NCBI RefSeq assembly: GCF_004295485.1
Contig: NZ_CP036164.1
Coordinates: 3,162,001-3,226,000 of the forward strand
Source: Janibacter limosus
Lineage (GTDB): Bacteria; Actinomycetota; Actinomycetes; Actinomycetales; Dermatophilaceae
Direction of reading: 5' to 3'
DNA length: 64,000 nt
The position numbers and the translations under genes are program-made. A model generated the notes under the pieces. It saw only the letters and a list, made by a program, of their open reading frames with translations. It ran no database searches and had not been told where the DNA came from. Below, in pieces: positions 1 through 64,000 of this stretch (within the stretch, counting starts at the first letter, position 1; each line of letters starts with the position of its first letter).

Positions 1-386
1 TGTCCGCCAGGGCGCATGGCATCGGCAATGTTGGCGAAGAGGACCTCGTGATCGGCGATCCAGTGGAAGGTCGCGATGCTGATGCAGGCGTCCACGAGGG
101 ATGGCAGGTGGAGGGGCTGGGTCAGGTCGTGCTTGTAGGAGTCCAGACGAGGGTCGTTGATCTTTTCCTGGAGGACCTCGAGCATCCGGTCGGAAGCGTC
201 GACGGCGGTGACTCGACCGCGGGGCAGCCGCTCCAACAGCGCGGCCGTGTCGCGGCCGGTTCCTGCGCCTGCGTCCAGGACATGCTCGGCACCCGTCAGG
301 GTCACCTGCTCGAGGACTCTAGTCCCCCAGTGCTGGTGAGGCAGAGGAAGGGAGTCGTAGCTTCGGGCATTCCATTCACGTGGCAT
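1..386 (-). CDS. SAM-dependent methyltransferase (3' end beyond window)
   Basis: Reading the minus strand from an ATG at 386 gives an open frame running off the left edge, so only about 128 N-terminal residues are visible. They form a class I Rossmann methyltransferase: the SAM-binding motif I reads VLDAGAGTGRDTAALL, followed by the acidic strand end AVDASDRMLEVL and a motif-IV-like segment with CISIATFHWI. The last part resembles trans-aconitate methyltransferase-type small-molecule methyltransferases. It starts 33 bp after the stop of the preceding gene (420-2045) on the same strand, so it is probably the third gene of that operon. Substrate unknown. The pairing with a HemN-like radical SAM gene recalls the C10P/C10Q pair of CC-1065, but that is inference. 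Confidence 0.8.
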   Translation of the reverse strand, partial: MPREWNARSYDSLPLPHQHWGTRVLEQVTLTGAEHVLDAGAGTGRDTAALLERLPRGRVTAVDASDRMLEVLQEKINDPRLDSYKHDLTQPLHLPSLVDACISIATFHWIADHEVLFANIADAMRPGG

Positions 387-419
387 ACAAGGCTCCGATA
401 TGTGATGACGAGCTGGGGA

Positions 420-2045
420 TCAAGACGTGGCGAGTAGCTGATAAGTGGGGGCAGTGAAGCATGCGCGAGCCACCCTGTCGGGATCGACCACGTCGTGGTC
501 GTCAAGACTGAGGTAGGCCACCGCATTGCTCAATGCGCACGACTGGGCGTCCGTGCGCAGGTCGCGCCGAGCCTCGATCAGAATGCTCCACGGATCGTCG
601 GTTACGGAGGCAAGCGCTCGGCCGAGATCCAATCCGAGGGAGAGCAGGAGCAATTCTCCGGGGTCGGGCCCCCGGTCCAGTCCGCCTTCTTGCCATGGCT
701 GATCAATCACCAGTCCACCGTCGAGAGGCTGATGCGACAAGACCGTTGCGCTCAGCTGGGCCGCGACCAGTGCGGCGCGGTCCTGCGCGGGCAGGATCGG
801 CAGTTGCAACTCTGTGGCTCCAGTCGCCCCGACCATGCTGACCCGCAGTGGCAGCCCCGCGGTCACCGTTGCGGAGACAACGCCGGGCCTGTCACGGTCC
901 GAGAGGATGACTTCGGCCTGCAGGGCACGCGTCACCAGGTCCGTGTGGCCTGTGACAGCATCACGGCTCGATGCGGGGATCGCGAAGGGCCGCACAATCC
1001 GGGTCGACGCCCAGATCGAGGGCAGGGTCCTGGCGGTGACCTCGTCGCCCTGCCCCGTGACCTCGAGCCGGGAGGTCCACATGCAGGCCCATGGCTGGGC
1101 GTCGACCAACTCACGGGCATGGCGGCGAGAGTTCTCGACGGGGAGATCACGGTCGGTATCGAAGTCCTGAATGCGGGCGCTGATCCGCTGCTGCCCGGGC
1201 GTTCGCTCGGTTGAGGCCAGGGTCGCGATCGCGGCTGCGGGCCACTCAGCACCAATCCACGAGCGATGGAGCAGCACCGTCGTTGGCGTCAGTTGCGTCA
1301 GTCCCCGCACGTCACTCGTGGCCGCTGGCAGGACGCGCTCTGAGCGAAGGGTGACCACGGCCAGGTCGTCGAGGTTCGAGTGGATTTCACTCGCCCAGTA
1401 GGACTCAGACCAGTCCAGTGGGCTGACCTTTGCCACGTCGGGCAGGGAGGCGATCGCGTCAAGGTCCACTGGGGTGCCCTGTGACCAGTCGGCGCGGGCC
1501 GCATTGATGGCTACATCCAGCTGGGCTTGATGTGCCAGCCGGAGCAACAGCGAGGTCGCGAACGTGGTGCCCTCGATCTCTGTCAAGGGTTGGGTGCCAT
1601 CGCCTCGTGCAGAGACGCTCAAGGTGGCGCCCAGGTCGGTTGCCTCAAGGACCCGAGAGGACAGTCGGCTGTTGTCGATGACCAGGACCAGGTCGTGAGA
1701 GTGGCACAGTTCAGCGAAGGCCGCGATGTCCACGAGCGCGCCCTGATCGGTGATCGAGTCGAGCACGACGACCTGCGTCAACTCATCGACCTGGCCACCG
1801 ACATCTTCCAAGTTCGTCGCGTCCACCATCGACGTCGGGCGATCGTGCCGAAGCAAGTAGTCGGCGAGGTCGCTCGCACCCGCGATGGAGGCGGACACCA
1901 CCACCCGGCCCCCTCGATTCGACATCGCAAGAGCCGACAATGCCAACGCTTCGGTGACGGTCACTCCCACCATCAGGGTCCCGTCGCCACCGTCACCGGG
2001 CGACGTCGCCTGGGCGGTCGTGGCCGGCGCGCTCACCGACGGCAC
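420..2045 (-). CDS. Large protein with degenerate PLP-enzyme (Cys/Met metabolism-like) N-terminal fold, no catalytic lysine seen
   Basis: A 541-residue protein with a GTG start at 2045, overlapping the end of the upstream radical SAM gene by 13 bp, so translation is probably coupled. Residues of about 25-170 match the large-domain pattern of fold-type I cystathionine synthase/lyase-like enzymes: a turn like RGGRVVVSASIAG, then VDIAAFAELCHSHDLVLVIDNS, then DLGATLSVSARGD. In active relatives the last stretch reads SATKY, whose lysine binds PLP; here the lysine position is not conserved, so the domain looks like a pseudoenzyme. The remaining 350 or so residues match no family I recognise. It sits between a HemN-like protein and a methyltransferase, so a structural or substrate-binding role in the same pathway is plausible but unproven. 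Confidence 0.72.
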   Translation of the reverse strand: MPSVSAPATTAQATSPGDGGDGTLMVGVTVTEALALSALAMSNRGGRVVVSASIAGASDLADYLLRHDRPTSMVDATNLEDVGGQVDELTQVVVLDSITDQGALVDIAAFAELCHSHDLVLVIDNSRLSSRVLEATDLGATLSVSARGDGTQPLTEIEGTTFATSLLLRLAHQAQLDVAINAARADWSQGTPVDLDAIASLPDVAKVSPLDWSESYWASEIHSNLDDLAVVTLRSERVLPAATSDVRGLTQLTPTTVLLHRSWIGAEWPAAAIATLASTERTPGQQRISARIQDFDTDRDLPVENSRRHARELVDAQPWACMWTSRLEVTGQGDEVTARTLPSIWASTRIVRPFAIPASSRDAVTGHTDLVTRALQAEVILSDRDRPGVVSATVTAGLPLRVSMVGATGATELQLPILPAQDRAALVAAQLSATVLSHQPLDGGLVIDQPWQEGGLDRGPDPGELLLLSLGLDLGRALASVTDDPWSILIEARRDLRTDAQSCALSNAVAYLSLDDHDVVDPDRVARACFTAPTYQLLATS

Positions 2046-3493
2046 ACCGGGGCATCGGACAGGCCGATGCGCTGGTGGAAATAGTGCTCGATGATCTCCT
2101 CGTGCAGCGCCTCCCCATTGAGCGTCGGGATGAAGGCGTCACCGTTGTCCGTCTGAGTCACCAGGCCACGCTCGAGAAGGTCCGCGAAGGAGGACGCGAA
2201 GGGCTCCATCGAGACGAGGTCCGCGCCAAACTGCTCCTTGTAGCGTGCCAGACGGATCGGCTGGTTGGCCTTGAAGTTGAATCCCAGTGCCGTGCCAATC
2301 GCCTGATGTCCCTCCAAGCGCCGGCCAGGGGCCAGAGGGAGACCTTCCTCCTTCTGCATGAAGTTGGCGTACTTCCCGATATCAATCATGTTGTGGGTCT
2401 GGAGGAACTCTTCTCCGCCGCCGGTGAGCCACCCGTAAGCGCCCGGACCAACGGCAAGCATCGTGTCATAGTGCTCCCATTTGTCCTTGGAGGTGCGTGG
2501 GATATTTCCGCCTTCGTAGGTTTCGGGTCGGGACCACCATCCGCACGGGCTCGGAGAGTACCCGTCGCCGAGAAGTTCACCCACCGCCACTTCGCGCATG
2601 TCGTAGGTTTGATTCAACGATGGGAAACGGCCCTCTTGAATGAGTCGCTCTCGAACGCTGGGATTGTTCCAGACCGCGCGATTACCAATACCCATGTCTT
2701 GTCGGTCGGCATTGCGAAGACGGTAAATCGTGATGGTCGGAATGTCGAGATCCGTGAGGATCTCGAAGTCACGCCTCACGCTCTCAGGGGTTTGATAGGG
2801 CAGGCCAAACATCATGTCAACGTTGAACGGCATCCCAGTTGCCTTGAGATTCTCGATGGCTTCCAAAGATTGCGCGGCCGTGTGGCGGCGCTTCGTGAAG
2901 TCGTTGACCTCGTCCTGGAGGCTCTGAACGCCTAGGCTGAACCGATTAAATCCAAGGTCCAGCGCACGTTCCAGATTTTCCTTCGTGAAGTTTTCTGGAT
3001 TTCCCTCGATGTTGAACTCGACATCTGGCTGGATGGAGTACTCGCTGCGGACCCAGTCGACCAAGGGCGCGATGGTTTGAGTGCTGTTCAGCATCAGAGC
3101 AGCAGTTCCGCCACCGATGTAGAACGAGCCGATTTTGGCATCAGCCATCCACGGGGCATTTTTGAGCTGCCGGCGCGACTCTTCGATGAGGAGGTCCTGC
3201 CACAACAGGAGGGAAGCGTCTTCCTTACCTCGAGGGATCAGGCGCTTGACGTAGTTGCAGAAGTGGCAGATGTAATTGCACAGGGGCAGATGAAAGTACA
3301 GATGAGCGCGCTTGCCTGCCCCATCGAAGTTCGCGATGGCCCGCTTGCACTCTTCGACACTCACTCCCTCGCCACTGTTTGATGTGACATTGATGTTGTA
3401 TTCGTCTCGGTCGACCTGAAGGTGCTTATTGGCCTCCAGCAAGGCGCCAAGGTTCAGCTCAACGTCTGGTTCTGAAATGTCCGATGCAATCAT
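2033..3493 (-). CDS. HemN-like radical SAM protein
   Basis: A 486-residue radical SAM enzyme of the coproporphyrinogen-oxidase-like (HemN) family. The cluster motif CNYICHFC (CX3CX2C) is near residue 73, followed by GGGTAAL (the HemN GGGTPS motif), a FNIEGNP strand and a GVQSLQDEV segment. A HemN C-terminal-type domain appears to follow. The ATG at 3493 is preceded by a GGGGGA ribosome-binding site. The neighbours are not haem genes: the next genes are a PLP-fold pseudoenzyme and a SAM methyltransferase, with a phosphopantetheinyl transferase divergently upstream. That argues for specialised metabolism (for example class C radical methylation or cyclopropanation, as with C10P, Jaw5 or NosN) rather than haem synthesis. 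The substrate cannot be read from sequence. G+C is visibly lower than in the genes after 5 kb. Confidence 0.88.
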   Translation of the reverse strand: MIASDISEPDVELNLGALLEANKHLQVDRDEYNINVTSNSGEGVSVEECKRAIANFDGAGKRAHLYFHLPLCNYICHFCNYVKRLIPRGKEDASLLLWQDLLIEESRRQLKNAPWMADAKIGSFYIGGGTAALMLNSTQTIAPLVDWVRSEYSIQPDVEFNIEGNPENFTKENLERALDLGFNRFSLGVQSLQDEVNDFTKRRHTAAQSLEAIENLKATGMPFNVDMMFGLPYQTPESVRRDFEILTDLDIPTITIYRLRNADRQDMGIGNRAVWNNPSVRERLIQEGRFPSLNQTYDMREVAVGELLGDGYSPSPCGWWSRPETYEGGNIPRTSKDKWEHYDTMLAVGPGAYGWLTGGGEEFLQTHNMIDIGKYANFMQKEEGLPLAPGRRLEGHQAIGTALGFNFKANQPIRLARYKEQFGADLVSMEPFASSFADLLERGLVTQTDNGDAFIPTLNGEALHEEIIEHYFHQRIGLSDAPVCRR

Positions 3494-3826
3494 GAGTCCC
3501 CCAAGTGTCGACGATAGTGACGCGGTATCGCGCAGCTGGCCGCGAGGTCGGAACCTCTAGCCGAATGCAGCCTGACACAGCAATCGGCGATCTGCATCTG
3601 GTTGATCCGTCAACTTCCTCACGGTCCCCATTGCTCCTTTCGCTTCCTCGGTCCACCGAGAAACATTTACCATTTCCCGACGATTCTTAAGACGGCTCTT
3701 CACAGATGAGGGTGTAGCGCGTGGTCAAGGATCGATCAGCGGGGCGCTGCCCGGGTAGGTGTCGCCACGAGATCGAACGCCGACCGCTGCTGCCGAGGCT
3801 GTGGCTGTGAAGGAACCGCGCGACAC

Positions 3827-4055
3827 CATGTCGAGGGCCGCTCCAAACAGGTCTTCAAGGAGTGGCTCGCCGCTCGCCCCGAGGCATGGCGTCAGAGCGT
3901 TGGGGTCGTTGCGATGGATGGATTCACCAGTTCAAGAGCGCCACGACCGAGGATCTTCCGAGGCCCCCGCGTTCACGGATCCCTTTAAGGAACCGCACCG
4001 GCACCACGGCCGCAAAGACGACGTGCTTTACCGAGATCGACGCAGCGCCCTGGGC
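3827..4055 (+). pseudogene. Decayed ISL3-family transposase fragment
   Basis: The 690-bp gap between the radical SAM gene and the phosphopantetheinyl transferase contains no intact gene but carries pieces of a transposase in shifting plus-strand frames. From 3827 one frame gives HVEGRSKQVFKEWLAARPEA and then VVAMDGFT. The next frame gives FKSATTEDLP and, further on, a DPF motif. Near 4002 another reads HHGRKDDVLYRDRR. In order these match the middle of ISL3-type transposases (VEGRSKQAFKxWLA, VVAMDGFTGFKTA, MDPFHV, HRGRKDDPLYRARR). At least two frameshifts and missing ends make it non-functional. I saw no terminal inverted repeats. It marks past insertion-element activity beside the putative biosynthetic genes. 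Confidence 0.75.
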
Positions 4056-4173
4056 TTCAACGCCTCAGCTGGTTGGACTGCGTTCCGAGACTGATGGCCA
4101 CCTCATTCGACGCGCACTACGCTGAGGACGACCGGTCGTTCGACCGGTCTTCCCTGAGTAGACCGCGAACGAG

Positions 4174-4179
4174 AAGGAG
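4174..4179 (+). promoter_or_regulatory. Ribosome-binding site suggesting a CTG start
   Basis: AAGGAG stands 6 nt before a CTG codon at 4186. The frame is closed by a TAG at 4159 and contains no ATG, GTG or TTG before the GTG at 4282. Residues encoded between 4186 and 4282 still resemble phosphopantetheinyl transferase N-termini, so this site favours a non-canonical CTG start. Confidence 0.5.
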
Positions 4180-4185
4180 CCACTG

Positions 4186-4854
4186 CTGAGCCCCGTCGGC
4201 GCGTCCGCACTCCTGCGTGCTGTTCTCGGCCCCGGGCCAGCAGTTCGTGAACTGCGTGGCCAGGGCAACCCGTCGAACCTTGTGGGTCCTGAGGTCCAGG
4301 TCGTGGCTCGCGCGATCGAATCTCGTCGCAGAGAATTTGCTGCTGGACGTTCCTGCGCGAGAGAAGCAGCTCTCGAGACGGGTCATGACCTTGGTCCACT
4401 CCTGTCTGGCCCGACCCGCGAACCTCTCTGGCCGTCCGACCTCGTCGGTAGCATCACCCATTGCGCCGGCTTCGCTGGAGCGGCCGTGGCGCCCGCGACA
4501 CACTGGCGCGGCCTGGGCATCGACTGCGAACCCGCCCGACCGCTACCTACTGAACTCATCGGCGCCATCCTGACGGCACGCGAGAGGTTCACCGTGGCAC
4601 AACTCAGAGAATCTGAAGAGCGCCCTTGGGAGCGCATCATTTTCAGCGCCAAGGAGTCGCTTTTCAAGACATGGTTTCCGCTGCGCCGCACCTGGCTTGG
4701 CTTTGATGAGGCCGAGGTTGCCCTTCAGCCGGATGGCACCTTCCAAGCTGAGATCCTCGTCCTTGACACCGGTCCCCACCCTCGGACGGTGTTCGGTCGA
4801 TGGAGGATCGACAGGGGTCTCATCGTCACCGGGCTCGCCCTGCCCGCACCCTGA
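4186..4854 (+). CDS. 4'-phosphopantetheinyl transferase (EntD/Sfp superfamily)
   Basis: Transfers phosphopantetheine from CoA to carrier proteins of NRPS, PKS or fatty-acid systems. From the proposed CTG start the protein is 222 residues; from the first conventional codon (GTG at 4282) it is 190. Family motifs are clear: RRREFAAGRSCAR near the N-terminus, VGSITHC, the magnesium-binding GIDCEPARPL, and the core FSAKESLFKTWFPL (the [WF]xxKEaxxK signature). The longer start restores the usual length and N-terminal segment. It stands divergent from the HemN-like operon with a dead transposase between. A dedicated PPTase next to radical SAM and methyltransferase genes suggests a carrier-protein pathway beyond the window, but it could also be the cell's general Sfp-type enzyme. 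Confidence 0.87.
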   Translation: MSPVGASALLRAVLGPGPAVRELRGQGNPSNLVGPEVQVVARAIESRRREFAAGRSCAREAALETGHDLGPLLSGPTREPLWPSDLVGSITHCAGFAGAAVAPATHWRGLGIDCEPARPLPTELIGAILTARERFTVAQLRESEERPWERIIFSAKESLFKTWFPLRRTWLGFDEAEVALQPDGTFQAEILVLDTGPHPRTVFGRWRIDRGLIVTGLALPAP

Positions 4855-4871
4855 CCGCCCCTCTGCGCTGA

Positions 4872-5009
4872 TCAAGCCCTCGGATCAGCGTTTTCCGGGC
4901 ACTGGCACCAGTTGGCGGCGGGAATTTGGGCCCGCACGTCGGCCACGTGCTCACCACAGCCGCTCCACGTCGTCTTGCCACACTGCTGGCACCTCACCGG
5001 CCTGCACAC
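4872..5009 (-). CDS. Small cysteine-rich protein, CGKTTWxGCGxH family
   Basis: A 45-residue protein from a GTG at 5009, preceded at about 10 nt by an AGGGGAG ribosome-binding site. It contains CQQCGKTTWSGCGEHV and a final CQC motif, a pattern I recognise in short actinobacterial zinc-ribbon-like proteins of unknown function. The frame stays open upstream to an ATG at 5078 or 5093 (adding another CEWC pair), but that start overlaps the start of the divergent NYN gene, so the shorter form is preferred. It converges on the phosphopantetheinyl transferase gene. Confidence 0.55.
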   Translation of the reverse strand: MCRPVRCQQCGKTTWSGCGEHVADVRAQIPAANWCQCPENADPRA

Positions 5010-5076
5010 GAGCGGACACTCCCCTTCGTCGTCGTGCCGGCGGACGTACCGGCACCACTCACAGTAAGGTCCGAGC

Positions 5077-5625
5077 ATGGCTGAGCGCAGCACCTACCTC
5101 CTCGTCGACGGGGAAAACATCGACGCCACCCTGGGGGTCTCGGTCCTCGGACGTCGCCCCGAGCCGCAGGAGCGGCCGCGGTGGAACACGCTGCTCGACT
5201 ACACCGAGGCAGCGTGGGGCCAGCCGGTCAAGGGCCTGTTCTTCCTCGCCGTCGCCGGTGAGCTGCCCGCGTCCTTCGTCCAGGCGCTGCTCGCGATGGG
5301 CTACCGCCCCGTGCCACTGCGCGGCGAGGGCAAGGTCGTCGACATCGCGATCCAGCGCACGGCCGAGGCGCTCATCGAGCGGGACGCCGACGTCATGCTC
5401 GTCAGCCACGACAACGACTTCACGCCCCAGATGGAGGCGTTGGCCAAGGACGACGACCGTCGCGTCGGGATCGTCGGCTTCAGCGAGTTCATGGCCACCG
5501 GGCTCAAGCACGTCCCGGGCGTGGAGTTCTTCGACCTCGAGTACGACGTCTCGGCCTTCAAGAGCCGCCTGCCGCGCGTCCGCGTGATCGAGATCGACGA
5601 GTTCGACCCGCTCGAGTTCATCTGA
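5077..5625 (+). CDS. NYN domain protein (putative ribonuclease)
   Basis: A 182-residue NYN/PIN-like domain protein (LabA/DUF88 group). The conserved acidic core is visible: LLVDGENIDATLG at the N-terminus (first catalytic Asp), KVVDIAIQRTAEALIERDAD in the middle, and VMLVSHDNDFTPQM (the SxDxDF motif) after it. Such proteins are probable metal-dependent RNases; the target here is unknown. It occupies the whole protein with no added RNA-binding domain. It is followed after 17 bp by a RibD-like reductase, so the two may be co-transcribed. Confidence 0.85.
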   Translation: MAERSTYLLVDGENIDATLGVSVLGRRPEPQERPRWNTLLDYTEAAWGQPVKGLFFLAVAGELPASFVQALLAMGYRPVPLRGEGKVVDIAIQRTAEALIERDADVMLVSHDNDFTPQMEALAKDDDRRVGIVGFSEFMATGLKHVPGVEFFDLEYDVSAFKSRLPRVRVIEIDEFDPLEFI

Positions 5626-5642
5626 CCGAAGGGAGCCCCGCC

Positions 5643-6242
5643 GTGGGCGTCGTCTACAGCGACATCGCCGTGTCCGCCGACGGGTTCGCCGCCGGACCGC
5701 GCCAGAGCGAGCAGACCCCGATGGGCGAGATCGCCGAGGGCGCGCTGCATGCGTGGATGTTCGAGGCCTACGAGGACAACAAGGCCGAGGTCGACGGGAT
5801 CCTCGACTCGGGCGCGACCGTCATGGGGCGCAACATGTTTGGTCCCGTCCGCGGTGAGTGGGACCGCGACTGGCGCGGCTGGTGGGGCGACGAGCCGCCG
5901 TACCACGGGCCCGTCTTCGTCCTCACGCACTTCGCGCACGAGCCGATCGAGATGGCGGGTGGCACGACCTTCCACTTCGTCACCGAGGGCATCGAGGTCG
6001 CGCTCGAGCGGGCGCGGGCTGCGGCAGGCGAGCACAATGTCTCCGTGGCGGGTGGAGCGAGCACGGTCAACCAGTTCCTCGCCGCGGGGCTTCTCGACGA
6101 GCTGCGCCTGCACGTGACGGCGAGCATCCTGGGCTCTGGCGAGCGGCTCTTCGAGGGCGTCCCGCCGCAGTCGCTCGAGCGGGTCTCGGTCAGGGCCGCC
6201 TCGCTCGTCACCCACGTCACATATCGCCCGGTGCGCGACTGA
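5643..6242 (+). CDS. Dihydrofolate reductase family protein (RibD C-terminal-like)
   Basis: A 199-residue protein with a GTG start and a GGGAG ribosome-binding site. The fold pattern matches the RibD C-terminal/DHFR-like reductases: YSDIAVSADGFAAGP at the N-terminus, GATVMGRNMFG (the nucleotide-binding helix), HFAHEPIEMAGGTTFHFVT and the VSVAGGASTVNQFLAAGLLDEL segment that binds NADPH. Such stand-alone copies reduce unknown small substrates and are not the riboflavin-pathway RibD itself, which is fused to a deaminase. No riboflavin genes are nearby. Confidence 0.85.
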   Translation: MGVVYSDIAVSADGFAAGPRQSEQTPMGEIAEGALHAWMFEAYEDNKAEVDGILDSGATVMGRNMFGPVRGEWDRDWRGWWGDEPPYHGPVFVLTHFAHEPIEMAGGTTFHFVTEGIEVALERARAAAGEHNVSVAGGASTVNQFLAAGLLDELRLHVTASILGSGERLFEGVPPQSLERVSVRAASLVTHVTYRPVRD

Positions 6243-6261
6243 CGCGCGCGCCTCCGCGGTA

Positions 6262-6371
6262 TTACTTGCGGGTACGACACCCACTTGTCCCGCGACCCGG
6301 AAGCGAAACCCTGATTTTCCGGGGTTCTTGATCCGGCCCAACGGTCAAGTGCACGTCGTACCCGCACGTAA
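6262..6371. repeat. 110-bp imperfect inverted-repeat element
   Basis: Two 17-bp arms, 6262-6278 and 6355-6371, are inverted copies with a single mismatch. Inside them the pair cacttg/caagtg continues the symmetry, and a third short pair aaccc/gggtt lies near the centre. It fills most of the 250-bp gap between two convergent genes. The arms are far longer than a typical terminator and the loop is large. It may be a miniature mobile element, a cruciform or a structured RNA. I saw no clear target-site duplication and no protein-coding content. Confidence 0.7.
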
Positions 6372-6492
6372 CAACAGGTCCCACCTGCGGCGGCGCCTCA
6401 CCACCAAGCTGACCCGGCGCTGAACCCGCCCCCAGCGCACCAATCGTCAGGTCATGGCTGACACCGGTCTCTTCTCCGCCCCGCCGGCGCGT

Positions 6493-7251
6493 TCATGTCG
6501 AGATCCGGTGGTCCGGGCCAGCGTTGTCGTCGAGGCGCCACCACTGGCCCGGCTCGAGACGTGCAGCCACGTCGGCCGCCGCCGGCGTGATGAGGTCCCG
6601 CTCGAGCAGGACCTCCGCGACCTGGCTCCGCTCGGCGAGCAGAGCGCGGCGCTCCTCCTCGGGCACCGCGCGCACCGAGTCCTCCATCCGCAGGCGATCC
6701 GCGATGTAGCGGGAGGGCGGACGTGACCACATCCGCATCGCAACGAGAGCCACGAGGGCCAGGACCGCGGTCGCGACGACGAAGGGGGCGACCGTCCGGT
6801 ACTCCTCGCTCGACAGGAGGGATGGAAACCAGGCCAGCACGATGATCGAGGAGACGAGGGCCACCGCTGACCACGCCGTCCACAGGCCGTCCTTGTGCCG
6901 GCCGAGCCGCCACCAGTCGAGGATCGTCCATCCCTGCCCCATCGCCCCGAGGACGAAGGACCAGTGGACCGCCCCGTAGAGCAGGCCGCCGTCCAGACCA
7001 TCGGACTGCATGGTGCTCGACATCCCTCCGCCCGAGCCCGGGACGCCCGGGTTACCCAGGGGAGCGACCAGCCCGGCGAAGGGAGCGATGAGCATGACCG
7101 CCTTGAAGATCCGCAACCACAGGTCGGTGCGGTGGGCGCCGCGCAGGGACGGCGTCTCCATCAAGAGCGTCGCCTCCAAGGAACCGAAGCCCACGCCCTT
7201 GGCGAACTCACCCTCGCGCGCCTCCTTCAGCGCCTCACCCGCCATGGTCAC
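6493..7251 (-). CDS. Putative membrane protein, unknown function
   Basis: A 252-residue protein from a GTG at 7251 (or an ATG two codons in). It has a hydrophilic N-terminus, then about four hydrophobic segments: around residues 49-65, a weaker one near 93-105, and a strong pair near 128-143 and 153-171. A charged C-terminal tail of about 75 residues follows, containing RALLAERSQVAEVLLERDLI. I do not recognise a family. The gene converges on the RibD-like gene and is followed upstream by a second small membrane protein on the same strand, 16 bp away, so the two are probably co-expressed. Confidence 0.7.
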   Translation of the reverse strand: MTMAGEALKEAREGEFAKGVGFGSLEATLLMETPSLRGAHRTDLWLRIFKAVMLIAPFAGLVAPLGNPGVPGSGGGMSSTMQSDGLDGGLLYGAVHWSFVLGAMGQGWTILDWWRLGRHKDGLWTAWSAVALVSSIIVLAWFPSLLSSEEYRTVAPFVVATAVLALVALVAMRMWSRPPSRYIADRLRMEDSVRAVPEEERRALLAERSQVAEVLLERDLITPAAADVAARLEPGQWWRLDDNAGPDHRIST

Positions 7252-7266
7252 CCACCGATCCTGCGC

Positions 7267-7551
7267 TCATCTGTTCCGCCAGACGAAGAGGGGCACCGCC
7301 AGCATGGCCACGCCCACCACGATCACGAGGATGCCGGCCAGCATCATGGCGCCGGCACCGGTGTCCAGGCCGCCCGTCATGACCCATCCGAGACCCCCGC
7401 ACAGGAGGATGCCCAACCCGACCATGAGGGCGAGGACGCCGAGGGCGGCCATGACCACGGCCGCCGCGATCCCGACGCTGTCGTCCTTTGCGGGCGGCCT
7501 CGGCGGGGACGCGGGCCCGGGCGCCGGCGGGAGGCTCAACGCTGCAGCCAC
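7267..7551 (-). CDS. Small membrane protein, unknown function
   Basis: A 94-residue protein with a proline-rich N-terminus and two strongly hydrophobic helices (roughly residues 28-58 and 67-88) ending in the positively charged tail WRNR. The GTG start at 7551 overlaps the end of the enoyl-CoA hydratase gene by 16 bp, so translation may be coupled to it. No family recognised. It resembles generic small actinobacterial two-helix proteins. Confidence 0.6.
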   Translation of the reverse strand: MAAALSLPPAPGPASPPRPPAKDDSVGIAAAVVMAALGVLALMVGLGILLCGGLGWVMTGGLDTGAGAMMLAGILVIVVGVAMLAVPLFVWRNR

Positions 7552-8414
7552 TCGTCGTAGAAGTCAGGCATCTGCGAGGCACGCCCGGTGAACTCCGGAT
7601 CCCGCTTCTCCAGGAAGGCGGTCACGCCCTCCTTGCCGTCCCCAAGGCTGGTGTGCCACATGGCCAGCGAGTCGATGCGGTGCGCCTCGACGGGGTGGTC
7701 CTGGGCCGCATTGCGCCGGAGCATCTGACGGGCGAGGGCCACGGCGACGGGAGACCTCCCCTTCGTCCAGCGGTCGGCGAGCTCCCGGGCGGCGGTGAGG
7801 AGCTCCTCGGGCTCGTGCGGGCCCTGGGCCAGGCCCACGTCGACCGTGGACTGCGCGTCGAGGATGTCGGCCGAGAGCACGAGGTCGAGGGCGGCCGGCA
7901 GGCCGACGATGCGCGGGAGGAACCACGACGACGCGGCCTCCGGCACGATCCCGATGCGCCCGAAGACGAAGCCGATCCGCGCCTTGCTCGAGACGATCCG
8001 GGCATCCATCGCGAGGGTCATCGTGGCGCCGATGCCGACCGCAGCGCCGTTGATCGCCGCGATGACGGGCTTGCGGCAGTCGTGGATCGCGAGGGTGACC
8101 CGGCCTCCGGTGTCGCGCACCCCCGCGATGAGCGCGGGGTCGTCGAGCCGGCCCATGTCGGCCAGCGACGGGCTCATCGTCTCGTCGAGACCGAAGACGT
8201 TGCCGTCCGCGGTCAGGTCCATCCCGGCGCAGAACGCGCGCCCCGCGCCGGTCACGATGACCGCCCGCACGGTGTCGTCGTCGTTGACCTCGCGGAAGGT
8301 CTGCTCGAGCTCGTCGGCCATCTGCGGCGTGAAGGAGTTGAGCTGGTCCGGTCGGTCGAGGGTGACGGTGAGGACCCCGTCCTCGATCTCGTGGCTGATC
8401 GTCGTGTAGGTCAT
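7536..8414 (-). CDS. Enoyl-CoA hydratase/isomerase family protein
   Basis: A 292-residue crotonase-fold protein beginning at the ATG at 8414; longer frames upstream run into the tRNA-Leu terminator and are not real. The oxyanion-hole segments are present: GRAFCAGMDL after strand 3, and VIAAINGAAVGIGATM, followed by IGFVFGRIGIVPEAASSWFLP, where the second acidic residue of hydratases would lie. It probably hydrates or isomerises enoyl-CoA thioesters in fatty-acid or related catabolism. No other beta-oxidation gene is adjacent, so its substrate is open. Confidence 0.85.
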   Translation of the reverse strand: MTYTTISHEIEDGVLTVTLDRPDQLNSFTPQMADELEQTFREVNDDDTVRAVIVTGAGRAFCAGMDLTADGNVFGLDETMSPSLADMGRLDDPALIAGVRDTGGRVTLAIHDCRKPVIAAINGAAVGIGATMTLAMDARIVSSKARIGFVFGRIGIVPEAASSWFLPRIVGLPAALDLVLSADILDAQSTVDVGLAQGPHEPEELLTAARELADRWTKGRSPVAVALARQMLRRNAAQDHPVEAHRIDSLAMWHTSLGDGKEGVTAFLEKRDPEFTGRASQMPDFYDEWLQR

Positions 8415-8448
8415 GGCCCGACTCTGCCGCACGCCCCGTGCCACCACG

Positions 8449-8486
8449 ACGAAGGGCGTCCCACCAGCTGGTGGGACGCCCTTCGT
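8449..8486 (-). terminator. Terminator hairpin of tRNA-Leu
   Basis: A perfect 38-bp palindrome (two 19-bp arms, no loop) begins 6 nt past the 3' end of the tRNA-Leu gene. There is no U-tract, as is common in actinobacteria. It also lies just before the enoyl-CoA hydratase start, insulating that gene from tRNA readthrough. Confidence 0.8.
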
Positions 8487-8492
8487 GACGTG

Positions 8493-8575
8493 TGCGCGAG
8501 GGGGGATTTGAACCCCCACGCCCTTTCGGACACTGGCACCTGAAGCCAGCGCGTCTGCCGTTCCGCCACTCGCGC
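8493..8575 (-). tRNA. tRNA-Leu(CAG)
   Basis: The minus strand folds as an 83-nt class II tRNA: acceptor GCGCGAG paired with CTCGCGC, the D-arm, anticodon stem CTGGC/GCCAG with loop TTCAGGT giving anticodon CAG, a long variable arm, and the T-arm with GTTCAAATC. CCA is not encoded. A weak upstream promoter pair (TTGGGG, 18 bp, CACAAT, within 8618-8647) may drive it. Confidence 0.95.
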
Positions 8576-8840
8576 AGAGAGTGGTGCCTGCACGCCGTGA
8601 GGCGCGCGAGCCGTCTCATTGTGCCCCATGACCGGCCCGATCCCCAAAGCGAGGGGAGTCGACCCCCCGGGCGACCTCGGCGAGGAGGGCGAGCGCGCGC
8701 TGGACGGCCGGGCGGCAACCCTGCGGACGCCCAGGGTGCACTGACCCCCTTCGCCTCCTCGAGCAGGTGTGCGGGCACGTGCCCTGGGATCCCCTCGGTA
8801 CAGGTCGGCGCGGTGACAGCAAGCGCCCAGAGTCCGCGGT

Positions 8841-8846
8841 TAGGAT
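8841..8846 (+). promoter_or_regulatory. Candidate -10 element for the fha-pknB operon
   Basis: TAGGAT, preceded by an extra T, lies 45 bp before the fhaA start. No convincing -35 is seen at the right distance. It is the best promoter candidate in the 316-bp gap 8576-8891, which otherwise holds only the weak tRNA-Leu promoter and nothing else I can identify. Confidence 0.35.
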
Positions 8847-8891
8847 CGCCGGACCCATGTCCGTGCCGACGCCTGCCCGAAGGGAGGAAGC

Positions 8892-9821
8892 GTGAGCCTC
8901 TTCGAACGTATGGAGCGCAAGCTCGAGCGCACCGTCAACGGCGTCTTCGCGCGCGCCTTCCGCGCCGAGGTCCAGCCGCTCGAGCTCGCCTCCGCGCTGC
9001 GCCGGGCCATGGACGACCGGGCCACGATGCTCGGCCGCGGCCGCACGATCGTGCCCAACCTCTTCACCGTCGAGCTGGCACCCAACGACTACGAGCGCCT
9101 CACCGAGTTCGACGAGGAGCTCGAGGACGAGCTGGTCGCCGCCGCCCAGGAGCACGCCGAGTCGCAGCGCTACCAGCCCGGCGGTCCGCTCCAGGTCCTC
9201 TTCCACGAGGACGAGGAGCTCGAGACCGGCGTCTTCCGGGTGCGCCCGGCGACCGCCCGCCAGCGGGTGGACCGCCTCGACGACGCCCCGTCCGCGGCCC
9301 CCCAGCAGTCCGATGACTACGACGACGGCTACGACGAGTACTCCGGTGGCTGGGAGATGGCCGACGAGGACGCCGAGCCCGTAGCCGAGCCGGTCGCCGC
9401 GCCCGATCGGACCGTCCCCAGACCCCCCTCCCCGCGCCCGCCCGCGGCGGCACCCGACGCCGATGCGGCCACCGCGGTCCACCGTGCGGAGCCGCCCCGC
9501 GCGACCCCGAGCCCGGTGTCGGTCCAGGACCGTCCGTGGCTCGAGGTCGACGGCGAGCGCTACCCCCTCATCGCCGCGATGACCGTCCTCGGCCGCGACG
9601 AGAGCGCCGACGTCGTCCTCGACGACCCCGGCATCTCCCGCCGGCACTGCGAGGTGCGGGTGACCCACGACGGTCCGCGCCTCGTGTCGCACCTGCGCGA
9701 CCTGCGCTCGACCAACGGCACCTTCGTCAACGGTGAGCGCACCGACGCGGTCCCGCTCGCCGACGGCGATCGCGTCACCGTGGGTCGCACCCACGCCATC
9801 TTCCACGCCGGCCGGCGTTGA
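8892..9821 (+). CDS. fhaA: FhaA: DUF3662 and FHA domain protein
   Basis: A 309-residue protein with a GTG start and a strong GGGAGG ribosome-binding site. The N-terminal 120 residues are the DUF3662/FhaA domain (MERKLERTVNGVFARAF start, then the IVPNLFTVEL strand). A low-complexity Asp/Pro/Ala linker follows, and a C-terminal FHA domain (about 215-309) shows VLGRDESADVVLDDPGISRRH and LRSTNGTFVNG, the phosphothreonine-binding loops. In mycobacteria FhaA binds phosphorylated partners of the PknB pathway and influences peptidoglycan precursor export. It is first in the fhaA-fhaB-pstP-rodA-pbpA-pknB series. Confidence 0.93.
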   Translation: MSLFERMERKLERTVNGVFARAFRAEVQPLELASALRRAMDDRATMLGRGRTIVPNLFTVELAPNDYERLTEFDEELEDELVAAAQEHAESQRYQPGGPLQVLFHEDEELETGVFRVRPATARQRVDRLDDAPSAAPQQSDDYDDGYDEYSGGWEMADEDAEPVAEPVAAPDRTVPRPPSPRPPAAAPDADAATAVHRAEPPRATPSPVSVQDRPWLEVDGERYPLIAAMTVLGRDESADVVLDDPGISRRHCEVRVTHDGPRLVSHLRDLRSTNGTFVNGERTDAVPLADGDRVTVGRTHAIFHAGRR

Positions 9822-9849
9822 CCGGTCACATGACGACAGGAGATCCGAG

Positions 9850-10347
9850 TTGAGCGAGCTGACGGTCACCGTGCTGCGCCTTGGCCTGCTCGTGCTCCTG
9901 TGGGTCTTCGTCATGTCGGTCGCGTCGGTGCTGCGCACGGACCTCTTCGGCACCCGTGTCGTCACCCGTCGCCCTGCCCCGGCCAAGAAGCCCGCCCGCT
10001 CCCCGCGACGCCCGGTCGCCGAGCCGAGCACCCCTCGGCCACAGCGCGGCTCGCGCATCCCCACCCAGATCGTGCTGACCACCGGCCCGCTGACCGGCAC
10101 CTCACTCCCCCTTCGCGACTCGGGGGTGCTCATCGGCCGCAACCCGGAGTGCACCCTCGTCCTCGACGACGAGTTCGCCTCGGGTCGTCACGCGCGCATC
10201 CTGCGGGCTCAGGACGGCTGGTACGTCGAGGACCTCGGCTCCACCAACGGCACCTTCGTCGGCCAGTACCGCGTCGGTGACCCCGTGCCCGTCGAGACCG
10301 GGACGGCGATCCGCATCGGGCGCACCGTCATCGAGCTGAGGAGCTGA
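9850..10347 (+). CDS. fhaB: FhaB/FipA: membrane-anchored FHA protein
   Basis: A 165-residue protein. The TTG at 9850 follows an AGGAG site by 8 nt and gives the usual N-terminal transmembrane helix (residues 5-25); an in-frame ATG at 9733 lies inside fhaA and is rejected. After a basic, proline-rich linker comes an FHA domain with GVLIGRNPECTLVLDDEFASGRHAR and the LGSTNGTFVG loop. Relatives bind phosphothreonine marks made by PknA/PknB and help build the divisome. The gene stands between fhaA and pstP in the conserved order. Confidence 0.92.
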   Translation: MSELTVTVLRLGLLVLLWVFVMSVASVLRTDLFGTRVVTRRPAPAKKPARSPRRPVAEPSTPRPQRGSRIPTQIVLTTGPLTGTSLPLRDSGVLIGRNPECTLVLDDEFASGRHARILRAQDGWYVEDLGSTNGTFVGQYRVGDPVPVETGTAIRIGRTVIELRS

Positions 10348-10349
10348 CG

Positions 10350-11585
10350 ATGGCGCTGACCTTCCACTTCGCCGCGCGCTCCGACGTCGGCCTGGTCCGC
10401 AAGGACAACCAGGACTCCGGTTATGCGGGGCCCCACCTGCTCGTGGTGGCCGACGGCATGGGCGGCCACGCCGGGGGCGACATCGCCTCGGCGACCGTCA
10501 TCACCGAGCTCGTCGAGATCGACCACGACTCCCTCACCGCGTCCGAGGCGTCCACCCAGCTGAGCCGGGCGATCACCTCCGCCAACCAGGAGATCGCTCG
10601 CACCTTCGAGGACAACCCCGAGCTCGAGGGCATGGGCACGACGGTCACGGCGATCATGCGGGCCCGCAACAAGCTGATCCTGGCCCATATCGGCGACTCC
10701 CGCGCCTACCTGCTGCGCGAGGGCCGTCTGGCCCAGGTGACCAAGGACCACTCCTTCGTCCAGACCCTCATCGACGAGGGACGGATCACGGAGGAGGAGG
10801 CGAGCACCCACCCCCAGCGGTCCGTCGTCACGCGCGTGCTCACCGGCGCCGCCGACGACGAGCCCGACGTGGGCGCCCGTGAGGCCCGCGATGGCGACCG
10901 CTACATGCTCTGCTCCGACGGTCTGTCGGGCTTCGTCGCCCTCGACACGATCGAGGAGATCCTCGCCGGCGACAGCGCGCCGGGACGAGCTGCGGACTCC
11001 CTCGTCTCCCTGGCCATCCGCGCCGGAGCACCCGACAACGTCACGGTCATCGTCGCCGACGTCGTCGAGGCCAGCACCACCCCCTCCACCCAGCCGCAGG
11101 TCGTCGGATCCGCCGCCCTGCGGCGCCCGGCCAAGAGGGTCGACAACTCCCCCGCGGGCCGCGCCGCCGCCCTGACCGCCGAGGACGACGACGAAGGGGT
11201 GGAGCTGGACGAAGAGGGCTCCTCCAGTCGTGGCGGACGCTGGTTGCGCCGTGTCGGCGCGCTCGTCGTGGCCCTCCTCCTCGTCGGCGCCGCCGCATAT
11301 GCCGGCTATGCGTGGACACAGCAGCAGTACTACGTCGGTGCGCAGGACGGCCAGGTGACCATCTACCGCGGCGTCGCCCAGAACCTGGGTCCCATCACGC
11401 TGCACTCCGTGGTCGACCAGACCGACATCCCGTTGTCCGAGCTGCCCTCCTTCTACCGCGACGAGGTCCAGGCCACCATCTCGGTCGACTCCCGCACCGC
11501 CGCCGACCAGCGGGTCGACAGCCTGCGCGTCGCCGCGAAGAAGTGCGGCCAGCTCCGGGCCACGGGGGAGCCCTGCGGCCGATGA
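10350..11585 (+). CDS. pstP: PstP: PP2C-family serine/threonine phosphatase
   Basis: A 411-residue membrane phosphatase that reverses PknB phosphorylation. The N-terminal PP2C domain (1-235) holds the metal-binding motifs VRKDNQDSGY, VVADGMGGHAGGD, HIGDSRAYLLR, CSDGLSGF and PDNVTVIVADV. A linker leads to a single transmembrane helix near residues 293-315 and an extracytoplasmic tail of about 95 residues. It starts 2 bp after fhaB, and its TGA overlaps the rodA ATG (ATGA), so the operon is translationally coupled. Confidence 0.95.
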   Translation: MALTFHFAARSDVGLVRKDNQDSGYAGPHLLVVADGMGGHAGGDIASATVITELVEIDHDSLTASEASTQLSRAITSANQEIARTFEDNPELEGMGTTVTAIMRARNKLILAHIGDSRAYLLREGRLAQVTKDHSFVQTLIDEGRITEEEASTHPQRSVVTRVLTGAADDEPDVGAREARDGDRYMLCSDGLSGFVALDTIEEILAGDSAPGRAADSLVSLAIRAGAPDNVTVIVADVVEASTTPSTQPQVVGSAALRRPAKRVDNSPAGRAAALTAEDDDEGVELDEEGSSSRGGRWLRRVGALVVALLLVGAAAYAGYAWTQQQYYVGAQDGQVTIYRGVAQNLGPITLHSVVDQTDIPLSELPSFYRDEVQATISVDSRTAADQRVDSLRVAAKKCGQLRATGEPCGR

Positions 11586-12958
11586 GGCGGGCGATCACCA
11601 CCATCACGCCGGCACGCGGCCGCAATGTCGAGCTGCTGCTCACGGCGTTGGCGATCGGCGTCGTGATCCTCGCCTACATCAACGTCTCCGTCGCGGAGTC
11701 GGGCACGGTCCCGACCGACCTGCTCGGGCACACCGGCATCCTCGCGGCCATCGCGCTCACCGTGCACCTCGTGCTGCGCTGGCGGGCCTCCTTCGCGGAC
11801 CCGATCATCCTGCCGATCGTCACGCTGCTCAACGGCATCGGCCTGGTGATGATCCACCGGCTGGACCTCGCTGCGGGGCGTGACTTCGGCTCCGGCCTGG
11901 CCCTGCGGCAGCTGATCTGGACCGGCCTCGGGGTCGCGATCGCCCTGGCCGTGCTCATCGCGCTGCGCGACCACCGGGTGCTGCGCCGCTTCACCTATAC
12001 CGCAGGGCTGGCCGCGCTCGTCTTCATCGCGCTGCCGCTCTCACCCCTCGGGCACTCGGTCTACGGCGCCAAGATCTGGATCAAGCTCGGCGCCTTCACC
12101 TTCCAGCCGGCCGAGATCGCCAAGATCCTGCTGGCGGTCTTCTTCGCCGGGTACCTCGTGCAGACCCGGGACATGCTCGCCCTGGCCGGGCACAAGGTCC
12201 TGGGCATCACCTTCCCCCGTGCCCGCGACCTGGGTCCGCTGGTGATCGCCTGGCTGGCTGCGGCCTTCGTGCTCGTGCTCGAGAACGACTTCGGCACCAC
12301 ACTGCTCATCTTCGGACTCTTCGTCGCCATGCTCTACGTCGCGACCGAGCGGATCTCGTGGGTCGTCCTGGGCCTCGGTCTCGCCGCCGGCGGCGCGCTC
12401 GTCGTCTACCAGTTCGCCTCCCACGTGCAGACGCGCGTGCTGTGCTGGACAGACACCTTCTCCGACCAGGGCATGCAGCAGTGCGGGCAGCTCGCCACCG
12501 GCATCATGGGCATGGCAGCCGGAGGCATCTCGGGCACCGGCCTGGGCCGTGGCCGACCGTGGCTGACGCCGTTGCCGGAGTCCGACTTCATCTTCACGAG
12601 CCTCGCGGAGGAGCTCGGCCTCATCGGGATCTTCGCGATCATCATGCTCTACGCCCTGCTCGTCGAGCGGGGCCTGCGATCGGCCATCGGCCTGCGCGAC
12701 GGCTTCGGCAAGCTGCTGGCCACCGGGTTGACCTTCGTCCTGGCCATCCAGGTCTTCGTCGTCATCGGTGGTGTCACCCGGGTCATCCCGCTGACCGGAC
12801 TGACCCTGCCCTTCATCGCCTACGGCGGGTCCTCCCTGCTGACCAACTGGACACTCGTCGCGATCCTGCTGCGCATCAGTGACCACGCACGCCGCCCGGA
12901 GCCGGAGTTCGACCCCGCCTCCATGGACGCACCCACCCAGGTGGTGAAGACCCGATGA
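11582..12958 (+). CDS. rodA: RodA/FtsW-family SEDS peptidoglycan polymerase
   Basis: A 458-residue integral membrane protein with about 12 helices. The ATG at 11582 overlaps the pstP stop. Typical SEDS signatures are present: AKIWIKLGAFTFQPAEIAKI (the conserved FQPAE loop), LENDFGTTLL, GGISGTGLGRG and ESDFIFTSLAEELGLIG, then LPFIAYGGSSLL near the end. It polymerises glycan strands with its cognate class B PBP, encoded immediately downstream with an ATGA overlap. FtsW itself usually lies in the dcw cluster, so this copy is assigned as RodA. Confidence 0.93.
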   Translation: MRRAITTITPARGRNVELLLTALAIGVVILAYINVSVAESGTVPTDLLGHTGILAAIALTVHLVLRWRASFADPIILPIVTLLNGIGLVMIHRLDLAAGRDFGSGLALRQLIWTGLGVAIALAVLIALRDHRVLRRFTYTAGLAALVFIALPLSPLGHSVYGAKIWIKLGAFTFQPAEIAKILLAVFFAGYLVQTRDMLALAGHKVLGITFPRARDLGPLVIAWLAAAFVLVLENDFGTTLLIFGLFVAMLYVATERISWVVLGLGLAAGGALVVYQFASHVQTRVLCWTDTFSDQGMQQCGQLATGIMGMAAGGISGTGLGRGRPWLTPLPESDFIFTSLAEELGLIGIFAIIMLYALLVERGLRSAIGLRDGFGKLLATGLTFVLAIQVFVVIGGVTRVIPLTGLTLPFIAYGGSSLLTNWTLVAILLRISDHARRPEPEFDPASMDAPTQVVKTR

Positions 12959-14409
12959 ACCAACCGATCCGACGCCTGTCGATGCTCGTGTCCGTGCTCT
13001 TCGTGCTCCTGCTCGGGTCGAGCACGTGGATCCAGGTCCTCGGCTCGCAGGACATCAACGACCGGCCCGGCAACCGGCGCACCCAGCTCGAGAGCTATGC
13101 CCGCGAGCGCGGTCAGATCCTCATCGGGGGCCGACCCATCGCCAGCTCCACCCCGACCGACGACGACCTGCAGTGGCAGCGCACCTACAGCAACCCGCGT
13201 CTCTACAGCCACATCACCGGGTGGAACTCCTTCACCTACGGTCCCGGCGGCGGGATCGAGGAGGCGGAGGACGGTCTGCTCTCGGGCCGCGACGACAAGC
13301 TCTTCTACGACCGGCTCACCGGCACCATCGCCGGCCGTGAACCCAAGGGTGCCAGCCTCGAGCTGACGATCAACCCCAAGGTCCAGAAGGCCGCCGACGA
13401 GGCCCTGGGTGACCAGCGCGGTGCCGTCGTGGCGCTCGACCCCCGCACGGGCGCCATCCTCGCGATGGTCTCCCACCCCGACTACGACCCGACGCCGCTC
13501 GTCAGCCATGACCCCTCCGTCGAGAAGAAGGCCTGGGAGTCGCTCAACGCGGACCCGACGCGACCGCTCGTCAACCGGAGCATCACCGGCAATCTCTACC
13601 CGCCGGGCTCGGTCTTCAAGATCGTGACGGCCGCGGCCGCCCTCGAGGACGGGCAGTGGAGCGAGGACTCCTCCATCCCCGGCCCTGCGGTCCTCGACCT
13701 GCCCCAGACCGATGTCGGGCTGCCCAACTCGCACCCCGGTGCCTGCGGCCCGGGGGACAAGGTCTCCCTCGCCGTCGCCCTGCAGGACTCGTGCAACACC
13801 GCCTTCGGCTGGCTGGGCATGCAGCTCGGCGGCGACGCGATGCGTCAGCAGGCCGGCAAGTTCGGCTTCGGCGACGACCTGGAGGTCCCGATGAAGGTCT
13901 CGCCCTCGACCCTCCCCACGCAGATGAGCCCTCCGCAGGAGGCCCAGGTCGGCATCGGCCAGTACGACGTGCGGGTCACTCCCCTGCAGGTCGCCATGGT
14001 CAGCTCGGCCGTGGCCAACGACGGGGTCGTGATGAAGCCGCACCTCGTCCAGTCGGTGCTCGGGTCCGACCTGTCGACCATCAGCGAGACCAAGCCGGAG
14101 CAGCTGTCCAAGGCCATGGAGCCCGAGACCTCCGACCAGCTCACCGACATGATGAAGCTCGTCGTGGAGCGCGGGACCGGTACCCAGGCTGCGGTGCCGG
14201 GCGTCAGCGTCGCCGGCAAGACCGGGACGGCCGAGCAGGGGGAGGGCATGCCGCCGCATGCCTGGTTCACCGGCTTCGCCCCGGCCGACAACCCCCAGGT
14301 CGCCGTCGCCGTCGTCGTCGAGGACGGCGGTCGCGCCGGCAACGAGGCCTACGGCGGGTCGGTCGCCGGGCCCATCAGCGCCGCCGTCATGAAGGCGGCC
14401 CTCCAGTGA
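12955..14409 (+). CDS. pbpA: PbpA: class B penicillin-binding protein (transpeptidase)
   Basis: A 484-residue protein with an N-terminal signal-anchor (residues 8-26), a short dimerisation-like domain (50-150) and a C-terminal transpeptidase. Catalytic motifs: SVFK (SxxK, within PPGSVFKIVT near residue 219), SCN (SxN, in QDSCNTAFG), and KTG in VAGKTGTAEQG near the end. It cross-links peptidoglycan with the adjacent RodA. The ATGA overlap with rodA indicates coupled translation. Confidence 0.94.
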   Translation: MNQPIRRLSMLVSVLFVLLLGSSTWIQVLGSQDINDRPGNRRTQLESYARERGQILIGGRPIASSTPTDDDLQWQRTYSNPRLYSHITGWNSFTYGPGGGIEEAEDGLLSGRDDKLFYDRLTGTIAGREPKGASLELTINPKVQKAADEALGDQRGAVVALDPRTGAILAMVSHPDYDPTPLVSHDPSVEKKAWESLNADPTRPLVNRSITGNLYPPGSVFKIVTAAAALEDGQWSEDSSIPGPAVLDLPQTDVGLPNSHPGACGPGDKVSLAVALQDSCNTAFGWLGMQLGGDAMRQQAGKFGFGDDLEVPMKVSPSTLPTQMSPPQEAQVGIGQYDVRVTPLQVAMVSSAVANDGVVMKPHLVQSVLGSDLSTISETKPEQLSKAMEPETSDQLTDMMKLVVERGTGTQAAVPGVSVAGKTGTAEQGEGMPPHAWFTGFAPADNPQVAVAVVVEDGGRAGNEAYGGSVAGPISAAVMKAALQ

Positions 14410-14461
14410 CCGGCAGCGCACGCCCCCAGACCCCTTCCACCTGCAAGTCCAGGGAGACACG

Positions 14462-16342
14462 ATGAGCGCAGCGGCACCCCGCCTGCTCGGCGGACGGTAC
14501 GAGGTCGGCGAGCTCATCGGCCGAGGCGGAATGGCCGAGGTCCACCTGGGTCATGACACCCGGCTGGGACGCCCCGTCGCCATCAAGATCCTGCGCACCG
14601 ACCACGCGCGCGATGCTGCCTTCCTCGGGCGGTTCCGCCGTGAGGCCCAGTCCGTCGCGGGGCTGAACCACCGCTCGATCGTCGCCGTCTACGACTCGGG
14701 CGAGGACCGCCGGGTCGAGAGCGGCGGAGCCACGCTCGACATCCCGTACATCGTCATGGAGTACGTCGACGGCCTGACGCTGCGCGAGCTGCTCAACGAG
14801 TCCGAGACCGGCACCCTCGAGCCCTACGAGGCCGCCCGGATCGTCCAGCAGGTGCTCGAGGCGCTCGACTACAGCCACGACATGGGCATCGTCCACCGGG
14901 ACATCAAGCCCGGCAATGTCATGATCGCCGACGACGGCAGCGTCAAGGTCATGGACTTCGGCATCGCGCGCGCCATCGCCGACACCCAGGCGACGATGAC
15001 CCAGACCCAGGCGGTCATCGGGACCGCGCAGTACATCTCCCCGGAGCAGGCACGTGGCGAGACGGTCGACAAACGCAGCGACGTGTACTCCACCGGGTGC
15101 CTCCTCTTCGAGCTCCTCACCGGTCGCACGCCGTACACGGGCGAGCCCATCTCGCTCACCTACCAGCACGTCAACGCCGACATCCCCCTTCCCTCCTCCT
15201 TCGACCCCTCCGTCCCTCCTGAGTTGGACGCGATCGTCCACCACTCGCTGACCAAGGATCGGGACGAGCGCTACGCCGACGCCAGGGCGATGGCCGAGGA
15301 CCTCGGCGCCTTCCGCGGCGGGATGCCGATCAGTCCCGCCGCCACCGACAAGCTGGACGCCGCCACGACCGCGCTGCCGCTCACCGCGCTCCGGGCCGAG
15401 CCCGTCCCGCGGGACGACCCCGAGACGGCGTCCATGCCGGCCGCCCAGCAGCGGCGGCGCGGCGGCGGCCTGGGGTGGCTCATGGCCGCCCTGCTGCTCA
15501 TCCCCATCGCCCTGCTCGGCTGGTTTGCCTATGACGCCAGCCAGGGCCCGGACATCGTCCAGGTGAGCGTGCCCCGCGTCGTCGGGAGCACCGAGGACGC
15601 CGCGGTCGCCAAGCTGAAGCAGGCTGGGCTCACCCCCGACACCGAGACCGTGACCGATGACGCCGCCGTCGGGACCGTCCTGACCCAGGACCCCCGCGAG
15701 GGGACCCAGGTCCCCGAGGGCGACACCGTCGCCATCCAGGTGTCCGGCGGGCCCGACGATGTGGGCGTGCCGAGCATCGTCGGCATGGAGAAGGGAGAGG
15801 CCACCCGAGCCCTCGAGGGCGCCGGGTTGGCGGTCGGCCGGGTGACCACGGAGGACAGCCCCGACCAGCAGGGCAACCACGTCATCAGCTCGAGCCCCGC
15901 CGCGGCCGAGTCCGTGGCCAAGGGGAGCAAGGTGGACCTGGTCATCGCCTCGGGTCAGGTGGCCCTCAAGGACTACACGGGCCAGCAGATCGACGACGTG
16001 CGCAGCGACATCTTCGGTCTGAAGCTGAAGATCAAGGAGCCCACCCGCTCGTCCGCCGAGGCGGAGGGCACGATCCTCGAGCAGAGCCCCGGCGCCGGAA
16101 CGATCAAGCAGGGCAGCACGGTGACCTTCGTCGTGGCCAAGGAGCCAGCCCAGACGGTCACCACGACGTCGAGTCCCAGCTCCACCTCGTCGGACACCAC
16201 GACCCCGTCTGACACATCGTCGACGTCCGAGCCGAGCTCGACGAGCACGACGAGCACGTCGGGCTCCCCGACCCCGTCATCGACCGAGCCGAGCAGCACC
16301 AAGTCGTCGAGCATGACGACCCAGCCGCCGCCGAGTCCCTGA
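14462..16342 (+). CDS. pknB: PknB: PASTA-domain serine/threonine protein kinase
   Basis: A 626-residue transmembrane kinase. The kinase domain (about 12-275) has the glycine loop GRGGMAEVH, lysine in VAIKIL, the HRDIKPGN catalytic loop and DFG. A transmembrane helix lies near 341-360. Three extracytoplasmic PASTA repeats follow (starting near VPRVVGSTED, VPSIVGMEKG and LKDYTGQQID), then an unusual 60-residue Ser/Thr tail. PASTA domains sense muropeptides or lipid II. It closes the operon; the usual separate pknA between pbpA and pknB is absent, with only a 52-bp gap. Confidence 0.95.
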   Translation: MSAAAPRLLGGRYEVGELIGRGGMAEVHLGHDTRLGRPVAIKILRTDHARDAAFLGRFRREAQSVAGLNHRSIVAVYDSGEDRRVESGGATLDIPYIVMEYVDGLTLRELLNESETGTLEPYEAARIVQQVLEALDYSHDMGIVHRDIKPGNVMIADDGSVKVMDFGIARAIADTQATMTQTQAVIGTAQYISPEQARGETVDKRSDVYSTGCLLFELLTGRTPYTGEPISLTYQHVNADIPLPSSFDPSVPPELDAIVHHSLTKDRDERYADARAMAEDLGAFRGGMPISPAATDKLDAATTALPLTALRAEPVPRDDPETASMPAAQQRRRGGGLGWLMAALLLIPIALLGWFAYDASQGPDIVQVSVPRVVGSTEDAAVAKLKQAGLTPDTETVTDDAAVGTVLTQDPREGTQVPEGDTVAIQVSGGPDDVGVPSIVGMEKGEATRALEGAGLAVGRVTTEDSPDQQGNHVISSSPAAAESVAKGSKVDLVIASGQVALKDYTGQQIDDVRSDIFGLKLKIKEPTRSSAEAEGTILEQSPGAGTIKQGSTVTFVVAKEPAQTVTTTSSPSSTSSDTTTPSDTSSTSEPSSTSTTSTSGSPTPSSTEPSSTKSSSMTTQPPPSP

Positions 16343-16366
16343 CCCACGGCCGCTCGGACGCCGGCG

Positions 16367-17353
16367 TCAGACGTCGTCCTCGTCACGCCCCCGGGCATCG
16401 TCGAAGAAGACGTCGATGCGCTGGAAGCCCTTGAGCCGCTGGGCCTCGGCATGGCGTGAGTAGGCCCGCTGGTCGGCGCCGGTGAGGACCACCTGGTCGG
16501 TGAAGGGGGTGAGCAGCGCCCGCGGCCACAGGTGCTCCTTGCGCACGACGTTGACCTCGACGCACAGCATGACGACGACCGCCATCGTGTAGAGGAAGAC
16601 GAGCAGCCCGAGGACGAGGGCGAAGACCGAGTTGAGGTTGCTGGCCCGCTCGATGACCGTGCTGACGTAGAAGGCGCCGACGGTCTGCATGCCCTGCCAC
16701 GCCAGGGCGGCCAGGGCAGCTCCCGGCAGCACGTCGGGGAGATCGAGCGGCCTCGTCGTCGAGATGATGAAGACGACCCCGATGACGACGGTGTTGAGGG
16801 CGATCGAGGCGATGGTGATCGCCCAGGCCGTGTAGCCGCCCGAGACGAGCTGCTGCAGGTAGGTCGTGAGCCCCGTGGTGACGACGATCGTCACGGCGGC
16901 CACGGCGAGCAGCAGGAGCCCACGACCGCGACTGGCGAAGGGGTTGGGCCGGGAGTTGCGCGGGATCATCCAGGCGGTGTTGCTCGCGTACTGGAGGGCC
17001 TGACCGACGCCGAGGCCGCCGTAGAGAGCGGCCAGCCCACCGATGAGCAGTCCGATCGGCCCACCCCCCAGGGTGCCCGTGCTCCGCAGCTCGTCACCGA
17101 CGATGGGGAATTCCGACAGGGCCGAGTCGAGGATGCGCTCCTGCCACTCGGGTTGTCCCTGGAGGACGAAGCCGACCGCTGTGGACAGCAGCAGCAGGGA
17201 GGGGAAGAGCGACAGGAAGCCGTAGTAGGTCAGCAGGGCGCAGAGGTAGCCGCCGAAGTCGTCGAAGTACTTGTAGACGACCGCGATGGGGAAGCCCAGG
17301 ACCGGGTGCCGCCGCTGGAGGCGGTCCGCCGGACCGATCGTCGCCTCCCCCAT
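16367..17353 (-). CDS. YihY/BrkB family inner membrane protein
   Basis: A 328-residue protein from the ATG at 17353. The family pattern is clear: YFDDFGGYLCALLTYYGFLSLFPSLLLL at the N-terminus, GVGQALQYASNTAWMIPRNSRP after the second segment, then several long hydrophobic helices including LPGAALAALAWQGMQTVGAF and VFALVLGLLVFLYTMAVVV. About six transmembrane helices and an acidic cytoplasmic tail. Once annotated as ribonuclease BN, which is now known to be wrong; the real function is unclear. It lies 16 bp after the PabA/TrpG gene, convergent with pknB. Confidence 0.88.
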   Translation of the reverse strand: MGEATIGPADRLQRRHPVLGFPIAVVYKYFDDFGGYLCALLTYYGFLSLFPSLLLLSTAVGFVLQGQPEWQERILDSALSEFPIVGDELRSTGTLGGGPIGLLIGGLAALYGGLGVGQALQYASNTAWMIPRNSRPNPFASRGRGLLLLAVAAVTIVVTTGLTTYLQQLVSGGYTAWAITIASIALNTVVIGVVFIISTTRPLDLPDVLPGAALAALAWQGMQTVGAFYVSTVIERASNLNSVFALVLGLLVFLYTMAVVVMLCVEVNVVRKEHLWPRALLTPFTDQVVLTGADQRAYSRHAEAQRLKGFQRIDVFFDDARGRDEDDV

Positions 17354-17369
17354 GACCGAGCAGGCCCCG

Positions 17370-18026
17370 TCAGCCGGCAGCGATGGCGCGCGCGACGCCG
17401 TCGACGTCCCGCACGAGCGGCGACATGCCCGCACTGCGGGTCACGGCGTCGTGGTCCCCCGTCAGCGCCAGCCAGTTGGCCAGGATGCGGTGGCCGCCCT
17501 CGGTGAGCACCGACTCGGGGTGGAACTGCACCCCGTGCAGCGGCAGGTCGCGATGGTGGGCCGCCATGATGACGCCGGACTCGGTGTGCCCGTTGGGCAC
17601 CAGCGTGTCCGGGACGGTCGCGGGGTCGATCGTCAACGAGTGGTACCGCGTGGCGGTGAAGGGGGAAGGCAGCCCGGCCAGGACACCGGTCTGGTCGTGC
17701 AGGACCCGGCTCGTCTTGCCGTGGAGCAGCTCCGGCGCCCGTCCCACGGTCGCCCCGAGGACGACCGCGAGGGCCTGGTGGCCGAGGCAGACGCCGAGCA
17801 TGGGCTGGGAGCGTTCCGCGCAGCCCTCGATCATGGCGGTGGAGACGCCGGCCTCCTGCGGTGTGCCCGGCCCGGGAGAGACGAGGACACCGTCGAAGTC
17901 CGCGCCGTCGGCGGGCGTGATCGCGTCGTTGCGCACGACCGTCGTCTCCGCCCCGAGCTGCTGGAGATAGCCCACGATGGTGAAGACGAAGCTGTCGTAG
18001 TTGTCGACGACGAGGATCTGGCTCAC
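17370..18026 (-). CDS. PabA/TrpG-type glutamine amidotransferase
   Basis: A 218-residue class I glutamine amidotransferase starting at a GTG at 18026. It hydrolyses glutamine to supply ammonia for p-aminobenzoate or anthranilate synthesis. Motifs: VVDNYDSFVFTI, VLVSPGPGTPQEAG (oxyanion loop), the nucleophile Cys in LGVCLGHQALAV, and the His-Glu pair in GVQFHPESVLTEGG. No TrpE or PabB gene is nearby. Its position beside crgA, DUF881 and pknB is the common actinobacterial arrangement for the copy usually called pabA, but specificity cannot be settled here. Confidence 0.9.
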   Translation of the reverse strand: MSQILVVDNYDSFVFTIVGYLQQLGAETTVVRNDAITPADGADFDGVLVSPGPGTPQEAGVSTAMIEGCAERSQPMLGVCLGHQALAVVLGATVGRAPELLHGKTSRVLHDQTGVLAGLPSPFTATRYHSLTIDPATVPDTLVPNGHTESGVIMAAHHRDLPLHGVQFHPESVLTEGGHRILANWLALTGDHDAVTRSAGMSPLVRDVDGVARAIAAG

Positions 18027-18042
18027 CGGGACAGTATGTCTG

Positions 18043-18840
18043 TCACTGGCTCGCGGGGAGCGGCCGGGCATGCTCGAGCCGGGTGCGGCCGGTGAAGCCG
18101 GGCAGCTCGACCTCGTCGGAGCGGGTCACCTCGTAGCCCAGGCCGACCGCGTCGACGTACTGCCGGTAGATGTCGACCGCGGGGTCCTCGTCGAGGGCCG
18201 ACTGCAGCTCCTCGGGGTCGCCGATGGCGGTGATCGTGAAGGGCGGCGAGTACACGCGACCCTGGAGGATCAGGGTGTTGCCGACGCATCGGACCGCACT
18301 GGTGGAGATGACCCGCTGGTCCATGATCTGCATCGCCTCGGCACCTCCGCGCCACAGGGCGTTGACGACGCCCTGGACATCCTGCTGGTGCACGACCACG
18401 TCGTCGACGGTGAACCCCTCCGGCACCTCCGACGCCGCGAGGTCGGCGTCATCCAGCGCGACGGTCACCGCGGGGCCCTTGACCGGGGTCAGGCCGGCGT
18501 CCCGGCTGCTGGCCTGCGACTGTCGGGAGATCTTCTGCAGGCGACTGCTGCCCGGCGCCGCGTCGCGGGTCAGGCGGTCTACCTCGCCGCGCAGCGTGTC
18601 CACCCGCTGTCCGTCGCGCTCGTTGTCGATCGTCCGCTCACGGATGACGTCCGGCAGCCCGGTGGCCTCGCTGCGCAGGTCGGTGCCGCGCGCGGTCGTG
18701 CCCGAGGTGGCGAAGAGCAGCCCGGCTCCCAGCGCGATGACCGGGACGAGGGAGGACCAGCGGCTGGGCCGGTGGGTGAGCCAGGTGCGCATGCGCCGAC
18801 CGAGGGCGCTCTCGTGGGGTGACGGGTCCTGCTCGGGCAC
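18043..18840 (-). CDS. DUF881 family protein
   Basis: A 265-residue protein. The GTG at 18840 with a GAAGGGGG site 7 nt upstream is preferred over more distal starts, which would cross crgA. It has a single N-terminal membrane helix (about residues 29-47), a coiled-coil-prone stretch (EATGLPDVIRERTIDNERDG onward), then the DUF881 domain with the PAVTVALDDAD and DVQGVVNALWRGGAEAMQI motifs and the NTLILQGRVYSPPF segment. DUF881 proteins accompany crgA and pknB in many actinobacteria and are thought to act in cell-wall growth, without a known activity. It is divergent from crgA. Confidence 0.88.
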   Translation of the reverse strand: MPEQDPSPHESALGRRMRTWLTHRPSRWSSLVPVIALGAGLLFATSGTTARGTDLRSEATGLPDVIRERTIDNERDGQRVDTLRGEVDRLTRDAAPGSSRLQKISRQSQASSRDAGLTPVKGPAVTVALDDADLAASEVPEGFTVDDVVVHQQDVQGVVNALWRGGAEAMQIMDQRVISTSAVRCVGNTLILQGRVYSPPFTITAIGDPEELQSALDEDPAVDIYRQYVDAVGLGYEVTRSDEVELPGFTGRTRLEHARPLPASQ

Positions 18841-18919
18841 GGGGCACCCCCTTCGCTCGGTTGATCGGGCTCTGGCCTCTACGCTAGGCCACGAACCGCA
18901 CATCTCGAAGGAGCACCCA

Positions 18920-19315
18920 GTGGCGAAGTCCGCCGACGACGCGAAGGACACGACCGACATCCAGGACGGGCCCGCGAGCGAGCCCACGACCGAGTCGACC
19001 TCCACGAAGGGCGGCACCGCCCGGGACAAGGGCGCGGACAAGCGCTCCGGTGACCCACGCAAGCGCGCGGCCGCCCAGGCCAAGGAGGACAAGGCCGAGG
19101 CCAAGGCCCGCCACAAGGTCAAGGCGCAGCGCATCGGCAACCCGTCGTGGTTCGTCCCGCTCATGCTCGCCCTGATGCTCATCGGCCTGGTGTGGGTCGT
19201 GACCTTCTACATCACCCAGGAGAAGTACCCCGTCGAGTCGTGGGGCCGCTGGAACCTCGGCGGCGGCTTCGCCTTCATCCTCGCCGGCTTCGCGATGACG
19301 ACCCGCTGGAAGTAG
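18920..19315 (+). CDS. crgA: CrgA cell division protein
   Basis: A 131-residue protein with a GTG start after an AAGGAG site. A long charged N-terminus (residues 1-75, rich in Lys, Ala and Asp) precedes two membrane helices, NPSWFVPLMLALMLIGLVWV and one beginning LGGGFAFILAGFAMTTRWK. The motif of the extracytoplasmic loop, TFYITQEKYPVESWGRWN, is characteristic of CrgA. In mycobacteria and Streptomyces CrgA interacts with FtsZ and septal proteins and regulates septum formation. The charged N-terminus is longer than in mycobacterial CrgA. Confidence 0.93.
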   Translation: MAKSADDAKDTTDIQDGPASEPTTESTSTKGGTARDKGADKRSGDPRKRAAAQAKEDKAEAKARHKVKAQRIGNPSWFVPLMLALMLIGLVWVVTFYITQEKYPVESWGRWNLGGGFAFILAGFAMTTRWK

Positions 19316-19353
19316 CCGCAGCCCCTCCGACGGCGCGCCGCACCACAGCACAC

Positions 19354-19389
19354 CAGAACCCGCACGACCACCAGGTCGTGCGGGTTCTG
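19354..19389. terminator. Terminator hairpin after crgA
   Basis: Two perfect 15-bp arms (19354-19368 and 19375-19389) around a 6-nt loop, 38 bp downstream of crgA and between convergent genes. It probably stops transcription from both sides. There is no clear U-tract. Confidence 0.75.
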
Positions 19390-19396
19390 CACATCC

Positions 19397-19430
19397 AAGC
19401 CTGTGGACAACCGGAGTTGTCCACAGGCTT
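19397..19430. repeat. Palindrome made of two inverted DnaA boxes
   Basis: Two perfect 15-bp arms (19397-19411 and 19416-19430) around the 4-nt centre cgga. Each arm contains a DnaA box, TGTGGACAA at 19402-19410 and TTGTCCACA at 19417-19425, identical to boxes in oriC. A weaker box-like TGGGGACAA follows at 19440-19448. It lies 8 bp after a separate terminator, so a DnaA-binding role is as likely as a second hairpin. Confidence 0.6.
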
Positions 19431-19495
19431 GTTCACAGCTGGGGACAAATGACACGCGTGTAACTCCCGAGTTCTCGGGGGACTGCGGACTGTCC

Positions 19496-20380
19496 TCAGG
19501 CGAAGGGGAGGGGCACGGGGGCCGGGGACGCCGCGTACTTGGCCACGCCGAGCGCGAGCACGATCACCAGCACACCCACGATGGCGACCCAGGCCAGCGC
19601 AGGGCGGCCACGGCTGCGGGAGACGGCGATCGCGAGCGCGAGGAGACCCCCGGCGATCAGGCCGCCGAGGTGCGCCTGCCAGGCGACATTGGGGATGACG
19701 AACCCGAGGACGGCGTTGATCCCGATGACCGCCACCATGCCGGAGCTGTCCCGACCGAGGTGCCGGTTGAGGACGAAGAGGGCGCCGAAGAGTCCGAAGA
19801 CCGCGCCGGACGCGCCCACCAGGGGAGTGGTGGACATCGCCGGCTGGAAGAGCAGCCAGGTCACCGCACCGGCCAGCGCACTCACGAGGTACAGCGCCAG
19901 GTAGCGCGCCCACCCGAGCATCTGCTCGAGGTAGCCGCCGATCATCCACAGCGCGAGCATGTTGAAGCCGATGTGCATGATCTGGTACGGGCTGTGGGCG
20001 AAGGCCGAGGTGATCAGCCGCCAGGGCTCGCTCGTGCCGAGGAAGGGCGCGAAAGCGACCTCCTGGAAGACCCGCGGCGAGGCGAGCTCACCGAGCCAGA
20101 CGAGGACGCAGATCGCGATGATCGCGATCGTCAGGTACGGGCGGTCGGCGCCGGCTCGTCCGCCGAAGACGGTGACCCGGGGGCGCTCCCCCTTCGCCTG
20201 CTCCCGGATGCAGTCCACGCACTGGACACCGACGGCGGCGCTGCGCTGGCAGTCGGGGCACACCGGACGGCGACACCGCTGGCAGCGGATGTAGGACACC
20301 CGGTCGGGGTGTCGCGGGCAGGTGGGGACCTCTGTGCCGGGACCGCCGTCCGACACCCGGCCGGACGGCGGCTGCGACAT
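19496..20380 (-). CDS. Rhomboid family intramembrane serine protease
   Basis: A 294-residue protein. The N-terminus (15-70) is a cysteine-rich zinc-finger-like region with CPRHPDRVSYIRCQRCRRPV and CPDC, CVDC pairs, frequent in actinobacterial rhomboids. The membrane part (from about residue 82) has six or seven helices. The catalytic serine is in GASGAVFGLFGAL and the histidine in WQAHLGGLIAG; the HIGFNMLALWMIG segment supplies the oxyanion-side His/Asn residues. It cleaves transmembrane substrates inside the bilayer; targets are unknown. It stands 5 bp after the cyclophilin gene. Confidence 0.92.
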   Translation of the reverse strand: MSQPPSGRVSDGGPGTEVPTCPRHPDRVSYIRCQRCRRPVCPDCQRSAAVGVQCVDCIREQAKGERPRVTVFGGRAGADRPYLTIAIIAICVLVWLGELASPRVFQEVAFAPFLGTSEPWRLITSAFAHSPYQIMHIGFNMLALWMIGGYLEQMLGWARYLALYLVSALAGAVTWLLFQPAMSTTPLVGASGAVFGLFGALFVLNRHLGRDSSGMVAVIGINAVLGFVIPNVAWQAHLGGLIAGGLLALAIAVSRSRGRPALAWVAIVGVLVIVLALGVAKYAASPAPVPLPFA

Positions 20381-20385
20381 CGTGA

Positions 20386-20907
20386 TCAGTCCTGGAGGAG
20401 CTCGACGGACTCGATGGAGACCGGCTCGACCGGCTTGTCCATCGCACCCGTGGGGACGGCCGCGATCTTGTCGACGACCTCACGGCTCGGACCGTCGGCG
20501 ACCTCGCCGAAGATCGTGTGCTTGCCGTTGAGCCACGGGGTCTCGCCGACGGTGACGAAGAACTGGGAACCGTTGGTGCCCTTGCCTCCTCGCTTGCCCG
20601 CGTTGGCCATGGCCAGCAGGTAGGGCTTGGCGAAGGTCAGGTCGGGGTGGATCTCGTCGTCGAACTCGTAGCCGGGTCCGCCGATGCCCTGACCCAGCGG
20701 GCAACCGCCCTGGATCATGAAGCCGGGGATGATCCGGTGGAAGCCCAGACCGTCGTAGTACTTGGTCGGGTTGGTGCGACCGGCGTCGTCCTTGTACTCC
20801 TTCTCGCCCGAGGCGAGGCCGACGAAGTTGTCGACGGTCTTGGGTGCCTGGTTGGGGAAGAGCTCGATGGTGATGTCGCCGTGGGTCGTGTGCAGGATCG
20901 CCTTCAT
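20386..20907 (-). CDS. ppiA: Cyclophilin-type peptidyl-prolyl cis-trans isomerase
   Basis: A 173-residue single-domain cyclophilin. The ATG at 20907 gives the usual MKAILHTTHGDITIELF beginning; an ATG three codons upstream is also in frame. Active-site motifs: FHRIIPGFMIQGG (catalytic Arg, Phe and Gln), GSQFFVTVGETPWLNG and HTIFGEV. It lacks a signal peptide, so it is cytoplasmic. In Mycobacterium and Streptomyces the ppiA gene also lies close to the origin near crgA and a rhomboid gene, which supports the symbol. Confidence 0.93.
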   Translation of the reverse strand: MKAILHTTHGDITIELFPNQAPKTVDNFVGLASGEKEYKDDAGRTNPTKYYDGLGFHRIIPGFMIQGGCPLGQGIGGPGYEFDDEIHPDLTFAKPYLLAMANAGKRGGKGTNGSQFFVTVGETPWLNGKHTIFGEVADGPSREVVDKIAAVPTGAMDKPVEPVSIESVELLQD

Positions 20908-21028
20908 GGGACTCATCGTAGTCAGCCCACGCGGGGCGCGGGTGTGGCGGGGTTGTCACGCCCCTCGGTTTCGTCGTGGGCGGATCCGGTGCAGGATGGG
21001 GGAGTACCCCACGTCCGCAGGAGGAAGT

Positions 21029-21985
21029 GTGTTCCAGAAGAACAACAAGGTCGAGGGTGGACGCGTCCGCGCTCACGAGACGGCCGAGTCCGCATCGCTG
21101 AAGGTCCACGAGATCATCGACAAGGTGGCCGAGCAGTCCGAGCACGGCGCGGAGCGGGCCCAGGAGCTCAAGGGCTCCGCCGCTGACCACGCCGCCGCCG
21201 CGCGGGTGACCGCTACGGCCAGGGCTGCCGACCTGCGTGAGCAGGCTCAGGAGGCCAAGAAGCAGGCCGCCAAGGACGCCAAGAAGGGCAAGAAGGACGC
21301 CCGCAAGCAGGTCCGGTCGGTCACCACGTCGGCCCGCAAGCAGGGCAAGAAGGCCGGCAAGGACGCGCAGGACCTGCGCGACACCTTCGTCGACGACGTG
21401 CTGCCCAAGGTGGTCACGACCGCCTCGGGTCTGGCCGCCGCCGGTGCTGCCGCGAGCCGCAAGGCCGCGGACGAGGCCACCAACCGGGCGCCGGAGGTCA
21501 TCGCCGCGCTGCGCGACGACCGCGACCCCCAGGCTGCTCTCGCCGCCGTCAAGGGCGAGAAGCCCAAGAAGAAGCGCGGGCTCAAGCTACTGCTCCTGGC
21601 CCTCGTGGCCGGTGGCATCGCAGCCTTCGTCGCCAAGCAGAAGCAGGGCCCCAAGAAGGACCCGTGGGCCGTGCCGGCCGGCGACCCCTACAAGGCCCCC
21701 ACCAGTGGACGCGAGTCCACGGTCCCGGCCAGCCCGGCGCCCGCCGCGGCTGCCGGTGTCGCCCCGGCCGCCGAGGTCGCCGAGAGCGCCGACGTCACCG
21801 ACCCGCTGGCGGCCGCTCCGGTTGTCGACGGCGAGTCGGCCGAGGGCACCGACGCCTGGAGCTCGGCGCGCGACTGGGCCGACAACTCGGCCGTCCCGTC
21901 CGTCTCGGACACCTCCGAGGGCGCTGACCTGTCCACCGACCACCTCGGTGGCGACCTCCCGGTCGACGGTGACAGCAAGGCCTGA
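21029..21985 (+). CDS. Alanine/lysine-rich membrane-anchored protein, unknown function
   Basis: A 318-residue protein from a GTG at 21029 behind AGGAGGA. Residues 1-130 are highly charged, rich in Ala and Lys with heptad-like spacing (a probable helical or coiled-coil stretch including QEAKKQAAKDAKKGKKDARK). Next comes the helix-prone VLPKVVTTASGLAAAGAAAS, then a single transmembrane helix near residues 185-205 (LKLLLLALVAGGIAAFVAK), and an acidic, Pro/Ala-rich C-terminal tail. I recognise no enzymatic domain. The lysine-rich segment could bind nucleic acid or envelope polymers, but that is a guess. Confidence 0.75.
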   Translation: MFQKNNKVEGGRVRAHETAESASLKVHEIIDKVAEQSEHGAERAQELKGSAADHAAAARVTATARAADLREQAQEAKKQAAKDAKKGKKDARKQVRSVTTSARKQGKKAGKDAQDLRDTFVDDVLPKVVTTASGLAAAGAAASRKAADEATNRAPEVIAALRDDRDPQAALAAVKGEKPKKKRGLKLLLLALVAGGIAAFVAKQKQGPKKDPWAVPAGDPYKAPTSGRESTVPASPAPAAAAGVAPAAEVAESADVTDPLAAAPVVDGESAEGTDAWSSARDWADNSAVPSVSDTSEGADLSTDHLGGDLPVDGDSKA

Positions 21986-22038
21986 CGCAGCAAGCGTCAG
22001 CCGCATCGCTCCCTGAGGAGCGTGCGCAGCACGCGTCT

Positions 22039-22080
22039 CGAAGGGGGCTGGTCCGCCAACGCGCGGACCAGCCCCCTTCG
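22039..22080. terminator. Terminator hairpin between convergent genes
   Basis: Two perfect 18-bp arms (22039-22056 and 22063-22080) around a 6-nt loop, between the membrane-anchored protein gene and the converging hydrolase gene. It should work in both directions. Just beyond it, an imperfect direct repeat (TGCAGAGCAAGCCCTCAGG-like) occurs at about 22086 and 22125. Confidence 0.8.
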
Positions 22081-22139
22081 TGACGCTTGCAGAGCAAGCC
22101 CTCAGGGCGGCGCCTTCGTCATGCCTGCAGAGCAAACCC

Positions 22140-22970
22140 TCAGGCGAGGAAGGTGCCCACCAGCTGGGTGAAGTCCTCGGTGTGCTCGATCTGCACCCAG
22201 TGCCCGCACTGGCCGTAGACGTGCAGCTGGGACTGCTCGATGAGCTCGTTGAGCCGCATGGAGTTGCTCAGCGGGATGACCTCGTCGTCGCGCCCGTGGA
22301 CGATCAGGGTGGGCTGGGTCAGCGATCGGATGTCGGAGTCCGGGATGGTCATGGCCTCGACCGAGCGCTGCCGCGGGGCGGGGAACATCGCGCTGTAGGC
22401 CTCGTGGACCCCCGGGCGAGTCGCCGCTGCGAGGCGCAGCCTGGCCAGGTCCTCGGTGAGCAGCGAGCGGTCGTAGGCGAAGACATCCATGAGCTCGACC
22501 ATGTTGGGCAGGCTCGGCTCGAAGCCCCACACCTTGTCCAGGCCCTCCGTGATCTCGAAGGGGACACCCACGGCGCCCATGAGGACGAGCTTGCTCACGC
22601 GGTCGGGGTGGTGCGTCGCGACATTGAGCGCGAGGGCCCCGCCGAAGCTGTTGCCGACGATGGCGACGCGGTCCAGGCCGAGGGCGTCGAGCAGTCCGAC
22701 GAGGTGCTCGGTCCACGTCGCCATGTCGTAGGTGACCCCGTCGGGCCGCTCCGTGTAGCCGAAGCCGAGGATGTCGGGGGCGATGACGCGGTGCTGCTTG
22801 GACAGCACGGGCAGCACCGTGCGCCAGTTGGCCCAGGCGCTGACGCCCGGCCCGGAGCCGTGGATGAGCAGGACGGGGTCGCCCTCACCGACGTCGTGGT
22901 AGTTGGTGGCGATGCCGCCCACGTCAATCGTCGCGGCGACCTCTGGGTTGGCGGTCTCGAGCGTGTTCAT
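22140..22970 (-). CDS. Alpha/beta hydrolase, meta-cleavage product hydrolase type
   Basis: A 276-residue alpha/beta hydrolase closely resembling 2-hydroxymuconate-semialdehyde hydrolases (DmpD/XylF/TodF) and relatives such as BphD. Evidence: LLIHGSGPGVSAWANWR (oxyanion loop), the nucleophile elbow GNSFGGALALN, the acid in LIVHGRDDEVIPL and the catalytic His in YGQCGHWVQIEHTEDF. It would cut a C-C bond in ring-fission products. It is not in the phenol island but 12 kb away across gyrAB. It could serve ketone-type ring-fission products from alkylated catechols or an unrelated pathway. Confidence 0.85.
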   Translation of the reverse strand: MNTLETANPEVAATIDVGGIATNYHDVGEGDPVLLIHGSGPGVSAWANWRTVLPVLSKQHRVIAPDILGFGYTERPDGVTYDMATWTEHLVGLLDALGLDRVAIVGNSFGGALALNVATHHPDRVSKLVLMGAVGVPFEITEGLDKVWGFEPSLPNMVELMDVFAYDRSLLTEDLARLRLAAATRPGVHEAYSAMFPAPRQRSVEAMTIPDSDIRSLTQPTLIVHGRDDEVIPLSNSMRLNELIEQSQLHVYGQCGHWVQIEHTEDFTQLVGTFLA

Positions 22971-23040
22971 GTCTCGCAACCTAGGACCGCGGCGAGCGCC
23001 GGCAGAAGGGGTGTTCCGCACAGCGCCCGCTCGGGTGGAC

Positions 23041-24489
23041 TCAGGCGCTGACGACCGCGGGCTCCGGATCGGGGTCGGTCTGCTGGGTGCGCTGGCGCGG
23101 GATGAGCAGGCACACGAGCGCACCGACGAGCGTGGCGCCGGCCCCCACGAGGAAGCAGATCTGGAAGGCCGACTGGTCGGGGATGACATGTCCGCCGAGG
23201 GAGATCGTGCGGCTGGTGAGGATGGCAGCCATGACCGCACCGGCGATCGTCGTCCCGACCGAGCGCATGAGGCCGTTGACCCCCACGCTCGCTCCCGCCT
23301 CGTGCTCCGGGACGTTGTCGAGGATCAGGGTGGGCATGGCGGCATAGCCGATGCCGACGCCCGCACTCGCCACGAGGGTGGCGACCATGAGCTGCCAGGG
23401 GGCGCTCATCAGGCCGAGCGCGACGACATAGCCAGCACTGATGACGACGGCGCCGATCGCCAGGGTGAACTTGGCGCCGATGGTGTTGATGAGGCGGCTC
23501 GAGACGGGCGCGAAGAGCATCATCATCAGTCCGCCGGGCGCCATCCACAGACCCGCCTCGAGGATCGACTGGCCGAGGCCGTAGCCCGTGGTCTCCGGCA
23601 TCTCGAGCAGCTGGGGCACGACGATCATCTGGGCCATCATCCCGAAGCCGATGAGCAGGGCCGCGATGTTGGTGAAGAGCACGGGACGACGCACGGTGGT
23701 GCGCAGGTCGACGATGGGGTCGTCGTGACGGAGCTGGTACCAGCCCCAGACCAGCAGGACGACGAGTCCGCCGGCGATGCTCCCTGTCGTGCGACCGGAG
23801 CCCCAGCCCCACTCGGAGCCCTTGCTGACGCCGACGAGGACGGCCGACAGCCCCACGGCGAGACCGATGATGCCGGGCACGTCGATGTGCGAGGGGTGGG
23901 CGTCGTGGACGGCCGGCACGACGACGGCGGTGGTGACGAGGACGATCAGGGCCAGGATCGCGGAGAACCAGAAGAGGCCGTGCCAGGAGAAGTCCTCGGC
24001 GATCCACGCCGAGAGCGGCAGACCGACCGCGCCACCGACGCCCATGGTGGCGCTCACGACCGCGACGGCGCCCGCCCGCTTCTCGACCGGTGCGATCTCG
24101 CGCACCAGGCTGATGGCGACGGGGATGTAGCCCATCGCCATGCCCTGCAGCGCCCGCCCGACGAGGAAGGGGGCGAGGCCGCTCGAGAGGGCCGCGATGA
24201 CGGAGCCGAGCACGAGGAGCGCGGCGGAGGCGACGAGTACCTTCTTCTTGCCGAACATGTCGGCCAGGCGGCCGGTCACCGGCATGGTGATGGCGGCTGC
24301 GAGGAGGGTTGCGGTGACTGCCCAGGAGGCGTTGGCCGCCGCGGTGCCGAGCAGCCGCGGCAGCTCGCCCTGGATGGGGATGACGAGCGACTGCATGAGG
24401 GCGCCGCTCAGGCTGCCCAGGCACAGGGCCGCGATGATGGCGTTGGGCGAAAAACGTGCGGGCACGACGGCCGGCGACGAAGGGGGCAT
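23041..24489 (-). CDS. MFS drug transporter, DHA2/EmrB-like
   Basis: A 482-residue transporter with about 14 transmembrane segments. MFS motif A is visible as GRLADMFGKKKVLVA after TM2, and motif C-like glycines occur in VSATMGVGGAVGLPLSAWI. Length and the extra central helix pair fit the 14-TM DHA2 (EmrB/QacA) exporters, which use the proton gradient to expel drugs or metabolites. It is divergent from a small winged-helix regulator gene with a palindromic operator between them, the usual layout of an inducible efflux system. Confidence 0.9.
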   Translation of the reverse strand: MPPSSPAVVPARFSPNAIIAALCLGSLSGALMQSLVIPIQGELPRLLGTAAANASWAVTATLLAAAITMPVTGRLADMFGKKKVLVASAALLVLGSVIAALSSGLAPFLVGRALQGMAMGYIPVAISLVREIAPVEKRAGAVAVVSATMGVGGAVGLPLSAWIAEDFSWHGLFWFSAILALIVLVTTAVVVPAVHDAHPSHIDVPGIIGLAVGLSAVLVGVSKGSEWGWGSGRTTGSIAGGLVVLLVWGWYQLRHDDPIVDLRTTVRRPVLFTNIAALLIGFGMMAQMIVVPQLLEMPETTGYGLGQSILEAGLWMAPGGLMMMLFAPVSSRLINTIGAKFTLAIGAVVISAGYVVALGLMSAPWQLMVATLVASAGVGIGYAAMPTLILDNVPEHEAGASVGVNGLMRSVGTTIAGAVMAAILTSRTISLGGHVIPDQSAFQICFLVGAGATLVGALVCLLIPRQRTQQTDPDPEPAVVSA

Positions 24490-24540
24490 GCGGAGGAGTC
24501 CTTGTCCCGTGCGGGATATGTACGTTACACAAACTGACCT

Positions 24541-24555
24541 TGTGTACTGTACACA
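24541..24555. promoter_or_regulatory. Palindromic operator between the exporter and regulator genes
   Basis: TGTGTAC-T-GTACACA is a perfect 7-1-7 palindrome in the 96-bp gap between the divergent MFS and regulator genes. A related half-site (ATGTACGTTACAC) lies about 20 bp to the left. The position suits binding by the adjacent regulator to repress both promoters. Confidence 0.65.
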
Positions 24556-24585
24556 TCACCTCCTCCTGACGAAAGGCGCGCTCGC

Positions 24586-25038
24586 ATGAACTCCCTCACC
24601 CCCGCCGAGGGTCCCGCCTGGACAGCGATCTGCGTGGCGGCCCGGTGGGCCAACGTCCGCCGCGGTGTCGAGGGCGGCCAGCTGCTGCGGGTTGCCGACG
24701 GTCGGATGCTGTGGCTCCTGCGCGACGGGCAGCCGCGCACCCTGCGCCAGCTCGCGGAGGAGCTCGACCTGGAGCAGTCGACCGTCAACCGACAGGTCCA
24801 CGCCGCCCTCGACTCCGGCATCATCGTGCGGTTCAGGCCGCAGGACTCCGCCTCCTACGTGGTGACGATGAGCGACGAAGGGGAGGCCCGCTTCCGGTCT
24901 GACATGGGGCGCCTCACGAGCGTCTACGAGCGGGCCCTCGCGGTGATCCCGGAGCAGGAGCAGGAGCGCTTCCTCGAGCACCTCGGCGCCTTCGTCGAGG
25001 GCCTCGACGAGGCGAGCCGTGCCACGCTGGTCCCATGA
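24586..25038 (+). CDS. MarR/ArsR-like winged-helix transcriptional regulator
   Basis: A 150-residue regulator. The winged helix-turn-helix is recognisable at residues 50-110: RMLWLLRDGQPRTLRQLAEE, LDLEQSTVNRQVHAALDSG (recognition helix), and a wing with VRFRPQDSASYVVTMSDEG. A helical C-terminus likely forms the dimer interface. By position it controls the divergent exporter through the palindrome at 24541-24555. Its stop overlaps the next gene's start (ATGA). Confidence 0.83.
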   Translation: MNSLTPAEGPAWTAICVAARWANVRRGVEGGQLLRVADGRMLWLLRDGQPRTLRQLAEELDLEQSTVNRQVHAALDSGIIVRFRPQDSASYVVTMSDEGEARFRSDMGRLTSVYERALAVIPEQEQERFLEHLGAFVEGLDEASRATLVP

Positions 25039-25391
25039 CCTCCGGCGAGTCGATCCGTGAGCACGCCCTCTCCCTTCCCGAGGCGTGGCCGGACGAGCCG
25101 TGGGAGGGCGACCTGGTGGCCAAGGTCGGGCCGAGCGACAAGGGCAAGATCTTCGCCTTCCTCGGCGCGACCTCGCTCGGCGTCAAGGCCGGCGCCACCC
25201 GTGAGGAGGCGGACGAGTGGCTCGCCCGCTACCCGGACGACGCGTCGGTCATGGCCTACATCGGCCGCAACGGCTGGAACACGTTGGCGACCGACGGCGC
25301 GATCCCCCTCGAGGAGCTGCTCGAGGCCGTCGAGGACTCCTACGCCATGGTCGTGGCCAAGCTGCCCAAGAAGCACCGGCCGACCACCTGA
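25035..25391 (+). CDS. MmcQ/YjbR family protein (DUF419)
   Basis: A 118-residue single-domain protein. Signatures: ALSLPEAWPDEPWEGDLVAK at the N-terminus, LGVKAGATREEADEWLARYP in the middle, and GRNGWNTLATDGAIPLEELLEAVEDSYAMV at the end. The YjbR fold resembles the DNA-binding part of double-wing proteins, but the function is unknown. It overlaps the regulator gene by 4 bp and precedes a terminator. Confidence 0.88.
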   Translation: MTSGESIREHALSLPEAWPDEPWEGDLVAKVGPSDKGKIFAFLGATSLGVKAGATREEADEWLARYPDDASVMAYIGRNGWNTLATDGAIPLEELLEAVEDSYAMVVAKLPKKHRPTT

Positions 25392-25416
25392 GCCGCCGCT
25401 GCGGCCGACCACGCGA

Positions 25417-25448
25417 GAGCCCCTGAGCAGACACCTGCTCAGGGGCTC
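25417..25448. terminator. Terminator hairpin
   Basis: Two perfect 14-bp arms (25417-25430 and 25435-25448) around a 4-nt acac loop, 26 bp past the YjbR-type gene. The convergent tRNA-Ala gene ends 13 bp further on, so it may serve both. Confidence 0.85.
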
Positions 25449-25460
25449 GTCGTTCTTGTG

Positions 25461-25533
25461 TGGAGACTAGGGGGTTCGAACCCCTGACCCCCGCCTTGCA
25501 AAGGCGGTGCTCTACCAGCTGAGCTAAGTCCCC
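25461..25533 (-). tRNA. tRNA-Ala(TGC)
   Basis: A 73-nt tRNA on the minus strand: acceptor GGGGACT with AGTCTCC, D-loop AGCTCAGCTGGTAGAGC, anticodon loop TTTGCAA (TGC), and T-loop GTTCGAACC. The third acceptor pair is G3-U70, the alanine identity element. CCA is not encoded. Confidence 0.96.
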
Positions 25534-25557
25534 TGGTTCAGTTGTCCTACGGGCGGA

Positions 25558-25734
25558 TCAGGACCGCCGGTCCGAGGCCGCGGCCCACGCTCCGCCGGGA
25601 CCAGCCGGTCCGGGGGTGCTGGTCATGCGGCTGGTGGCGGCGTGCAGGTCCTTCTCGGACCGTTGCTGCTCGACCTTGCGCTTGACATATGCCGCGCCGG
25701 CAGCGGCCGCGACGAGTACGAGAACCTTCTTCAT
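25558..25734 (-). CDS. DLW-39 family-like small protein
   Basis: A 58-residue protein starting at the ATG at 25734. It begins MKKVLVLVAAAAGAAYVKRK, a single hydrophobic helix followed by basic residues, then EKDLHAAATSR, and ends in a Gly/Pro/Ala-rich tail. The length, the motif and the location between tRNA-Ile and tRNA-Ala downstream of gyrA and DUF3566 match the actinobacterial DLW-39 family, although the DLW triplet reads DLH here. Function unknown. A GAGAG sequence precedes the start on the minus strand. Confidence 0.7.
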   Translation of the reverse strand: MKKVLVLVAAAAGAAYVKRKVEQQRSEKDLHAATSRMTSTPGPAGPGGAWAAASDRRS

Positions 25735-25760
25735 GGAACTCTCCTCACCGTAGGACGTGG

Positions 25761-25834
25761 TGGGCCCAGGAGGACTTGAACCTCCGACCTCTTCGTTATC
25801 AGCGAAGCGCTCTAACCGCCTGAGCTATGGGCCC
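25761..25834 (-). tRNA. tRNA-Ile(GAT)
   Basis: A 74-nt tRNA on the minus strand: acceptor GGGCCCA with TGGGCCC, D-arm AGCTCAGGCGGTTAGAGC, anticodon loop CTGATAA (GAT), T-loop GTTCAAGTC. It lies in the conserved series gyrA, DUF3566, tRNA-Ile, DLW-39, tRNA-Ala. Confidence 0.96.
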
Positions 25835-25871
25835 GTGCTGCGCCGTGGATCTCTCCGTGGCGCGACGCCCG

Positions 25872-25901
25872 AGATTACCCCACACCCGCCGCCGAAACCA
25901 A
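25872..25901 (-). promoter_or_regulatory. Candidate tRNA-Ile promoter
   Basis: On the minus strand TTGGTT (25896-25901) and TAATCT (25872-25877) are separated by 18 bp. The -10 ends 38 bp before the tRNA-Ile 5' end, just after the DUF3566 stop. Confidence 0.5.
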
Positions 25902-25921
25902 AACGGCGACGGGCACGCGGA

Positions 25922-26392
25922 TCAGTCGTCGGTCAGCGTCATGTGCACGCCGCCGACCAGGCTGGCGACGATGTTGTAGAGGAAGGCCCCCAAGGTCGCG
26001 ATGGCCGTCCACAGGAAGACGTCGACGACCGCGATGACGATCGACAGCGAGACGACCCGGCCGAAGCCGAGGAAGTCCATGACGTCGAACTTCTCGCCCG
26101 AGCCGTCGCCGATGATCTGGCCCGCGAGCTCGTTGACGGAGTCGAAGACCCCCATCGCGGACAGCAGGATCCACATGACGGCGGCCATGACGACCAGGGC
26201 GATGCCCATGGCCACCGAGACGAGGAAGCCGACCTTCATCACCGAGAAGGGGTCGACCCGCGACACCATGAGCTTGACCCGACGGCCAGCCTTGGGGGCA
26301 GGGCGCGAGCCTGGGCCCGCGGCCTGCGAACGGCGGGACTGCGACGAGCCGGCGGCCGTTCTCACGGCCGTGGTCTCTCCTGTCGAGCTCAC
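25922..26392 (-). CDS. DUF3566 transmembrane protein
   Basis: A 156-residue protein. Its GTG start overlaps the gyrA stop by 4 bp, so it is coupled to gyrA. A basic, disordered N-terminus (1-38) precedes [20 protein letters not shown], the family hallmark, then two membrane helices near residues 52-76 and 108-143, with an amphipathic loop ([20 protein letters not shown]) between. DUF3566 is found next to gyrA in most actinobacteria. The role is unknown. Confidence 0.9.
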
Positions 26393-28989
26393 TCCTGGTC
26401 ACCTCCGGGGGCGTCCCCCTGCTGGGCGGGATCCACCGGGTCATTCCCGGTGGACTGCACGTCAGGGTCCGACGCTACATCGTCAGGCTGCGCCTCACCG
26501 TCAGCCACGACCTCCGCGTCGTCATCACCGCGGTCGACATTGCGTGCCACGGCGACGATCGAGTCGCCCTTGCGAGGCTTGGCGAAGGTGACGCCCTGGG
26601 TGTTGCGGCTGGTGCGGCTGATCTCGGTGACGGCGGAGCGGACGATGTTGCCCTTCTCCATGACCACCATGACCTCGTCGTCCTCGTCCACGGCGAGCGC
26701 ACCGACGAGGTGGCCCCCCTTGCCCGACTTGGCCGCGGTGACGCCCAGCCCGGCGCGGCCCTTGGCCGCCCACTGGGAGGCCGCGGTGCGCTTGGCCACG
26801 CCGTTCTCGAAGACGACGAAGACGTCCGGGTCGCTCCCTTCGGGGATGACGTTGAGCGCCAGCAGCGAGTCGTCGCCGCGGAACTTCATGCCGGTGACGC
26901 CGCTCGTCGAGCGGCCCATCGGCCGCAGCACGTCGTCGGTGGCGTGGAAGCGCACGGACATGGCCTCGCGCGAGACGAGCAGCAGGTCGTCCTCGGCGGA
27001 GACCAGACCGACGCCGACGAGCTCGTCGTCCTCGCGCAGCTTGATCGCGATGAGCCCGCCGCTGCGCGGCGAGTCGTACTCGGTCAGGCGGGTCTTCTTG
27101 ACCAGGCCGCGCTTCGTCGCCAGGACGAGGTAGGGGGCCGCCTCGTAGTCCTTGATCGCGTAGACCGCGGCGATCTGCTCGTCCGGCTGGAAGGCCAGCA
27201 GGTTGGCCACGTGCTGGCCCCTGCCGTCACGCGCGGCCTCCGGCAGCTCGTAGGCCTTGACGCGGTACACCCGGCCGAGGTTGGTGAAGAAGAGCAGCCA
27301 GTGGTGCGAGGTGGTCGTGAAGAAGTTGCGCACGACGTCCTCGCCACGAAGGGAGGCACCGCGCACCCCCTTGCCGCCGCGCTTCTGCGCGCGGTACTCG
27401 TCGACCCGCGTGCGCTTGGCGTAGCCCCCGCGGGTGATCGTGACGACCACGTCCTCCTCGGGGATGAGGTCCTCCATGGCGACGTCGCCGTCGTAGGGGA
27501 GGATCCGGCTGCGTCGGTCGTCGCCGTAGCGGTCGACGATCTCACCGAGCTCGTCCTTGACGATCTGTCGCTGCCGCTCGGGCTTGGCGAGGATGTCCTT
27601 GTAGTCGATGATCCGGGTCTCGATCTCGTCGTGCTCGTCGATGATCTTCTGCCGCTCCAGGGCCGCGAGGCGCCGCAGCTGGAGGTTGAGGATCGCCATG
27701 GCCTGCAGCTCGTCGATGTCGAGGAGCTCGATCAGGCCGGTCCGGGCCTCGTCGACCGTGGGGGAGCGACGGATGAGCGCGATGACCTCGTCGAGCATGT
27801 CGAGGGCCTTGAGGTAGCCGCGCAGGATGTGGATCGCGGCCTCGTCCTTGCGCAGCCGGTACTCGGTGCGCCGCACGATGACATCGATCTGGTGCTCGAC
27901 CCAGTGCCGGATGAAGGCCGAGATCGGCAGCGTGCGCGGCACGCCGTCGACGAGGGCGAGCATGTTGGCGCCGAAGTTGGTCTGCAGCTGGGTGTGCTTG
28001 TAGAGGTTGTTGAGCACGACCTTGGCGACCGCGTCCCGCTTCAGGACGATGACGAGGCGCTGACCGGTGCGACCGGAGGTCTCGTCGCGGATGTCGGCGA
28101 TGCCCGACAGGCGGCCTTCCTTGGTCATCTCGGCGATCTTCTGCGCCAGCGCGTCGGGGTTGACCTGGTAGGGCAGCTCGGTGACGACGAGGCAGGTACG
28201 ACCCTGGATCTCCTCGACCTCGACGACCGCGCGCATGATGATCGAGCCGCGGCCCGTGCGGTAGGCGTCCTCGATCCCGCGGGTACCCATGATGAGCGCA
28301 CCCGTCGGGAAGTCGGGGCCCTTGATGAAGCCCATGACGGCCTCGAGGGCCTCCTCACGGGTGGACTCCGGGTGGTTGAGCATCCACTGGGCGGCGTCGG
28401 CGACCTCCCGCAGGTTGTGCGGGGGGATCTGGGTGGCCATGCCGACGGCGATGCCGGCGGAGCCGTTGGCCAGCAGGTTGGGGAAGCGGGCGGGCAGCAC
28501 GTCCGGCTGCATCGTCTTGCCGTCGTAGTTGGGGACGAAGTCGACCGTCTCCTGGTCGATGTCGCGCACCAGCTCCAGCGATAGCGGGGCCATCTTGCAC
28601 TCGGTGTACCGGGGGGCGGCCGCGCCGTCGTTGCCGGCGGAGCCGAAGTTGCCCTGCCCGTCGATGAGCGGGTAGCGCAGCGACCACGGCTGGACGAGAC
28701 GCACCATCGCGTCGTAGATCGCGCTGTCACCGTGCGGGTGGTACTGGCCCATGACGTCGCCGACGACGCGCGAGCACTTGTTGTACCCGCGGTCGGGCCG
28801 GTAGCCGCCGTCGTACATCGCGTAGACGATGCGGCGATGGACGGGCTTGAGGCCGTCGCGCACGTCGGGCAGCGCACGGGAGACGATCACGCTCATCGCG
28901 TACTCGATGTAGCTGCGCTGCATCTCCGCGTTGAGGTCGATCGGCTCGGTGCGGTCGGTCTCGGGAGGAGTGGTGGGGATGTCGGTCAT
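26389..28989 (-). CDS. gyrA: DNA gyrase subunit A
   Basis: An 866-residue subunit of the type II topoisomerase that introduces negative supercoils. The winged-helix and tower domains occupy the first half, with catalytic Tyr128 in [11 protein letters not shown]. In the quinolone-resistance region [10 protein letters not shown], Ser89 and Asp93 (equivalent to E. coli 83 and 87) are the drug-susceptible type residues. The C-terminal half contains the beta-pinwheel with the GyrA box-like [11 protein letters not shown] 70-residue acidic tail rich in Asp ends the protein. It lies 148 bp downstream of gyrB. Confidence 0.97.
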
Positions 28990-29137
28990 GTGCTCAGGTC
29001 ACCTCGGGGTCGTGCCGAAGGGGGATGGTCGGACACCTCGCGGAGCCGGCCACGCGGGTTCTTGGGGGCACTCGGGGGGCGGACCCCCGCGCGTGCTTCT
29101 TGGGGGGGCAGGCGGGGGGGCGTAGCCCCCCGAGCGT

Positions 29138-31246
<2,109 letters not shown>

Positions 31247-31294
31247 TTACCGCGGGCTGGCCCTCTGGGCTGGCACCGCGGCCTCAACCCCCTG

Positions 31295-31300
31295 ATTCTA
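31295..31300 (-). promoter_or_regulatory. Candidate gyrB -10 element
   Basis: TAGAAT on the minus strand, 79 bp before the gyrB GTG. No matching -35 was found. The rest of the 259-bp gap up to 31475 shows only a short hairpin near 31400 and no gene. Confidence 0.4.
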
Positions 31301-31475
31301 CCCCTTCACCGCCCTGGGCGACGCATCTTGGGGGCCCCTGTGGGCACTTCTCGCCGCGGATACCCGTCGGCGACGACTCCCGGTACGTCGTCCGGCCCCT
31401 CAGGCGCTCTGAGAGCCGCTCCCGGCAACCGGCCGAGCAGGCCCGCGCGGCCGGGCCCGCCCCCTTCGCTCCGGG

Positions 31476-32342
31476 TCAGGGGCAGTGCCCGGTCGGCAGG
31501 TCGCCGCGGTGGCTGCGCAGCGCCTCCACGAGCTCGTCCGCCACCGCGATGCCCTCCTGGTGGTTGCCGGCGCGGACCTGCAGGGTGACGGCGGTGGCTC
31601 CCTTCGCCCCGGTCACGATGCCCAGCTGCCGCACGACGTAGCCGCCCGGGGTCGGACCCCAGCCACCCTTGTAACGAGCGCCGTCGATCCCACCGAGGCC
31701 CCATCGCTGCCCGTCCGCGACCCGGCCCATGGCCTGCGTGATCGACGTCGATCCGGCGAGGCAGGGGAGTGCGGCGGTGAAGCGCGTCTGGTCGGTGAGG
31801 CGCCAGGTCGACTGCCCGAAGGGGGAGTACCCGGGCACCGTGACCCGCGGCGGGACGCCGGTGCGGCGGTCGCGGCCCCGCTCGAGCTGCACCTCGACGG
31901 CCGTGGCCGCACGGTGGCCGCCGCCGAGATCCGCCCACAGCCGGCCGGCCGCCTCGTTGTCCGACGCGGTGAGGGCCCGGTCGATGTCGGGGCCCATCTG
32001 CTGTCCATGACCGGCCCGGACCACCGCCAGCGCGAGGGGCACCTTGATCGTCGACCAGGCCACGAGCGGCTGGGCGTCTCCGACGACCCGCACCGCTCCC
32101 TTCGTGCCGACCGGGGACCAGGCCACCGCGATCTCTGCCTCCGGGTGCGCACCGATGACCCGGCCGAGCGAGCGGGCCAGGGCCGTCGCCGGACGCCCGG
32201 TGGGCGCCGTCGTCGACGCGGTCGATGTCGACGACGACGTGCGTGGGGAGGTCGCACCGTCCGACCTCGCAGGCGACCCCGTGCACGCCGTGGTCAGGGC
32301 GACGAGCACCCCCACGCCAGCGGCCAGGAGGCGCCGCGCCAT
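31476..32342 (-). CDS. Lipoprotein serine hydrolase, class A beta-lactamase-like fold
   Basis: A 288-residue exported protein. The signal peptide ends in a lipobox (ALTTAC, Cys about 20), followed by a Ser/Thr linker. The catalytic motifs of the penicillin-recognising family are present: SxxK as STIK in LVAWSTIKVPLAL, SDN in ALTASDNEAAG, and a KGG triad in ARYKGGWGP. The Glu-containing omega loop of true beta-lactamases is not evident, so resistance activity is uncertain; a carboxypeptidase or other hydrolase is equally possible. It starts 1 bp after the stop of the preceding minus-strand gene, probably in one transcript. Confidence 0.8.
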   Translation of the reverse strand: MARRLLAAGVGVLVALTTACTGSPARSDGATSPRTSSSTSTASTTAPTGRPATALARSLGRVIGAHPEAEIAVAWSPVGTKGAVRVVGDAQPLVAWSTIKVPLALAVVRAGHGQQMGPDIDRALTASDNEAAGRLWADLGGGHRAATAVEVQLERGRDRRTGVPPRVTVPGYSPFGQSTWRLTDQTRFTAALPCLAGSTSITQAMGRVADGQRWGLGGIDGARYKGGWGPTPGGYVVRQLGIVTGAKGATAVTLQVRAGNHQEGIAVADELVEALRSHRGDLPTGHCP

Positions 32343-32343
32343 G

Positions 32344-33183
32344 TCAGTAGAGGACGACGACGGCGTTGTTGCCGCCGGTGCAGCGGGTGACCGCCGCGCC
32401 GGTGCAGGTCATCGTGTAGCTCTTGTCGGTCACGGGACTGCGGACCTCGAGGCTGGCACTGCCACCCTTGGGCTTCGCCGCGACATAGGCGTCACGCACG
32501 GCACTGGCGAAGGCGCACGAGGTGACCTCGCTACCGCGCCCGACGGCGACACCTGCCTTAGGCCCGGCGCACTCGGTGACGCCCCTCGGCGCCTTGCCCG
32601 GGCGCTTTGCCGACGAGGAGGAGGAGGAGGAGGACGTGCTCGTCGACGTCGAGGAGGTCGACGGCGGCGAGGTCGTCTCCTGCGAAGAGGTGGTCTCGGT
32701 GACCGTGGTGGACTGGGCCACCGGTGTGTCGTCGTCGCTGGTCGCCACCACGGCGCCACCGACGCACAGCGCGCCGAGCAGGACACCGCCGACGAGCACC
32801 GCCACCATCGCCAGCGGCGAGAGGCCACGGCGCGGGGGCTCGTGCTGGACCGCCGGCTGCTGGTGCTGTGCGGGTGTTGGGCTCCAGGTGGCGCTCGGCG
32901 GGGTCGTGGCCTGCGCGGGTGGCGTCGGGTCCGGCTCCCACCAGCCCTCGGGCACCGCGCCCTGGGGGGTGGGCTCCGGGGTGATGACGGGGCCCCGTCG
33001 CACGGCCTGGGTCGCTTCTTCGCGACGGCGCAGCTCGACGTCCTGCGTGGGCTCGTCGTCCGGGTGCTCGGCGAAGGCCGCCCCGCTCGGCTCGGTGGGC
33101 GCGGGGCCCATCCGTCCGGACGATGTCGGGTCGCCGAAGAAGTCGTCGAAGGCGTCGTCGCCGCCGTTCTTCGGTCCGCTCAT
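32344..33183 (-). CDS. Membrane-anchored protein with Ser-rich stalk, unknown function
   Basis: A 279-residue protein: an acidic and proline-rich cytoplasmic N-terminus (1-120), one transmembrane helix (about 122-147, LAMVAVLVGGVLLGALCVGG), an extracytoplasmic Ser/Thr stalk (150-192, ending in eight consecutive serines), and a C-terminal domain of about 85 residues with four cysteines that could form two disulfides. The C-terminal domain ends TRCTGGNNAVVVLY. No family recognised. The serine run is encoded by six GAG/CTC repeats on the plus strand near 32618-32635. It is followed by the serine hydrolase gene. Confidence 0.75.
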   Translation of the reverse strand: MSGPKNGGDDAFDDFFGDPTSSGRMGPAPTEPSGAAFAEHPDDEPTQDVELRRREEATQAVRRGPVITPEPTPQGAVPEGWWEPDPTPPAQATTPPSATWSPTPAQHQQPAVQHEPPRRGLSPLAMVAVLVGGVLLGALCVGGAVVATSDDDTPVAQSTTVTETTSSQETTSPPSTSSTSTSTSSSSSSSSAKRPGKAPRGVTECAGPKAGVAVGRGSEVTSCAFASAVRDAYVAAKPKGGSASLEVRSPVTDKSYTMTCTGAAVTRCTGGNNAVVVLY

Positions 33184-33309
33184 GGTGACTCCTCTGGCAT
33201 CTCGTCGCCCTCAGATCAAGAGCAGCACCTCACGATGCCATAACGACCGGGGGGGTCCGCCAATCGACGGTGTTCTGCTCGCAGTATGGTCCTCCGCCTC
33301 GCCGACGGG

Positions 33310-34146
33310 TCAGTCCAGCAGGTCGTCGATCGGCGCTTCGAGGTACCGCGTTGCGAAGGTGTCGGTCAGGTGGGTCCCCGGGCCGAAGATCAGCGTGCCG
33401 TCCACCACCGCGGGGTAGGTGCCGTCGCGACCATCGCGAGCCACGATCGGCTTGAGGTCGAGCAGCGGCACGCGCGGCCGCGAGCTGCGGGCCGCCGCGA
33501 GCATGGCATCGCGCGATCGTCCCCAGTGCTTCCGCGTCCACCGGAATCCGGTGCCGTGCTCGACCACCTCTGACAGGACGTCCTCCTTCGGGGCCGGGGT
33601 GACGGTGACGAGACGCACGTCGGCGTCCGCCTGCTCCCGCAGCCGGGCGACGGTGCGGATGACCTCACCCGTGTGGTCCATGCCCTGGCCCGTGAGCAGG
33701 ACGATCGGTCGCTCCTCCTTGTCCGCGACGATCTGCTCGAGCACCTCCTCGCGCCACCGGCGCTCGTCGGGAGGGCCCTCGGCCGGCAGCACGAAGGACA
33801 CCGTCGCCTTGGAGCGCGGTTTGAGCGCCAGACCACGCTTCTTCGCCACAGCCAGGGCCGGCGTCGCGAGCTGGGCGGCCATCGAGTCGCCCACGAGGTA
33901 CAACGGACGCCCGTCCACGTCCCCGTAGACATTCGTCGTGGGCTGGTAGTCCGACCCCGTCAGGTGGTCACCCGTCCGGTAGACGAAGGACTGGTCCTTG
34001 AGCGCGACGTCGAGGGCGGGGGTGACCGACGCCTTCGGGCGGGGGGAGTATGCGGCGCCGGGCGAGCTGCACGCAGCCGCGCTACCAGCCAGCAGTGACA
34101 CGCCCGCGGCCAACGAGACCAGTCGACGGCATCGGGCACGGACCAT
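33310..34146 (-). CDS. Lipoprotein with SGNH-hydrolase-like domain
   Basis: A 278-residue protein from the ATG at 34146. The signal peptide has a lipobox (AGSAAAC). A GDS motif stands in LYLVGDSMAAQLATPAL, the Ser block of SGNH hydrolases, and the C-terminal FGPGTHLTDTFATRYL resembles the Asp-x-x-His end of the SGNH domain fused to acyltransferase-3 (OafA-like) proteins. Asp is replaced by Gly or Thr in that block, so activity is uncertain. It is the gene nearest the lower meta-pathway operon, 43 bp past its last stop, but its product has no evident role in it. Confidence 0.75.
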   Translation of the reverse strand: MVRARCRRLVSLAAGVSLLAGSAAACSSPGAAYSPRPKASVTPALDVALKDQSFVYRTGDHLTGSDYQPTTNVYGDVDGRPLYLVGDSMAAQLATPALAVAKKRGLALKPRSKATVSFVLPAEGPPDERRWREEVLEQIVADKEERPIVLLTGQGMDHTGEVIRTVARLREQADADVRLVTVTPAPKEDVLSEVVEHGTGFRWTRKHWGRSRDAMLAAARSSRPRVPLLDLKPIVARDGRDGTYPAVVDGTLIFGPGTHLTDTFATRYLEAPIDDLLD

Positions 34147-34189
34147 CGCGTGTGCTTCTCTCGTCGCGGGGTCAGGACGGGGGCAGACT

Positions 34190-35644
34190 CTACGTCCCGG
34201 GGACGACCCTGTCGATCTGCATGACGACGGCCTTGGGCTCGGTGAAGAACTCCCGGCTGAAGTTGCCGCCCTCGCGCCCGACGCCGGAGTCACCGACACC
34301 GCCGAAGGGAGTGCGCAGGTCGCGGATGAAGAAGCAGTTGACCCAGACCGTGCCCGCCCTGAGGTTGGAGCTGACGCGGTGGGCGCGAGAGAGGTTCTCG
34401 GTGAAGAGCATCGCGTTGAGCCCGTACCGGGTGTCGTTGGCCAGCTGCACGGCCTCCGCCTCGGTCTCGAAGCGGTTGACGACGCACACCGGGCCGAAGA
34501 TCTCCTCGCAGTACTGCCTGGAGTCCAGCGGCAGATCGACCAGGACCGTGGGGCGCACGAGCCAGCGGCCCTCCTCGTCGACACCACCGGTGAGCATCCG
34601 GCCGCCCTGCTCCTCGATGCCCTCGAGGTAGCCCGAGACCTTGTCGAAGTGCTTCTTGCTCGCGAGCGAGGAGTACTTGACGTCCGGGTCGAAGGGGTCG
34701 CCGATCGTCAGTGCCTCGGCGGCCTCGACGAAGCGCTTCATGAACTCGTCGTAGATGCCGGACTGGACGAAGAGGCGCGAGCCCGCGAGGCAGATCTGAC
34801 CCGAGTTGCGGAAGATCGCCTCGACCGCCCAGTGGACGGCGTTGTCGATGTCCGCATCGTCGAAGACGATGTTGGCGCCCTTGCCGCCCAGCTCGAGCGA
34901 GACGGGAGCCAGGTGGGTCGAGGCCGAGGCCATGACCGTCTTGCCCGTCGTCGACGAGCCGGTGAAGGTCACCCGGTCGACGCGGTCGTCGGCCGTGAGG
35001 GTCGACCCGGCCGGTGCGCCGTGCCCGTTGAGGACGTTGAGCACGCCCGGGGGGAACCCGGCCTCGACGGCCAGCCGCCCCAGCAGGGTCACCGACGCGG
35101 GCGTGTCCTCGCTCGGCTTGATGATGCACGTGTTGCCCCACGCGATGGCCGGCGCGATCTTCCACGTCGCCATCATCAGCGGGAAGTTCCACGGCGAGAT
35201 CGCCGCGACGACCCCGACGGGGCCGAACTCGCTGTAGGTGTGGTGGCCCGACGGCATCGGGTAGACCTCACCGGTGTGGTCACGCTGGTGGTCGGCGAAG
35301 AAGCGGAAGTTGGCCACCGACCGGCCCACGTCGTGCTTGGCCTGGGCGAAGGGCTTGCCCATGTTGGTCGAGTCGAGCGTGGCCAGGTCGTCGGCCCGCT
35401 CCTCCATGAGGTCCGCGAGCTTGTGGATCGCCGCGGCGCGCTCTGGGCCGGTCATCCGCGGCCACGGACCCTCGTCGAAGGCCTTGCGGGCACTGGCGAT
35501 CGCCCGCTCGGCGTCCTCGGCGCCGCCCTCGGCGGCCTGGGCGAACACCTCCTGGGTGTAGGGGTTCCACACGTCGAAGCGCTCGCCGGAGAGGCTCTCG
35601 ACCTCGACGCCATCGATGATGTGACCGAAGAACTGGGTGCTCAT
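34190..35644 (-). CDS. dmpC: 2-hydroxymuconic semialdehyde dehydrogenase
   Basis: A 484-residue aldehyde dehydrogenase that oxidises the ring-fission product of catechol to 2-hydroxymuconate with NAD+. Catalytic residues: Glu in VSLELGGKGANIV, Cys in NSGQICLAGSRL, Asn in ISPWNFPLMMATW, and the NAD-binding FTGSSTTGKTVM. The C-terminal FGGVGDSGVGREGG is standard for the family. The assignment to the meta pathway rests on the tautomerase gene overlapping its start by 4 bp and the decarboxylase beyond. It is the last gene of the 39.5 to 34.2 kb operon. Confidence 0.92.
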   Translation of the reverse strand: MSTQFFGHIIDGVEVESLSGERFDVWNPYTQEVFAQAAEGGAEDAERAIASARKAFDEGPWPRMTGPERAAAIHKLADLMEERADDLATLDSTNMGKPFAQAKHDVGRSVANFRFFADHQRDHTGEVYPMPSGHHTYSEFGPVGVVAAISPWNFPLMMATWKIAPAIAWGNTCIIKPSEDTPASVTLLGRLAVEAGFPPGVLNVLNGHGAPAGSTLTADDRVDRVTFTGSSTTGKTVMASASTHLAPVSLELGGKGANIVFDDADIDNAVHWAVEAIFRNSGQICLAGSRLFVQSGIYDEFMKRFVEAAEALTIGDPFDPDVKYSSLASKKHFDKVSGYLEGIEEQGGRMLTGGVDEEGRWLVRPTVLVDLPLDSRQYCEEIFGPVCVVNRFETEAEAVQLANDTRYGLNAMLFTENLSRAHRVSSNLRAGTVWVNCFFIRDLRTPFGGVGDSGVGREGGNFSREFFTEPKAVVMQIDRVVPGT

Positions 35645-35865
35645 GGGGTGCTCTCCTGGGGGTCTGCAGCCTGCGCGGCCTTGCGCTCGGTGATCGTGAC
35701 GTCACCGGCGGCGAAGTGGTCGGTGGGGATCTCGTTGACGAGGACCCGGATGGCCTCCTTGGGCGCGACGCCGGTGTCGACGAGCGCCTCGGTGATCGCC
35801 GAGATCATCGATCGGATGGTCTCGGGCGTCCGCCCCTGCGTGAGCGTGACCTGGACGATCGGCAC
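35641..35865 (-). CDS. dmpI: 2-hydroxymuconate tautomerase (4-oxalocrotonate tautomerase)
   Basis: A 74-residue tautomerase converting 2-hydroxymuconate to 2-oxo-3-hexenedioate. After removal of Met, Pro1 is the catalytic base; Arg11 (in LTQGRTPE) and Arg39 (in KEAIRVLVNE) match the substrate-binding arginines of the classical enzyme. It is slightly longer than the 62-residue Pseudomonas protein, through a C-terminal tail. It overlaps the dehydrogenase start and sits 1 bp after the decarboxylase stop. Confidence 0.92.
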   Translation of the reverse strand: MPIVQVTLTQGRTPETIRSMISAITEALVDTGVAPKEAIRVLVNEIPTDHFAAGDVTITERKAAQAADPQESTP

Positions 35866-35866
35866 G

Positions 35867-36652
35867 TCACTCGCCCCCGTGGATCCGCACGGAGCCGAGG
35901 GTGGTGAAGTGCAGCGAGATGGAGGACCCGGGGGTGGCGAAGTACGCGTCGGTCATCCCACCGGTGAGCACGATCCAGCCGGCCTCGATGGCGTGACCTC
36001 GGGTGGCGAGGTCGTTGGCAGCGAGGGCGAGCGCCTCGCCGGGGTGGCCCTGCACGGCGGCACCGGTCGCCGAGTCGACGACCTGACCGCCGACCTCGAC
36101 GAGGACGGCCTCGGTCGACAGGTCCAGGGCACTCGGCGGGACGGACACGGGACCGGTGACGAAGGCGCCCGAGCTCGCGTTGTCGGCGATGACGTCACCG
36201 GCGGCGAACTTGAAGTCCTTGTAGCGGCTGTCGATGACCTCGGCACCGCCGAGGACCTGGTCGACGGCCGCCATCGCCTGCGCGGCGGTGACCCCGGGTC
36301 CCTCGAGCCGCTCGCCCATGACGAAGACGATCTCCGGCTCGATGCGCGGGTGGATCAGCTTGTCCTGCGGCACGGGGTCGCCGGCCGGCAGGATCATCGC
36401 GTCCGTGAGCCACGCGACGAAGGGGGTCTCGACCCCCATGCGCTGCTGCTTGGCCCGCGAGGTGAGCCCCAGCTTGATGCCGATGAGCTTCTCGCCGCGG
36501 TCGAGGCGACGCTGCAGGGTGAGGTCCTGGATCTCGTAGCCGGTGGCCACGTCCAGCTCGGGCCACTCGTCGGTGAACTTCACCCGGTCGCGCCGCTCGT
36601 CCTCACATGCCAGGAGCTCGGTCGCGACCGACTCCACATCCCATGCCGCCAT
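35867..36652 (-). CDS. dmpH: 2-oxo-3-hexenedioate decarboxylase
   Basis: A 261-residue member of the hydratase/decarboxylase superfamily. It decarboxylates 2-oxo-3-hexenedioate to 2-hydroxypenta-2,4-dienoate, usually in complex with the hydratase. Motifs: GIKLGLTSRAKQQRMGV, HPRIEPEIVFVMG (metal-binding Glu residues), [25 protein letters not shown]. It is paralogous to the hydratase encoded 2.8 kb upstream. The ATG overlaps the aldolase stop (ATGA). The KFAAGD context and its neighbours favour decarboxylase over hydratase. Confidence 0.9.
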   Translation of the reverse strand: MAAWDVESVATELLACEDERRDRVKFTDEWPELDVATGYEIQDLTLQRRLDRGEKLIGIKLGLTSRAKQQRMGVETPFVAWLTDAMILPAGDPVPQDKLIHPRIEPEIVFVMGERLEGPGVTAAQAMAAVDQVLGGAEVIDSRYKDFKFAAGDVIADNASSGAFVTGPVSVPPSALDLSTEAVLVEVGGQVVDSATGAAVQGHPGEALALAANDLATRGHAIEAGWIVLTGGMTDAYFATPGSSISLHFTTLGSVRIHGGE

Positions 36653-37716
36653 CAGACGCTCGCCTTCTTCTTGCCGTCGCGCAGCTCGAGCGCCACGTCG
36701 ATGATCATGTCTTCCTGGCCGCCGACGTAGCCGTACTCGCCGACCTTCATCAGGATCTCGTGGGCCGGGACGCCGTAGCGCTCGGCCGCGCGCTCCGCGT
36801 GCAGCAGGAAGGAGCTGTACACACCCGCGTAGCCCTGGGTGATCGAGGAGCGGTCCATGATCGGCATCCGGCGGATGAAGGGCTTGACGACGTCCTCCGC
36901 CGCGCCCAGGACGCCGTTGATGTCGACGCCCGTGCGGATGCCGAGGCGCTCGAAGGAGGTCGCCAGCACCTCGGTGGGGGAGTTGCCGGCCCCGGCGCCG
37001 AGGGCGCACAGCGAGCCGTCGATCTGCCGGGCACCGGCCCGGTAGGCCAGGACGGAGTTGGCCACGCCGAAGGACATGTTCTGGTGGCCGTGGTAGCCGA
37101 CCTGGGCGTCGTTGCCGATCTCGGCGACGATCGCGGACACGCGGTCCGAGACGTCCTCGAGGATCAGGGCGCCGGCGCTGTCGACGACGTAGACGCACTG
37201 GCAGCCGGCGTCGACCATGATGCGGGCCTGCTTGGCCAGCTCCTCGGGGGAGATCATGTGGCTGAGCATGAGGAACCCGACGGTCTCCATCCCGAGCTCA
37301 CGAGCCGCGCCGAAGTGCTGGATCGAGACATCGGCCTCGGTGCAGTGCGTGGCGATGCGGGCGATCTGGGCGCCCATGTTGTGCGCCTCGTGCAGCTTTT
37401 CCACAGTCCCCAGGCCCGGGAGCATGAGGACGGCGATCTTGGCCTGGTGCGCCTCGGCCACCGCGGCCTTGATGAGGGACATCTCGTCGACGGCGGAGAA
37501 GCCGTAGTTGAAGGACGAGCCGCCGAGGCCGTCGCCGTGGGTCACCTCGATGACCTGGACACCGGCGTCGTCGAGGGCGCGGACCGTGGTGCGCACCTGC
37601 TCCTCGGTGAACTGGTGGGACATGGCGTGCGAGCCGTCGCGGAGGGTGGTGTCCGTGAGACGGACGTCCACGTCGCCTGAGAACTCGGGGATCGGATGCG
37701 TCATCTCGTTGCTCAT
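36652..37716 (-). CDS. dmpG: 4-hydroxy-2-oxovalerate aldolase
   Basis: A 354-residue DRE-TIM aldolase splitting 4-hydroxy-2-oxopentanoate into pyruvate and acetaldehyde. Motifs: [18 protein letters not shown] (the DRE-type signature), [14 protein letters not shown] (metal-binding His-x-His) and [17 protein letters not shown] [20 protein letters not shown]. The acetaldehyde is channelled to the partner dehydrogenase, whose gene overlaps by 4 bp upstream. The ATG at 37716 is preferred to upstream codons. Confidence 0.95.
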
Positions 37717-38690
37717 GCGGGGACCTCCTGGCCGGTCGTGGCGGCGTCCGTGGCGACCCAGCCGGAGTCGACCCCGAGCTTGTGGGCCACCATCATGTCG
37801 CCCACGCGGGCGGCGGCGGACGTGATGATGTCGAGGTTGCCGGCGTACTCCGGCAGGTAGTCGCCGCGTCCCTTGACCTCGATCGGGACGGTGACGCGAG
37901 CCATGCCGTTCCACAGGTCACGGGCGTCGTCGAACTGCGGGTCGGCCCGCAGGTGGTAGCCGGGCACGTACTCCTGCACGCGGGCGACCATCGCGTGGAT
38001 GGACTCCTCGAGCTGGTCGCGCAGGGCGCCCGCCTCGGCTGCCGCCTGGGGGATCGCGCAGAAGACGGTGTTGCGCATCATCAGCGGCGGCTCGACGGGG
38101 TTGAGGATGATGATCGCCTTGCCGCTCTTGGCGCCACCGACGACCTCGAGCGCCTCGCTCGTCGTCTCGGTGAACTCGTCGATGTTGGCACGGGTACCCG
38201 GGCCGGCCGACTTGCTCGAGATCGAGGCGACGATCTCGGCGTAGGGCACGTCGACGACGGAGGAGACGGCTGCGACGATCGGCGTCGTCGCCTGGCCACC
38301 GCAGGTGATCATGTTGACGTTCATCGCGTCGAGGTTGAAGTCGAGGTTGACCGGCGGGCAGAGGTAGGGCCCGACGGCGGCCGGCGTGAGGTCGACGGCG
38401 AGGATCCCGGCCTCGGCGTACTTCGGCGCGTTGGCCTGGTGGGCCTTGGCCGAGGTGCACTCGAAGACGACGTCCGGCAGCTCGTCCTGGGCGAGGAGCC
38501 AGTCGACGCCCTCGTGGCTGGCCTCGAGGCCGAGCGTCTTGGCGCGACGCAGGCCGTCGCTGGTCGGGTCGACGCCCACCATCCAGCGGGGGTCGAGCAC
38601 CTCCGACCGACGCATGAGCTTGAACATCAGGTCGGTCCCGATGTTGCCGGGGCCGACGATGGCGGCAGTTCCCTTGGTCCTGGTGGTCAT
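37713..38690 (-). CDS. dmpF: Acetaldehyde dehydrogenase (acetylating)
   Basis: A 325-residue enzyme that converts acetaldehyde, CoA and NAD+ to acetyl-CoA and NADH in a complex with the aldolase. The Rossmann loop is [17 protein letters not shown], the nucleophile Cys is in [14 protein letters not shown], and [20 protein letters not shown] and the [17 protein letters not shown] segment are family hallmarks. The stop overlaps the aldolase start (ATGA), so the two partners are made together. Confidence 0.96.
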
Positions 38691-38701
38691 GGGTGCACCT
38701 T

Positions 38702-39502
38702 TCACTTGTCTGCGAACACGGCGGTGACGCTGCCGAGACCACCGAAGGTCGCGGTGAAGACGTCGCCCGGCGCGACGGGGACCATCGAGGTGACGGACCC
38801 GGGGAGGATGACGTGACCGGCCTCGAGGGTCGTGCCGAGGGCACCGACCGTGTTGGCCAGCCACACGAGGCTGGTGATGGGGGAGCCGAGCACGGCGCCA
38901 CCGGCACCGGTCCCGACGACCTGGGAGTTGCGGGTGAAGACGCAGCCGGTGAGGCGCAGGTCGACGTCCTCGAGGCGGGTGGGGGTGGAGCCGAGGACGA
39001 AGCCGCCCGAGCTGGCGTTGTCGGCGATGGTGTCGACGAGCGTGATCTTCCAGTCCGCGACGCGGCTGTCGACGACCTCGAGGGCGGGCAGCACGTAGTC
39101 GACCGCGTCGATGGCCTCGGTGACCGTGACCCCGGGGCCGGTGAGCGGCTTGCGCAGGACGAAGGCGATCTCCGGCTCGACGCGCGGCTGGAGGTAGGTG
39201 TCCAGCGGGATCGGCTGGTGCTCCAGGTGGGCGAAGTCGTCGGTGAGGTGACCGAAGTCCGGCTGGTCGACGCCCAGCTGCTTCTGCATCGCGAGCGAGG
39301 TCAGACCGACCTTGTGCCCGATGATGCGGCGCCCCCCTTCGGTCCAGGTGCGCACCTGCGCGAGCTGGATCGCGTAGGCGTCCTCGACGGTCAGGCCGTC
39401 GAACTGCTCGGTGAGGGGAGCGATCGGGGTACCGGTCTCGTAGGCCTGCAGCAGCAGCTGCGCGGCCTTGGCCTGGTCGGGGGTGGACTCCATGGTGGTC
39501 AC
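38702..39502 (-). CDS. dmpE: 2-oxopent-4-enoate hydratase
   Basis: A 266-residue hydratase that adds water to 2-hydroxypenta-2,4-dienoate. Motifs match its paralogue: [33 protein letters not shown] (metal ligands) and [27 protein letters not shown]. The start is a GTG at 39502 or an ATG three codons on. It is the first gene of the lower-pathway operon, 11 bp before the dehydrogenase. The palindromic operator at 39534-39552 lies 32 bp upstream. Confidence 0.92.
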
Positions 39503-39533
39503 GCTAGGACTGCCCTTCGTGGGTCGGGGGAGT

Positions 39534-39552
39534 CGTTCCCGCGGGGGGAACG
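39534..39552. promoter_or_regulatory. Operator site 1 (CGTTCC-N7-GGAACG)
   Basis: A perfect palindrome half-site pair with a 7-bp spacer in the 71-bp gap between the lower-pathway operon and the first IclR gene, both on the minus strand. The same 19-bp arrangement recurs at 40458, 46341 and 49332. It is probably bound by one of the adjacent IclR proteins. Confidence 0.7.
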
Positions 39553-39573
39553 TGGCTCTGAGGGTGCGGTGGG

Positions 39574-40389
39574 TCAGGGGACGTAGCTCTTGGCGATGCG
39601 GTTAGCGGCGGCAGTGAGAAGGGGGACGACGCGGCGGAGGTCGGCGTCGATGAGCGGCGTCGGGCCGAGGACCGAGATGGACCCGACGGCCATGCCGCGG
39701 GAGCGGATCGGGACGGCCACCGAGCTGGCCCCGACGAAGGAGCCGGAGTGCAGCACCGCGTGACCGCGGCGGCGCACGTCGGCGAGCGCCGCGTCCCACT
39801 CGGAGGCCCTGCGGATCGTGCCGCGCGCCTTGGGCGGGAAGCCCGCCTCACGCCGGTCGTGCTCCACGGTCGGGTTGAAGGCCGCGATCGCCAGGCCCGA
39901 GCTCGTGCAGTGCGCCCCCTGGCGACGACCGCTGTGACCCAGGATGCGCACCCCGTCCATCGACTCGATCCGCTCGATGTAGACGACGTCCGCACCGTCG
40001 GGGACGCCGAGGTTGACCGTGTGACCGGTCTGCTCGGCCACCGCCTGCATCACCGGCAGCGCCACGTGGCGTAGCCCGTTGCGGGCGTGGGAGAGCATCC
40101 CGAGCTCGTAGAGGTGCAGGCCCAGCCGGTAGAGACCGTTGGCGTCCTGCTCCACGAAGCCGCGACCGGCGAGCGTGCTGAGCACCCGGTGCGCGGTCGA
40201 CTTGGCGACGCCGAGCCTCCGTGCGACATCGGAGACGCCGAGCGCCGAGTCCACGGCGAAGCACTCGAGCACGTCGAGAGCCGTGCCGACCGACCTCAGC
40301 CCACCGGCAGCAGCCCGCTTGGGGGTCGAGGTGCACCAGGCATCCTCGGAGGCTGCCTGCGGGAAGGGGTCGTGAGTCGCCGTGGTCAT
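39574..40389 (-). CDS. IclR family transcriptional regulator (1)
   Basis: A 271-residue regulator starting at an ATG at 40389 (GTG at 40401 is an alternative). The winged HTH at about 30-95 reads ALDVLECFAVDSALGVSDVA, VAKSTAHRVLSTLAGRGFVE; the C-terminal effector-binding domain (105-265) has HTVNLGVPDGADVVYIERIE and AHCTSSGLAIAAF. It lies between the lower-pathway operon and a second, divergent IclR gene, with operator sites on both sides, so control of aromatic degradation is the likely role. The inducer is unknown. Confidence 0.88.
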   Translation of the reverse strand: MTTATHDPFPQAASEDAWCTSTPKRAAAGGLRSVGTALDVLECFAVDSALGVSDVARRLGVAKSTAHRVLSTLAGRGFVEQDANGLYRLGLHLYELGMLSHARNGLRHVALPVMQAVAEQTGHTVNLGVPDGADVVYIERIESMDGVRILGHSGRRQGAHCTSSGLAIAAFNPTVEHDRREAGFPPKARGTIRRASEWDAALADVRRRGHAVLHSGSFVGASSVAVPIRSRGMAVGSISVLGPTPLIDADLRRVVPLLTAAANRIAKSYVP

Positions 40390-40454
40390 CTTCGTCCACA
40401 CTTTCTCTGGGTCGGTGTGTTCACTGTCGCCTCGGACTGGGGCATGATCAAGGA

Positions 40455-41216
40455 GTGCGTTCCGATCAACGAAACGACCCTCCGTTGTCCGTCGTCGGCC
40501 GGATCACGGCGATCCTCACCGTCATCGAGAAGGCGCCGGGTTCGGTCGGCATCAGCGAGCTCGCTGCCGCAACGGGACTGGCGAAGGGGAGCGTCCACCG
40601 CCTCGTCGGCCAGCTCCTCGAGGAGCGACTCCTGGAGCGCTCTGCGGACGCCCGGCTGACGCTCGGGGTTCGCCTCTTCGAGCTCGGCTCGAGCGTCCCC
40701 CTTCCCCGCACGCTCGCCCAGGCGGCTCGGCCGCTGATGCTCGACCTGCACCACGCGACCGACCGGCAGGTCCACCTGGCGGTGCTCGACGGGGTCGAGG
40801 TCGTCTACGTCGAGATCGTGCACGGCGGTCTGCCACTCGCCTCGAGCGTCGGTGGCCGGTTGCCCGCCCATGCCACGGGAGTGGGCAAGGCACTGCTCGC
40901 GTACTCGCCGCAGGCGGTCGTGGCCGATCGGGTCGAGGCGGGCCTCGACCCGATGACACCGCGCACGATCTCCACACCGGCCGGGCTCACCCGGGCCCTG
41001 CAGGACATCCGCACGGTCGGCACCTCCTACGACCACGAGGAGTCCCACCTCGGGGTCTCGTGCGTCGCAGCGCCCGTCTTCGGCGCGGACAAGAAGATCC
41101 GGGCCGCTCTGTCGGTCACGGGGCACACCCCGCGGATGGACCTGCCCCTCCTGGGGGTGGCCGTGCGCACCGCAGCCTTCACGCTCTCGCGACAGCTGCG
41201 GGACGCCGGCCTGTAG
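40455..41216 (+). CDS. IclR family transcriptional regulator (2)
   Basis: A 253-residue IclR protein, distinct from its divergent neighbour. The HTH region has AILTVIEKAPGSVGISELAA and GLAKGSVHRLVGQLLEERLL; the ligand domain has RQVHLAVLDGVEVVYVEIVH and LPAHATGVGKALLAYSP. The GTG at 40455 gives the longest product, but an operator palindrome (40458-40476) overlaps this codon, so a TTG at 40485 may be the real start. It converges on the phenol hydroxylase operon. Confidence 0.86.
   Translation: MRSDQRNDPPLSVVGRITAILTVIEKAPGSVGISELAAATGLAKGSVHRLVGQLLEERLLERSADARLTLGVRLFELGSSVPLPRTLAQAARPLMLDLHHATDRQVHLAVLDGVEVVYVEIVHGGLPLASSVGGRLPAHATGVGKALLAYSPQAVVADRVEAGLDPMTPRTISTPAGLTRALQDIRTVGTSYDHEESHLGVSCVAAPVFGADKKIRAALSVTGHTPRMDLPLLGVAVRTAAFTLSRQLRDAGL
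40458..40476. promoter_or_regulatory. Operator site 4 (CGTTCC-N7-GAAACG)
   Basis: Same architecture as the other three sites, with one mismatch in the right half. It lies between the two divergent IclR genes, 69 bp upstream of the first and over the proposed start of the second, suggesting autoregulation. Confidence 0.6.
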
Positions 41217-41247
41217 CTCACCGTCGGCCTTGGTCGTCAGCTCAGGG

Positions 41248-42345
41248 TCATCGCTTGATGAGCGGGCTCTTCAGCCCGGAGCCGTTCTTGTCGGACTCGT
41301 CGAAGAAGTCCTCCCGGAAGATGTCCCGGGGGAACAGCCGCCGGCTCATCAGGGTCTTCAGGGCCGCGTCCACCATCGGCGGGGGACCGCACAGGTAGCC
41401 ACGGCAGCCGATGAGCCGCTCGTGGTCGGCCTCGATGACCGTCGTGACCATGCCGTAGGCGTAGCCGTCCGGGTCGTCGCCGTCGGCGGCGACCTGCTCG
41501 GGTGTCTCGTCGGAGAGGCAGGGCCGGTAGGTGAACTCGTCGTACTCGTCCTCCAGGGCCCGAAAGGCCTCGACGTCGTAGAGGTGCGCCCGGGTACGCC
41601 CCCCGGCGTAGAGGGTGATCTCGCCCTCGTACTCGCCGGCCTCGAAGGCGTGCCGCACCATCGACTTCAGCGGCGCGACGCCGGTGCCACCCCCGACGAG
41701 GATCGCGTGCTTGTCGTCGCCGGTCTTGAGCACGAAGCGGCCGTACGGCCCCGACATTCGGACCTCGTCCCCCTTCGCCAGGGACTTGAAGACCCAGCCG
41801 TCCGTCCCGCGCCCACCCGGGACATTGCGGATGTGGAACTCCAGGCGGGTGGTCTCGCCGGGTGGCGAGCCGATCGACCAGGTGCGGTCGATCGGCTCGT
41901 CGGCCTCGGCGACGGGCACGGAGAACTTCATGTACTGGCCGGCGTTGAAGCCGATCTCGCGGTCGAGCTCGACGACGAGGCGCTTGGTGTCCTGCGCGAT
42001 GTCCTCGAGGACGACGACGGTGCCGGTGTAGTCCTCGACCGGGAAGACCTCCATGTCCTCGTCGACATCGAGGTCCGCCTCGATCGTCACGTCCTCCCGC
42101 GGCTTGGCGCAGCAGGTGAGCAGCTTCCCTTCGTCCCGCTCGAAGTCCATGAGGGCGAAGGTGCTCGCCTCACCGAGGTCCACCTCACCGTCGAGCTTGT
42201 CCACCTTGCAGGTGGCGCAGGTGCCGTGGGTGCAGCTGTGCGGCAGCCACACCCCCGCCCGGAGGCAGGCATCGAGGATCGTCTGGTCCTCGTCGCACTG
42301 GACCTCGCGGCCCACGGGTTCGACGGTGATCGTGTACTTGGTCAT
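41248..42345 (-). CDS. dmpP: Phenol hydroxylase P5: ferredoxin reductase component
   Basis: A 365-residue NADH-dependent electron donor. The N-terminal [2Fe-2S] domain has LPHSCTHGTCATCKVDKLDG plus a later Cys (LLTCCAKP), then an FAD domain with RTWSIGSPPGETTRLEFHIR and the NAD site ILVGGGTGVAPLKSMV. It passes electrons to the diiron hydroxylase. It is the last gene of the phenol hydroxylase operon and ends 31 bp from the convergent IclR gene. Length (353 in DmpP) fits. Confidence 0.94.
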   Translation of the reverse strand: MTKYTITVEPVGREVQCDEDQTILDACLRAGVWLPHSCTHGTCATCKVDKLDGEVDLGEASTFALMDFERDEGKLLTCCAKPREDVTIEADLDVDEDMEVFPVEDYTGTVVVLEDIAQDTKRLVVELDREIGFNAGQYMKFSVPVAEADEPIDRTWSIGSPPGETTRLEFHIRNVPGGRGTDGWVFKSLAKGDEVRMSGPYGRFVLKTGDDKHAILVGGGTGVAPLKSMVRHAFEAGEYEGEITLYAGGRTRAHLYDVEAFRALEDEYDEFTYRPCLSDETPEQVAADGDDPDGYAYGMVTTVIEADHERLIGCRGYLCGPPPMVDAALKTLMSRRLFPRDIFREDFFDESDKNGSGLKSPLIKR

Positions 42346-42379
42346 GGTTTCTCTCCTGGAGCGGGACGAAGGGGGAAGC

Positions 42380-42706
42380 TCAGGCGGCCACGCGGGTGCC
42401 GATGACGTCCTTGTGCCGGACGCCGAGATCGGCGAGGGACTGTCCGTCCTGCGGCTCGAAGGGCTTGCCGTGCAGGGTCCACGTCCGGCCGGCGGCCGGG
42501 TCGTAGTCCGGGTCCTCCTCGGCGAAGGGCACGAACAGCTGGTCCTTGAACTCCGCCCAGGTCATCTCACGCGGCGCGCGGAACATGACCGGTGCGGCGA
42601 ACCACAGCGTGTCCTGGAACCACACGGACACCAGCTGGTCGTCGCCGTAGTTCTCCGCGGCGGACCGCGACGGGAAGTTGTACTCGCCCAAGCTCTTGAT
42701 CGCCAT
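42380..42706 (-). CDS. dmpO: Phenol hydroxylase P4: hydroxylase gamma subunit
   Basis: A 108-residue small subunit, using the ATG at 42706 just after the P3 stop; a GTG at 42715 overlapping P3 is also possible. The sequence LVSVWFQDTLWFAAPVMFRA followed by MTWAEFKDQLFVPFAEEDPDY is typical of P4/DmpO subunits of bacterial multicomponent monooxygenases. It joins the P1 and P3 subunits in the hydroxylase dimer. Confidence 0.9.
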   Translation of the reverse strand: MAIKSLGEYNFPSRSAAENYGDDQLVSVWFQDTLWFAAPVMFRAPREMTWAEFKDQLFVPFAEEDPDYDPAAGRTWTLHGKPFEPQDGQSLADLGVRHKDVIGTRVAA

Positions 42707-42707
42707 G

Positions 42708-44279
42708 TCAGGCACCTGCCTTCGTCTCGTCGCTCACCGTGCTCGTCTCTGCCGCAGCCTCGCCCTGCCAGGCCACCCAGTTCTTGTGGTCGCGCGAGCC
42801 GAGGTACTCACCCGCGTCACCGTCCTGCAGTCCGTACCAGTCGAGGACCTCCGGCACGGTCGGACCCCCGCAGTTGCCCTGGTAGATCTGGTGCACGGGC
42901 AGCCAGGCCTGGCGGTACTTCTCCGGCTCGCGCTCGAAGATCCACTGACAGCCGTTGGAGCAGGTGTGGTAGATCTCGCCCTCGAACTCGGACTCGTGCT
43001 GGGCAAGGACATTGGGCTCGCCCGGCTCGGTGAAGAGCATCGGGACCTGGCAGACCTGGCACAGCTGCGGCAGGCCGCGAGCGAAGTGACGCCCGCCGTT
43101 CTCGATGTTCTTCTTCTCCTTCTCCCACAGCGGCCGGTAGTACTTGTCGAAGGTGTCCGGGTAGGCCTGCGACAGCCAGTCGAGGTGCTCGTCGGTCGGA
43201 GCGCTCGTCGTGAATCCGGCGGCGAAGGAGAACTGGTAGAGGGTCCAGTACACCTGGTGGGAGAGGACCTCCTTCTCCTTGATGGCGTCCTCGACGTGGC
43301 GCGGGGGCTTGATGCCGTAGAAGGCGAGGTCCTGGAAGAGGCCGCCGAGCATCTGCTCCTCGAAGTACAGCTCGAAGGACTCCTTCCAGCTCATGACCTT
43401 GCGCGGCAGCATGTAGTCGAGCATCTGCGCGATGAGCGCCGTGACGCGGTAGGAACGCCAGAACCACTTGTCGATCCAGCCCTGGACGATCTCGACATTG
43501 GCCTCGTCCTGCTCGAGGAGGAACTTGATCGCCTCGAGGCCGAGGGTCATGTGACGCGACTCGTCGGACTGCGCGGAGAAGCCGAAGGTCATCGTCGGCA
43601 GGTCACCGTTGAAGGACGCGCCGGACATGAAGGGCACGAAGAGCAGGTTGGTCAGCAGGTACTCGAAGGAGAAGCCGATCGCGATGAGGAACTCGAAGGG
43701 CCCGCAGGAGATGGCGTCCTCGAAGAAGCTCTTGGGAACCGACAGGTACCAGACCCGGTCGAACTGCTCGGGCCAGTTGTGGAAGCCCGAGTAGTGCTTG
43801 TTGTAGTTGCTCAGGGTGTGGATCTCGGTCTGCATGTGCCGGATCTCGTCGATGGACTGGCACAGGGCCGCGAAGCGCGGGCCGGGGCCGGCGAAGTGCC
43901 GAGCGAGGTAGGCGAAGTGGCGGTGCGCGCCGTACTCCAGCGGGGTGACGCCCTGGATGAAGAGCTTCATCGCGTTGAGATAGGAGGCGTCGGTGAGGCC
44001 GAGGTGGCCCTGGCCCTGGGCGAAGCCGTCGATGACGGCATAGAGGCGCTTGTCCTTCTCCGCCTGGTACTTGCAGTACGAGTCGATCGTCAGGCGGAAG
44101 GGGTCCTCCCAGGCCGCCCAGTCGTGGATCTTGATGCCCTCGTACTCGAGGTGCGGGAACATCTCGTCCTTGGTCACATAGCTGGGCTCCCAGTCGAGTC
44201 CGCGGGTGAGGGCCTCGTAGCGGGCCTTCATCGACAACTTCTTGGGCTTCTTGCTCTTCTTCTCGGGTGCGAGAGTCAT
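42708..44279 (-). CDS. dmpN: Phenol hydroxylase P3: diiron catalytic subunit
   Basis: A 523-residue oxygenase subunit that hydroxylates phenol to catechol. The carboxylate-bridged diiron ligands are visible in two E/D-x-x-H motifs, SIDEIRHMQTE and AQSDESRHMTLGLEA, with further Glu ligands before them (TPLEYGAHRHF and GFSFEYLLTN). A C-terminal cysteine-bearing segment (LCQVCQVPMLF and HTCSNGCQWIF) is the structural zinc site of phenol hydroxylases. Start at the ATG at 44279. Similar length to DmpN (517). Confidence 0.95.
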   Translation of the reverse strand: MTLAPEKKSKKPKKLSMKARYEALTRGLDWEPSYVTKDEMFPHLEYEGIKIHDWAAWEDPFRLTIDSYCKYQAEKDKRLYAVIDGFAQGQGHLGLTDASYLNAMKLFIQGVTPLEYGAHRHFAYLARHFAGPGPRFAALCQSIDEIRHMQTEIHTLSNYNKHYSGFHNWPEQFDRVWYLSVPKSFFEDAISCGPFEFLIAIGFSFEYLLTNLLFVPFMSGASFNGDLPTMTFGFSAQSDESRHMTLGLEAIKFLLEQDEANVEIVQGWIDKWFWRSYRVTALIAQMLDYMLPRKVMSWKESFELYFEEQMLGGLFQDLAFYGIKPPRHVEDAIKEKEVLSHQVYWTLYQFSFAAGFTTSAPTDEHLDWLSQAYPDTFDKYYRPLWEKEKKNIENGGRHFARGLPQLCQVCQVPMLFTEPGEPNVLAQHESEFEGEIYHTCSNGCQWIFEREPEKYRQAWLPVHQIYQGNCGGPTVPEVLDWYGLQDGDAGEYLGSRDHKNWVAWQGEAAAETSTVSDETKAGA

Positions 44280-44370
44280 CTCACGTCTCCTGTGAACGTC
44301 GTTGTTCGGTCTGTTCTTCACGCGCGTCGAGGTGCGAGGCCGGCTGCGGCCGAGCCTCGAGACCCCCTGC

Positions 44371-44685
44371 TCAGTGGTCCCAGGCGATGACGATCTCGTC
44401 GTCGTCCCATTCCTGGATGTTGCCGAAGTAGCTGACGATGGCCATCTGGAACTCGTGGGTCTCCCACTCGCGGCCGACCTTCTCCTCGACCGTCTCCTGG
44501 TTGATCACGATCCGTCCGGGAGCGGTGATCCGCACGAGGCCGGGGGTGTGCATGACGGTGCACCCGGGGTTGTCGGCCTCGATGGCCTCGATGACGGGCC
44601 GGTTGGACTCCGACTCCTGGATGACCACGCCGACGTCGCGCACGGCCTTGGTCTGCGTCTGATCGGTTGCTGTCTGCTCAGTCAT
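44371..44685 (-). CDS. dmpM: Phenol hydroxylase P2: regulatory/coupling protein
   Basis: A 104-residue cofactorless effector protein. The MmoB/DmpM fold shows VGVVIQESESNRPVIEAIEA, then MHTPGLVRITAPGRIVINQE and the FGNIQEWDDDEIVIAWDH C-terminus. It binds the hydroxylase and tunes oxygen activation. It lies between P1 and P3 as in the dmp operon, with a 91-bp gap to P3 and 15 bp from P1. Confidence 0.93.
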   Translation of the reverse strand: MTEQTATDQTQTKAVRDVGVVIQESESNRPVIEAIEADNPGCTVMHTPGLVRITAPGRIVINQETVEEKVGREWETHEFQMAIVSYFGNIQEWDDDEIVIAWDH

Positions 44686-44700
44686 GTCCGACTCCTTGTC

Positions 44701-45711
44701 TCAGGCCTGCTCGCCGGTGTGCGCGGAGCGCACCTCGGCGGCCTTGGCGGTGATCCGGTCGACGGCCTTGATCCCGTCGCCGAGCAGCTCCTCGATCCGG
44801 GCGGCGAAGGGGGTGACCGCCTCCAGTGCCGTGTCGACAGCGGCGGCGCCGTGCTCGGCGAGCAGCGCGGAATTGGTCTCACCGAGCTCGGGGTCGGCAC
44901 GCCAGGCCTTGTACAGGGCGTCGATCCACTTGCGGTTGTCGTCGAACCAGTTCGACATGTGCTGCGAGATGAGCGAGTAGGCGGGCGCCCCGCTGTTGAC
45001 GGCCTCGTCGTCGAGGTAGCGGTAGAGCAGGTCGTAGAGCAGGTGGTCGACGGCGTCGAGCTGCAGGAGCGCGACACCCCAGTCGGACTCGACGATGGTC
45101 TCCTCGGCGAGCTTGCGCAGGGGCTGCAGCGCCGCGTCGTCCATCCAGTGCTCCTTGGCCTCGGTCAGGAGGTCGGCGGTTCCGCCACCCAGGGCGATGC
45201 CCGCGCGGCTGAGGACCTGGGCGTTACCGACCCGGTCGAAGCCGGAGTAGGCCGCCGCCTGGGTGATCGTGGCGCCGAAGGCGAAGCGAGCCATGCCGCA
45301 GAGGATCAGCTGGCCACCGCTCTCGAGGTGGCGCAGCGGGACGACGAGCTCGGTGAGCACGCCCTTCCAGCCGTCGGAGAGGCGCTCGAGCAGGCCACGG
45401 TCCTCGATGTACTGCAGCGAGGTGGCGAAGGCCTCGTGGTGAGCGGCCCGGGCCGTGACGTAGGGGGCGTAGTAGAACTGCCGCGGGTCGAGGAAGGAGT
45501 AGGTGTCAGTCAGCCGGAAGACGCTGTAGGAGTCGTCGTAGATCTCCCGCGTCGGGTCCCAGGTGGGCCGGTAGTGGAAGTGCTCCTTGGGCTGGACGTC
45601 GATGATGCCCTCGAGATAGCGCGAGGCCGGCTTGTCACCGAAGCGCTTGGCGACGTGGGTGAAGGTCTGACGTTGGGGCTCGATGACCTGGGTCTTGAGT
45701 TCGTACTGCAC
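44701..45711 (-). CDS. dmpL: Phenol hydroxylase P1: hydroxylase beta subunit
   Basis: A 336-residue structural subunit with GTG start behind GAGGAGAA. It has the ferritin-like fold of the alpha subunit but lacks the iron ligands. Family signatures: QTFTHVAKRFGDKPASRYLEG, TDTYSFLDPRQFYYAPYVTARA and ESGGQLILCGMARFAFGATITQAA. It pairs with P3 and P4. A 146-residue unrecognised gene precedes it by 37 bp where dmpK is normally found. Confidence 0.93.
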   Translation of the reverse strand: MQYELKTQVIEPQRQTFTHVAKRFGDKPASRYLEGIIDVQPKEHFHYRPTWDPTREIYDDSYSVFRLTDTYSFLDPRQFYYAPYVTARAAHHEAFATSLQYIEDRGLLERLSDGWKGVLTELVVPLRHLESGGQLILCGMARFAFGATITQAAAYSGFDRVGNAQVLSRAGIALGGGTADLLTEAKEHWMDDAALQPLRKLAEETIVESDWGVALLQLDAVDHLLYDLLYRYLDDEAVNSGAPAYSLISQHMSNWFDDNRKWIDALYKAWRADPELGETNSALLAEHGAAAVDTALEAVTPFAARIEELLGDGIKAVDRITAKAAEVRSAHTGEQA

Positions 45712-45748
45712 TGGACGTTCTCCTCGGTCGTGGTGGGGCGAAGGGGGG

Positions 45749-46189
45749 TCAGGCGGAGGTCGGCGTGTCGGCGCCGGCCTCCAGGAGCTGGACCAGCAGG
45801 TCCGGCAGGGCGTCGGGTCCGACGAGCTCGCGCGCTTCGTCCCCTTCGTCGAAGGTGCCGACGATCCGGCCGAAGGCGCGCCCGTCGGCGAAGGCCGTCG
45901 AGCAGCGCGCACCGGCGTCGCCGTAAGTGACGGTGAAGGCCAGCTCGTCGGGGAGGGCCTCGTCGACCAGGTCGAGGTGTGCGCGGCCCGGGCCGAGGAT
46001 CGCGTTGCCCTCGCAGACGTACTGCTCGGCGAGGGAGCGCAGGGCGACGTGCCGGTCGGCGCCGGTCCCGGTCGCGACGCGCTTGCTGATGCGGGTCTCC
46101 GGGACGGTGGTGCCGCCCGGGGCCAGCCCGGCCAGGTCCTGCTCCGGTGTGCCGACAAGCTCGGCCACGCGGGTCATGAAGGGCGTCAT
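45749..46189 (-). CDS. Unrecognised 146-residue protein in the DmpK position
   Basis: First gene of the phenol hydroxylase operon; ATG at 46189 with GGGAGA about 8 nt upstream. Phenol hydroxylase operons usually begin with a P0 protein (DmpK, about 90 residues) that assists active-site assembly. This product is longer and shows no DmpK pattern that I can see. It has the segments RHVALRSLAEQYVCEGNAIL and LAFTVTYGDAGARCSTAFAD, looks soluble and mixed alpha/beta, and has two cysteines. Function unknown. Its operon position suggests an accessory role in hydroxylase assembly or regulation. Confidence 0.72.
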   Translation of the reverse strand: MTPFMTRVAELVGTPEQDLAGLAPGGTTVPETRISKRVATGTGADRHVALRSLAEQYVCEGNAILGPGRAHLDLVDEALPDELAFTVTYGDAGARCSTAFADGRAFGRIVGTFDEGDEARELVGPDALPDLLVQLLEAGADTPTSA

Positions 46190-46258
46190 CCGCTCGTCTC
46201 CCTAGGGTCGATCGGAGTACGGGCTTCGCCCATCACCCCGATGTGATGTGTGCTGACG

Positions 46259-46264
46259 AACGTA
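46259..46264 (-). promoter_or_regulatory. Candidate -10 of the phenol hydroxylase operon
   Basis: TACGTT on the minus strand, 70 bp before the first start codon. The -35 position would abut the AraC-type direct repeats at 46288-46320, and no good -35 sequence is present, as expected for an activator-dependent promoter. Confidence 0.45.
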
Positions 46265-46287
46265 GGCCGGTCGCGGGCTCCCCACGA

Positions 46288-46320
46288 TCCACCCGACGCA
46301 ACCTCTGTCCACCTGACGCA
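46288..46320 (-). promoter_or_regulatory. AraC-type direct-repeat activator site
   Basis: Two 13-bp copies, TCCACCCGACGCA at 46288-46300 and TCCACCTGACGCA at 46308-46320 (plus strand), differ at one base and are spaced exactly 20 bp apart, two helical turns. They lie upstream of the phenol hydroxylase promoter and 105 bp from the divergent AraC gene, the normal layout for an AraC-family activator. Confidence 0.65.
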
Positions 46321-46336
46321 CCCGGCTGGTTGGCCA

Positions 46337-46363
46337 GAGGTGTTCCGTGGGCCGGAACGCCTC
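46337..46363. promoter_or_regulatory. Operator site 2 (GAGGYGTTCC-N7-GGAACGCCTC)
   Basis: A 27-bp palindrome with one mismatch between 10-bp arms. Its core, TGTTCC-N7-GGAACG at 46341-46359, has the same spacing as sites 1, 3 and 4. It lies between the AraC gene (62 bp downstream) and the phenol hydroxylase operon, so it may affect both. Confidence 0.7.
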
Positions 46364-46424
46364 GAGGTGGGAGACTGGTGGAGGTCATCATCGATGGAGC
46401 AGTGATGATCGCGAGAGGAGTGCG

Positions 46425-47375
46425 ATGAAGCACCTTCGGGAGACCGCCCCCCGGTTCGAGGACTGGGAGGGGCTGCAGGAGGCGCTCGCCGATGCCTACT
46501 TCCCTCACGCGATGCACCCAAGCTCCTCCCCGCGGGAGGCCGCAGCATCCGGCCTGGAGGTCATCGACCTCGGCAGCTGCCGGCTGGCGCACATCCGCTT
46601 CGGCGCGACGGTCGGCATCGAGTCCGACCACCCCGGAGCGGTCGCGGTCAACATCCCGCTGAGCGGCCACCTCGCCTCACGCATCGGCAGCCTCGACTTC
46701 GACGCCGGCCCCGGTCAGGCGACGGCCTTCCCCGCGGACACCCCCGCGCGGATGCCGGCGTGGACCCCAGACGCGGACGTACTCGGGCTGCGTATCGACG
46801 CCGAGCACCTGCGCCGGGAGAGCGAGCGGGTCTTCGCCCGCAAGGACGTCGTGCTCCCGACCGAGATCGACCTGCGCACGCCGGCCGGCCGGGCCTGGTT
46901 CCAGATGGCCCGCACGACCTTCGACAACGCTCGCGACTGCGGCGGGATCCTCTACCAGGACCCGCAGGTCGCCGCGTCGATCGCGAGCATGCTCGTCACC
47001 GGCCTGCTCCTCGCGGCCGTCCCCGAAGAGCCGCCCGCCCAGGGCGCACTGCGGCCACGGCCGGTCCACCGGGTCATCGAGGCCATCGCGCTCGACCCCG
47101 CGCGAGCCTGGTCACCGGCGGATCTCGCCGTCATCGCGGGGGTGAGCGTTCGTCGGCTGCAGCAGTCCTTCCGCGAGCACGTGGGCACCACCCCCTTCGC
47201 CCACCTGCACGACGTGCGGCTCGAGCGCATCCACGACGACCTCGTCCACGGACGGGGCGGGACGGTCACCGACGTCGCCCTGTCGTGGGGGGTGACCCAC
47301 CTGGGTCGCTTCGCCGCGGCCTATCGCGACAAGTACGGCGAGCTGCCCAGCCACACGTTGGCCACGGCCAGCTGA
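46425..47375 (+). CDS. AraC family transcriptional regulator
   Basis: A 316-residue regulator of the AraC/XylS type with an AGAGGAG site before its ATG. The N-terminal cupin-like effector domain (20-190) contains the SCRLAHIRFGATVGIESDHP strand set, as in AraC-binding-like domain regulators of aromatic pathways. The C-terminal double HTH (215-310) reads DLAVIAGVSVRRLQQSFREH, then TVTDVALSWGVTHLGRFAAAYRDKYGE. It is divergent from the phenol hydroxylase operon, whose promoter carries direct repeats suited to it, so it is probably the phenol-responsive activator. Confidence 0.9.
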   Translation: MKHLRETAPRFEDWEGLQEALADAYFPHAMHPSSSPREAAASGLEVIDLGSCRLAHIRFGATVGIESDHPGAVAVNIPLSGHLASRIGSLDFDAGPGQATAFPADTPARMPAWTPDADVLGLRIDAEHLRRESERVFARKDVVLPTEIDLRTPAGRAWFQMARTTFDNARDCGGILYQDPQVAASIASMLVTGLLLAAVPEEPPAQGALRPRPVHRVIEAIALDPARAWSPADLAVIAGVSVRRLQQSFREHVGTTPFAHLHDVRLERIHDDLVHGRGGTVTDVALSWGVTHLGRFAAAYRDKYGELPSHTLATAS

Positions 47376-47450
47376 GCGCCGCCCCCCTTCTCCCCGGCAC
47401 GTCGGGTGAGACTCTCCCCGTTCCGTCACGTCGGGTCAGGCCGATCGCTC

Positions 47451-47480
47451 GTCTGCATTGCCCTATGGCAATGCAGACGA
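47451..47480. terminator. Bidirectional terminator hairpin
   Basis: Two perfect 13-bp arms (47451-47463 and 47468-47480) around a ctat loop, between the convergent AraC gene and the HbpS-like gene. A 10-bp direct repeat, cacgtcgggt, occurs twice just before it. Confidence 0.85.
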
Positions 47481-47500
47481 ACGGTCGGCGAAAGCTCGGG

Positions 47501-47947
47501 TCAGACGTTGTCCGGGAGGGGCCCGGTGACCACCGCTGCCGCTCCGGCGGCCGCGACCTGCTCGTCTTCCTCCGCCGAGCCACCCGAGGCTCCGATCGCG
47601 CCAACCAGCTCGCCGTCGACCGTGATCGGGACGCCGCCGCCGAAGGCCGCGACCCCCGGACGGTTGCCGATCCCGCGAATCACCGCGTCCTCTGCGGCCA
47701 GCGCCTCGTAGAGGCCTGCCGTCGGTGCACCACCGAAGCCGACGCTCGTGCACGCCTTGTCGATGGCGATCGGACCGGAGTGTGCGAAGGCGCCGTCCAT
47801 CCGGGCGAAGGTCAGCAGCGCGCCGCCGGTGTCGACCACCGCGATGTTCATCCGCAGGCCGTGCTCGGTGGCATGTGCCAGGGCAGCGGCGAGCGCCGCC
47901 CCGGCCCCCTCGAGGGTCAGGACGGCGCTGCGCCGGGTGTGGCTCAT
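47501..47947 (-). CDS. HbpS/GlcG-like protein (DUF336)
   Basis: A 148-residue protein of the HbpS/GlcG haem-degrading family (DUF336). Motifs: GLRMNIAVVDTGGALLTFARMDGAF, IAIDKACTSVGFG and GGGVPITVDGELVGAIGASGGSAEEDEQVAAAG. Such proteins bind haem or act as small accessory factors in catabolic operons. Its ATG overlaps the catechol dioxygenase stop (ATGA), so it is co-produced with the dioxygenase; in other meta-cleavage clusters members of this family accompany the dioxygenase without an established role. Confidence 0.88.
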   Translation of the reverse strand: MSHTRRSAVLTLEGAGAALAAALAHATEHGLRMNIAVVDTGGALLTFARMDGAFAHSGPIAIDKACTSVGFGGAPTAGLYEALAAEDAVIRGIGNRPGVAAFGGGVPITVDGELVGAIGASGGSAEEDEQVAAAGAAAVVTGPLPDNV

Positions 47948-48876
47948 CAGGTGAGGACGCTGGTGAAGCGCTCGTTGAGCTCGCGGGAGTGGTAGAAGAT
48001 CCCCTTGCCGATCTGGTCCACGGTCCAGACATTGGTCGGGCGGTCCGGGAAGGCGAGGTAGCCGCCGCCGAAGACCTCGTTGCGGTTGCCGCTCGGGTCG
48101 AAGAAGTAGGTCGTCTGCCCGCGGGTGATGCCGTGACGGGTCGGCGTGACGTCGACCGCCACGTCGTCCATCGTCAGCAGGTCCGCCGCGTGCCCGACCT
48201 GGCTCCAGTCGTCCAGCCGGAAGGCGAAGTGGTGCAGCTTGCCCTGCGGGCCGCCGATGACCGCCATCTGGTGGATCTGGTTGTTGGAGGTCAGCCAGGT
48301 ACCGGCGAGCTCGTGGTCGTCCTCGAGGCTGGTCTGGATCCGCTCGGTGGGGTAGAAGTCGAAGACGTCCATGAGGAGCTTCTCCATGAGCTTCGGGTCC
48401 TCGCAGGTGATCAGCGAGTGGTCGAGCGCCGGGACGCCGATGCCCACGAGGTGCCGGGGGAAGGGGTCGGGGTTGTGCGTGCCGACCTCGGTCCCGATGG
48501 CCGTCTGGGAGTGGTAGACCTCGAAGACGTGGTCGCTGGTGGTGGTGAAGCGGATGCCGTCACCGACCTCGGGGTTCTCCCCGGCGGACATGCGCTCGAC
48601 CGTCAGCCCGAAGGTCTTGGCCTTGTTCTCGATGGCCTCGATGTCGGCCTCGTGCTGGGCCTTCCACCCGTACTTGACGACGCCGACGCCACCCTCCTCG
48701 AGGACGACGGAGTGGTGGTCCCACTCGTCCCAGCCCTTGTAGAAAGTCCGCTTGTTGCCCTCGGGCGAGACGTCCTCGAGGGTCTCGTACAGACCCATCG
48801 TCGACCCGTAGTGGTTCTTCGCCTCGGTCATGTCGGTGACACGCACGTGGGCGTACCCCAATCGCATGATGCCCAT
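47947..48876 (-). CDS. dmpB: Catechol 2,3-dioxygenase (extradiol)
   Basis: A 309-residue type I extradiol dioxygenase cleaving catechol to 2-hydroxymuconic semialdehyde. Built from two vicinal-oxygen-chelate modules. The iron ligands correspond to His in GVPALDHSLIT, His in GKLHHFAFRLDD and Glu in GNRNEVFGGGY; TTYFFDPSGNRNE is the family signature. Length and motifs fit the XylE/DmpB group rather than BphC. It begins 2 bp after the ferredoxin stop. Confidence 0.94.
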   Translation of the reverse strand: MGIMRLGYAHVRVTDMTEAKNHYGSTMGLYETLEDVSPEGNKRTFYKGWDEWDHHSVVLEEGGVGVVKYGWKAQHEADIEAIENKAKTFGLTVERMSAGENPEVGDGIRFTTTSDHVFEVYHSQTAIGTEVGTHNPDPFPRHLVGIGVPALDHSLITCEDPKLMEKLLMDVFDFYPTERIQTSLEDDHELAGTWLTSNNQIHQMAVIGGPQGKLHHFAFRLDDWSQVGHAADLLTMDDVAVDVTPTRHGITRGQTTYFFDPSGNRNEVFGGGYLAFPDRPTNVWTVDQIGKGIFYHSRELNERFTSVLT

Positions 48877-48878
48877 GT

Positions 48879-49247
48879 CTACTGCTCCTCCGGTGCGGTG
48901 CTGGCCGCCCTGGCACGCTCGCGTGCCTTCGCGTTGAGCTGGCCCAGCAGGGGGTTGACGAGGCGCAGGGACGCGTCTCGCATCTGGATCGTCAGGTCCT
49001 CGTCGGGGACAGCACGACAGCTCAGGCAGGTGCCGTCGGCGCGCTCCGTCGCCGTGATGACCGAGTCGGCCACGCGTCGGTTGTACGTGAAGGAACCCTC
49101 GAGGACGTCCACCTTGCAGATGCCGCAGCCTCCGCGTCGGCAGCCCACCGTGCACGCATAGCCAGCCTTCTGCAGACCGGCCAGCACGGTGTCGTCGGGC
49201 GAGATGAAGATCTCGGCTCCCGACGGCTGCACGATGATGGTTGCCAC
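48879..49247 (-). CDS. dmpQ: [2Fe-2S] ferredoxin, XylT/DmpQ type
   Basis: A 122-residue plant-type ferredoxin whose relatives XylT and DmpQ reactivate catechol 2,3-dioxygenase by reducing oxidised iron. Cluster cysteines: CTVGCRRGGCGIC (C-x4-C-x2-C within it) and LSC about 40 residues later. The GTG start at 49247 follows AAGGAG by 6 nt. It is first in the three-gene dioxygenase operon. An extra C-terminal helix of 30 residues makes it longer than XylT. Confidence 0.92.
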   Translation of the reverse strand: MATIIVQPSGAEIFISPDDTVLAGLQKAGYACTVGCRRGGCGICKVDVLEGSFTYNRRVADSVITATERADGTCLSCRAVPDEDLTIQMRDASLRLVNPLLGQLNAKARERARAASTAPEEQ

Positions 49248-49331
49248 CGAGCACTCCTTCGTGGTCGACATCGAGGCATCGGCGCCCCGTTGCCTCCGAC
49301 TCTCTCCCACTATGTGGACGAAGGGGGGTGG

Positions 49332-49350
49332 CGTTCCCCTTCGCGGAACG
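49332..49350. promoter_or_regulatory. Operator site 3 (CGTTCC-N7-GGAACG)
   Basis: Perfect half-sites with a 7-bp spacer, upstream of the ferredoxin-dioxygenase operon. A candidate -10 (CATAGT, minus strand, 49309-49314) lies 17 bp away, so the operator covers the -35 position. Confidence 0.7.
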
Positions 49351-49383
49351 AGGACCTCCTCGGACCGGCGACTTTCGGGGCGG

Positions 49384-49938
49384 TCAGCCGTTGTTGCGCT
49401 GCTTGGCCCGGATCATGTCGAGGGCCAGCACGGCACCGATGGTGCCGAGCTTCTCGGGGACCGGCACCTGCGGGACGAACCCGAGGACATAGCGCTCACG
49501 CCCGAGGAATGCCTGGGCCACGCCGGGCCAGCTCCGGCTCGCGGTGGCGGCCAGACCACCCGGTCCGGTGACGGTGAACTCACGGTCGAAGACCGACCCC
49601 TCGAGTCGCAGCACGGGACCGGTCGCCAGCTCCACGCGCAGCGACTTCTTGAAGAGGGTGAACTCCTTGACGATCTGGGCCAACGGCTGGCCCCAGCCGT
49701 CCGTCACCGTGAAGCGGTCGAGCCCGATGCCCACGATGTCGTCGACCCGCAGCAGCAGGGTGTTGTCCCCGTCGACCACTGCGAGCTGACGGTTGCCCAT
49801 GAACATCCGGCTCGCCGTGCTGCCCTCGGTGACGATCCGCCCGATGGGCTGACCGCCGAGGTCCTGGATCCCGAAGTCACTGGAGAGGAAGGACCTGACC
49901 TGGTCCATGACGAGCGCATCAGTGGTGAGGATTCCCAT
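49384..49938 (-). CDS. LURP-one-related (LOR) family protein
   Basis: A 184-residue protein with the tubby-like LOR/DUF567 fold: repeated strands such as FGIQDLGGQPIGRIVTEGS, NRQLAVVDGDNTLLLRVDDI and LAQIVKEFTLFKKSLRVELA. Members may bind phospholipids or scramble membranes; bacterial roles are unknown. It is the gene next to DUF721, 20 bp from that gene's stop, so it probably is co-transcribed with recF-DUF721 rather than belonging to the phenol island. Confidence 0.82.
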   Translation of the reverse strand: MGILTTDALVMDQVRSFLSSDFGIQDLGGQPIGRIVTEGSTASRMFMGNRQLAVVDGDNTLLLRVDDIVGIGLDRFTVTDGWGQPLAQIVKEFTLFKKSLRVELATGPVLRLEGSVFDREFTVTGPGGLAATASRSWPGVAQAFLGRERYVLGFVPQVPVPEKLGTIGAVLALDMIRAKQRNNG

Positions 49939-49958
49939 GGCGACATCCTCCACCCGAC

Positions 49959-50507
49959 CTACCCGTAGGTGTCGCGTGGCCCCCGGCCATCGCTCGTGCG
50001 CCGCAGGCCACGTGACCACGAGGGTGCACTCGGACCGTGGACCCGGATCTCGTGGACGACGTCGGGCCCGACGGACTCGGCGATCCGCCCCAGCAGCGAG
50101 CTGGAGAGCAGCCGGATCTGGGTCGCCCACGCCGTCGAGTCCGCCCGGACCGACAGCACCCCCGCCTCGAAGGTCACCGGCTCGCAGTGCTCGGCGACCT
50201 GCCGCCCGACGATCTCCGGCCACCGACCCATGACCGACCCGGCGGCCACGTCCACCTGCCAGCCGCGGTCGCCCATGAGCCGCTCGACCTGGTCGCCGAT
50301 GGTCTGCGGGTCCCGCCCGCCCATCGACAGGACACCCTGCGGTTGCCACGTCCGCTTGCGCTTCGGCTTCATCCCGGGCCGCAGGCCCTTCTTCGCCGCG
50401 GCCGCGCGGGCCCGGGCGAGGGCAGAGGCGGCCGCGTCCTCGACGGTCTCCTCCACCTCCGTCTCCTCGGGGCCACCCGAGGACGGAGGGACCTCCCCTT
50501 CGCTCAT
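49959..50507 (-). CDS. DUF721/DciA-like protein
   Basis: A 182-residue protein with an acidic, Ala-rich N-terminus and a DUF721 domain at 75-165: [40 protein letters not shown] and [23 protein letters not shown] repeats. DUF721 proteins related to DciA load the replicative helicase in many bacteria, and the gene is a fixed partner of recF in actinobacteria. Its ATG overlaps the recF stop. In its usual place the next gene is gyrB, here displaced by 18 kb. Confidence 0.9.
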
Positions 50508-51709
50508 GGCGGGGTCACCTCACCCAGCGTGACCGCATAGGTCCGGCCCTCGAGCACCGCCGGGACGTCCTGCGGCACGGCGGCGGTGATGAGGACCTGC
50601 TCGCAGTCGGAGATCAGCGCGGCCAGGCGGTCACGGCGCCCGGAGTCGAGCTCGGCGAAGACGTCGTCGAGGACCAGCACCGGGTCGTCGCCGAGGTCGT
50701 GACGCAGCAGGTGGTAGGCGGCGAGCCGCAGCCCGAGGGCGAAGGACCACGACTCCCCGTGGGAGGCGTAGCCCTTGGCGGGCATCGGCCCGAGCCCGAG
50801 GACCAGGTCGTCCCGGTGCGGTCCGACGAGGTTGACGCCCCGCTCGACCTCCTGGTCGCGCACCCTGGCCATGGACTCGAGCAGCATCGTGCGCAGGTCG
50901 TCCATCTCGGGCACCTCGCCGGCCGCGATCGCCTCGGCCGCCTCCTCGTGGAGGGAGCTGCGGTAGACGACGGTCGCCTCCGACTGGTTTGCGCTGACCT
51001 CGCGATAGGCCTCCTGCAGGTGCGGCAGGAGATCACGCAGCAGCCGCAGCCGGGCGTAGAGCAGCTGGCTGCCGACCGTCGCCAGGTGGTCGTCCCAGAT
51101 GTCGAGGGTGCGCACGGCCTCCTCGGCGGCGGCCTTCGGGTCCACGCCGTCCGGCGCCGACTGGCTACGCCGACCCCGCCCACGTCTGCCGCCCAGGAGC
51201 GCGGCCGCGGACTTCAGCAGGGCGCCGCGCTGCTTGAGGATCTTGTCGTAGTCCGAGCGCACGCCCGACCAGCGGGGTTGGCGCTGCACGAGCAGGTCGT
51301 CGAGGAACCGCCGGCGCTCGCCCGGGTCACCCTTGACGAGGGTCAGGTCCTCCGGGGCGAAGAGGACGGTGCGCAGCGTGCCGAGGACGTCCCGGGTGCG
51401 AGGAAGGGGGGACCGGTTCAGCTTCGCCCGGTTGGCCCGACCGGGCGTGATCTCCAGCTCGACGAGGCTCTCCCGGCCATCACGCACCACGGCGCAGCGC
51501 ACGATCGCCCGGTCGGCGCCGAAGCGCACGAGCGGCTGGTCGGTCGCCACGCGGTGGCTGGAGAGCGAGGCGACATAGCCGATCGCCTCGACGAGATTGG
51601 TCTTGCCCTGGCCGTTGAGGCCGACGAGCGTGGTGATGCCGGGCTCGAGGGCCACCTCGGCCGCGGGATAGCTGCGGAAGTCGCCGACGCTCAGGTGACG
51701 GACGTACAC
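50504..51709 (-). CDS. recF: RecF DNA repair/replication protein
   Basis: A 401-residue SMC-like ATPase loading RecA at gaps. Walker [24 protein letters not shown] signature region near [15 protein letters not shown], and Walker [22 protein letters not shown] start at 51709 overlaps the gnd stop (TGACGTG). The order dnaN-gnd-recF-DUF721 is the usual one. Confidence 0.96.
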
Positions 51710-51710
51710 G

Positions 51711-52796
51711 TCACTGCGTCGACTCGGAACCGCTCGTCGGTCCGGGCGACCCGCCGGTGCTCTGCGTCCCGGACGTCGGGCCGGCGTCCGCGGCGTCGCC
51801 CTGGGCGGACTCCTGCGGACCCTGCGGCGTCTCGATCTTCTTCTTCTCCTGCGCCCGGCTGGCCGCGGGGGAGGCCACTCCCCTCGCCGCCTCGGCGCGC
51901 AGGTCCTCACCCTCGGCGACGGTCATCACCTGGTGCCCGCCGAACTGGCCGCGCAGCGCGGCGACGGCCTGCATCGCCGGGCTGACCTTCTGGCGGGAGG
52001 CGAAGCGGGCGAAGAGCGAGGCCGAGATGACCGGCATCGGCACGGCGTTGGCGATGCCCTCCTCGACGGTCCAGCGGCCCTCGCCCGAGTCAGCGGTGTA
52101 GTCGCTGACGTCGTCCATGCTCGGGTTCTCCTCGAGGGCCTTGACCATCAGGTCCAGCAGCCAGGAGCGCACGACGGTGCCGCGGCTCCATGCCTTGAAG
52201 GCGCCGGGGACGTCGGTGACGATGTCCTTCTTCTCGAGCAGCTCGTAGCCCTCGGCGTAGGCGTGCATCAGGCCGTACTCGATGCCGTTGTGCACCATCT
52301 TGACGTAGTGCCCCGCACCGACCTCGCCCGCGTGGACGAAGCCCTCGTCGCGCGGACCTTCGGGTCGCAGGGCGTCGAAGATCGGCATCGCGAGCTCGAC
52401 GTGCTCGGCATCGCCGCCGACCATCAGGCCGTAGCCGTTGTCGAGCCCCCAGATGCCGCCCGAGACGCCGCAGTCGAGGTAGCCGACACCCTGGGCACCG
52501 AGCAGCTCGGCGTTGGGCGCGTCGTCGCTGAAGCGGGAGTTGCCACCGTCGATCACCAGGTCACCCGGCTCCAGCCGGTCGGCGAGGTCGGTGATCACCG
52601 ACTTGGTGATCTCACCGGCCGGCACCATCACCCAGACGACGCGTGGCGCCTGCAGTGCATCGACCATGGCCTGGACGCTCTCGGCGTCCGAGACCTCGGG
52701 GTTGGTGTCATAACCGATGACCTCGTGGCCGGCGCGGCGCACACGCTCTCGCATGTTGCCGCCCATCTTGCCCAAACCGATGAGACCGAGCTGCAT
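51711..52796 (-). CDS. gnd: 6-phosphogluconate dehydrogenase, decarboxylating (short type)
   Basis: A 361-residue oxidative pentose phosphate enzyme of the short, NAD-preferring GndA-like class, lacking the long C-terminal dimer domain. It has [19 protein letters not shown] (Rossmann), [30 protein letters not shown] and the active-site [20 protein letters not shown]. After about residue 300 it adds a disordered tail of 60 residues rich in Ser, Gly, Thr and Gln (ending TSGSESTQ). It sits between dnaN and recF as in many actinobacteria. Confidence 0.95.
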
Positions 52797-52842
52797 GACG
52801 GACCTTCCTGACGGGGCACCCTGGGACAGGGCGAAGGGGGGA

Positions 52843-53976
52843 TCAGCCGGCGAGCCGCACCGGCTGGAGGACGTAGCGGTAGGTCGTGTCGAGCTCGCCG
52901 TCCTGGCTGTCCTGGCCGGTGACCATCGCCGGCTTCAGCGGAGCGGTGAAGGACAGCCGGGTGAAGGTCGTGCCGAGCACGCCGAGCCCGTCGAGCAGGT
53001 AGCCGGGGTTGAAGGCCACCTCGATGTCCGGTCCGTCGACCTTGGCCTCGACGGCCTCGGAGGCCTGGGCGTCATCGCCGGTACCTGCCTCGATGGTCAC
53101 CTGACCGTCGGTGAAACGCAGCCGGACGGGGGTGTTGCGCTCGGTGACCAGGGCGACGCGCTTGACGGCCTCGGTGAGCACCTCGGTGTCGATGACGGCC
53201 TCGGTCTCGCTCGAGCTGGGGAAGATCTTGGAGACCTTGGGGTACTCGCCGTCGAGCAGCCGGCTGGTCGTGTGGCGCTGACCGGCCTCGAAGCCGACGA
53301 GACCCGACCCACCTGCGGCTGCGCCGAGGGAGACCTCGATCGAGCCCGCGGCACCCAGGGCCTTGGCCGTGTCGGACAGGGTCCGTGCCGGGATGAGTGC
53401 GACGTGGCTGGCATCGGAGACGTTGGGGCTCCAGGTCAGCTCACGCATGGCCAGGCGGTAGCGGTCGGTGGCCAGCAGGGTGACCTTCTCGCCCTCGATC
53501 TCGACGCGGACGCCGGTGAGGATCGGCAGGGTGTCCCCGCGGTCCGCCGCGATCTGGACCTGCTGCACGGCCTGGGTGAAGGCGGTGCCGTCGATGCTGC
53601 CGCTGCCCTCGGGAGAGGTCGGCAGGGTCGGGTACTCGTCGGCCGGCATCTGCAGCAGGGCGAAGCGCGAGCTGCCGCAGGTGACCTGGACCTTGGCGCC
53701 GTCCGTCACGACGTCGACCGGCTTGCCGGGCAGGTTGCGGGAGATGTCGGCGAGCAGGCGGCCGAGGACGAGGACGGTGCCGGGCTCGGTGACCTCGGCA
53801 GCAACCGTGATGCGTGCCGAGACCTCGTAGTCGAAGGTCGACAGGGTGATCGTGCCGTCGTCCGCCGCCTCGATGAGGACGCCGGCCAGGACGGGGACCG
53901 GCGGCCGGTTGGGCAGGCCACGGGCCACCCAGGTGACCGCCTCGGCCAGGACATCGCGCTCGACGCGGAACTTCAC
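52843..53976 (-). CDS. dnaN: DNA polymerase III beta sliding clamp
   Basis: A 377-residue clamp with three topologically similar domains: VKFRVERDVLAEAVTWVARGL at the N-terminus, TLPTSPEGSGSIDGTAFTQA starting the second, and GEYPKVSKIFPSSSETEAVI starting the third. The YVLQPVRLAG C-terminus matches the consensus end (xxPVR). The GTG at 53976 is the start; the longer frame to 54027 would enter the origin region. Confidence 0.97.
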   Translation of the reverse strand: MKFRVERDVLAEAVTWVARGLPNRPPVPVLAGVLIEAADDGTITLSTFDYEVSARITVAAEVTEPGTVLVLGRLLADISRNLPGKPVDVVTDGAKVQVTCGSSRFALLQMPADEYPTLPTSPEGSGSIDGTAFTQAVQQVQIAADRGDTLPILTGVRVEIEGEKVTLLATDRYRLAMRELTWSPNVSDASHVALIPARTLSDTAKALGAAGSIEVSLGAAAGGSGLVGFEAGQRHTTSRLLDGEYPKVSKIFPSSSETEAVIDTEVLTEAVKRVALVTERNTPVRLRFTDGQVTIEAGTGDDAQASEAVEAKVDGPDIEVAFNPGYLLDGLGVLGTTFTRLSFTAPLKPAMVTGQDSQDGELDTTYRYVLQPVRLAG

Positions 53977-54726
53977 GGCAAACCTACTTTCGACGCGCTC
54001 CTGCGCGAGCTCATCCGAATGACACAACTAGTCACGCGCAGCACAGCGCATGGATTGCTGACATTACGCGTTCGGGGCCGTGCTGGTGAATCGAGGTCCT
54101 TGTCATTTCGGTCGCGGTGTCCGTCCACAGGTCGGGCCGTGGTCATGCGTGGGGGAGGAAATGGATGGATAGAGGTCTCATCGTTGTCATAGGCGGTGTG
54201 GATACCGTGGACAAGTGCCTCCAGGCCAGTCATGGCGGGGTTCTTGGCTGTGGACAACGGGGTGGACTGCACGTGGACATGTTGCTGAGGCTGTGTGCGG
54301 TGCCAGCTCGTCACCAGACCCACGCTGTCCTGCACACCTCGTGCACAGGCTCATCCTCAGGCTCCTGTGGGCAACACATCCTTGATTTTCCGCCCGTGCA
54401 GGATCTGTCGTCCTGATGGGCGAACCCACGGGTGATCCGAGAGGCGTCATGTGGACGACACGCCGCCCTGTGCGGGCCCAGGTGTGGATGACCGTCAGGG
54501 GTTCGCCGGAAAGTGGCGACTCACGAGTACCCACAAGAGTGTCCACAGGCTGGGGACATGTGGACAACTGCGGCTCGAGGCGGGAGCCCACGGAGGTCAC
54601 GATGAGGTCTCCACGTCACGCACAGCTGGGGAGAACCCTGTGGACAACTGTGGACGAGGGGTCGTCGATCGGGGCGGACCGTGCTCGACGGGGGGTGTCG
54701 ACGGGCCACCTGCAGAGCAGCGAGGC
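53977..54726. other. Replication origin (oriC), dnaA-dnaN intergenic part
   Basis: A 750-bp gene-free region between dnaA and dnaN with many DnaA boxes. Exact TGTGGACAA (inverse of TTGTCCACA) occurs at 54249, 54559 and 54639, and close variants at 54206 (CGTGGACAA), 54539 (GTGTCCACA) and 54649 (TGTGGACGA). Further degenerate boxes lie between. The clustering at 54.2-54.66 kb marks the initiator assembly site. No strongly A+T-rich unwinding stretch stands out; the least G+C-rich part is next to dnaN (54035-54070 and 54150-54200). Dense antisense-like ORFs here are not genes. Confidence 0.93.
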
Positions 54727-56247
54727 TCAGCCGACCTGCTGCTTGATGCGGTTGGTCAGCTCGGTGACCTGGTTGTAGATCGCTCGTCGCTCGCCCATGA
54801 GCTCACGGATCTTGCGCTCGGCGTGCATGACCGTCGTGTGGTCGCGCCCGCCGAACTGATCGCCGATCTTGGGCAGCGACATGTCGGTGAGCTCGCGGCA
54901 AAGGTACATCGCGATCTGGCGTGCCGTGACGAGCAGGCGGGTGCGTGAGGCACTCTGCAGGTCCTCGATGCTCAGCCCGAAGTAGTCGGCCGTCTGCGCC
55001 ATGATCGTCGCGCTCGAGATCTCGCTGGACTGCTCGTTGGGGATCAGGTCCTTCAGCACGATCTGGGCCAGGCCGATGTCGACCGGCTGCCGGTTGAGGC
55101 TGGCGAAGGCCGTGACGCGGATCAGGGCGCCCTCGAGCTCTCGGATGTTGGTGCTGATCCGGCTGGCGATGAACTCCAGGACGTCGGCCGGGACCGACAG
55201 CTTTTCCTGGATGGCCTTCTTGCGCAGGATCGCGATCCGGGTCTCGAGGTCGGGCGGTTGCACGTCGGTGAGCAGACCCCACTCGAAGCGGCTGCGCATG
55301 CGCTCCTCGAAGCCGGACAGCAGCTTTGGGGGCACGTCCGAGGTGATGACGACCTGCTTGTTGGCGTTGTGCAGGGTGTTGAAGGTGTGGAAGAACTCTT
55401 CCTGGGTCTGCATCTTGCCCTGGAGGAACTGGATGTCGTCGATGAGCAGGACGTCGACATCGCGGTACCGGCGCTGGAAGTTGGCGGCCTTGTCGTCGCG
55501 GATGCTGTTGATGAAGTCGTTGGTGAACTCCTCGGAGTTCACGTACCGCACCTTGACGTGGGGGTAGAGGCTGCGCGCGTAGTGGCCGATCGCGTGGAGC
55601 AGGTGGGTCTTGCCCAACCCGGACTCCCCGTAGATGAAGAGCGGGTTGTAGGCCTTGGCCGGCGCCTCGGCCACGGCGACCGCTGCGGCGTGGGCGAAGC
55701 GGTTGCTCGCCCCGATGACGAAGGTGTCGAAGATGTACTTGGGGTTGAGCCGGGTGAGCTCCACCTGCTCGGGCTCGGGGCGGCCGCGACGCGAGCGGAC
55801 CGGGACCGGCTCGGGGTCCTCGTCGACCAGGCCGTCGTCTCGATCCTCCACCGGCAGGGTCGAGGAGAGTCCCTGCGGGCGTGGTCGGCGGGGGGTGTCG
55901 TGCCCGAGGGCGACGTGCTGCGGGTCCAGGCCGTCGGGGTCCAGGCCGTCGGTCGGCGGGATTGAGTCACCATCGGCCAGGTCGGGATCGACGGTGACCG
56001 CCAGGCGGATCGGGCGCCCCAGCTGGTCGGACAGGGCTTGGGTGACGTGTCGACGCAGGCGCTGCTCGACGAAGTTCTTGGAGAAGTCGTCCGGGACCGC
56101 GATCAACGCGGTGTCGTCGAGCAGTCCGACGAGGCGGGCCATGCTGAGGAAGGCTCTGCGGGTGACCGGGACGCCATCGGCGTCCAAGGACTCGAGGGTC
56201 GTGCGCCACACCTCACTGAAGTCGACCGCGTCGGCCACTGGGCGCAC
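54727..56247 (-). CDS. dnaA: Chromosomal replication initiator DnaA
   Basis: A 506-residue AAA+ initiator. Domain I (1-85), a low-complexity acidic domain II (about 85-165) with a repeated [11 protein letters not shown] segment, domain III with Walker [16 protein letters not shown] and Walker [16 protein letters not shown], and domain IV with the DnaA box-binding signature [16 protein letters not shown]. The GTG at 56247 follows an AGGA site. It is transcribed away from rpmH, towards oriC. Confidence 0.97.
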
Positions 56248-56691
56248 ACCTCAAATTCCTGCGGCTCGGGGCCGATCGGGTCACTCTGACAACAGTCATC
56301 CTGCACCCTCGAAGCAGTCATCCACAAAGTTGTCCACAGTCTGTGGGTAGAGATGGGGGGCAGGTGGTGAAGGCTGACGTTAACAACACCATCGGGTCCC
56401 GGCAACCCGGCCCGACCGGCAATCCATGAGCAATCGGCGTGTCGGCTTTGCATCCTGCTCGGCCAGTGGAAGCGTGGCCCGATTGGCATCCCATCGGAGC
56501 GAGGGCTCCGTGGTTTGACCTCGTGAGCGGCTGTCCCGTACCTTGGACGTCGGCCTGTCGGCCGCTTTCGCATGCCCATGATCCAGCCGGACTCGTCCGG
56601 TGTCCAGACGTGGGCTTCCGATCGTGGCCGAAGATGGCCGTCGACTTCAGCACCGGGTCCGCCAGGGCCCACAGATCATCGGAGACCGCAC
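56248..56691. other. dnaA-rpmH intergenic region with DnaA boxes
   Basis: A 444-bp gap between divergent dnaA and rpmH. Two DnaA boxes, TTGTCCACA at 56330-56338 and TCATCCACA at 56318-56326, lie next to each other and could mediate dnaA autoregulation or be a second part of the origin. The rpmH promoter is to the right (56515-56544). Nothing else was recognised. Confidence 0.75.
56515..56544 (+). promoter_or_regulatory. Candidate rpmH promoter
   Basis: TTGACC (56515-56520) and TACCTT (56539-56544) separated by 18 bp, about 150 bp upstream of rpmH. This resembles vegetative sigma promoters, and a long leader is normal for rpmH. Confidence 0.6.
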
Positions 56692-56829
56692 ATGAGCAAG
56701 CGCACCTTCCAGCCGAACAACCGTCGCCGCGCCAAGACGCACGGCTTCCGCCTGCGCATGCGCACCCGCGCCGGCCGGTCCATCCTGGCCAACCGCCGGG
56801 CCAAGGGCCGCGGCAAGATCTCCGCCTGA
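56692..56829 (+). CDS. rpmH: 50S ribosomal protein L34
   Basis: A 45-residue basic protein, [20 protein letters not shown] onward, with the invariant L34 pattern of [13 protein letters not shown] and the [14 protein letters not shown] end. First gene of the conserved rpmH-rnpA-yidD-yidC-jag-rsmG-parA-parB series, 10 bp before rnpA. Confidence 0.98.
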
Positions 56830-56839
56830 CGAGCCGACG

Positions 56840-57214
56840 GTGCTGCCCGCGCGGCACCGCCTGACGGACCGCGCGGACTTCGCGGCAACCATCCGGGGAC
56901 GAGGCGCTCGGCGCCACGGTTCCAGGCTGCTCGTGGTTCATGCCCGTGTGGCGGACGCGACTCAGACCGACGTCCGGGGAGACTCCTCCCCGCGCGTCGG
57001 TCTCGTTGTGTCCAAAGCGGTGGGCAATGCCGTGACGCGGACCCGGGTCAAGAGGCGCCTGCGGGCGCAGGCCGCGCCGATCCTGGGGAGTTTGCCAGCC
57101 GGCACGGACCTCGTGGTGCGGGCCAACCCGACGGCTGCCGACGCGACGAGCGACGAGCTCGGTGCGGCCCTGCGGCACTGCCTGCGTCACCTGCTCGTTG
57201 GTGACGTGACATGA
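56840..57214 (+). CDS. rnpA: Ribonuclease P protein component
   Basis: A 124-residue protein cofactor of RNase P, which matures tRNA 5' ends. The RNR-type motif is VSKAVGNAVTRTRVKRRLRA, preceded by LTDRADFAATIRGRGAR. GTG start at 56840, overlapping yidD at its end by 4 bp. Confidence 0.95.
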   Translation: MLPARHRLTDRADFAATIRGRGARRHGSRLLVVHARVADATQTDVRGDSSPRVGLVVSKAVGNAVTRTRVKRRLRAQAAPILGSLPAGTDLVVRANPTAADATSDELGAALRHCLRHLLVGDVT

Positions 57215-57543
57215 AGATCCTCGCGCTGCCCCTCGTATGGCTCGTCCGCGGCTACCAGCTCCTGGTCTCGCCGATGCTGCCGCAGACCTGTCGCTACTTC
57301 CCCAGCTGCTCGGCGTACGGAGTGACCGCTCTGCAGCGGTTCGGTCTCGTCCGTGGCGCCTATCTGACCGTGCATCGCCTTGTGCGGTGCAACCCCTGGT
57401 CCGCCGGGGGCATCGACCACGTGCCCGAGACGTGGGCGCAGCGCGGCTCGCCTGATCTGGCCCGCCCCCGCTTCGCCGACATCGCGGCGTACGACGACGG
57501 CGTCGACACCGACGTCACCGACCGAAGGACGTTCACCACGTGA
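57211..57543 (+). CDS. yidD: Membrane protein insertion efficiency factor YidD
   Basis: A 110-residue protein with an amphipathic N-terminus and the conserved CRYFPSCSAYGVTALQRFG and HRLVRCNPWSAGGIDHVP blocks (three conserved cysteines). It assists YidC-mediated insertion. Its C-terminus is about 25 residues longer than in E. coli. It overlaps rnpA and yidC by 4 bp each. Confidence 0.95.
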   Translation: MKILALPLVWLVRGYQLLVSPMLPQTCRYFPSCSAYGVTALQRFGLVRGAYLTVHRLVRCNPWSAGGIDHVPETWAQRGSPDLARPRFADIAAYDDGVDTDVTDRRTFTT

Positions 57544-58580
57544 GCTTCAGCGACATCATCTACCCCTTCGAGTGGCTCGTCGCCTGGATCATGTATCTGT
57601 GGCACGGTGCCTTGACGACGATCGGTCTCCCGGAGGCCAGTGGTTGGACGTGGACCCTGTCCATCGTCGGACTCGTCCTCGTGATGCGGGCAGCGCTCAT
57701 CCCGCTCTTCGTCAAGCAGATTCACGCCTCACGCAAGATGCAGCTGATCCAGCCCGAGATGGCCAAGATCCAGGCCAAGTACAAGGGCAAGAACGACCCC
57801 GACTCCCGTCAGAAGATGACGGAAGAGACGATGGCGCTCTACAAGGACAGCGGGACCAACCCCTTCGCCTCCTGCCTGCCGATCATCGCCCAGATGCCGT
57901 TCTTCTTCGGCCTCTTCCGGGTGCTCAACAACCTCGACGAGATCGGGTCTGGTGCCCGTGGTGGCATCGGACCGATCACCCAGCAGGTTGCCGCCCAGGC
58001 GGAGTCGTCCTCGATCTTCGGCGCCCCGCTGTCCGCCCAGTTCCTGGGTACCGACGGTGGTCTGAGCGTCAAGATCGTCACGGTCACGCTGATCATCCTG
58101 ATGTCGCTGACCACCTTCACGACGCAGTACCAGCTGATGCGCAAGAACATGCCGGCTGCGGCGTTGGAAGGTCAGTTCGCCCAGCAGCAGAAGATCATGC
58201 TGTATCTCTTCCCGATCATCTTCGCGGTCTCTGGTGTGTACTTCCCGATCGGTGTCCTCATCTACTGGTTCACGACCAACCTGTGGACCATGTGCCAGCA
58301 GTTCTACGTGATCCGTCGCATGCCTGCGCCCGGGTCGGCGGCCGAGAAGGCGATGCAGGACCGTCGGCGCAAGGCCGGCAAGTCGCTGGACACCCCCGAG
58401 GAGACGCGCGAGCGGGCCCATGACGCGGAGATGGCCGAGGAGCTGCAGTCCAAGGGAGTCATCTCGGGCCAGCGCCAGCAGCCGACGTCCAAGAAGCGCG
58501 CGAAGAAGAAGGGCGGCACGCCGCCGAAGTCAGGTCCGGCCTCAGCCGTCGACGAGCAGAAGCCCACGACCGACAACTGA
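57540..58580 (+). CDS. yidC: Membrane protein insertase YidC
   Basis: A 346-residue actinobacterial YidC without the large periplasmic domain of Gram-negative homologues. Five transmembrane helices: one near residues 10-30, then VMRAALIPLFVKQIHASRKM (containing the conserved Arg of the hydrophilic groove), a charged hairpin, ASCLPIIAQMPFFFGLFRVL, VTVTLIILMSLTTFTTQYQL and the MLYLFPIIFAVSGVYFPIGV pair. A basic cytoplasmic tail of about 80 residues follows. GTG start at 57540. Confidence 0.96.
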   Translation: MSFSDIIYPFEWLVAWIMYLWHGALTTIGLPEASGWTWTLSIVGLVLVMRAALIPLFVKQIHASRKMQLIQPEMAKIQAKYKGKNDPDSRQKMTEETMALYKDSGTNPFASCLPIIAQMPFFFGLFRVLNNLDEIGSGARGGIGPITQQVAAQAESSSIFGAPLSAQFLGTDGGLSVKIVTVTLIILMSLTTFTTQYQLMRKNMPAAALEGQFAQQQKIMLYLFPIIFAVSGVYFPIGVLIYWFTTNLWTMCQQFYVIRRMPAPGSAAEKAMQDRRRKAGKSLDTPEETRERAHDAEMAEELQSKGVISGQRQQPTSKKRAKKKGGTPPKSGPASAVDEQKPTTDN

Positions 58581-58628
58581 CCTCGGCCGTCCCACGTGGA
58601 CAGCCGCCCGCCACACGCAGGAGAAGCC

Positions 58629-59300
58629 ATGACTGACAACCCCACGCCAGAGGCTGCCCCGGAGCACGATGCCCCGGAGCAGGACGCTCAGGAGCAGGAG
58701 AGCGGCGCCCCCGAGACGAGCCAGCCTCGCAAGACGCGTCGCCAGCTCCTGGAGCGGGAAGGGGAGGTCGCAGCCGATTTCCTCGAGACCCTCCTCGACA
58801 TCGCCGACCTCGACGGGGACATCGACCTCGACATCGACGGCGACCGTGCCGCGGTCGCCGTCGTCGACTCGGACGAGGGTCGGGTTCCGCGCCGCCTCGT
58901 CGGGCAGGACGGCAAGGTGCTCGAGGCGCTCCAGGAGCTCACTCGCCTGGCCGTCCAGTCCGCCACGGGTGACCGCAGTCGCCTCATGCTGGATGTCGCC
59001 GGCCACCGCGCGGCTCGCCGGGCAGAGCTCGTCGAGATCGCTGGTCGTGCCATCGCGTCGGTGAAGGAGAGTGGCGAGTCCGTGGACCTCGAGCCGATGA
59101 GCGCCTTCGAGCGCAAGGTCGTCCACGACGCGGTCCTGGCCGCTGGCCTGGTGTCCGACTCCTCCGGGACGGAGCCGCGACGGTTCGTCGTCGTCCACCC
59201 CGCCGACAACGGGGACGACGCCGAGGACGCCGCCGGAGACGGCGACGATGCGCGCGCGCAGGACAGCACCGCGCCGCAGGACGCGCCGGAGGGTGCGTGA
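58629..59300 (+). CDS. Jag/KhpB RNA-binding protein (KH-R3H)
   Basis: A 223-residue protein with an acidic, Glu/Asp-rich N-terminus, a KH domain (about 75-145, LVGQDGKVLEALQELTRLAV) and an R3H domain (150-195, LEPMSAFERKVVHDAVLAAG and the preceding RAIASVKESGE). It binds RNA in complex with KhpA and affects cell envelope growth. Start at the ATG at 58629 with GGAGAAG upstream. It lies between yidC and rsmG, as usual. Confidence 0.94.
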   Translation: MTDNPTPEAAPEHDAPEQDAQEQESGAPETSQPRKTRRQLLEREGEVAADFLETLLDIADLDGDIDLDIDGDRAAVAVVDSDEGRVPRRLVGQDGKVLEALQELTRLAVQSATGDRSRLMLDVAGHRAARRAELVEIAGRAIASVKESGESVDLEPMSAFERKVVHDAVLAAGLVSDSSGTEPRRFVVVHPADNGDDAEDAAGDGDDARAQDSTAPQDAPEGA

Positions 59301-59311
59301 CGACCGTCCCC

Positions 59312-59325
59312 GTTTCACGTGAAAC
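59312..59325. other. parS site 1
   Basis: GTTTCACGTGAAAC, a perfect palindrome identical in its core to the bacterial parS consensus, just upstream of the rsmG start. ParB binds it to form the chromosome partition complex. Confidence 0.93.
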
Positions 59326-59334
59326 GCTGGGGTC

Positions 59335-59973
59335 ATGACTGCTGAGATCCCGCTGGCACCGCAAGGCGCCCACCGACTCTTCGGTGGGCGCCTTGCCCAT
59401 GCCGAGGCCTTCACCGCGATCCTCGCCGACACCGGAGTCAGCCACGGGCTGATCGGACCGCGAGAGGTCCCCATCCTCTGGGAGCGTCACGTCCTCAACT
59501 GCGCCGTGATCGAGGACGCCTTCGAGGCGGACGCCCGTGTGGTCGACGTCGGCTCCGGCGCCGGGCTCCCCGGCATCGCAGTGGCCATCGCACGCCCCGA
59601 TCTGGACATCCACCTCGTCGAGCCGATGCTTCGCCGGACCGAGTGGCTGACGACCACCGTCGAGGACCTGGGGCTGGACAACGTCACCGTCCACCGCGGG
59701 CGGGCGGAGGAGTTCCACGACGTGCTGCAGGCCCGTTACGTCACCGCCAGGGCGGTCGCGCGTCTCGACAAGCTGGCCCGTTGGTGCCTGCCCCTGGTCA
59801 CGCCCGGCGGCAGCATGATCGCGATGAAGGGCCGTGCCGCCGCAGAGGAGCTCGAGTCCGCGACGAAGGTGCTGCGACGGCTCGGTGTCACGAGCAGCCG
59901 CGTCACGCCGCACGGTGATGGGCTTGTGGATGAGCCGACGCTCACTGTGGACAGCGTCAAGGCGTCGAGCTGA
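59335..59973 (+). CDS. rsmG: 16S rRNA (guanine-527-N7) methyltransferase RsmG
   Basis: A 212-residue SAM-dependent methyltransferase of 16S rRNA G527. Motif I is VVDVGSGAGLPGIAVAIARP, preceded by PREVPILWERHVLNCAVIED, the RsmG hallmark, and followed by the LVEPMLRRTEWL acidic loop. It starts 9 bp after a parS palindrome, so promoter and partition site are combined. Confidence 0.96.
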   Translation: MTAEIPLAPQGAHRLFGGRLAHAEAFTAILADTGVSHGLIGPREVPILWERHVLNCAVIEDAFEADARVVDVGSGAGLPGIAVAIARPDLDIHLVEPMLRRTEWLTTTVEDLGLDNVTVHRGRAEEFHDVLQARYVTARAVARLDKLARWCLPLVTPGGSMIAMKGRAAAEELESATKVLRRLGVTSSRVTPHGDGLVDEPTLTVDSVKASS

Positions 59974-60018
59974 CGGGTGGGCGATCTCGTCGGCCCCAGT
60001 TCGCGGAGAAGTCGGCCG

Positions 60019-60032
60019 TTTCACGTGAAACG
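60019..60032. other. parS site 2
   Basis: GTTTCACGTGAAAC, here extended to a 22-bp perfect palindrome (60015-60036) by flanking GGCC on each side. It lies in the rsmG-parA gap. Confidence 0.93.
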
Positions 60033-60054
60033 GCCACGCCACACGGGTCACCGG

Positions 60055-60068
60055 TTTCACGTGAAACA
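60055..60068. other. parS site 3
   Basis: GTTTCACGTGAAAC, 36 bp after site 2 (start to start), in the leader of parA. Together the three sites mark the ParB loading zone near oriC. Confidence 0.93.
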
Positions 60069-60230
60069 TGACGAAGTTGTCCACCGTCAGTTGGGGACAA
60101 CGCGTGGACCGGGACCAGTCGGAGCGCTCCCGGCGCCTGACGCAGTCGTGCGGAGGCGCCCGCTTTTGGCGTGTCGGCCCGCAGTGGGGTTGTATGGCGG
60201 GGCTCGTCGTCCAACAGGAGGAATGTCTCG

Positions 60231-61358
60231 GTGACACCAGCACGATCCGTAGCCTCGGGTGTCGGGTGGCCTGCCCTGCCGCCGGTGCCCACGAGTGCAC
60301 CCATCGGCTGGCTGGGCGTCCGCCCGACGGTCGCACCCGTAGCCCTGACGCAGGCGCACGACGCCGCGGCTGCCGAGTCCTCCCCGGGTGAGGCCACAGC
60401 GGCCCCAGCCCCTGTCGACCCGCCCCACGTGGAGGATGAACCCCAGATGCCCGAGCCCCTGACTGCCACGGCGGTCCCAGCGCAACCAGACGCGGAGACC
60501 CAGGGCGCAGTGGTCGAGGAGGTGCCGCCCTCACTGCCACGACCGGCGCAGTCGCGCATCATGACCGTGTCCAACCAGAAGGGCGGCGTGGGCAAGACCA
60601 CGACAGCAGTCAATGTCGCCGCAGCCCTGGCCCAGAGCGGTCTGCGGGTGCTGCTGATCGACACCGACCCCCAGGGCAATGCGAGCACCGCGCTCAACAT
60701 CGACCACCGAGCCGACGTGTCGAGCATCTACGACGTGCTCGTGGACGGCATGCCGATCTCCGAGGCCATGCAGGCATGCCCGGACGTCGACAACCTGTGG
60801 TGCGTCCCGGCCACGATCGACCTTGCGGGTGCAGAGATCGAGCTCGTGTCGCTCGTGGCACGCGAGAGCCGCATGGCCAAGGCCCTCGATGCATGGATGC
60901 GCGAACGTGCCTCGGCCGGGGAGCCGCGGATCGACTACGTGATCATCGACTGCCCGCCGAGCCTGGGCCTGCTCACGGTCAACGCCTTCGTCGCTGCGCA
61001 GGAGGTGCTCATCCCGATCCAGTGCGAGTACTACGCGCTCGAGGGCCTGAGCCAGCTGCTCAACAACATCACGCTCATCAAGACGCACCTCAACCCGGAC
61101 CTGCACGTCTCGACCATCCTGCTGACGATGTACGACGCACGCACGCGCCTCTCGGCGCAGGTGGCCACCGAGGTGCGCGAGCACTTCGCCGCCCAGGTCC
61201 TCGACACCACGGTTCCTCGATCGGTCCGGGTGTCAGAGGCCCCGAGCCACGGACAGACCGTCATCACCTATGACCCGCAGAGCACCGGCGCGCGATGCTA
61301 CCTGGACGCAGCCGCTGAGATCGCCCACCGTGGCGTCGAGACGAAGGATGAAGCATGA
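60231..61358 (+). CDS. parA: Chromosome partitioning ATPase ParA
   Basis: A 375-residue Walker-type ATPase that positions the ParB-parS complex. The GTG at 60231, 8 nt behind AGGAGGA, gives a 100-residue disordered N-terminus rich in Pro and Ala, followed by the deviant Walker [20 protein letters not shown], the [13 protein letters not shown] segment, and [15 protein letters not shown]. The long N-terminal extension is typical of actinobacterial ParA. It overlaps parB by 4 bp. Confidence 0.96.
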
Positions 61359-62452
61359 GTGAGAAGCGACGGGGCCTCGGCCGCGGTCTGGGCGCCCTGA
61401 TCCCCGAGTCGGGCGGCGCGCCGCGGCTCGAGCGGCCGGTCGACGTGTTCTTCCGCGACCAGGATCGGCCTGCGGCGGTTCCCAACACGGCGGCCGGGAT
61501 GCTGGCCGACGCGGCGGCATCGGGCGCGACGTCTGCGGCTCCCCGTGCGGATGGGACGACGTCGACGACACCGGCGGGAGCGTCCGCGGAACCCGAGCAG
61601 GACGTGACCGCGACCGACGAGGAACTCGCCGCAGTCCCCGGAGCAACCTTCGCAGAGGTCCCCGTCTCCGCGATCCGGCCCAACCCCAAGCAGCCACGGA
61701 CCGTCTTCGACGAGGACGACATGGCCGAGCTCGTGCACTCGATCCAGGAGATCGGGGTGCTGCAACCGATCGTCGTGCGCCGTCTCGACGGCGTCGACGG
61801 CGTGGACTTCGAGCTCATCATGGGCGAGCGTCGCTGGCGGGCGAGCAAGGCGGCCGGCAACGAGACCGTGCCGGCCATCATCAAGGCGACCGAGGACGAC
61901 GCGCTCCTGCGGGACGCGCTGCTGGAGAACCTCCACAGGAGCAACCTCAACGTCCTCGAGGAGGCTGCCGCCTACCGACAGCTGCTCGACGACTTCGGCT
62001 GCAGCCAGGAGGAGCTGGCCGGGCGCATCGGTCGCTCCCGACCGCAGATCTCCAACACCCTCCGGCTGCTGCGCCTGCCTCCGCTCGTCGCGAGGCGAGT
62101 CGCCGCGGGAGTGCTGAGCGCTGGTCACGCGCGCGCGCTGCTCACCCTGGAGGACGGCGGTCAGATGGAGCGCCTTGCCCAGCGCATCGTCGCCGAGGGC
62201 CTGTCCGTGCGCACGGTGGAGGAGATCGTCGCCCTGGGCATGGACCCCGAGAAGGAGCGACGGGCCGCTCCCCGGGCCGGGAAGCACCACCCCCAGCTCG
62301 ACGACCTCGCCGGCCGGATCAGCGACCGCCTCGACACGCGCGTCAAGATCAATCTGGGGCAACGCAAGGGGCGGATGACGATCGAGTTCGCCTCGATGGA
62401 GGACCTCCACCGGGTCCTCGGCCAGATGGGCGTCGACGCAGACGAGTCCTGA
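61355..62452 (+). CDS. parB: Chromosome partitioning protein ParB
   Basis: A 365-residue parS-binding CTPase clamp. The N-terminal [14 protein letters not shown] box binds ParA, residues 120-200 hold the ParB/Srx domain ([33 protein letters not shown]), and a helix-turn-helix follows ([20 protein letters not shown], then the [13 protein letters not shown] block). The C-terminus is a dimerisation domain. An Ala/Thr-rich linker separates the first two parts. Confidence 0.96.
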
Positions 62453-62483
62453 CGGCGGCGGGAGCTGCCTCGGGAGCCGGCAT

Positions 62484-62534
62484 GCAAGAGGCCGCGTGGT
62501 GAAGGGATCTCTCTTCGACCACGCGGCCTCTTGC
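62484..62534. terminator. Terminator hairpin between parB and trxA
   Basis: Two perfect 17-bp arms (62484-62500 and 62518-62534) with a 17-nt loop, between convergent parB and trxA. It probably ends both transcripts. Confidence 0.85.
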
Positions 62535-62572
62535 CGATCAGCCACACCAATTACGTTGTGGCGCAGGGGAAC

Positions 62573-62896
62573 TCAGCCGATGAAGGGCTCGAGCTCCTTG
62601 ACGATCTTGGGCTTCGGGAGCGCGCCGACGATGGTCTTGACGACCTCGCCGCCCTGGAAGACGTACATCGACGGGATCGAGGTGATGCCGTAACGACCGG
62701 TCGTCTGCGGGTTGGCGTCGGTGTCGAGCTTGACGATCTTCAGCTTGCCCTCGTACTGCCCGGAGAGCTCTTCGAGCACGGGCGCGACCGCGCGGCACGG
62801 GCCGCACCAGGTGGCCCAGAAGTCGACGAGGACGGGGACGTCACTGTTGAGGACGTCCTGCTCGAAGGTTGCATCGGTGGTCGGTGTGGTGGCCAT
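62573..62896 (-). CDS. trxA: Thioredoxin
   Basis: A 107-residue thioredoxin with the redox pair in WATWCGPCRAVAP. The TSIPSMYVFQGG cis-proline loop is conserved. The ATG at 62896 is preceded by an AAGGAG site. It lies 35 bp downstream of trxB on the same strand, so reductase and substrate are co-expressed. Confidence 0.97.
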   Translation of the reverse strand: MATTPTTDATFEQDVLNSDVPVLVDFWATWCGPCRAVAPVLEELSGQYEGKLKIVKLDTDANPQTTGRYGITSIPSMYVFQGGEVVKTIVGALPKPKIVKELEPFIG

Positions 62897-62931
62897 GTGG
62901 TTGTCTCCTTGGGTGGTCTCGGGTGGGGTGG

Positions 62932-63951
62932 TCAGCGGGCGCCGACGGTGCCGGCGACGGGGTTGTCCTGCGCGGTGAGGGCCTGGTCCTCCGCAGGAGA
63001 GCCAGCCTCCTCGCGGGCAGCGAGCCAGCGCTCGGCGTCGAGTGCAGCGGAGCACCCGGAGCCGGCGGCGGTGATCGCCTGACGGTAGGTGTGGTCGACG
63101 AGGTCGCCTGCGGCGAAGACCCCGTCGAGGTTGGTGCGCGAGGAGCGGCCGTCGACGAGGACGTAGCCCTCGTCGTCGAGGTCGACGACACCCTTGACGA
63201 GCTCGTTGCGCGGGTCGTGCCCGATGGCGACGAAGAGGCCGGTGGCCTCGATCTCGCGGGTCTCGCCGGTGACGATGTCGCGCAGGGTCACGCCGGTGAC
63301 CTTGTCCTCCCCATGGATCGCAGCGACCTCGCTGTTCCACGCGAAGCGGATCTTGGCGTTGCTGTGGGCGCGGTCGGCCATGATCTTGCTGGCGCGCAGC
63401 TCGTCCCGGCGGTGGACGATGGTCACCGAGCGGGCGAACTTCGTCAGGAAGGTGGCCTCCTCGACGGCGGAGTCACCGCCGCCGACGACGATGATGTCCT
63501 GCTCGCGGAAGAAGAAGCCGTCACACGTCGCACACCAGCTGACGCCGTGGCCCGAGAGGCGCTTCTCGTCGGGCAGCCCGAGCTCGCGGTAGGCCGAGCC
63601 CATCGCGAGGATGACGGAGTGTGCGCGGTGGGTGTTGCCCTCGCCGTCGGTGACGACCTTGACCGGACCCTCGAGCTCGACGGCGGTGACGTCGTCGGTG
63701 ACGATCTCGGTGCCGAAGCGCTCGGCCTGGGCGCGCATGTTGAGCATGAGGTCGGGCCCCATGACCCCCTCGGTGAAGCCGGGGAAGTTCTCGACGTCGG
63801 TGGTGTTCATCAGGGCCCCGCCGGCCGTGACCGAGCCCTCGAACATCAGCGGCTCGAGGTTGGCACGGGCGGCGTAGACGGCCGCGGTGTAGCCCGCCGG
63901 GCCGGAACCGATGATGATGACGTTGCGGATGTCGGAGCTGGCGTCGGCCAC
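62932..63951 (-). CDS. trxB: Thioredoxin reductase
   Basis: A 339-residue FAD/NADPH enzyme reducing thioredoxin. FAD motif [20 protein letters not shown], redox-active CATC in [25 protein letters not shown] motif [15 protein letters not shown], and the terminal [23 protein letters not shown] motif. A GTG start at 63951. It carries a 25-residue tail beyond the usual end. The window stops 49 bp upstream. Confidence 0.97.
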
Positions 63952-64000
63952 GAGGTGAGTCCTTGGATCGGTGGTGGCGCGGCAGGGCGCGCACGGTCTG

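What the first reader, a model, noticed from the sequence alone, without database searches (positions are those of the whole stretch)
1..3493. HemN-like radical SAM, PLP-fold pseudoenzyme and SAM methyltransferase in one operon
Seen: three tightly packed minus-strand genes (13-bp overlap, 33-bp gap), next to a phosphopantetheinyl transferase and a dead transposase, in DNA less G+C-rich than the rest. Known: HemN-like radical SAM proteins work with a SAM methyltransferase in cyclopropane formation (C10P/C10Q in CC-1065) or act as class C radical methylases (NosN, Jaw5). Inferred: a similar two-enzyme chemistry with an added protein that I cannot place. The gene set with a large degenerate PLP-fold partner is one I do not know from any described pathway.
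Basis: partly seen in the sequence, partly recalled or inferred. Interest (0 to 1): 0.75.

Follow-up and report, generated by a model that had tools for sequence, protein, structure and literature searches.

The report
Peptide-antibiotic operon with radical enzyme
The three genes are the start of a nine-gene operon that probably makes an unusual small peptide, and a close relative of its radical enzyme sits beside a short gene-encoded peptide in other bacteria, which suggests a reusable and so far undescribed way to modify amino acids.

Summary
The three genes are real. They open a nine-gene minus-strand operon running about 5.7 kb past the left window edge: HemN-like radical SAM, 541-aa fusion, class I methyltransferase, stand-alone A domain, tautomerase-like, TrmO-like, T-TE, alpha/beta hydrolase, MFS; a convergent A-T-C NRPS gene follows. 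The "large PLP-fold protein" fuses a cystathionine-gamma-synthase (CGS) relative without catalytic Lys or N-terminal lobe to a degenerate OsmC relative; they are separate genes elsewhere. The set is conserved in 13 of 13 distinct loci (radical SAM 72-76% identical in the eight first found). The radical SAM protein is below the cut-offs of HemN, HemW and HutW; it keeps the residues checked that bind two SAM in NocN, most of which HemN and HemW share too, Tyr96 and Arg230 excepted. Four clusters of a family inferred to be Streptomycetaceae carry this enzyme (54-61% between types) with the tautomerase-like and TrmO-like proteins, but no NRPS, CGS or OsmC match in the stretches searched; they have a SPASM radical SAM gene and a short translated peptide gene (putative RiPP). 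The portable core is thus radical SAM, tautomerase-like, TrmO-like (and MFS). Product and reaction are unknown; ten full-text searches found no description.

The parts
2033..3493 (-). HemN-like radical SAM protein, 486 aa, first gene of the operon; CX3CX2C at C72, C76, C79; pocket residues Y66, Y125, E163, R184, R202, D226, T255, R260
420..2045 (-). 541-aa fusion of a CGS-like pseudoenzyme and a degenerate OsmC-like protein
1178..2045 (-). CGS-like (Cys/Met metabolism PLP fold) half, about residues 1-290; Lys column is a gap and the N-terminal lobe is missing; the boundary is approximate
420..1177 (-). OsmC-like half, about residues 290-541, shortened; the first-Cys column is a gap
   Evidence: fold from the relatives
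1..386 (-). class I SAM methyltransferase (Tam-like), N-terminal part; the C-terminal part lies outside the window (whole gene 246 aa = L004:3646-4386 -)
4282..4854 (+). phosphopantetheinyl transferase (PptT/Npt-like), possibly the activator of the carrier domains; its membership of the cluster is inferred from position only

Best explanation
The genes are the head of an NRPS-linked operon that makes a small peptide containing one chemically modified amino acid. Proposed order: the stand-alone A domain activates an amino acid and loads it on the T domain of the T-TE protein (inferred). The CGS-like/OsmC-like fusion, without the usual catalytic residues, acts as a binding or presenting protein for the carrier-bound substrate (inferred). 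The radical SAM protein binds two SAM molecules, makes a SAM methylene radical and adds it to an sp2 carbon of the substrate (pocket residues conserved, reaction inferred). A SAM-type partner (the class I methyltransferase, the TrmO-like protein or both) resolves the adduct to a methyl group or a cyclopropane, and the tautomerase-like protein sets or moves the double bond (inferred). TE releases the product, the A-T-C protein (an ATP-grasp protein in 11 of the 12 other loci) couples it to a second residue, and the MFS protein exports it (inferred). Shown: operon, conservation, loss of the catalytic Lys, pocket residues.
For: Nine genes on one strand with gaps from -17 to +33 bp, with A, T-TE, TrmO, hydrolase and MFS families and a convergent A-T-C gene (HHxxxDG-type motif read by eye). 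Conserved in 13 of 13 distinct loci: radical SAM, CGS-like, OsmC-like, methyltransferase, TrmO-like, T-TE, hydrolase, MFS and an A domain (in L040 the A domain is cut by the contig end). Catalytic Lys absent in 13 of 13 but present in 4 of 4 CGS relatives beside OsmC-like genes, in genomes without a radical SAM match. The residues checked of those that NocN uses for two SAMs are kept in 9 of 9 NRPS-type and 4 of 4 RiPP-type sequences tabulated, S225 as Thr (NocN numbering from passages of PMC12871812). A tautomerase-like stretch and TrmO-like are one ORF in L082. C10P/C10Q gives a precedent for radical SAM plus methyltransferase (passages of PMC6050322).
Against: Most pocket residues are also present in HemN and HemW, so they do not by themselves show methylase chemistry; only Tyr96 and Arg230 set NocN and this family apart from HemN and HemW in that table. 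No substrate with an sp2 carbon is evident: the A-domain codes, read by eye with recalled positions, look Val-like. The methyltransferase of the RiPP-type clusters is only 27-28% like ours over about 110 residues, so it may not belong to the radical step. The tautomerase assignment is weak by Pfam (16.6 and 13.8 bits against 22, nothing in L082). The window fusion is only 24-29% identical to its relatives, which could also mean decay. The AlphaFold model of the fusion is unusable (pLDDT 42.8). No activity or product is known.
Confidence: 0.37

Rival explanations
1. The radical SAM protein is a simple class C C-methylase (NosN/NocN-like outcome), and the class I methyltransferase and TrmO-like protein do separate N-, O- or carboxyl methylations; no cyclopropane is made.
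For: NocN is one of the two best PDB relatives (60.5 bits single, 71.2 bits profile) and its Arg230 and Tyr96 are kept; the methyltransferase differs between the two cluster types.
Against: The tautomerase-like and TrmO-like genes travel with the radical SAM gene in both cluster types (tautomerase-like in 11 of 13 NRPS-type and 4 of 4 RiPP-type loci), in one ORF in L082, which suggests a multi-step modification.
Confidence: 0.3
2. The CGS-like/OsmC-like pair is still an enzyme with new chemistry (for example SAM- or sulfonium-directed without a Schiff base, or using other cysteines), and the radical SAM protein acts on its product.
For: The pair is retained in 13 of 13 loci although Lys is lost; four related CGS proteins look intact; other Cys columns of the OsmC-like protein are shared by 5 to 7 of the 8 separate NRPS-type copies aligned; metK lies beside the cluster in 6 of 13 loci.
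Against: Lys is Pro in ten loci, Leu in two and a gap in the window; the N-terminal lobe is gone; the first-Cys column holds Cys in 1 of 9 NRPS-type copies, the other Cys columns are absent in L044 and the window; the window copy is strongly diverged.
Confidence: 0.15
3. The cluster in this genome is a decaying, horizontally acquired remnant that is not functional; intact copies act elsewhere.
For: Present in 1 of 16 genomes of the genus; lower G+C; fused and strongly diverged pseudoenzyme pair.
Against: All nine ORFs are open and tightly packed; the radical SAM protein is 72-76% identical to eight orthologues with every checked residue kept; a near-identical MAG fragment carries the genes it covers (L045).
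Confidence: 0.12

Closest known systems
C10P/C10Q cyclopropanase (CC-1065)
   Same: HemN-like radical SAM enzyme and class I methyltransferase in one biosynthetic cluster (passages of PMC6050322)
   Different: Here an NRPS-linked operon with tautomerase-like, TrmO-like and pseudoenzyme proteins; relation to C10P/C10Q sequences not tested
NocN/NosN class C radical SAM methylases
   Same: CX3CX2C motif and the pocket residues checked, including Tyr96 and Arg230 (residues from PMC12871812 passages)
   Different: 71-bit profile match limited to the radical SAM core; in the first tree NocN falls outside the window clade, with weak backbone support; Ile302 of its C-terminal domain was not compared
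HemN, HemW, HutW/ChuW
   Same: HemN superfamily motif and most pocket residues (for HemN and HemW); HutW gives the best NCBIfam score (143.6 bits)
   Different: All far below the curated cut-offs (325, 205, 400 bits)
GnmY and Orf29/Orf30 (ACC and methyl-ACC formation)
   Same: PLP-type and radical SAM proteins serving NRPS-linked pathways (passages of PMC7277169, PMC10491745)
   Different: GnmY uses Lys251 and is of the aspartate aminotransferase superfamily; Orf29 is cobalamin-dependent; here the PLP-type protein is CGS-like and has no Lys
TvgB (cyclopropylglycine in a RiPP)
   Same: Radical SAM modification in a RiPP context (passages of PMC9062424)
   Different: Its paper contrasts it with two-component HemN-like systems; no TvgB sequence was compared here

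Membership tests
Class C radical SAM methylase (HemN-like) | CX3CX2C cluster motif | tested here: met
   C72, C76, C79, present in every row tabulated
Class C radical SAM methylase (HemN-like) | residues that bind two SAM molecules in NocN | tested here: met
   Y66, Y125, R184, R202, D226, R260 identical, S225 is Thr255, in 9 NRPS-type and 4 RiPP-type sequences; most are shared with HemN and HemW, so not diagnostic alone
Class C radical SAM methylase (HemN-like) | SAM-derived one-carbon transfer to sp2 carbon | not testable with these tools
   needs assay
HemN / HemW / HutW | curated NCBIfam cut-off | tested here: not met
   98.9/325, 117.5/205, 143.6/400 bits
C10P/C10Q two-component cyclopropanase | HemN-like radical SAM with class I methyltransferase in one cluster | tested here: met
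   gene content only
C10P/C10Q two-component cyclopropanase | phylogenetic grouping with C10P and C10Q | not tested
Cys/Met metabolism PLP enzymes (CGS family) | fold relationship by profile | tested here: met
   169.5 bits for L038, 34 bits for the window
Cys/Met metabolism PLP enzymes (CGS family) | catalytic Schiff-base Lys | tested here: not met
   absent in 13 of 13 NRPS-type copies; present in 4 of 4 relatives without radical SAM match
OsmC/Ohr peroxidases | OsmC fold | tested here: inconclusive
   Pfam 20, 37.5 and 22 bits in three relatives, one above the cut-off of 27.5; Foldseek OsmC-type hits at probability up to 1.00 but no E below 0.001
OsmC/Ohr peroxidases | redox Cys pair (positions recalled) | tested here: not met
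   first-Cys column: Cys in L041 only of 9 NRPS-type copies, but Cys in 4 of 4 relatives beside intact CGS; the second Cys is seen in neither group by eye
TrmO (tRNA m6t6A methyltransferase) | NCBIfam equivalog cut-off | tested here: not met
   77.2 of 93.25 bits; PF01980 domain met (86.8 bits)
4-OT-type tautomerase | Pfam gathering score | tested here: not met
   16.6 of 22 bits, 13.8 in L083, none in L082; begins Met-Pro as such enzymes do (recalled)
RiPP pathway (the four related clusters only) | translated short precursor gene beside the maturase | tested here: met
   46-52 aa ORF in 4 of 4; 9 synonymous and 0 non-synonymous base differences between L082 and L096; the L083 ORF is divergent
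RiPP pathway (the four related clusters only) | peptide is modified and becomes the product | not testable with these tools
   needs mass spectrometry

The most novel reading that the evidence does not exclude
A portable modification cassette (HemN-like two-SAM radical enzyme, tautomerase-like protein, beta-barrel TrmO-like SAM enzyme, exporter) that is plugged either into an NRPS line, where a dead CGS/OsmC pair presents the carrier-bound amino acid, or into a ribosomal-peptide line with a SPASM radical SAM enzyme. The TrmO-like protein would close the ring on the SAM adduct, a new role for that fold.
Probability: 0.22. Interest if true: 0.85.

Novelty: new variant of a known kind. Interest (0 to 1): 0.62.

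Why it matters
If right, one radical SAM module serves both carrier-bound amino acids and a ribosomal peptide, which would be an unusual natural link between the two main peptide-antibiotic logics and a new source of modified amino acids. The conserved loss of catalytic residues in a CGS-type protein, with intact relatives next to the same kind of partner, gives a clean case of a pseudoenzyme recruited into biosynthesis, testable by gene deletion in available Streptomyces.

Tried and rejected
Rejected: true HemN, HemW or HutW. Rejected: the trio as the minimal unit. Rejected: the Sinorhizobium, Cupriavidus and Duffyella plasmid radical SAM genes as members; they are 25-27% identical, sit with glycosyltransferases and differ at pocket residues. 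Led nowhere: protein homology database (off), AlphaFold of the fusion, phylum search with the fusion (62 of 396 genomes matched, one of them the window's own; the other listed matches cover short stretches, mostly the CGS-type part), plasmid search with the fusion (4 records, all partial). A-domain codes (positions recalled, aligned by eye): DVLWFGGVFK and DGLWLGGVFK here, Val-like; not proof. metK: beside the cluster in 6 of 13 loci (L037, L038, L039, L041; L097, L101); not beside it in 5 (window and L053, whose genomes show their single match elsewhere; L042, L044, L099 within the fetched stretch); unseen in 2 (L040, L043, contig ends). A control genome without the cluster has two metK copies, so metK is weak evidence. 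Papers: ten searches; listings seen, and passages only in PMC6050322, PMC10491745, PMC7277169, PMC9062424 and PMC12871812; no description of this gene set was seen. Rows not examined: 7 of 11 radical SAM hits (30-32% identity), of the 381 plasmid records all but the eight opened, and the CGS-type hits. On re-checking, the confidence of the best explanation was lowered from 0.40 to 0.37, because most pocket residues prove to be shared with HemN and HemW and the tautomerase call is weak in the relatives too.
Full report
What is there. The window is bases 3162001-3226000 of a single-contig 3.55-Mb genome. The three reported genes exist at the stated coordinates. The flank fetched from the genome shows that they start a nine-gene minus-strand operon: radical SAM, 541-aa fusion, class I methyltransferase (246 aa), stand-alone A domain (501 aa), tautomerase-like (132 aa), TrmO-like (170 aa), T-TE (352 aa), alpha/beta hydrolase (218 aa) and MFS exporter (410 aa), with gaps from -17 to +33 bp. 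A convergent 1049-aa A-T-C protein follows. The tautomerase call is weak by Pfam (16.6 bits against a cut-off of 22; 13.8 bits in L083 and nothing in L082).

Conservation. A scan of genome contigs (one genome for each of 84,980 species) with the radical SAM protein gave 10 loci: eight long relatives at 72-76% identity, one near-identical MAG fragment and one short, doubtful match. A search of 297 genomes of one unnamed family (inferred to be Streptomycetaceae, because some of its contigs have the lengths of named Streptomyces and Streptacidiphilus contigs) gave 11 radical SAM matches: two at 74-76%, two at 55-56%, seven at 30-32%. A search of 392 genomes of one genus of that family with the protein of L083 gave 10 matches, all of whose neighbourhoods were read. 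All 13 hold radical SAM, CGS-like, OsmC-like, methyltransferase, TrmO-like, T-TE, hydrolase, MFS and an A domain (in L040 the A domain is cut by the contig end). Eleven hold an ATP-grasp gene (Pfam-confirmed for L038, 45 bits; the others by tblastn with it, 41% identical in L044); L037 and the window have a C domain instead (for L037). The tautomerase-like gene is seen in 11 of 13 (not in L044; L040 ends first). In the window's own genus 1 of 16 genomes has the radical SAM gene, and the genes are less G+C-rich than the window, so the cluster was probably acquired.

The PLP-fold protein. In the 12 other loci it is two adjacent genes. The first is a CGS relative (169.5 bits to PF01053 in L038) that begins some 75-95 residues late relative to its intact relatives and has Pro (ten loci) or Leu (two) in place of the catalytic Lys; in the window that column is a gap. 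Lys is absent in 13 of 13. The second is OsmC-like (20, 37.5 and 22 bits in three copies, one above the cut-off), and a model of the L037 copy (pLDDT 66.3, pTM 0.72) finds OsmC-type structures at probability up to 1.00, though with no E-value below 0.001 and with methionine adenosyltransferases ranked among them at low probability. A profile of the OsmC-like protein found 6 of 297 genomes: two belong to the set above; four weaker ones (72.8-102.4 bits) lie beside a CGS gene that keeps the Lys and the N-terminal lobe (4 of 4). Around those pairs NRPS-type matches were seen in three and only a thioesterase-type match in L057; none of the four genomes is among the radical SAM matches. These OsmC-like partners keep Cys in the first-Cys column, but like the NRPS-type copies they show no second Cys at the recalled place. 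The window CGS half therefore looks like a decayed relative of an active enzyme; for the OsmC half this is less certain, since 5 to 7 of the 8 separate NRPS-type copies share other Cys columns. The AlphaFold model of the window fusion itself is unusable.

The radical SAM protein. NCBIfam scores are far below the cut-offs of HutW, HemW and HemN. The closest solved structures by sequence are HemN (1olt) and NocN (9p2u), over the radical SAM core only. A preprint on NocN (PMC12871812, passages read) names residues that bind two SAM molecules; mapped by alignment, Y34, C40, C44, C47, Y96, R153, R171, D196 and R230 are identical and S225 is Thr in 9 NRPS-type and 4 RiPP-type sequences. E132, also identical, was added by me; Ile302 of the NocN C-terminal domain was not compared. 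Of these, HemN and HemW rows share all but Y96 and R230 and in part S225 (R230 lies outside the 1olt fragment used), so the pocket points to the HemN superfamily and only Y96 and R230 point to NocN. The glycosyltransferase-linked relatives differ at Y34, Y96, R153, S225 and R230. A tree of the core groups NRPS-type (support 97) and RiPP-type (98) together (100); the deeper nodes range from 38 to 95, so the place relative to HemN, HemW and NocN is not settled. C10P, NosN, HutW and Jaw5 were not included.

The second cluster type. L082, L083, L095 and L096 carry the radical SAM enzyme (54-61% to nine NRPS-type sequences) followed by a hydrolase-like gene, a methyltransferase 27-28% like ours over about 110 residues (L082 and L083), tautomerase-like, TrmO-like (62-65% to the second TrmO-like protein of L038) and MFS. 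No NRPS, CGS or OsmC match was found in these 20-kb stretches at E 0.001. In L082 the tautomerase-like and TrmO-like stretches are one 294-aa ORF. Upstream lies a SPASM radical SAM protein (Pfam for L082 and L083; tblastn 85-92% for the other two) and, between the two radical SAM genes, a 46-52-aa ORF. L082 and L096 differ in this ORF at nine bases, all third positions and all synonymous, so it is a translated gene and a plausible RiPP precursor; the L083 ORF is only partly similar. No such peptide was found by pattern in the other loci fetched, the NRPS-type ones included.

Mechanism. C10P and C10Q show that a HemN-like enzyme can add a SAM methylene to an sp2 carbon and a methyltransferase can close a cyclopropane (PMC6050322, passages). 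I propose the same kind of first step here, on an amino acid bound to the T domain of the T-TE protein, with the methyltransferase or the TrmO-like protein resolving the adduct and the tautomerase-like protein setting the double bond. Only the pocket residues, the gene linkage and the loss of the catalytic Lys are shown. Against it: no sp2 substrate is evident, and the A-domain codes, read by eye with recalled positions, look Val-like. Simple C-methylation is a close rival.

Novelty. Ten full-text searches in an open-access library found no description of this gene set; papers outside that library were not searched. Class C radical SAM chemistry is known, so I file this as a new variant of a known kind, with a bolder reading kept open.

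Noticed in passing
L055, L056, L057, L058 (G935, G1006, G884, G952): A CGS-type protein with Lys and N-terminal lobe kept, next to an OsmC-like protein; NRPS-type matches nearby in three, a thioesterase-type match in L057, no radical SAM match in those genomes. Function unknown to me.
   Followed up: partly
L082:10967-11125, L083:8614-8754, L095:9236-9394, L096:8985-9143: Short peptide genes (near-identical in three, divergent in L083) between a SPASM radical SAM gene and the HemN-like radical SAM gene; putative RiPP precursors.
   Followed up: yes
L027, L028, L029; L031-L035: A HemN-like radical SAM family next to glycosyltransferases on Sinorhizobium, Cupriavidus and Duffyella plasmids, with relatives in some genomes of the window's class; pocket residues differ from NocN.
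   Followed up: partly
L067:1457-7317: Burkholderia stagnalis plasmid cluster with a DUF692 protein, two methyltransferase-domain proteins and a HemN-like radical SAM protein that keeps the checked NocN pocket residues (S225 as Thr).
   Followed up: no
L045: A Propionibacteriales MAG contig whose proteins are 99.6-100% identical to the window genes it covers.
   Followed up: no
window 3494-4281: Stretch between the operon and the phosphopantetheinyl transferase that reads like broken transposase pieces by eye; Pfam did not confirm it.
   Followed up: partly
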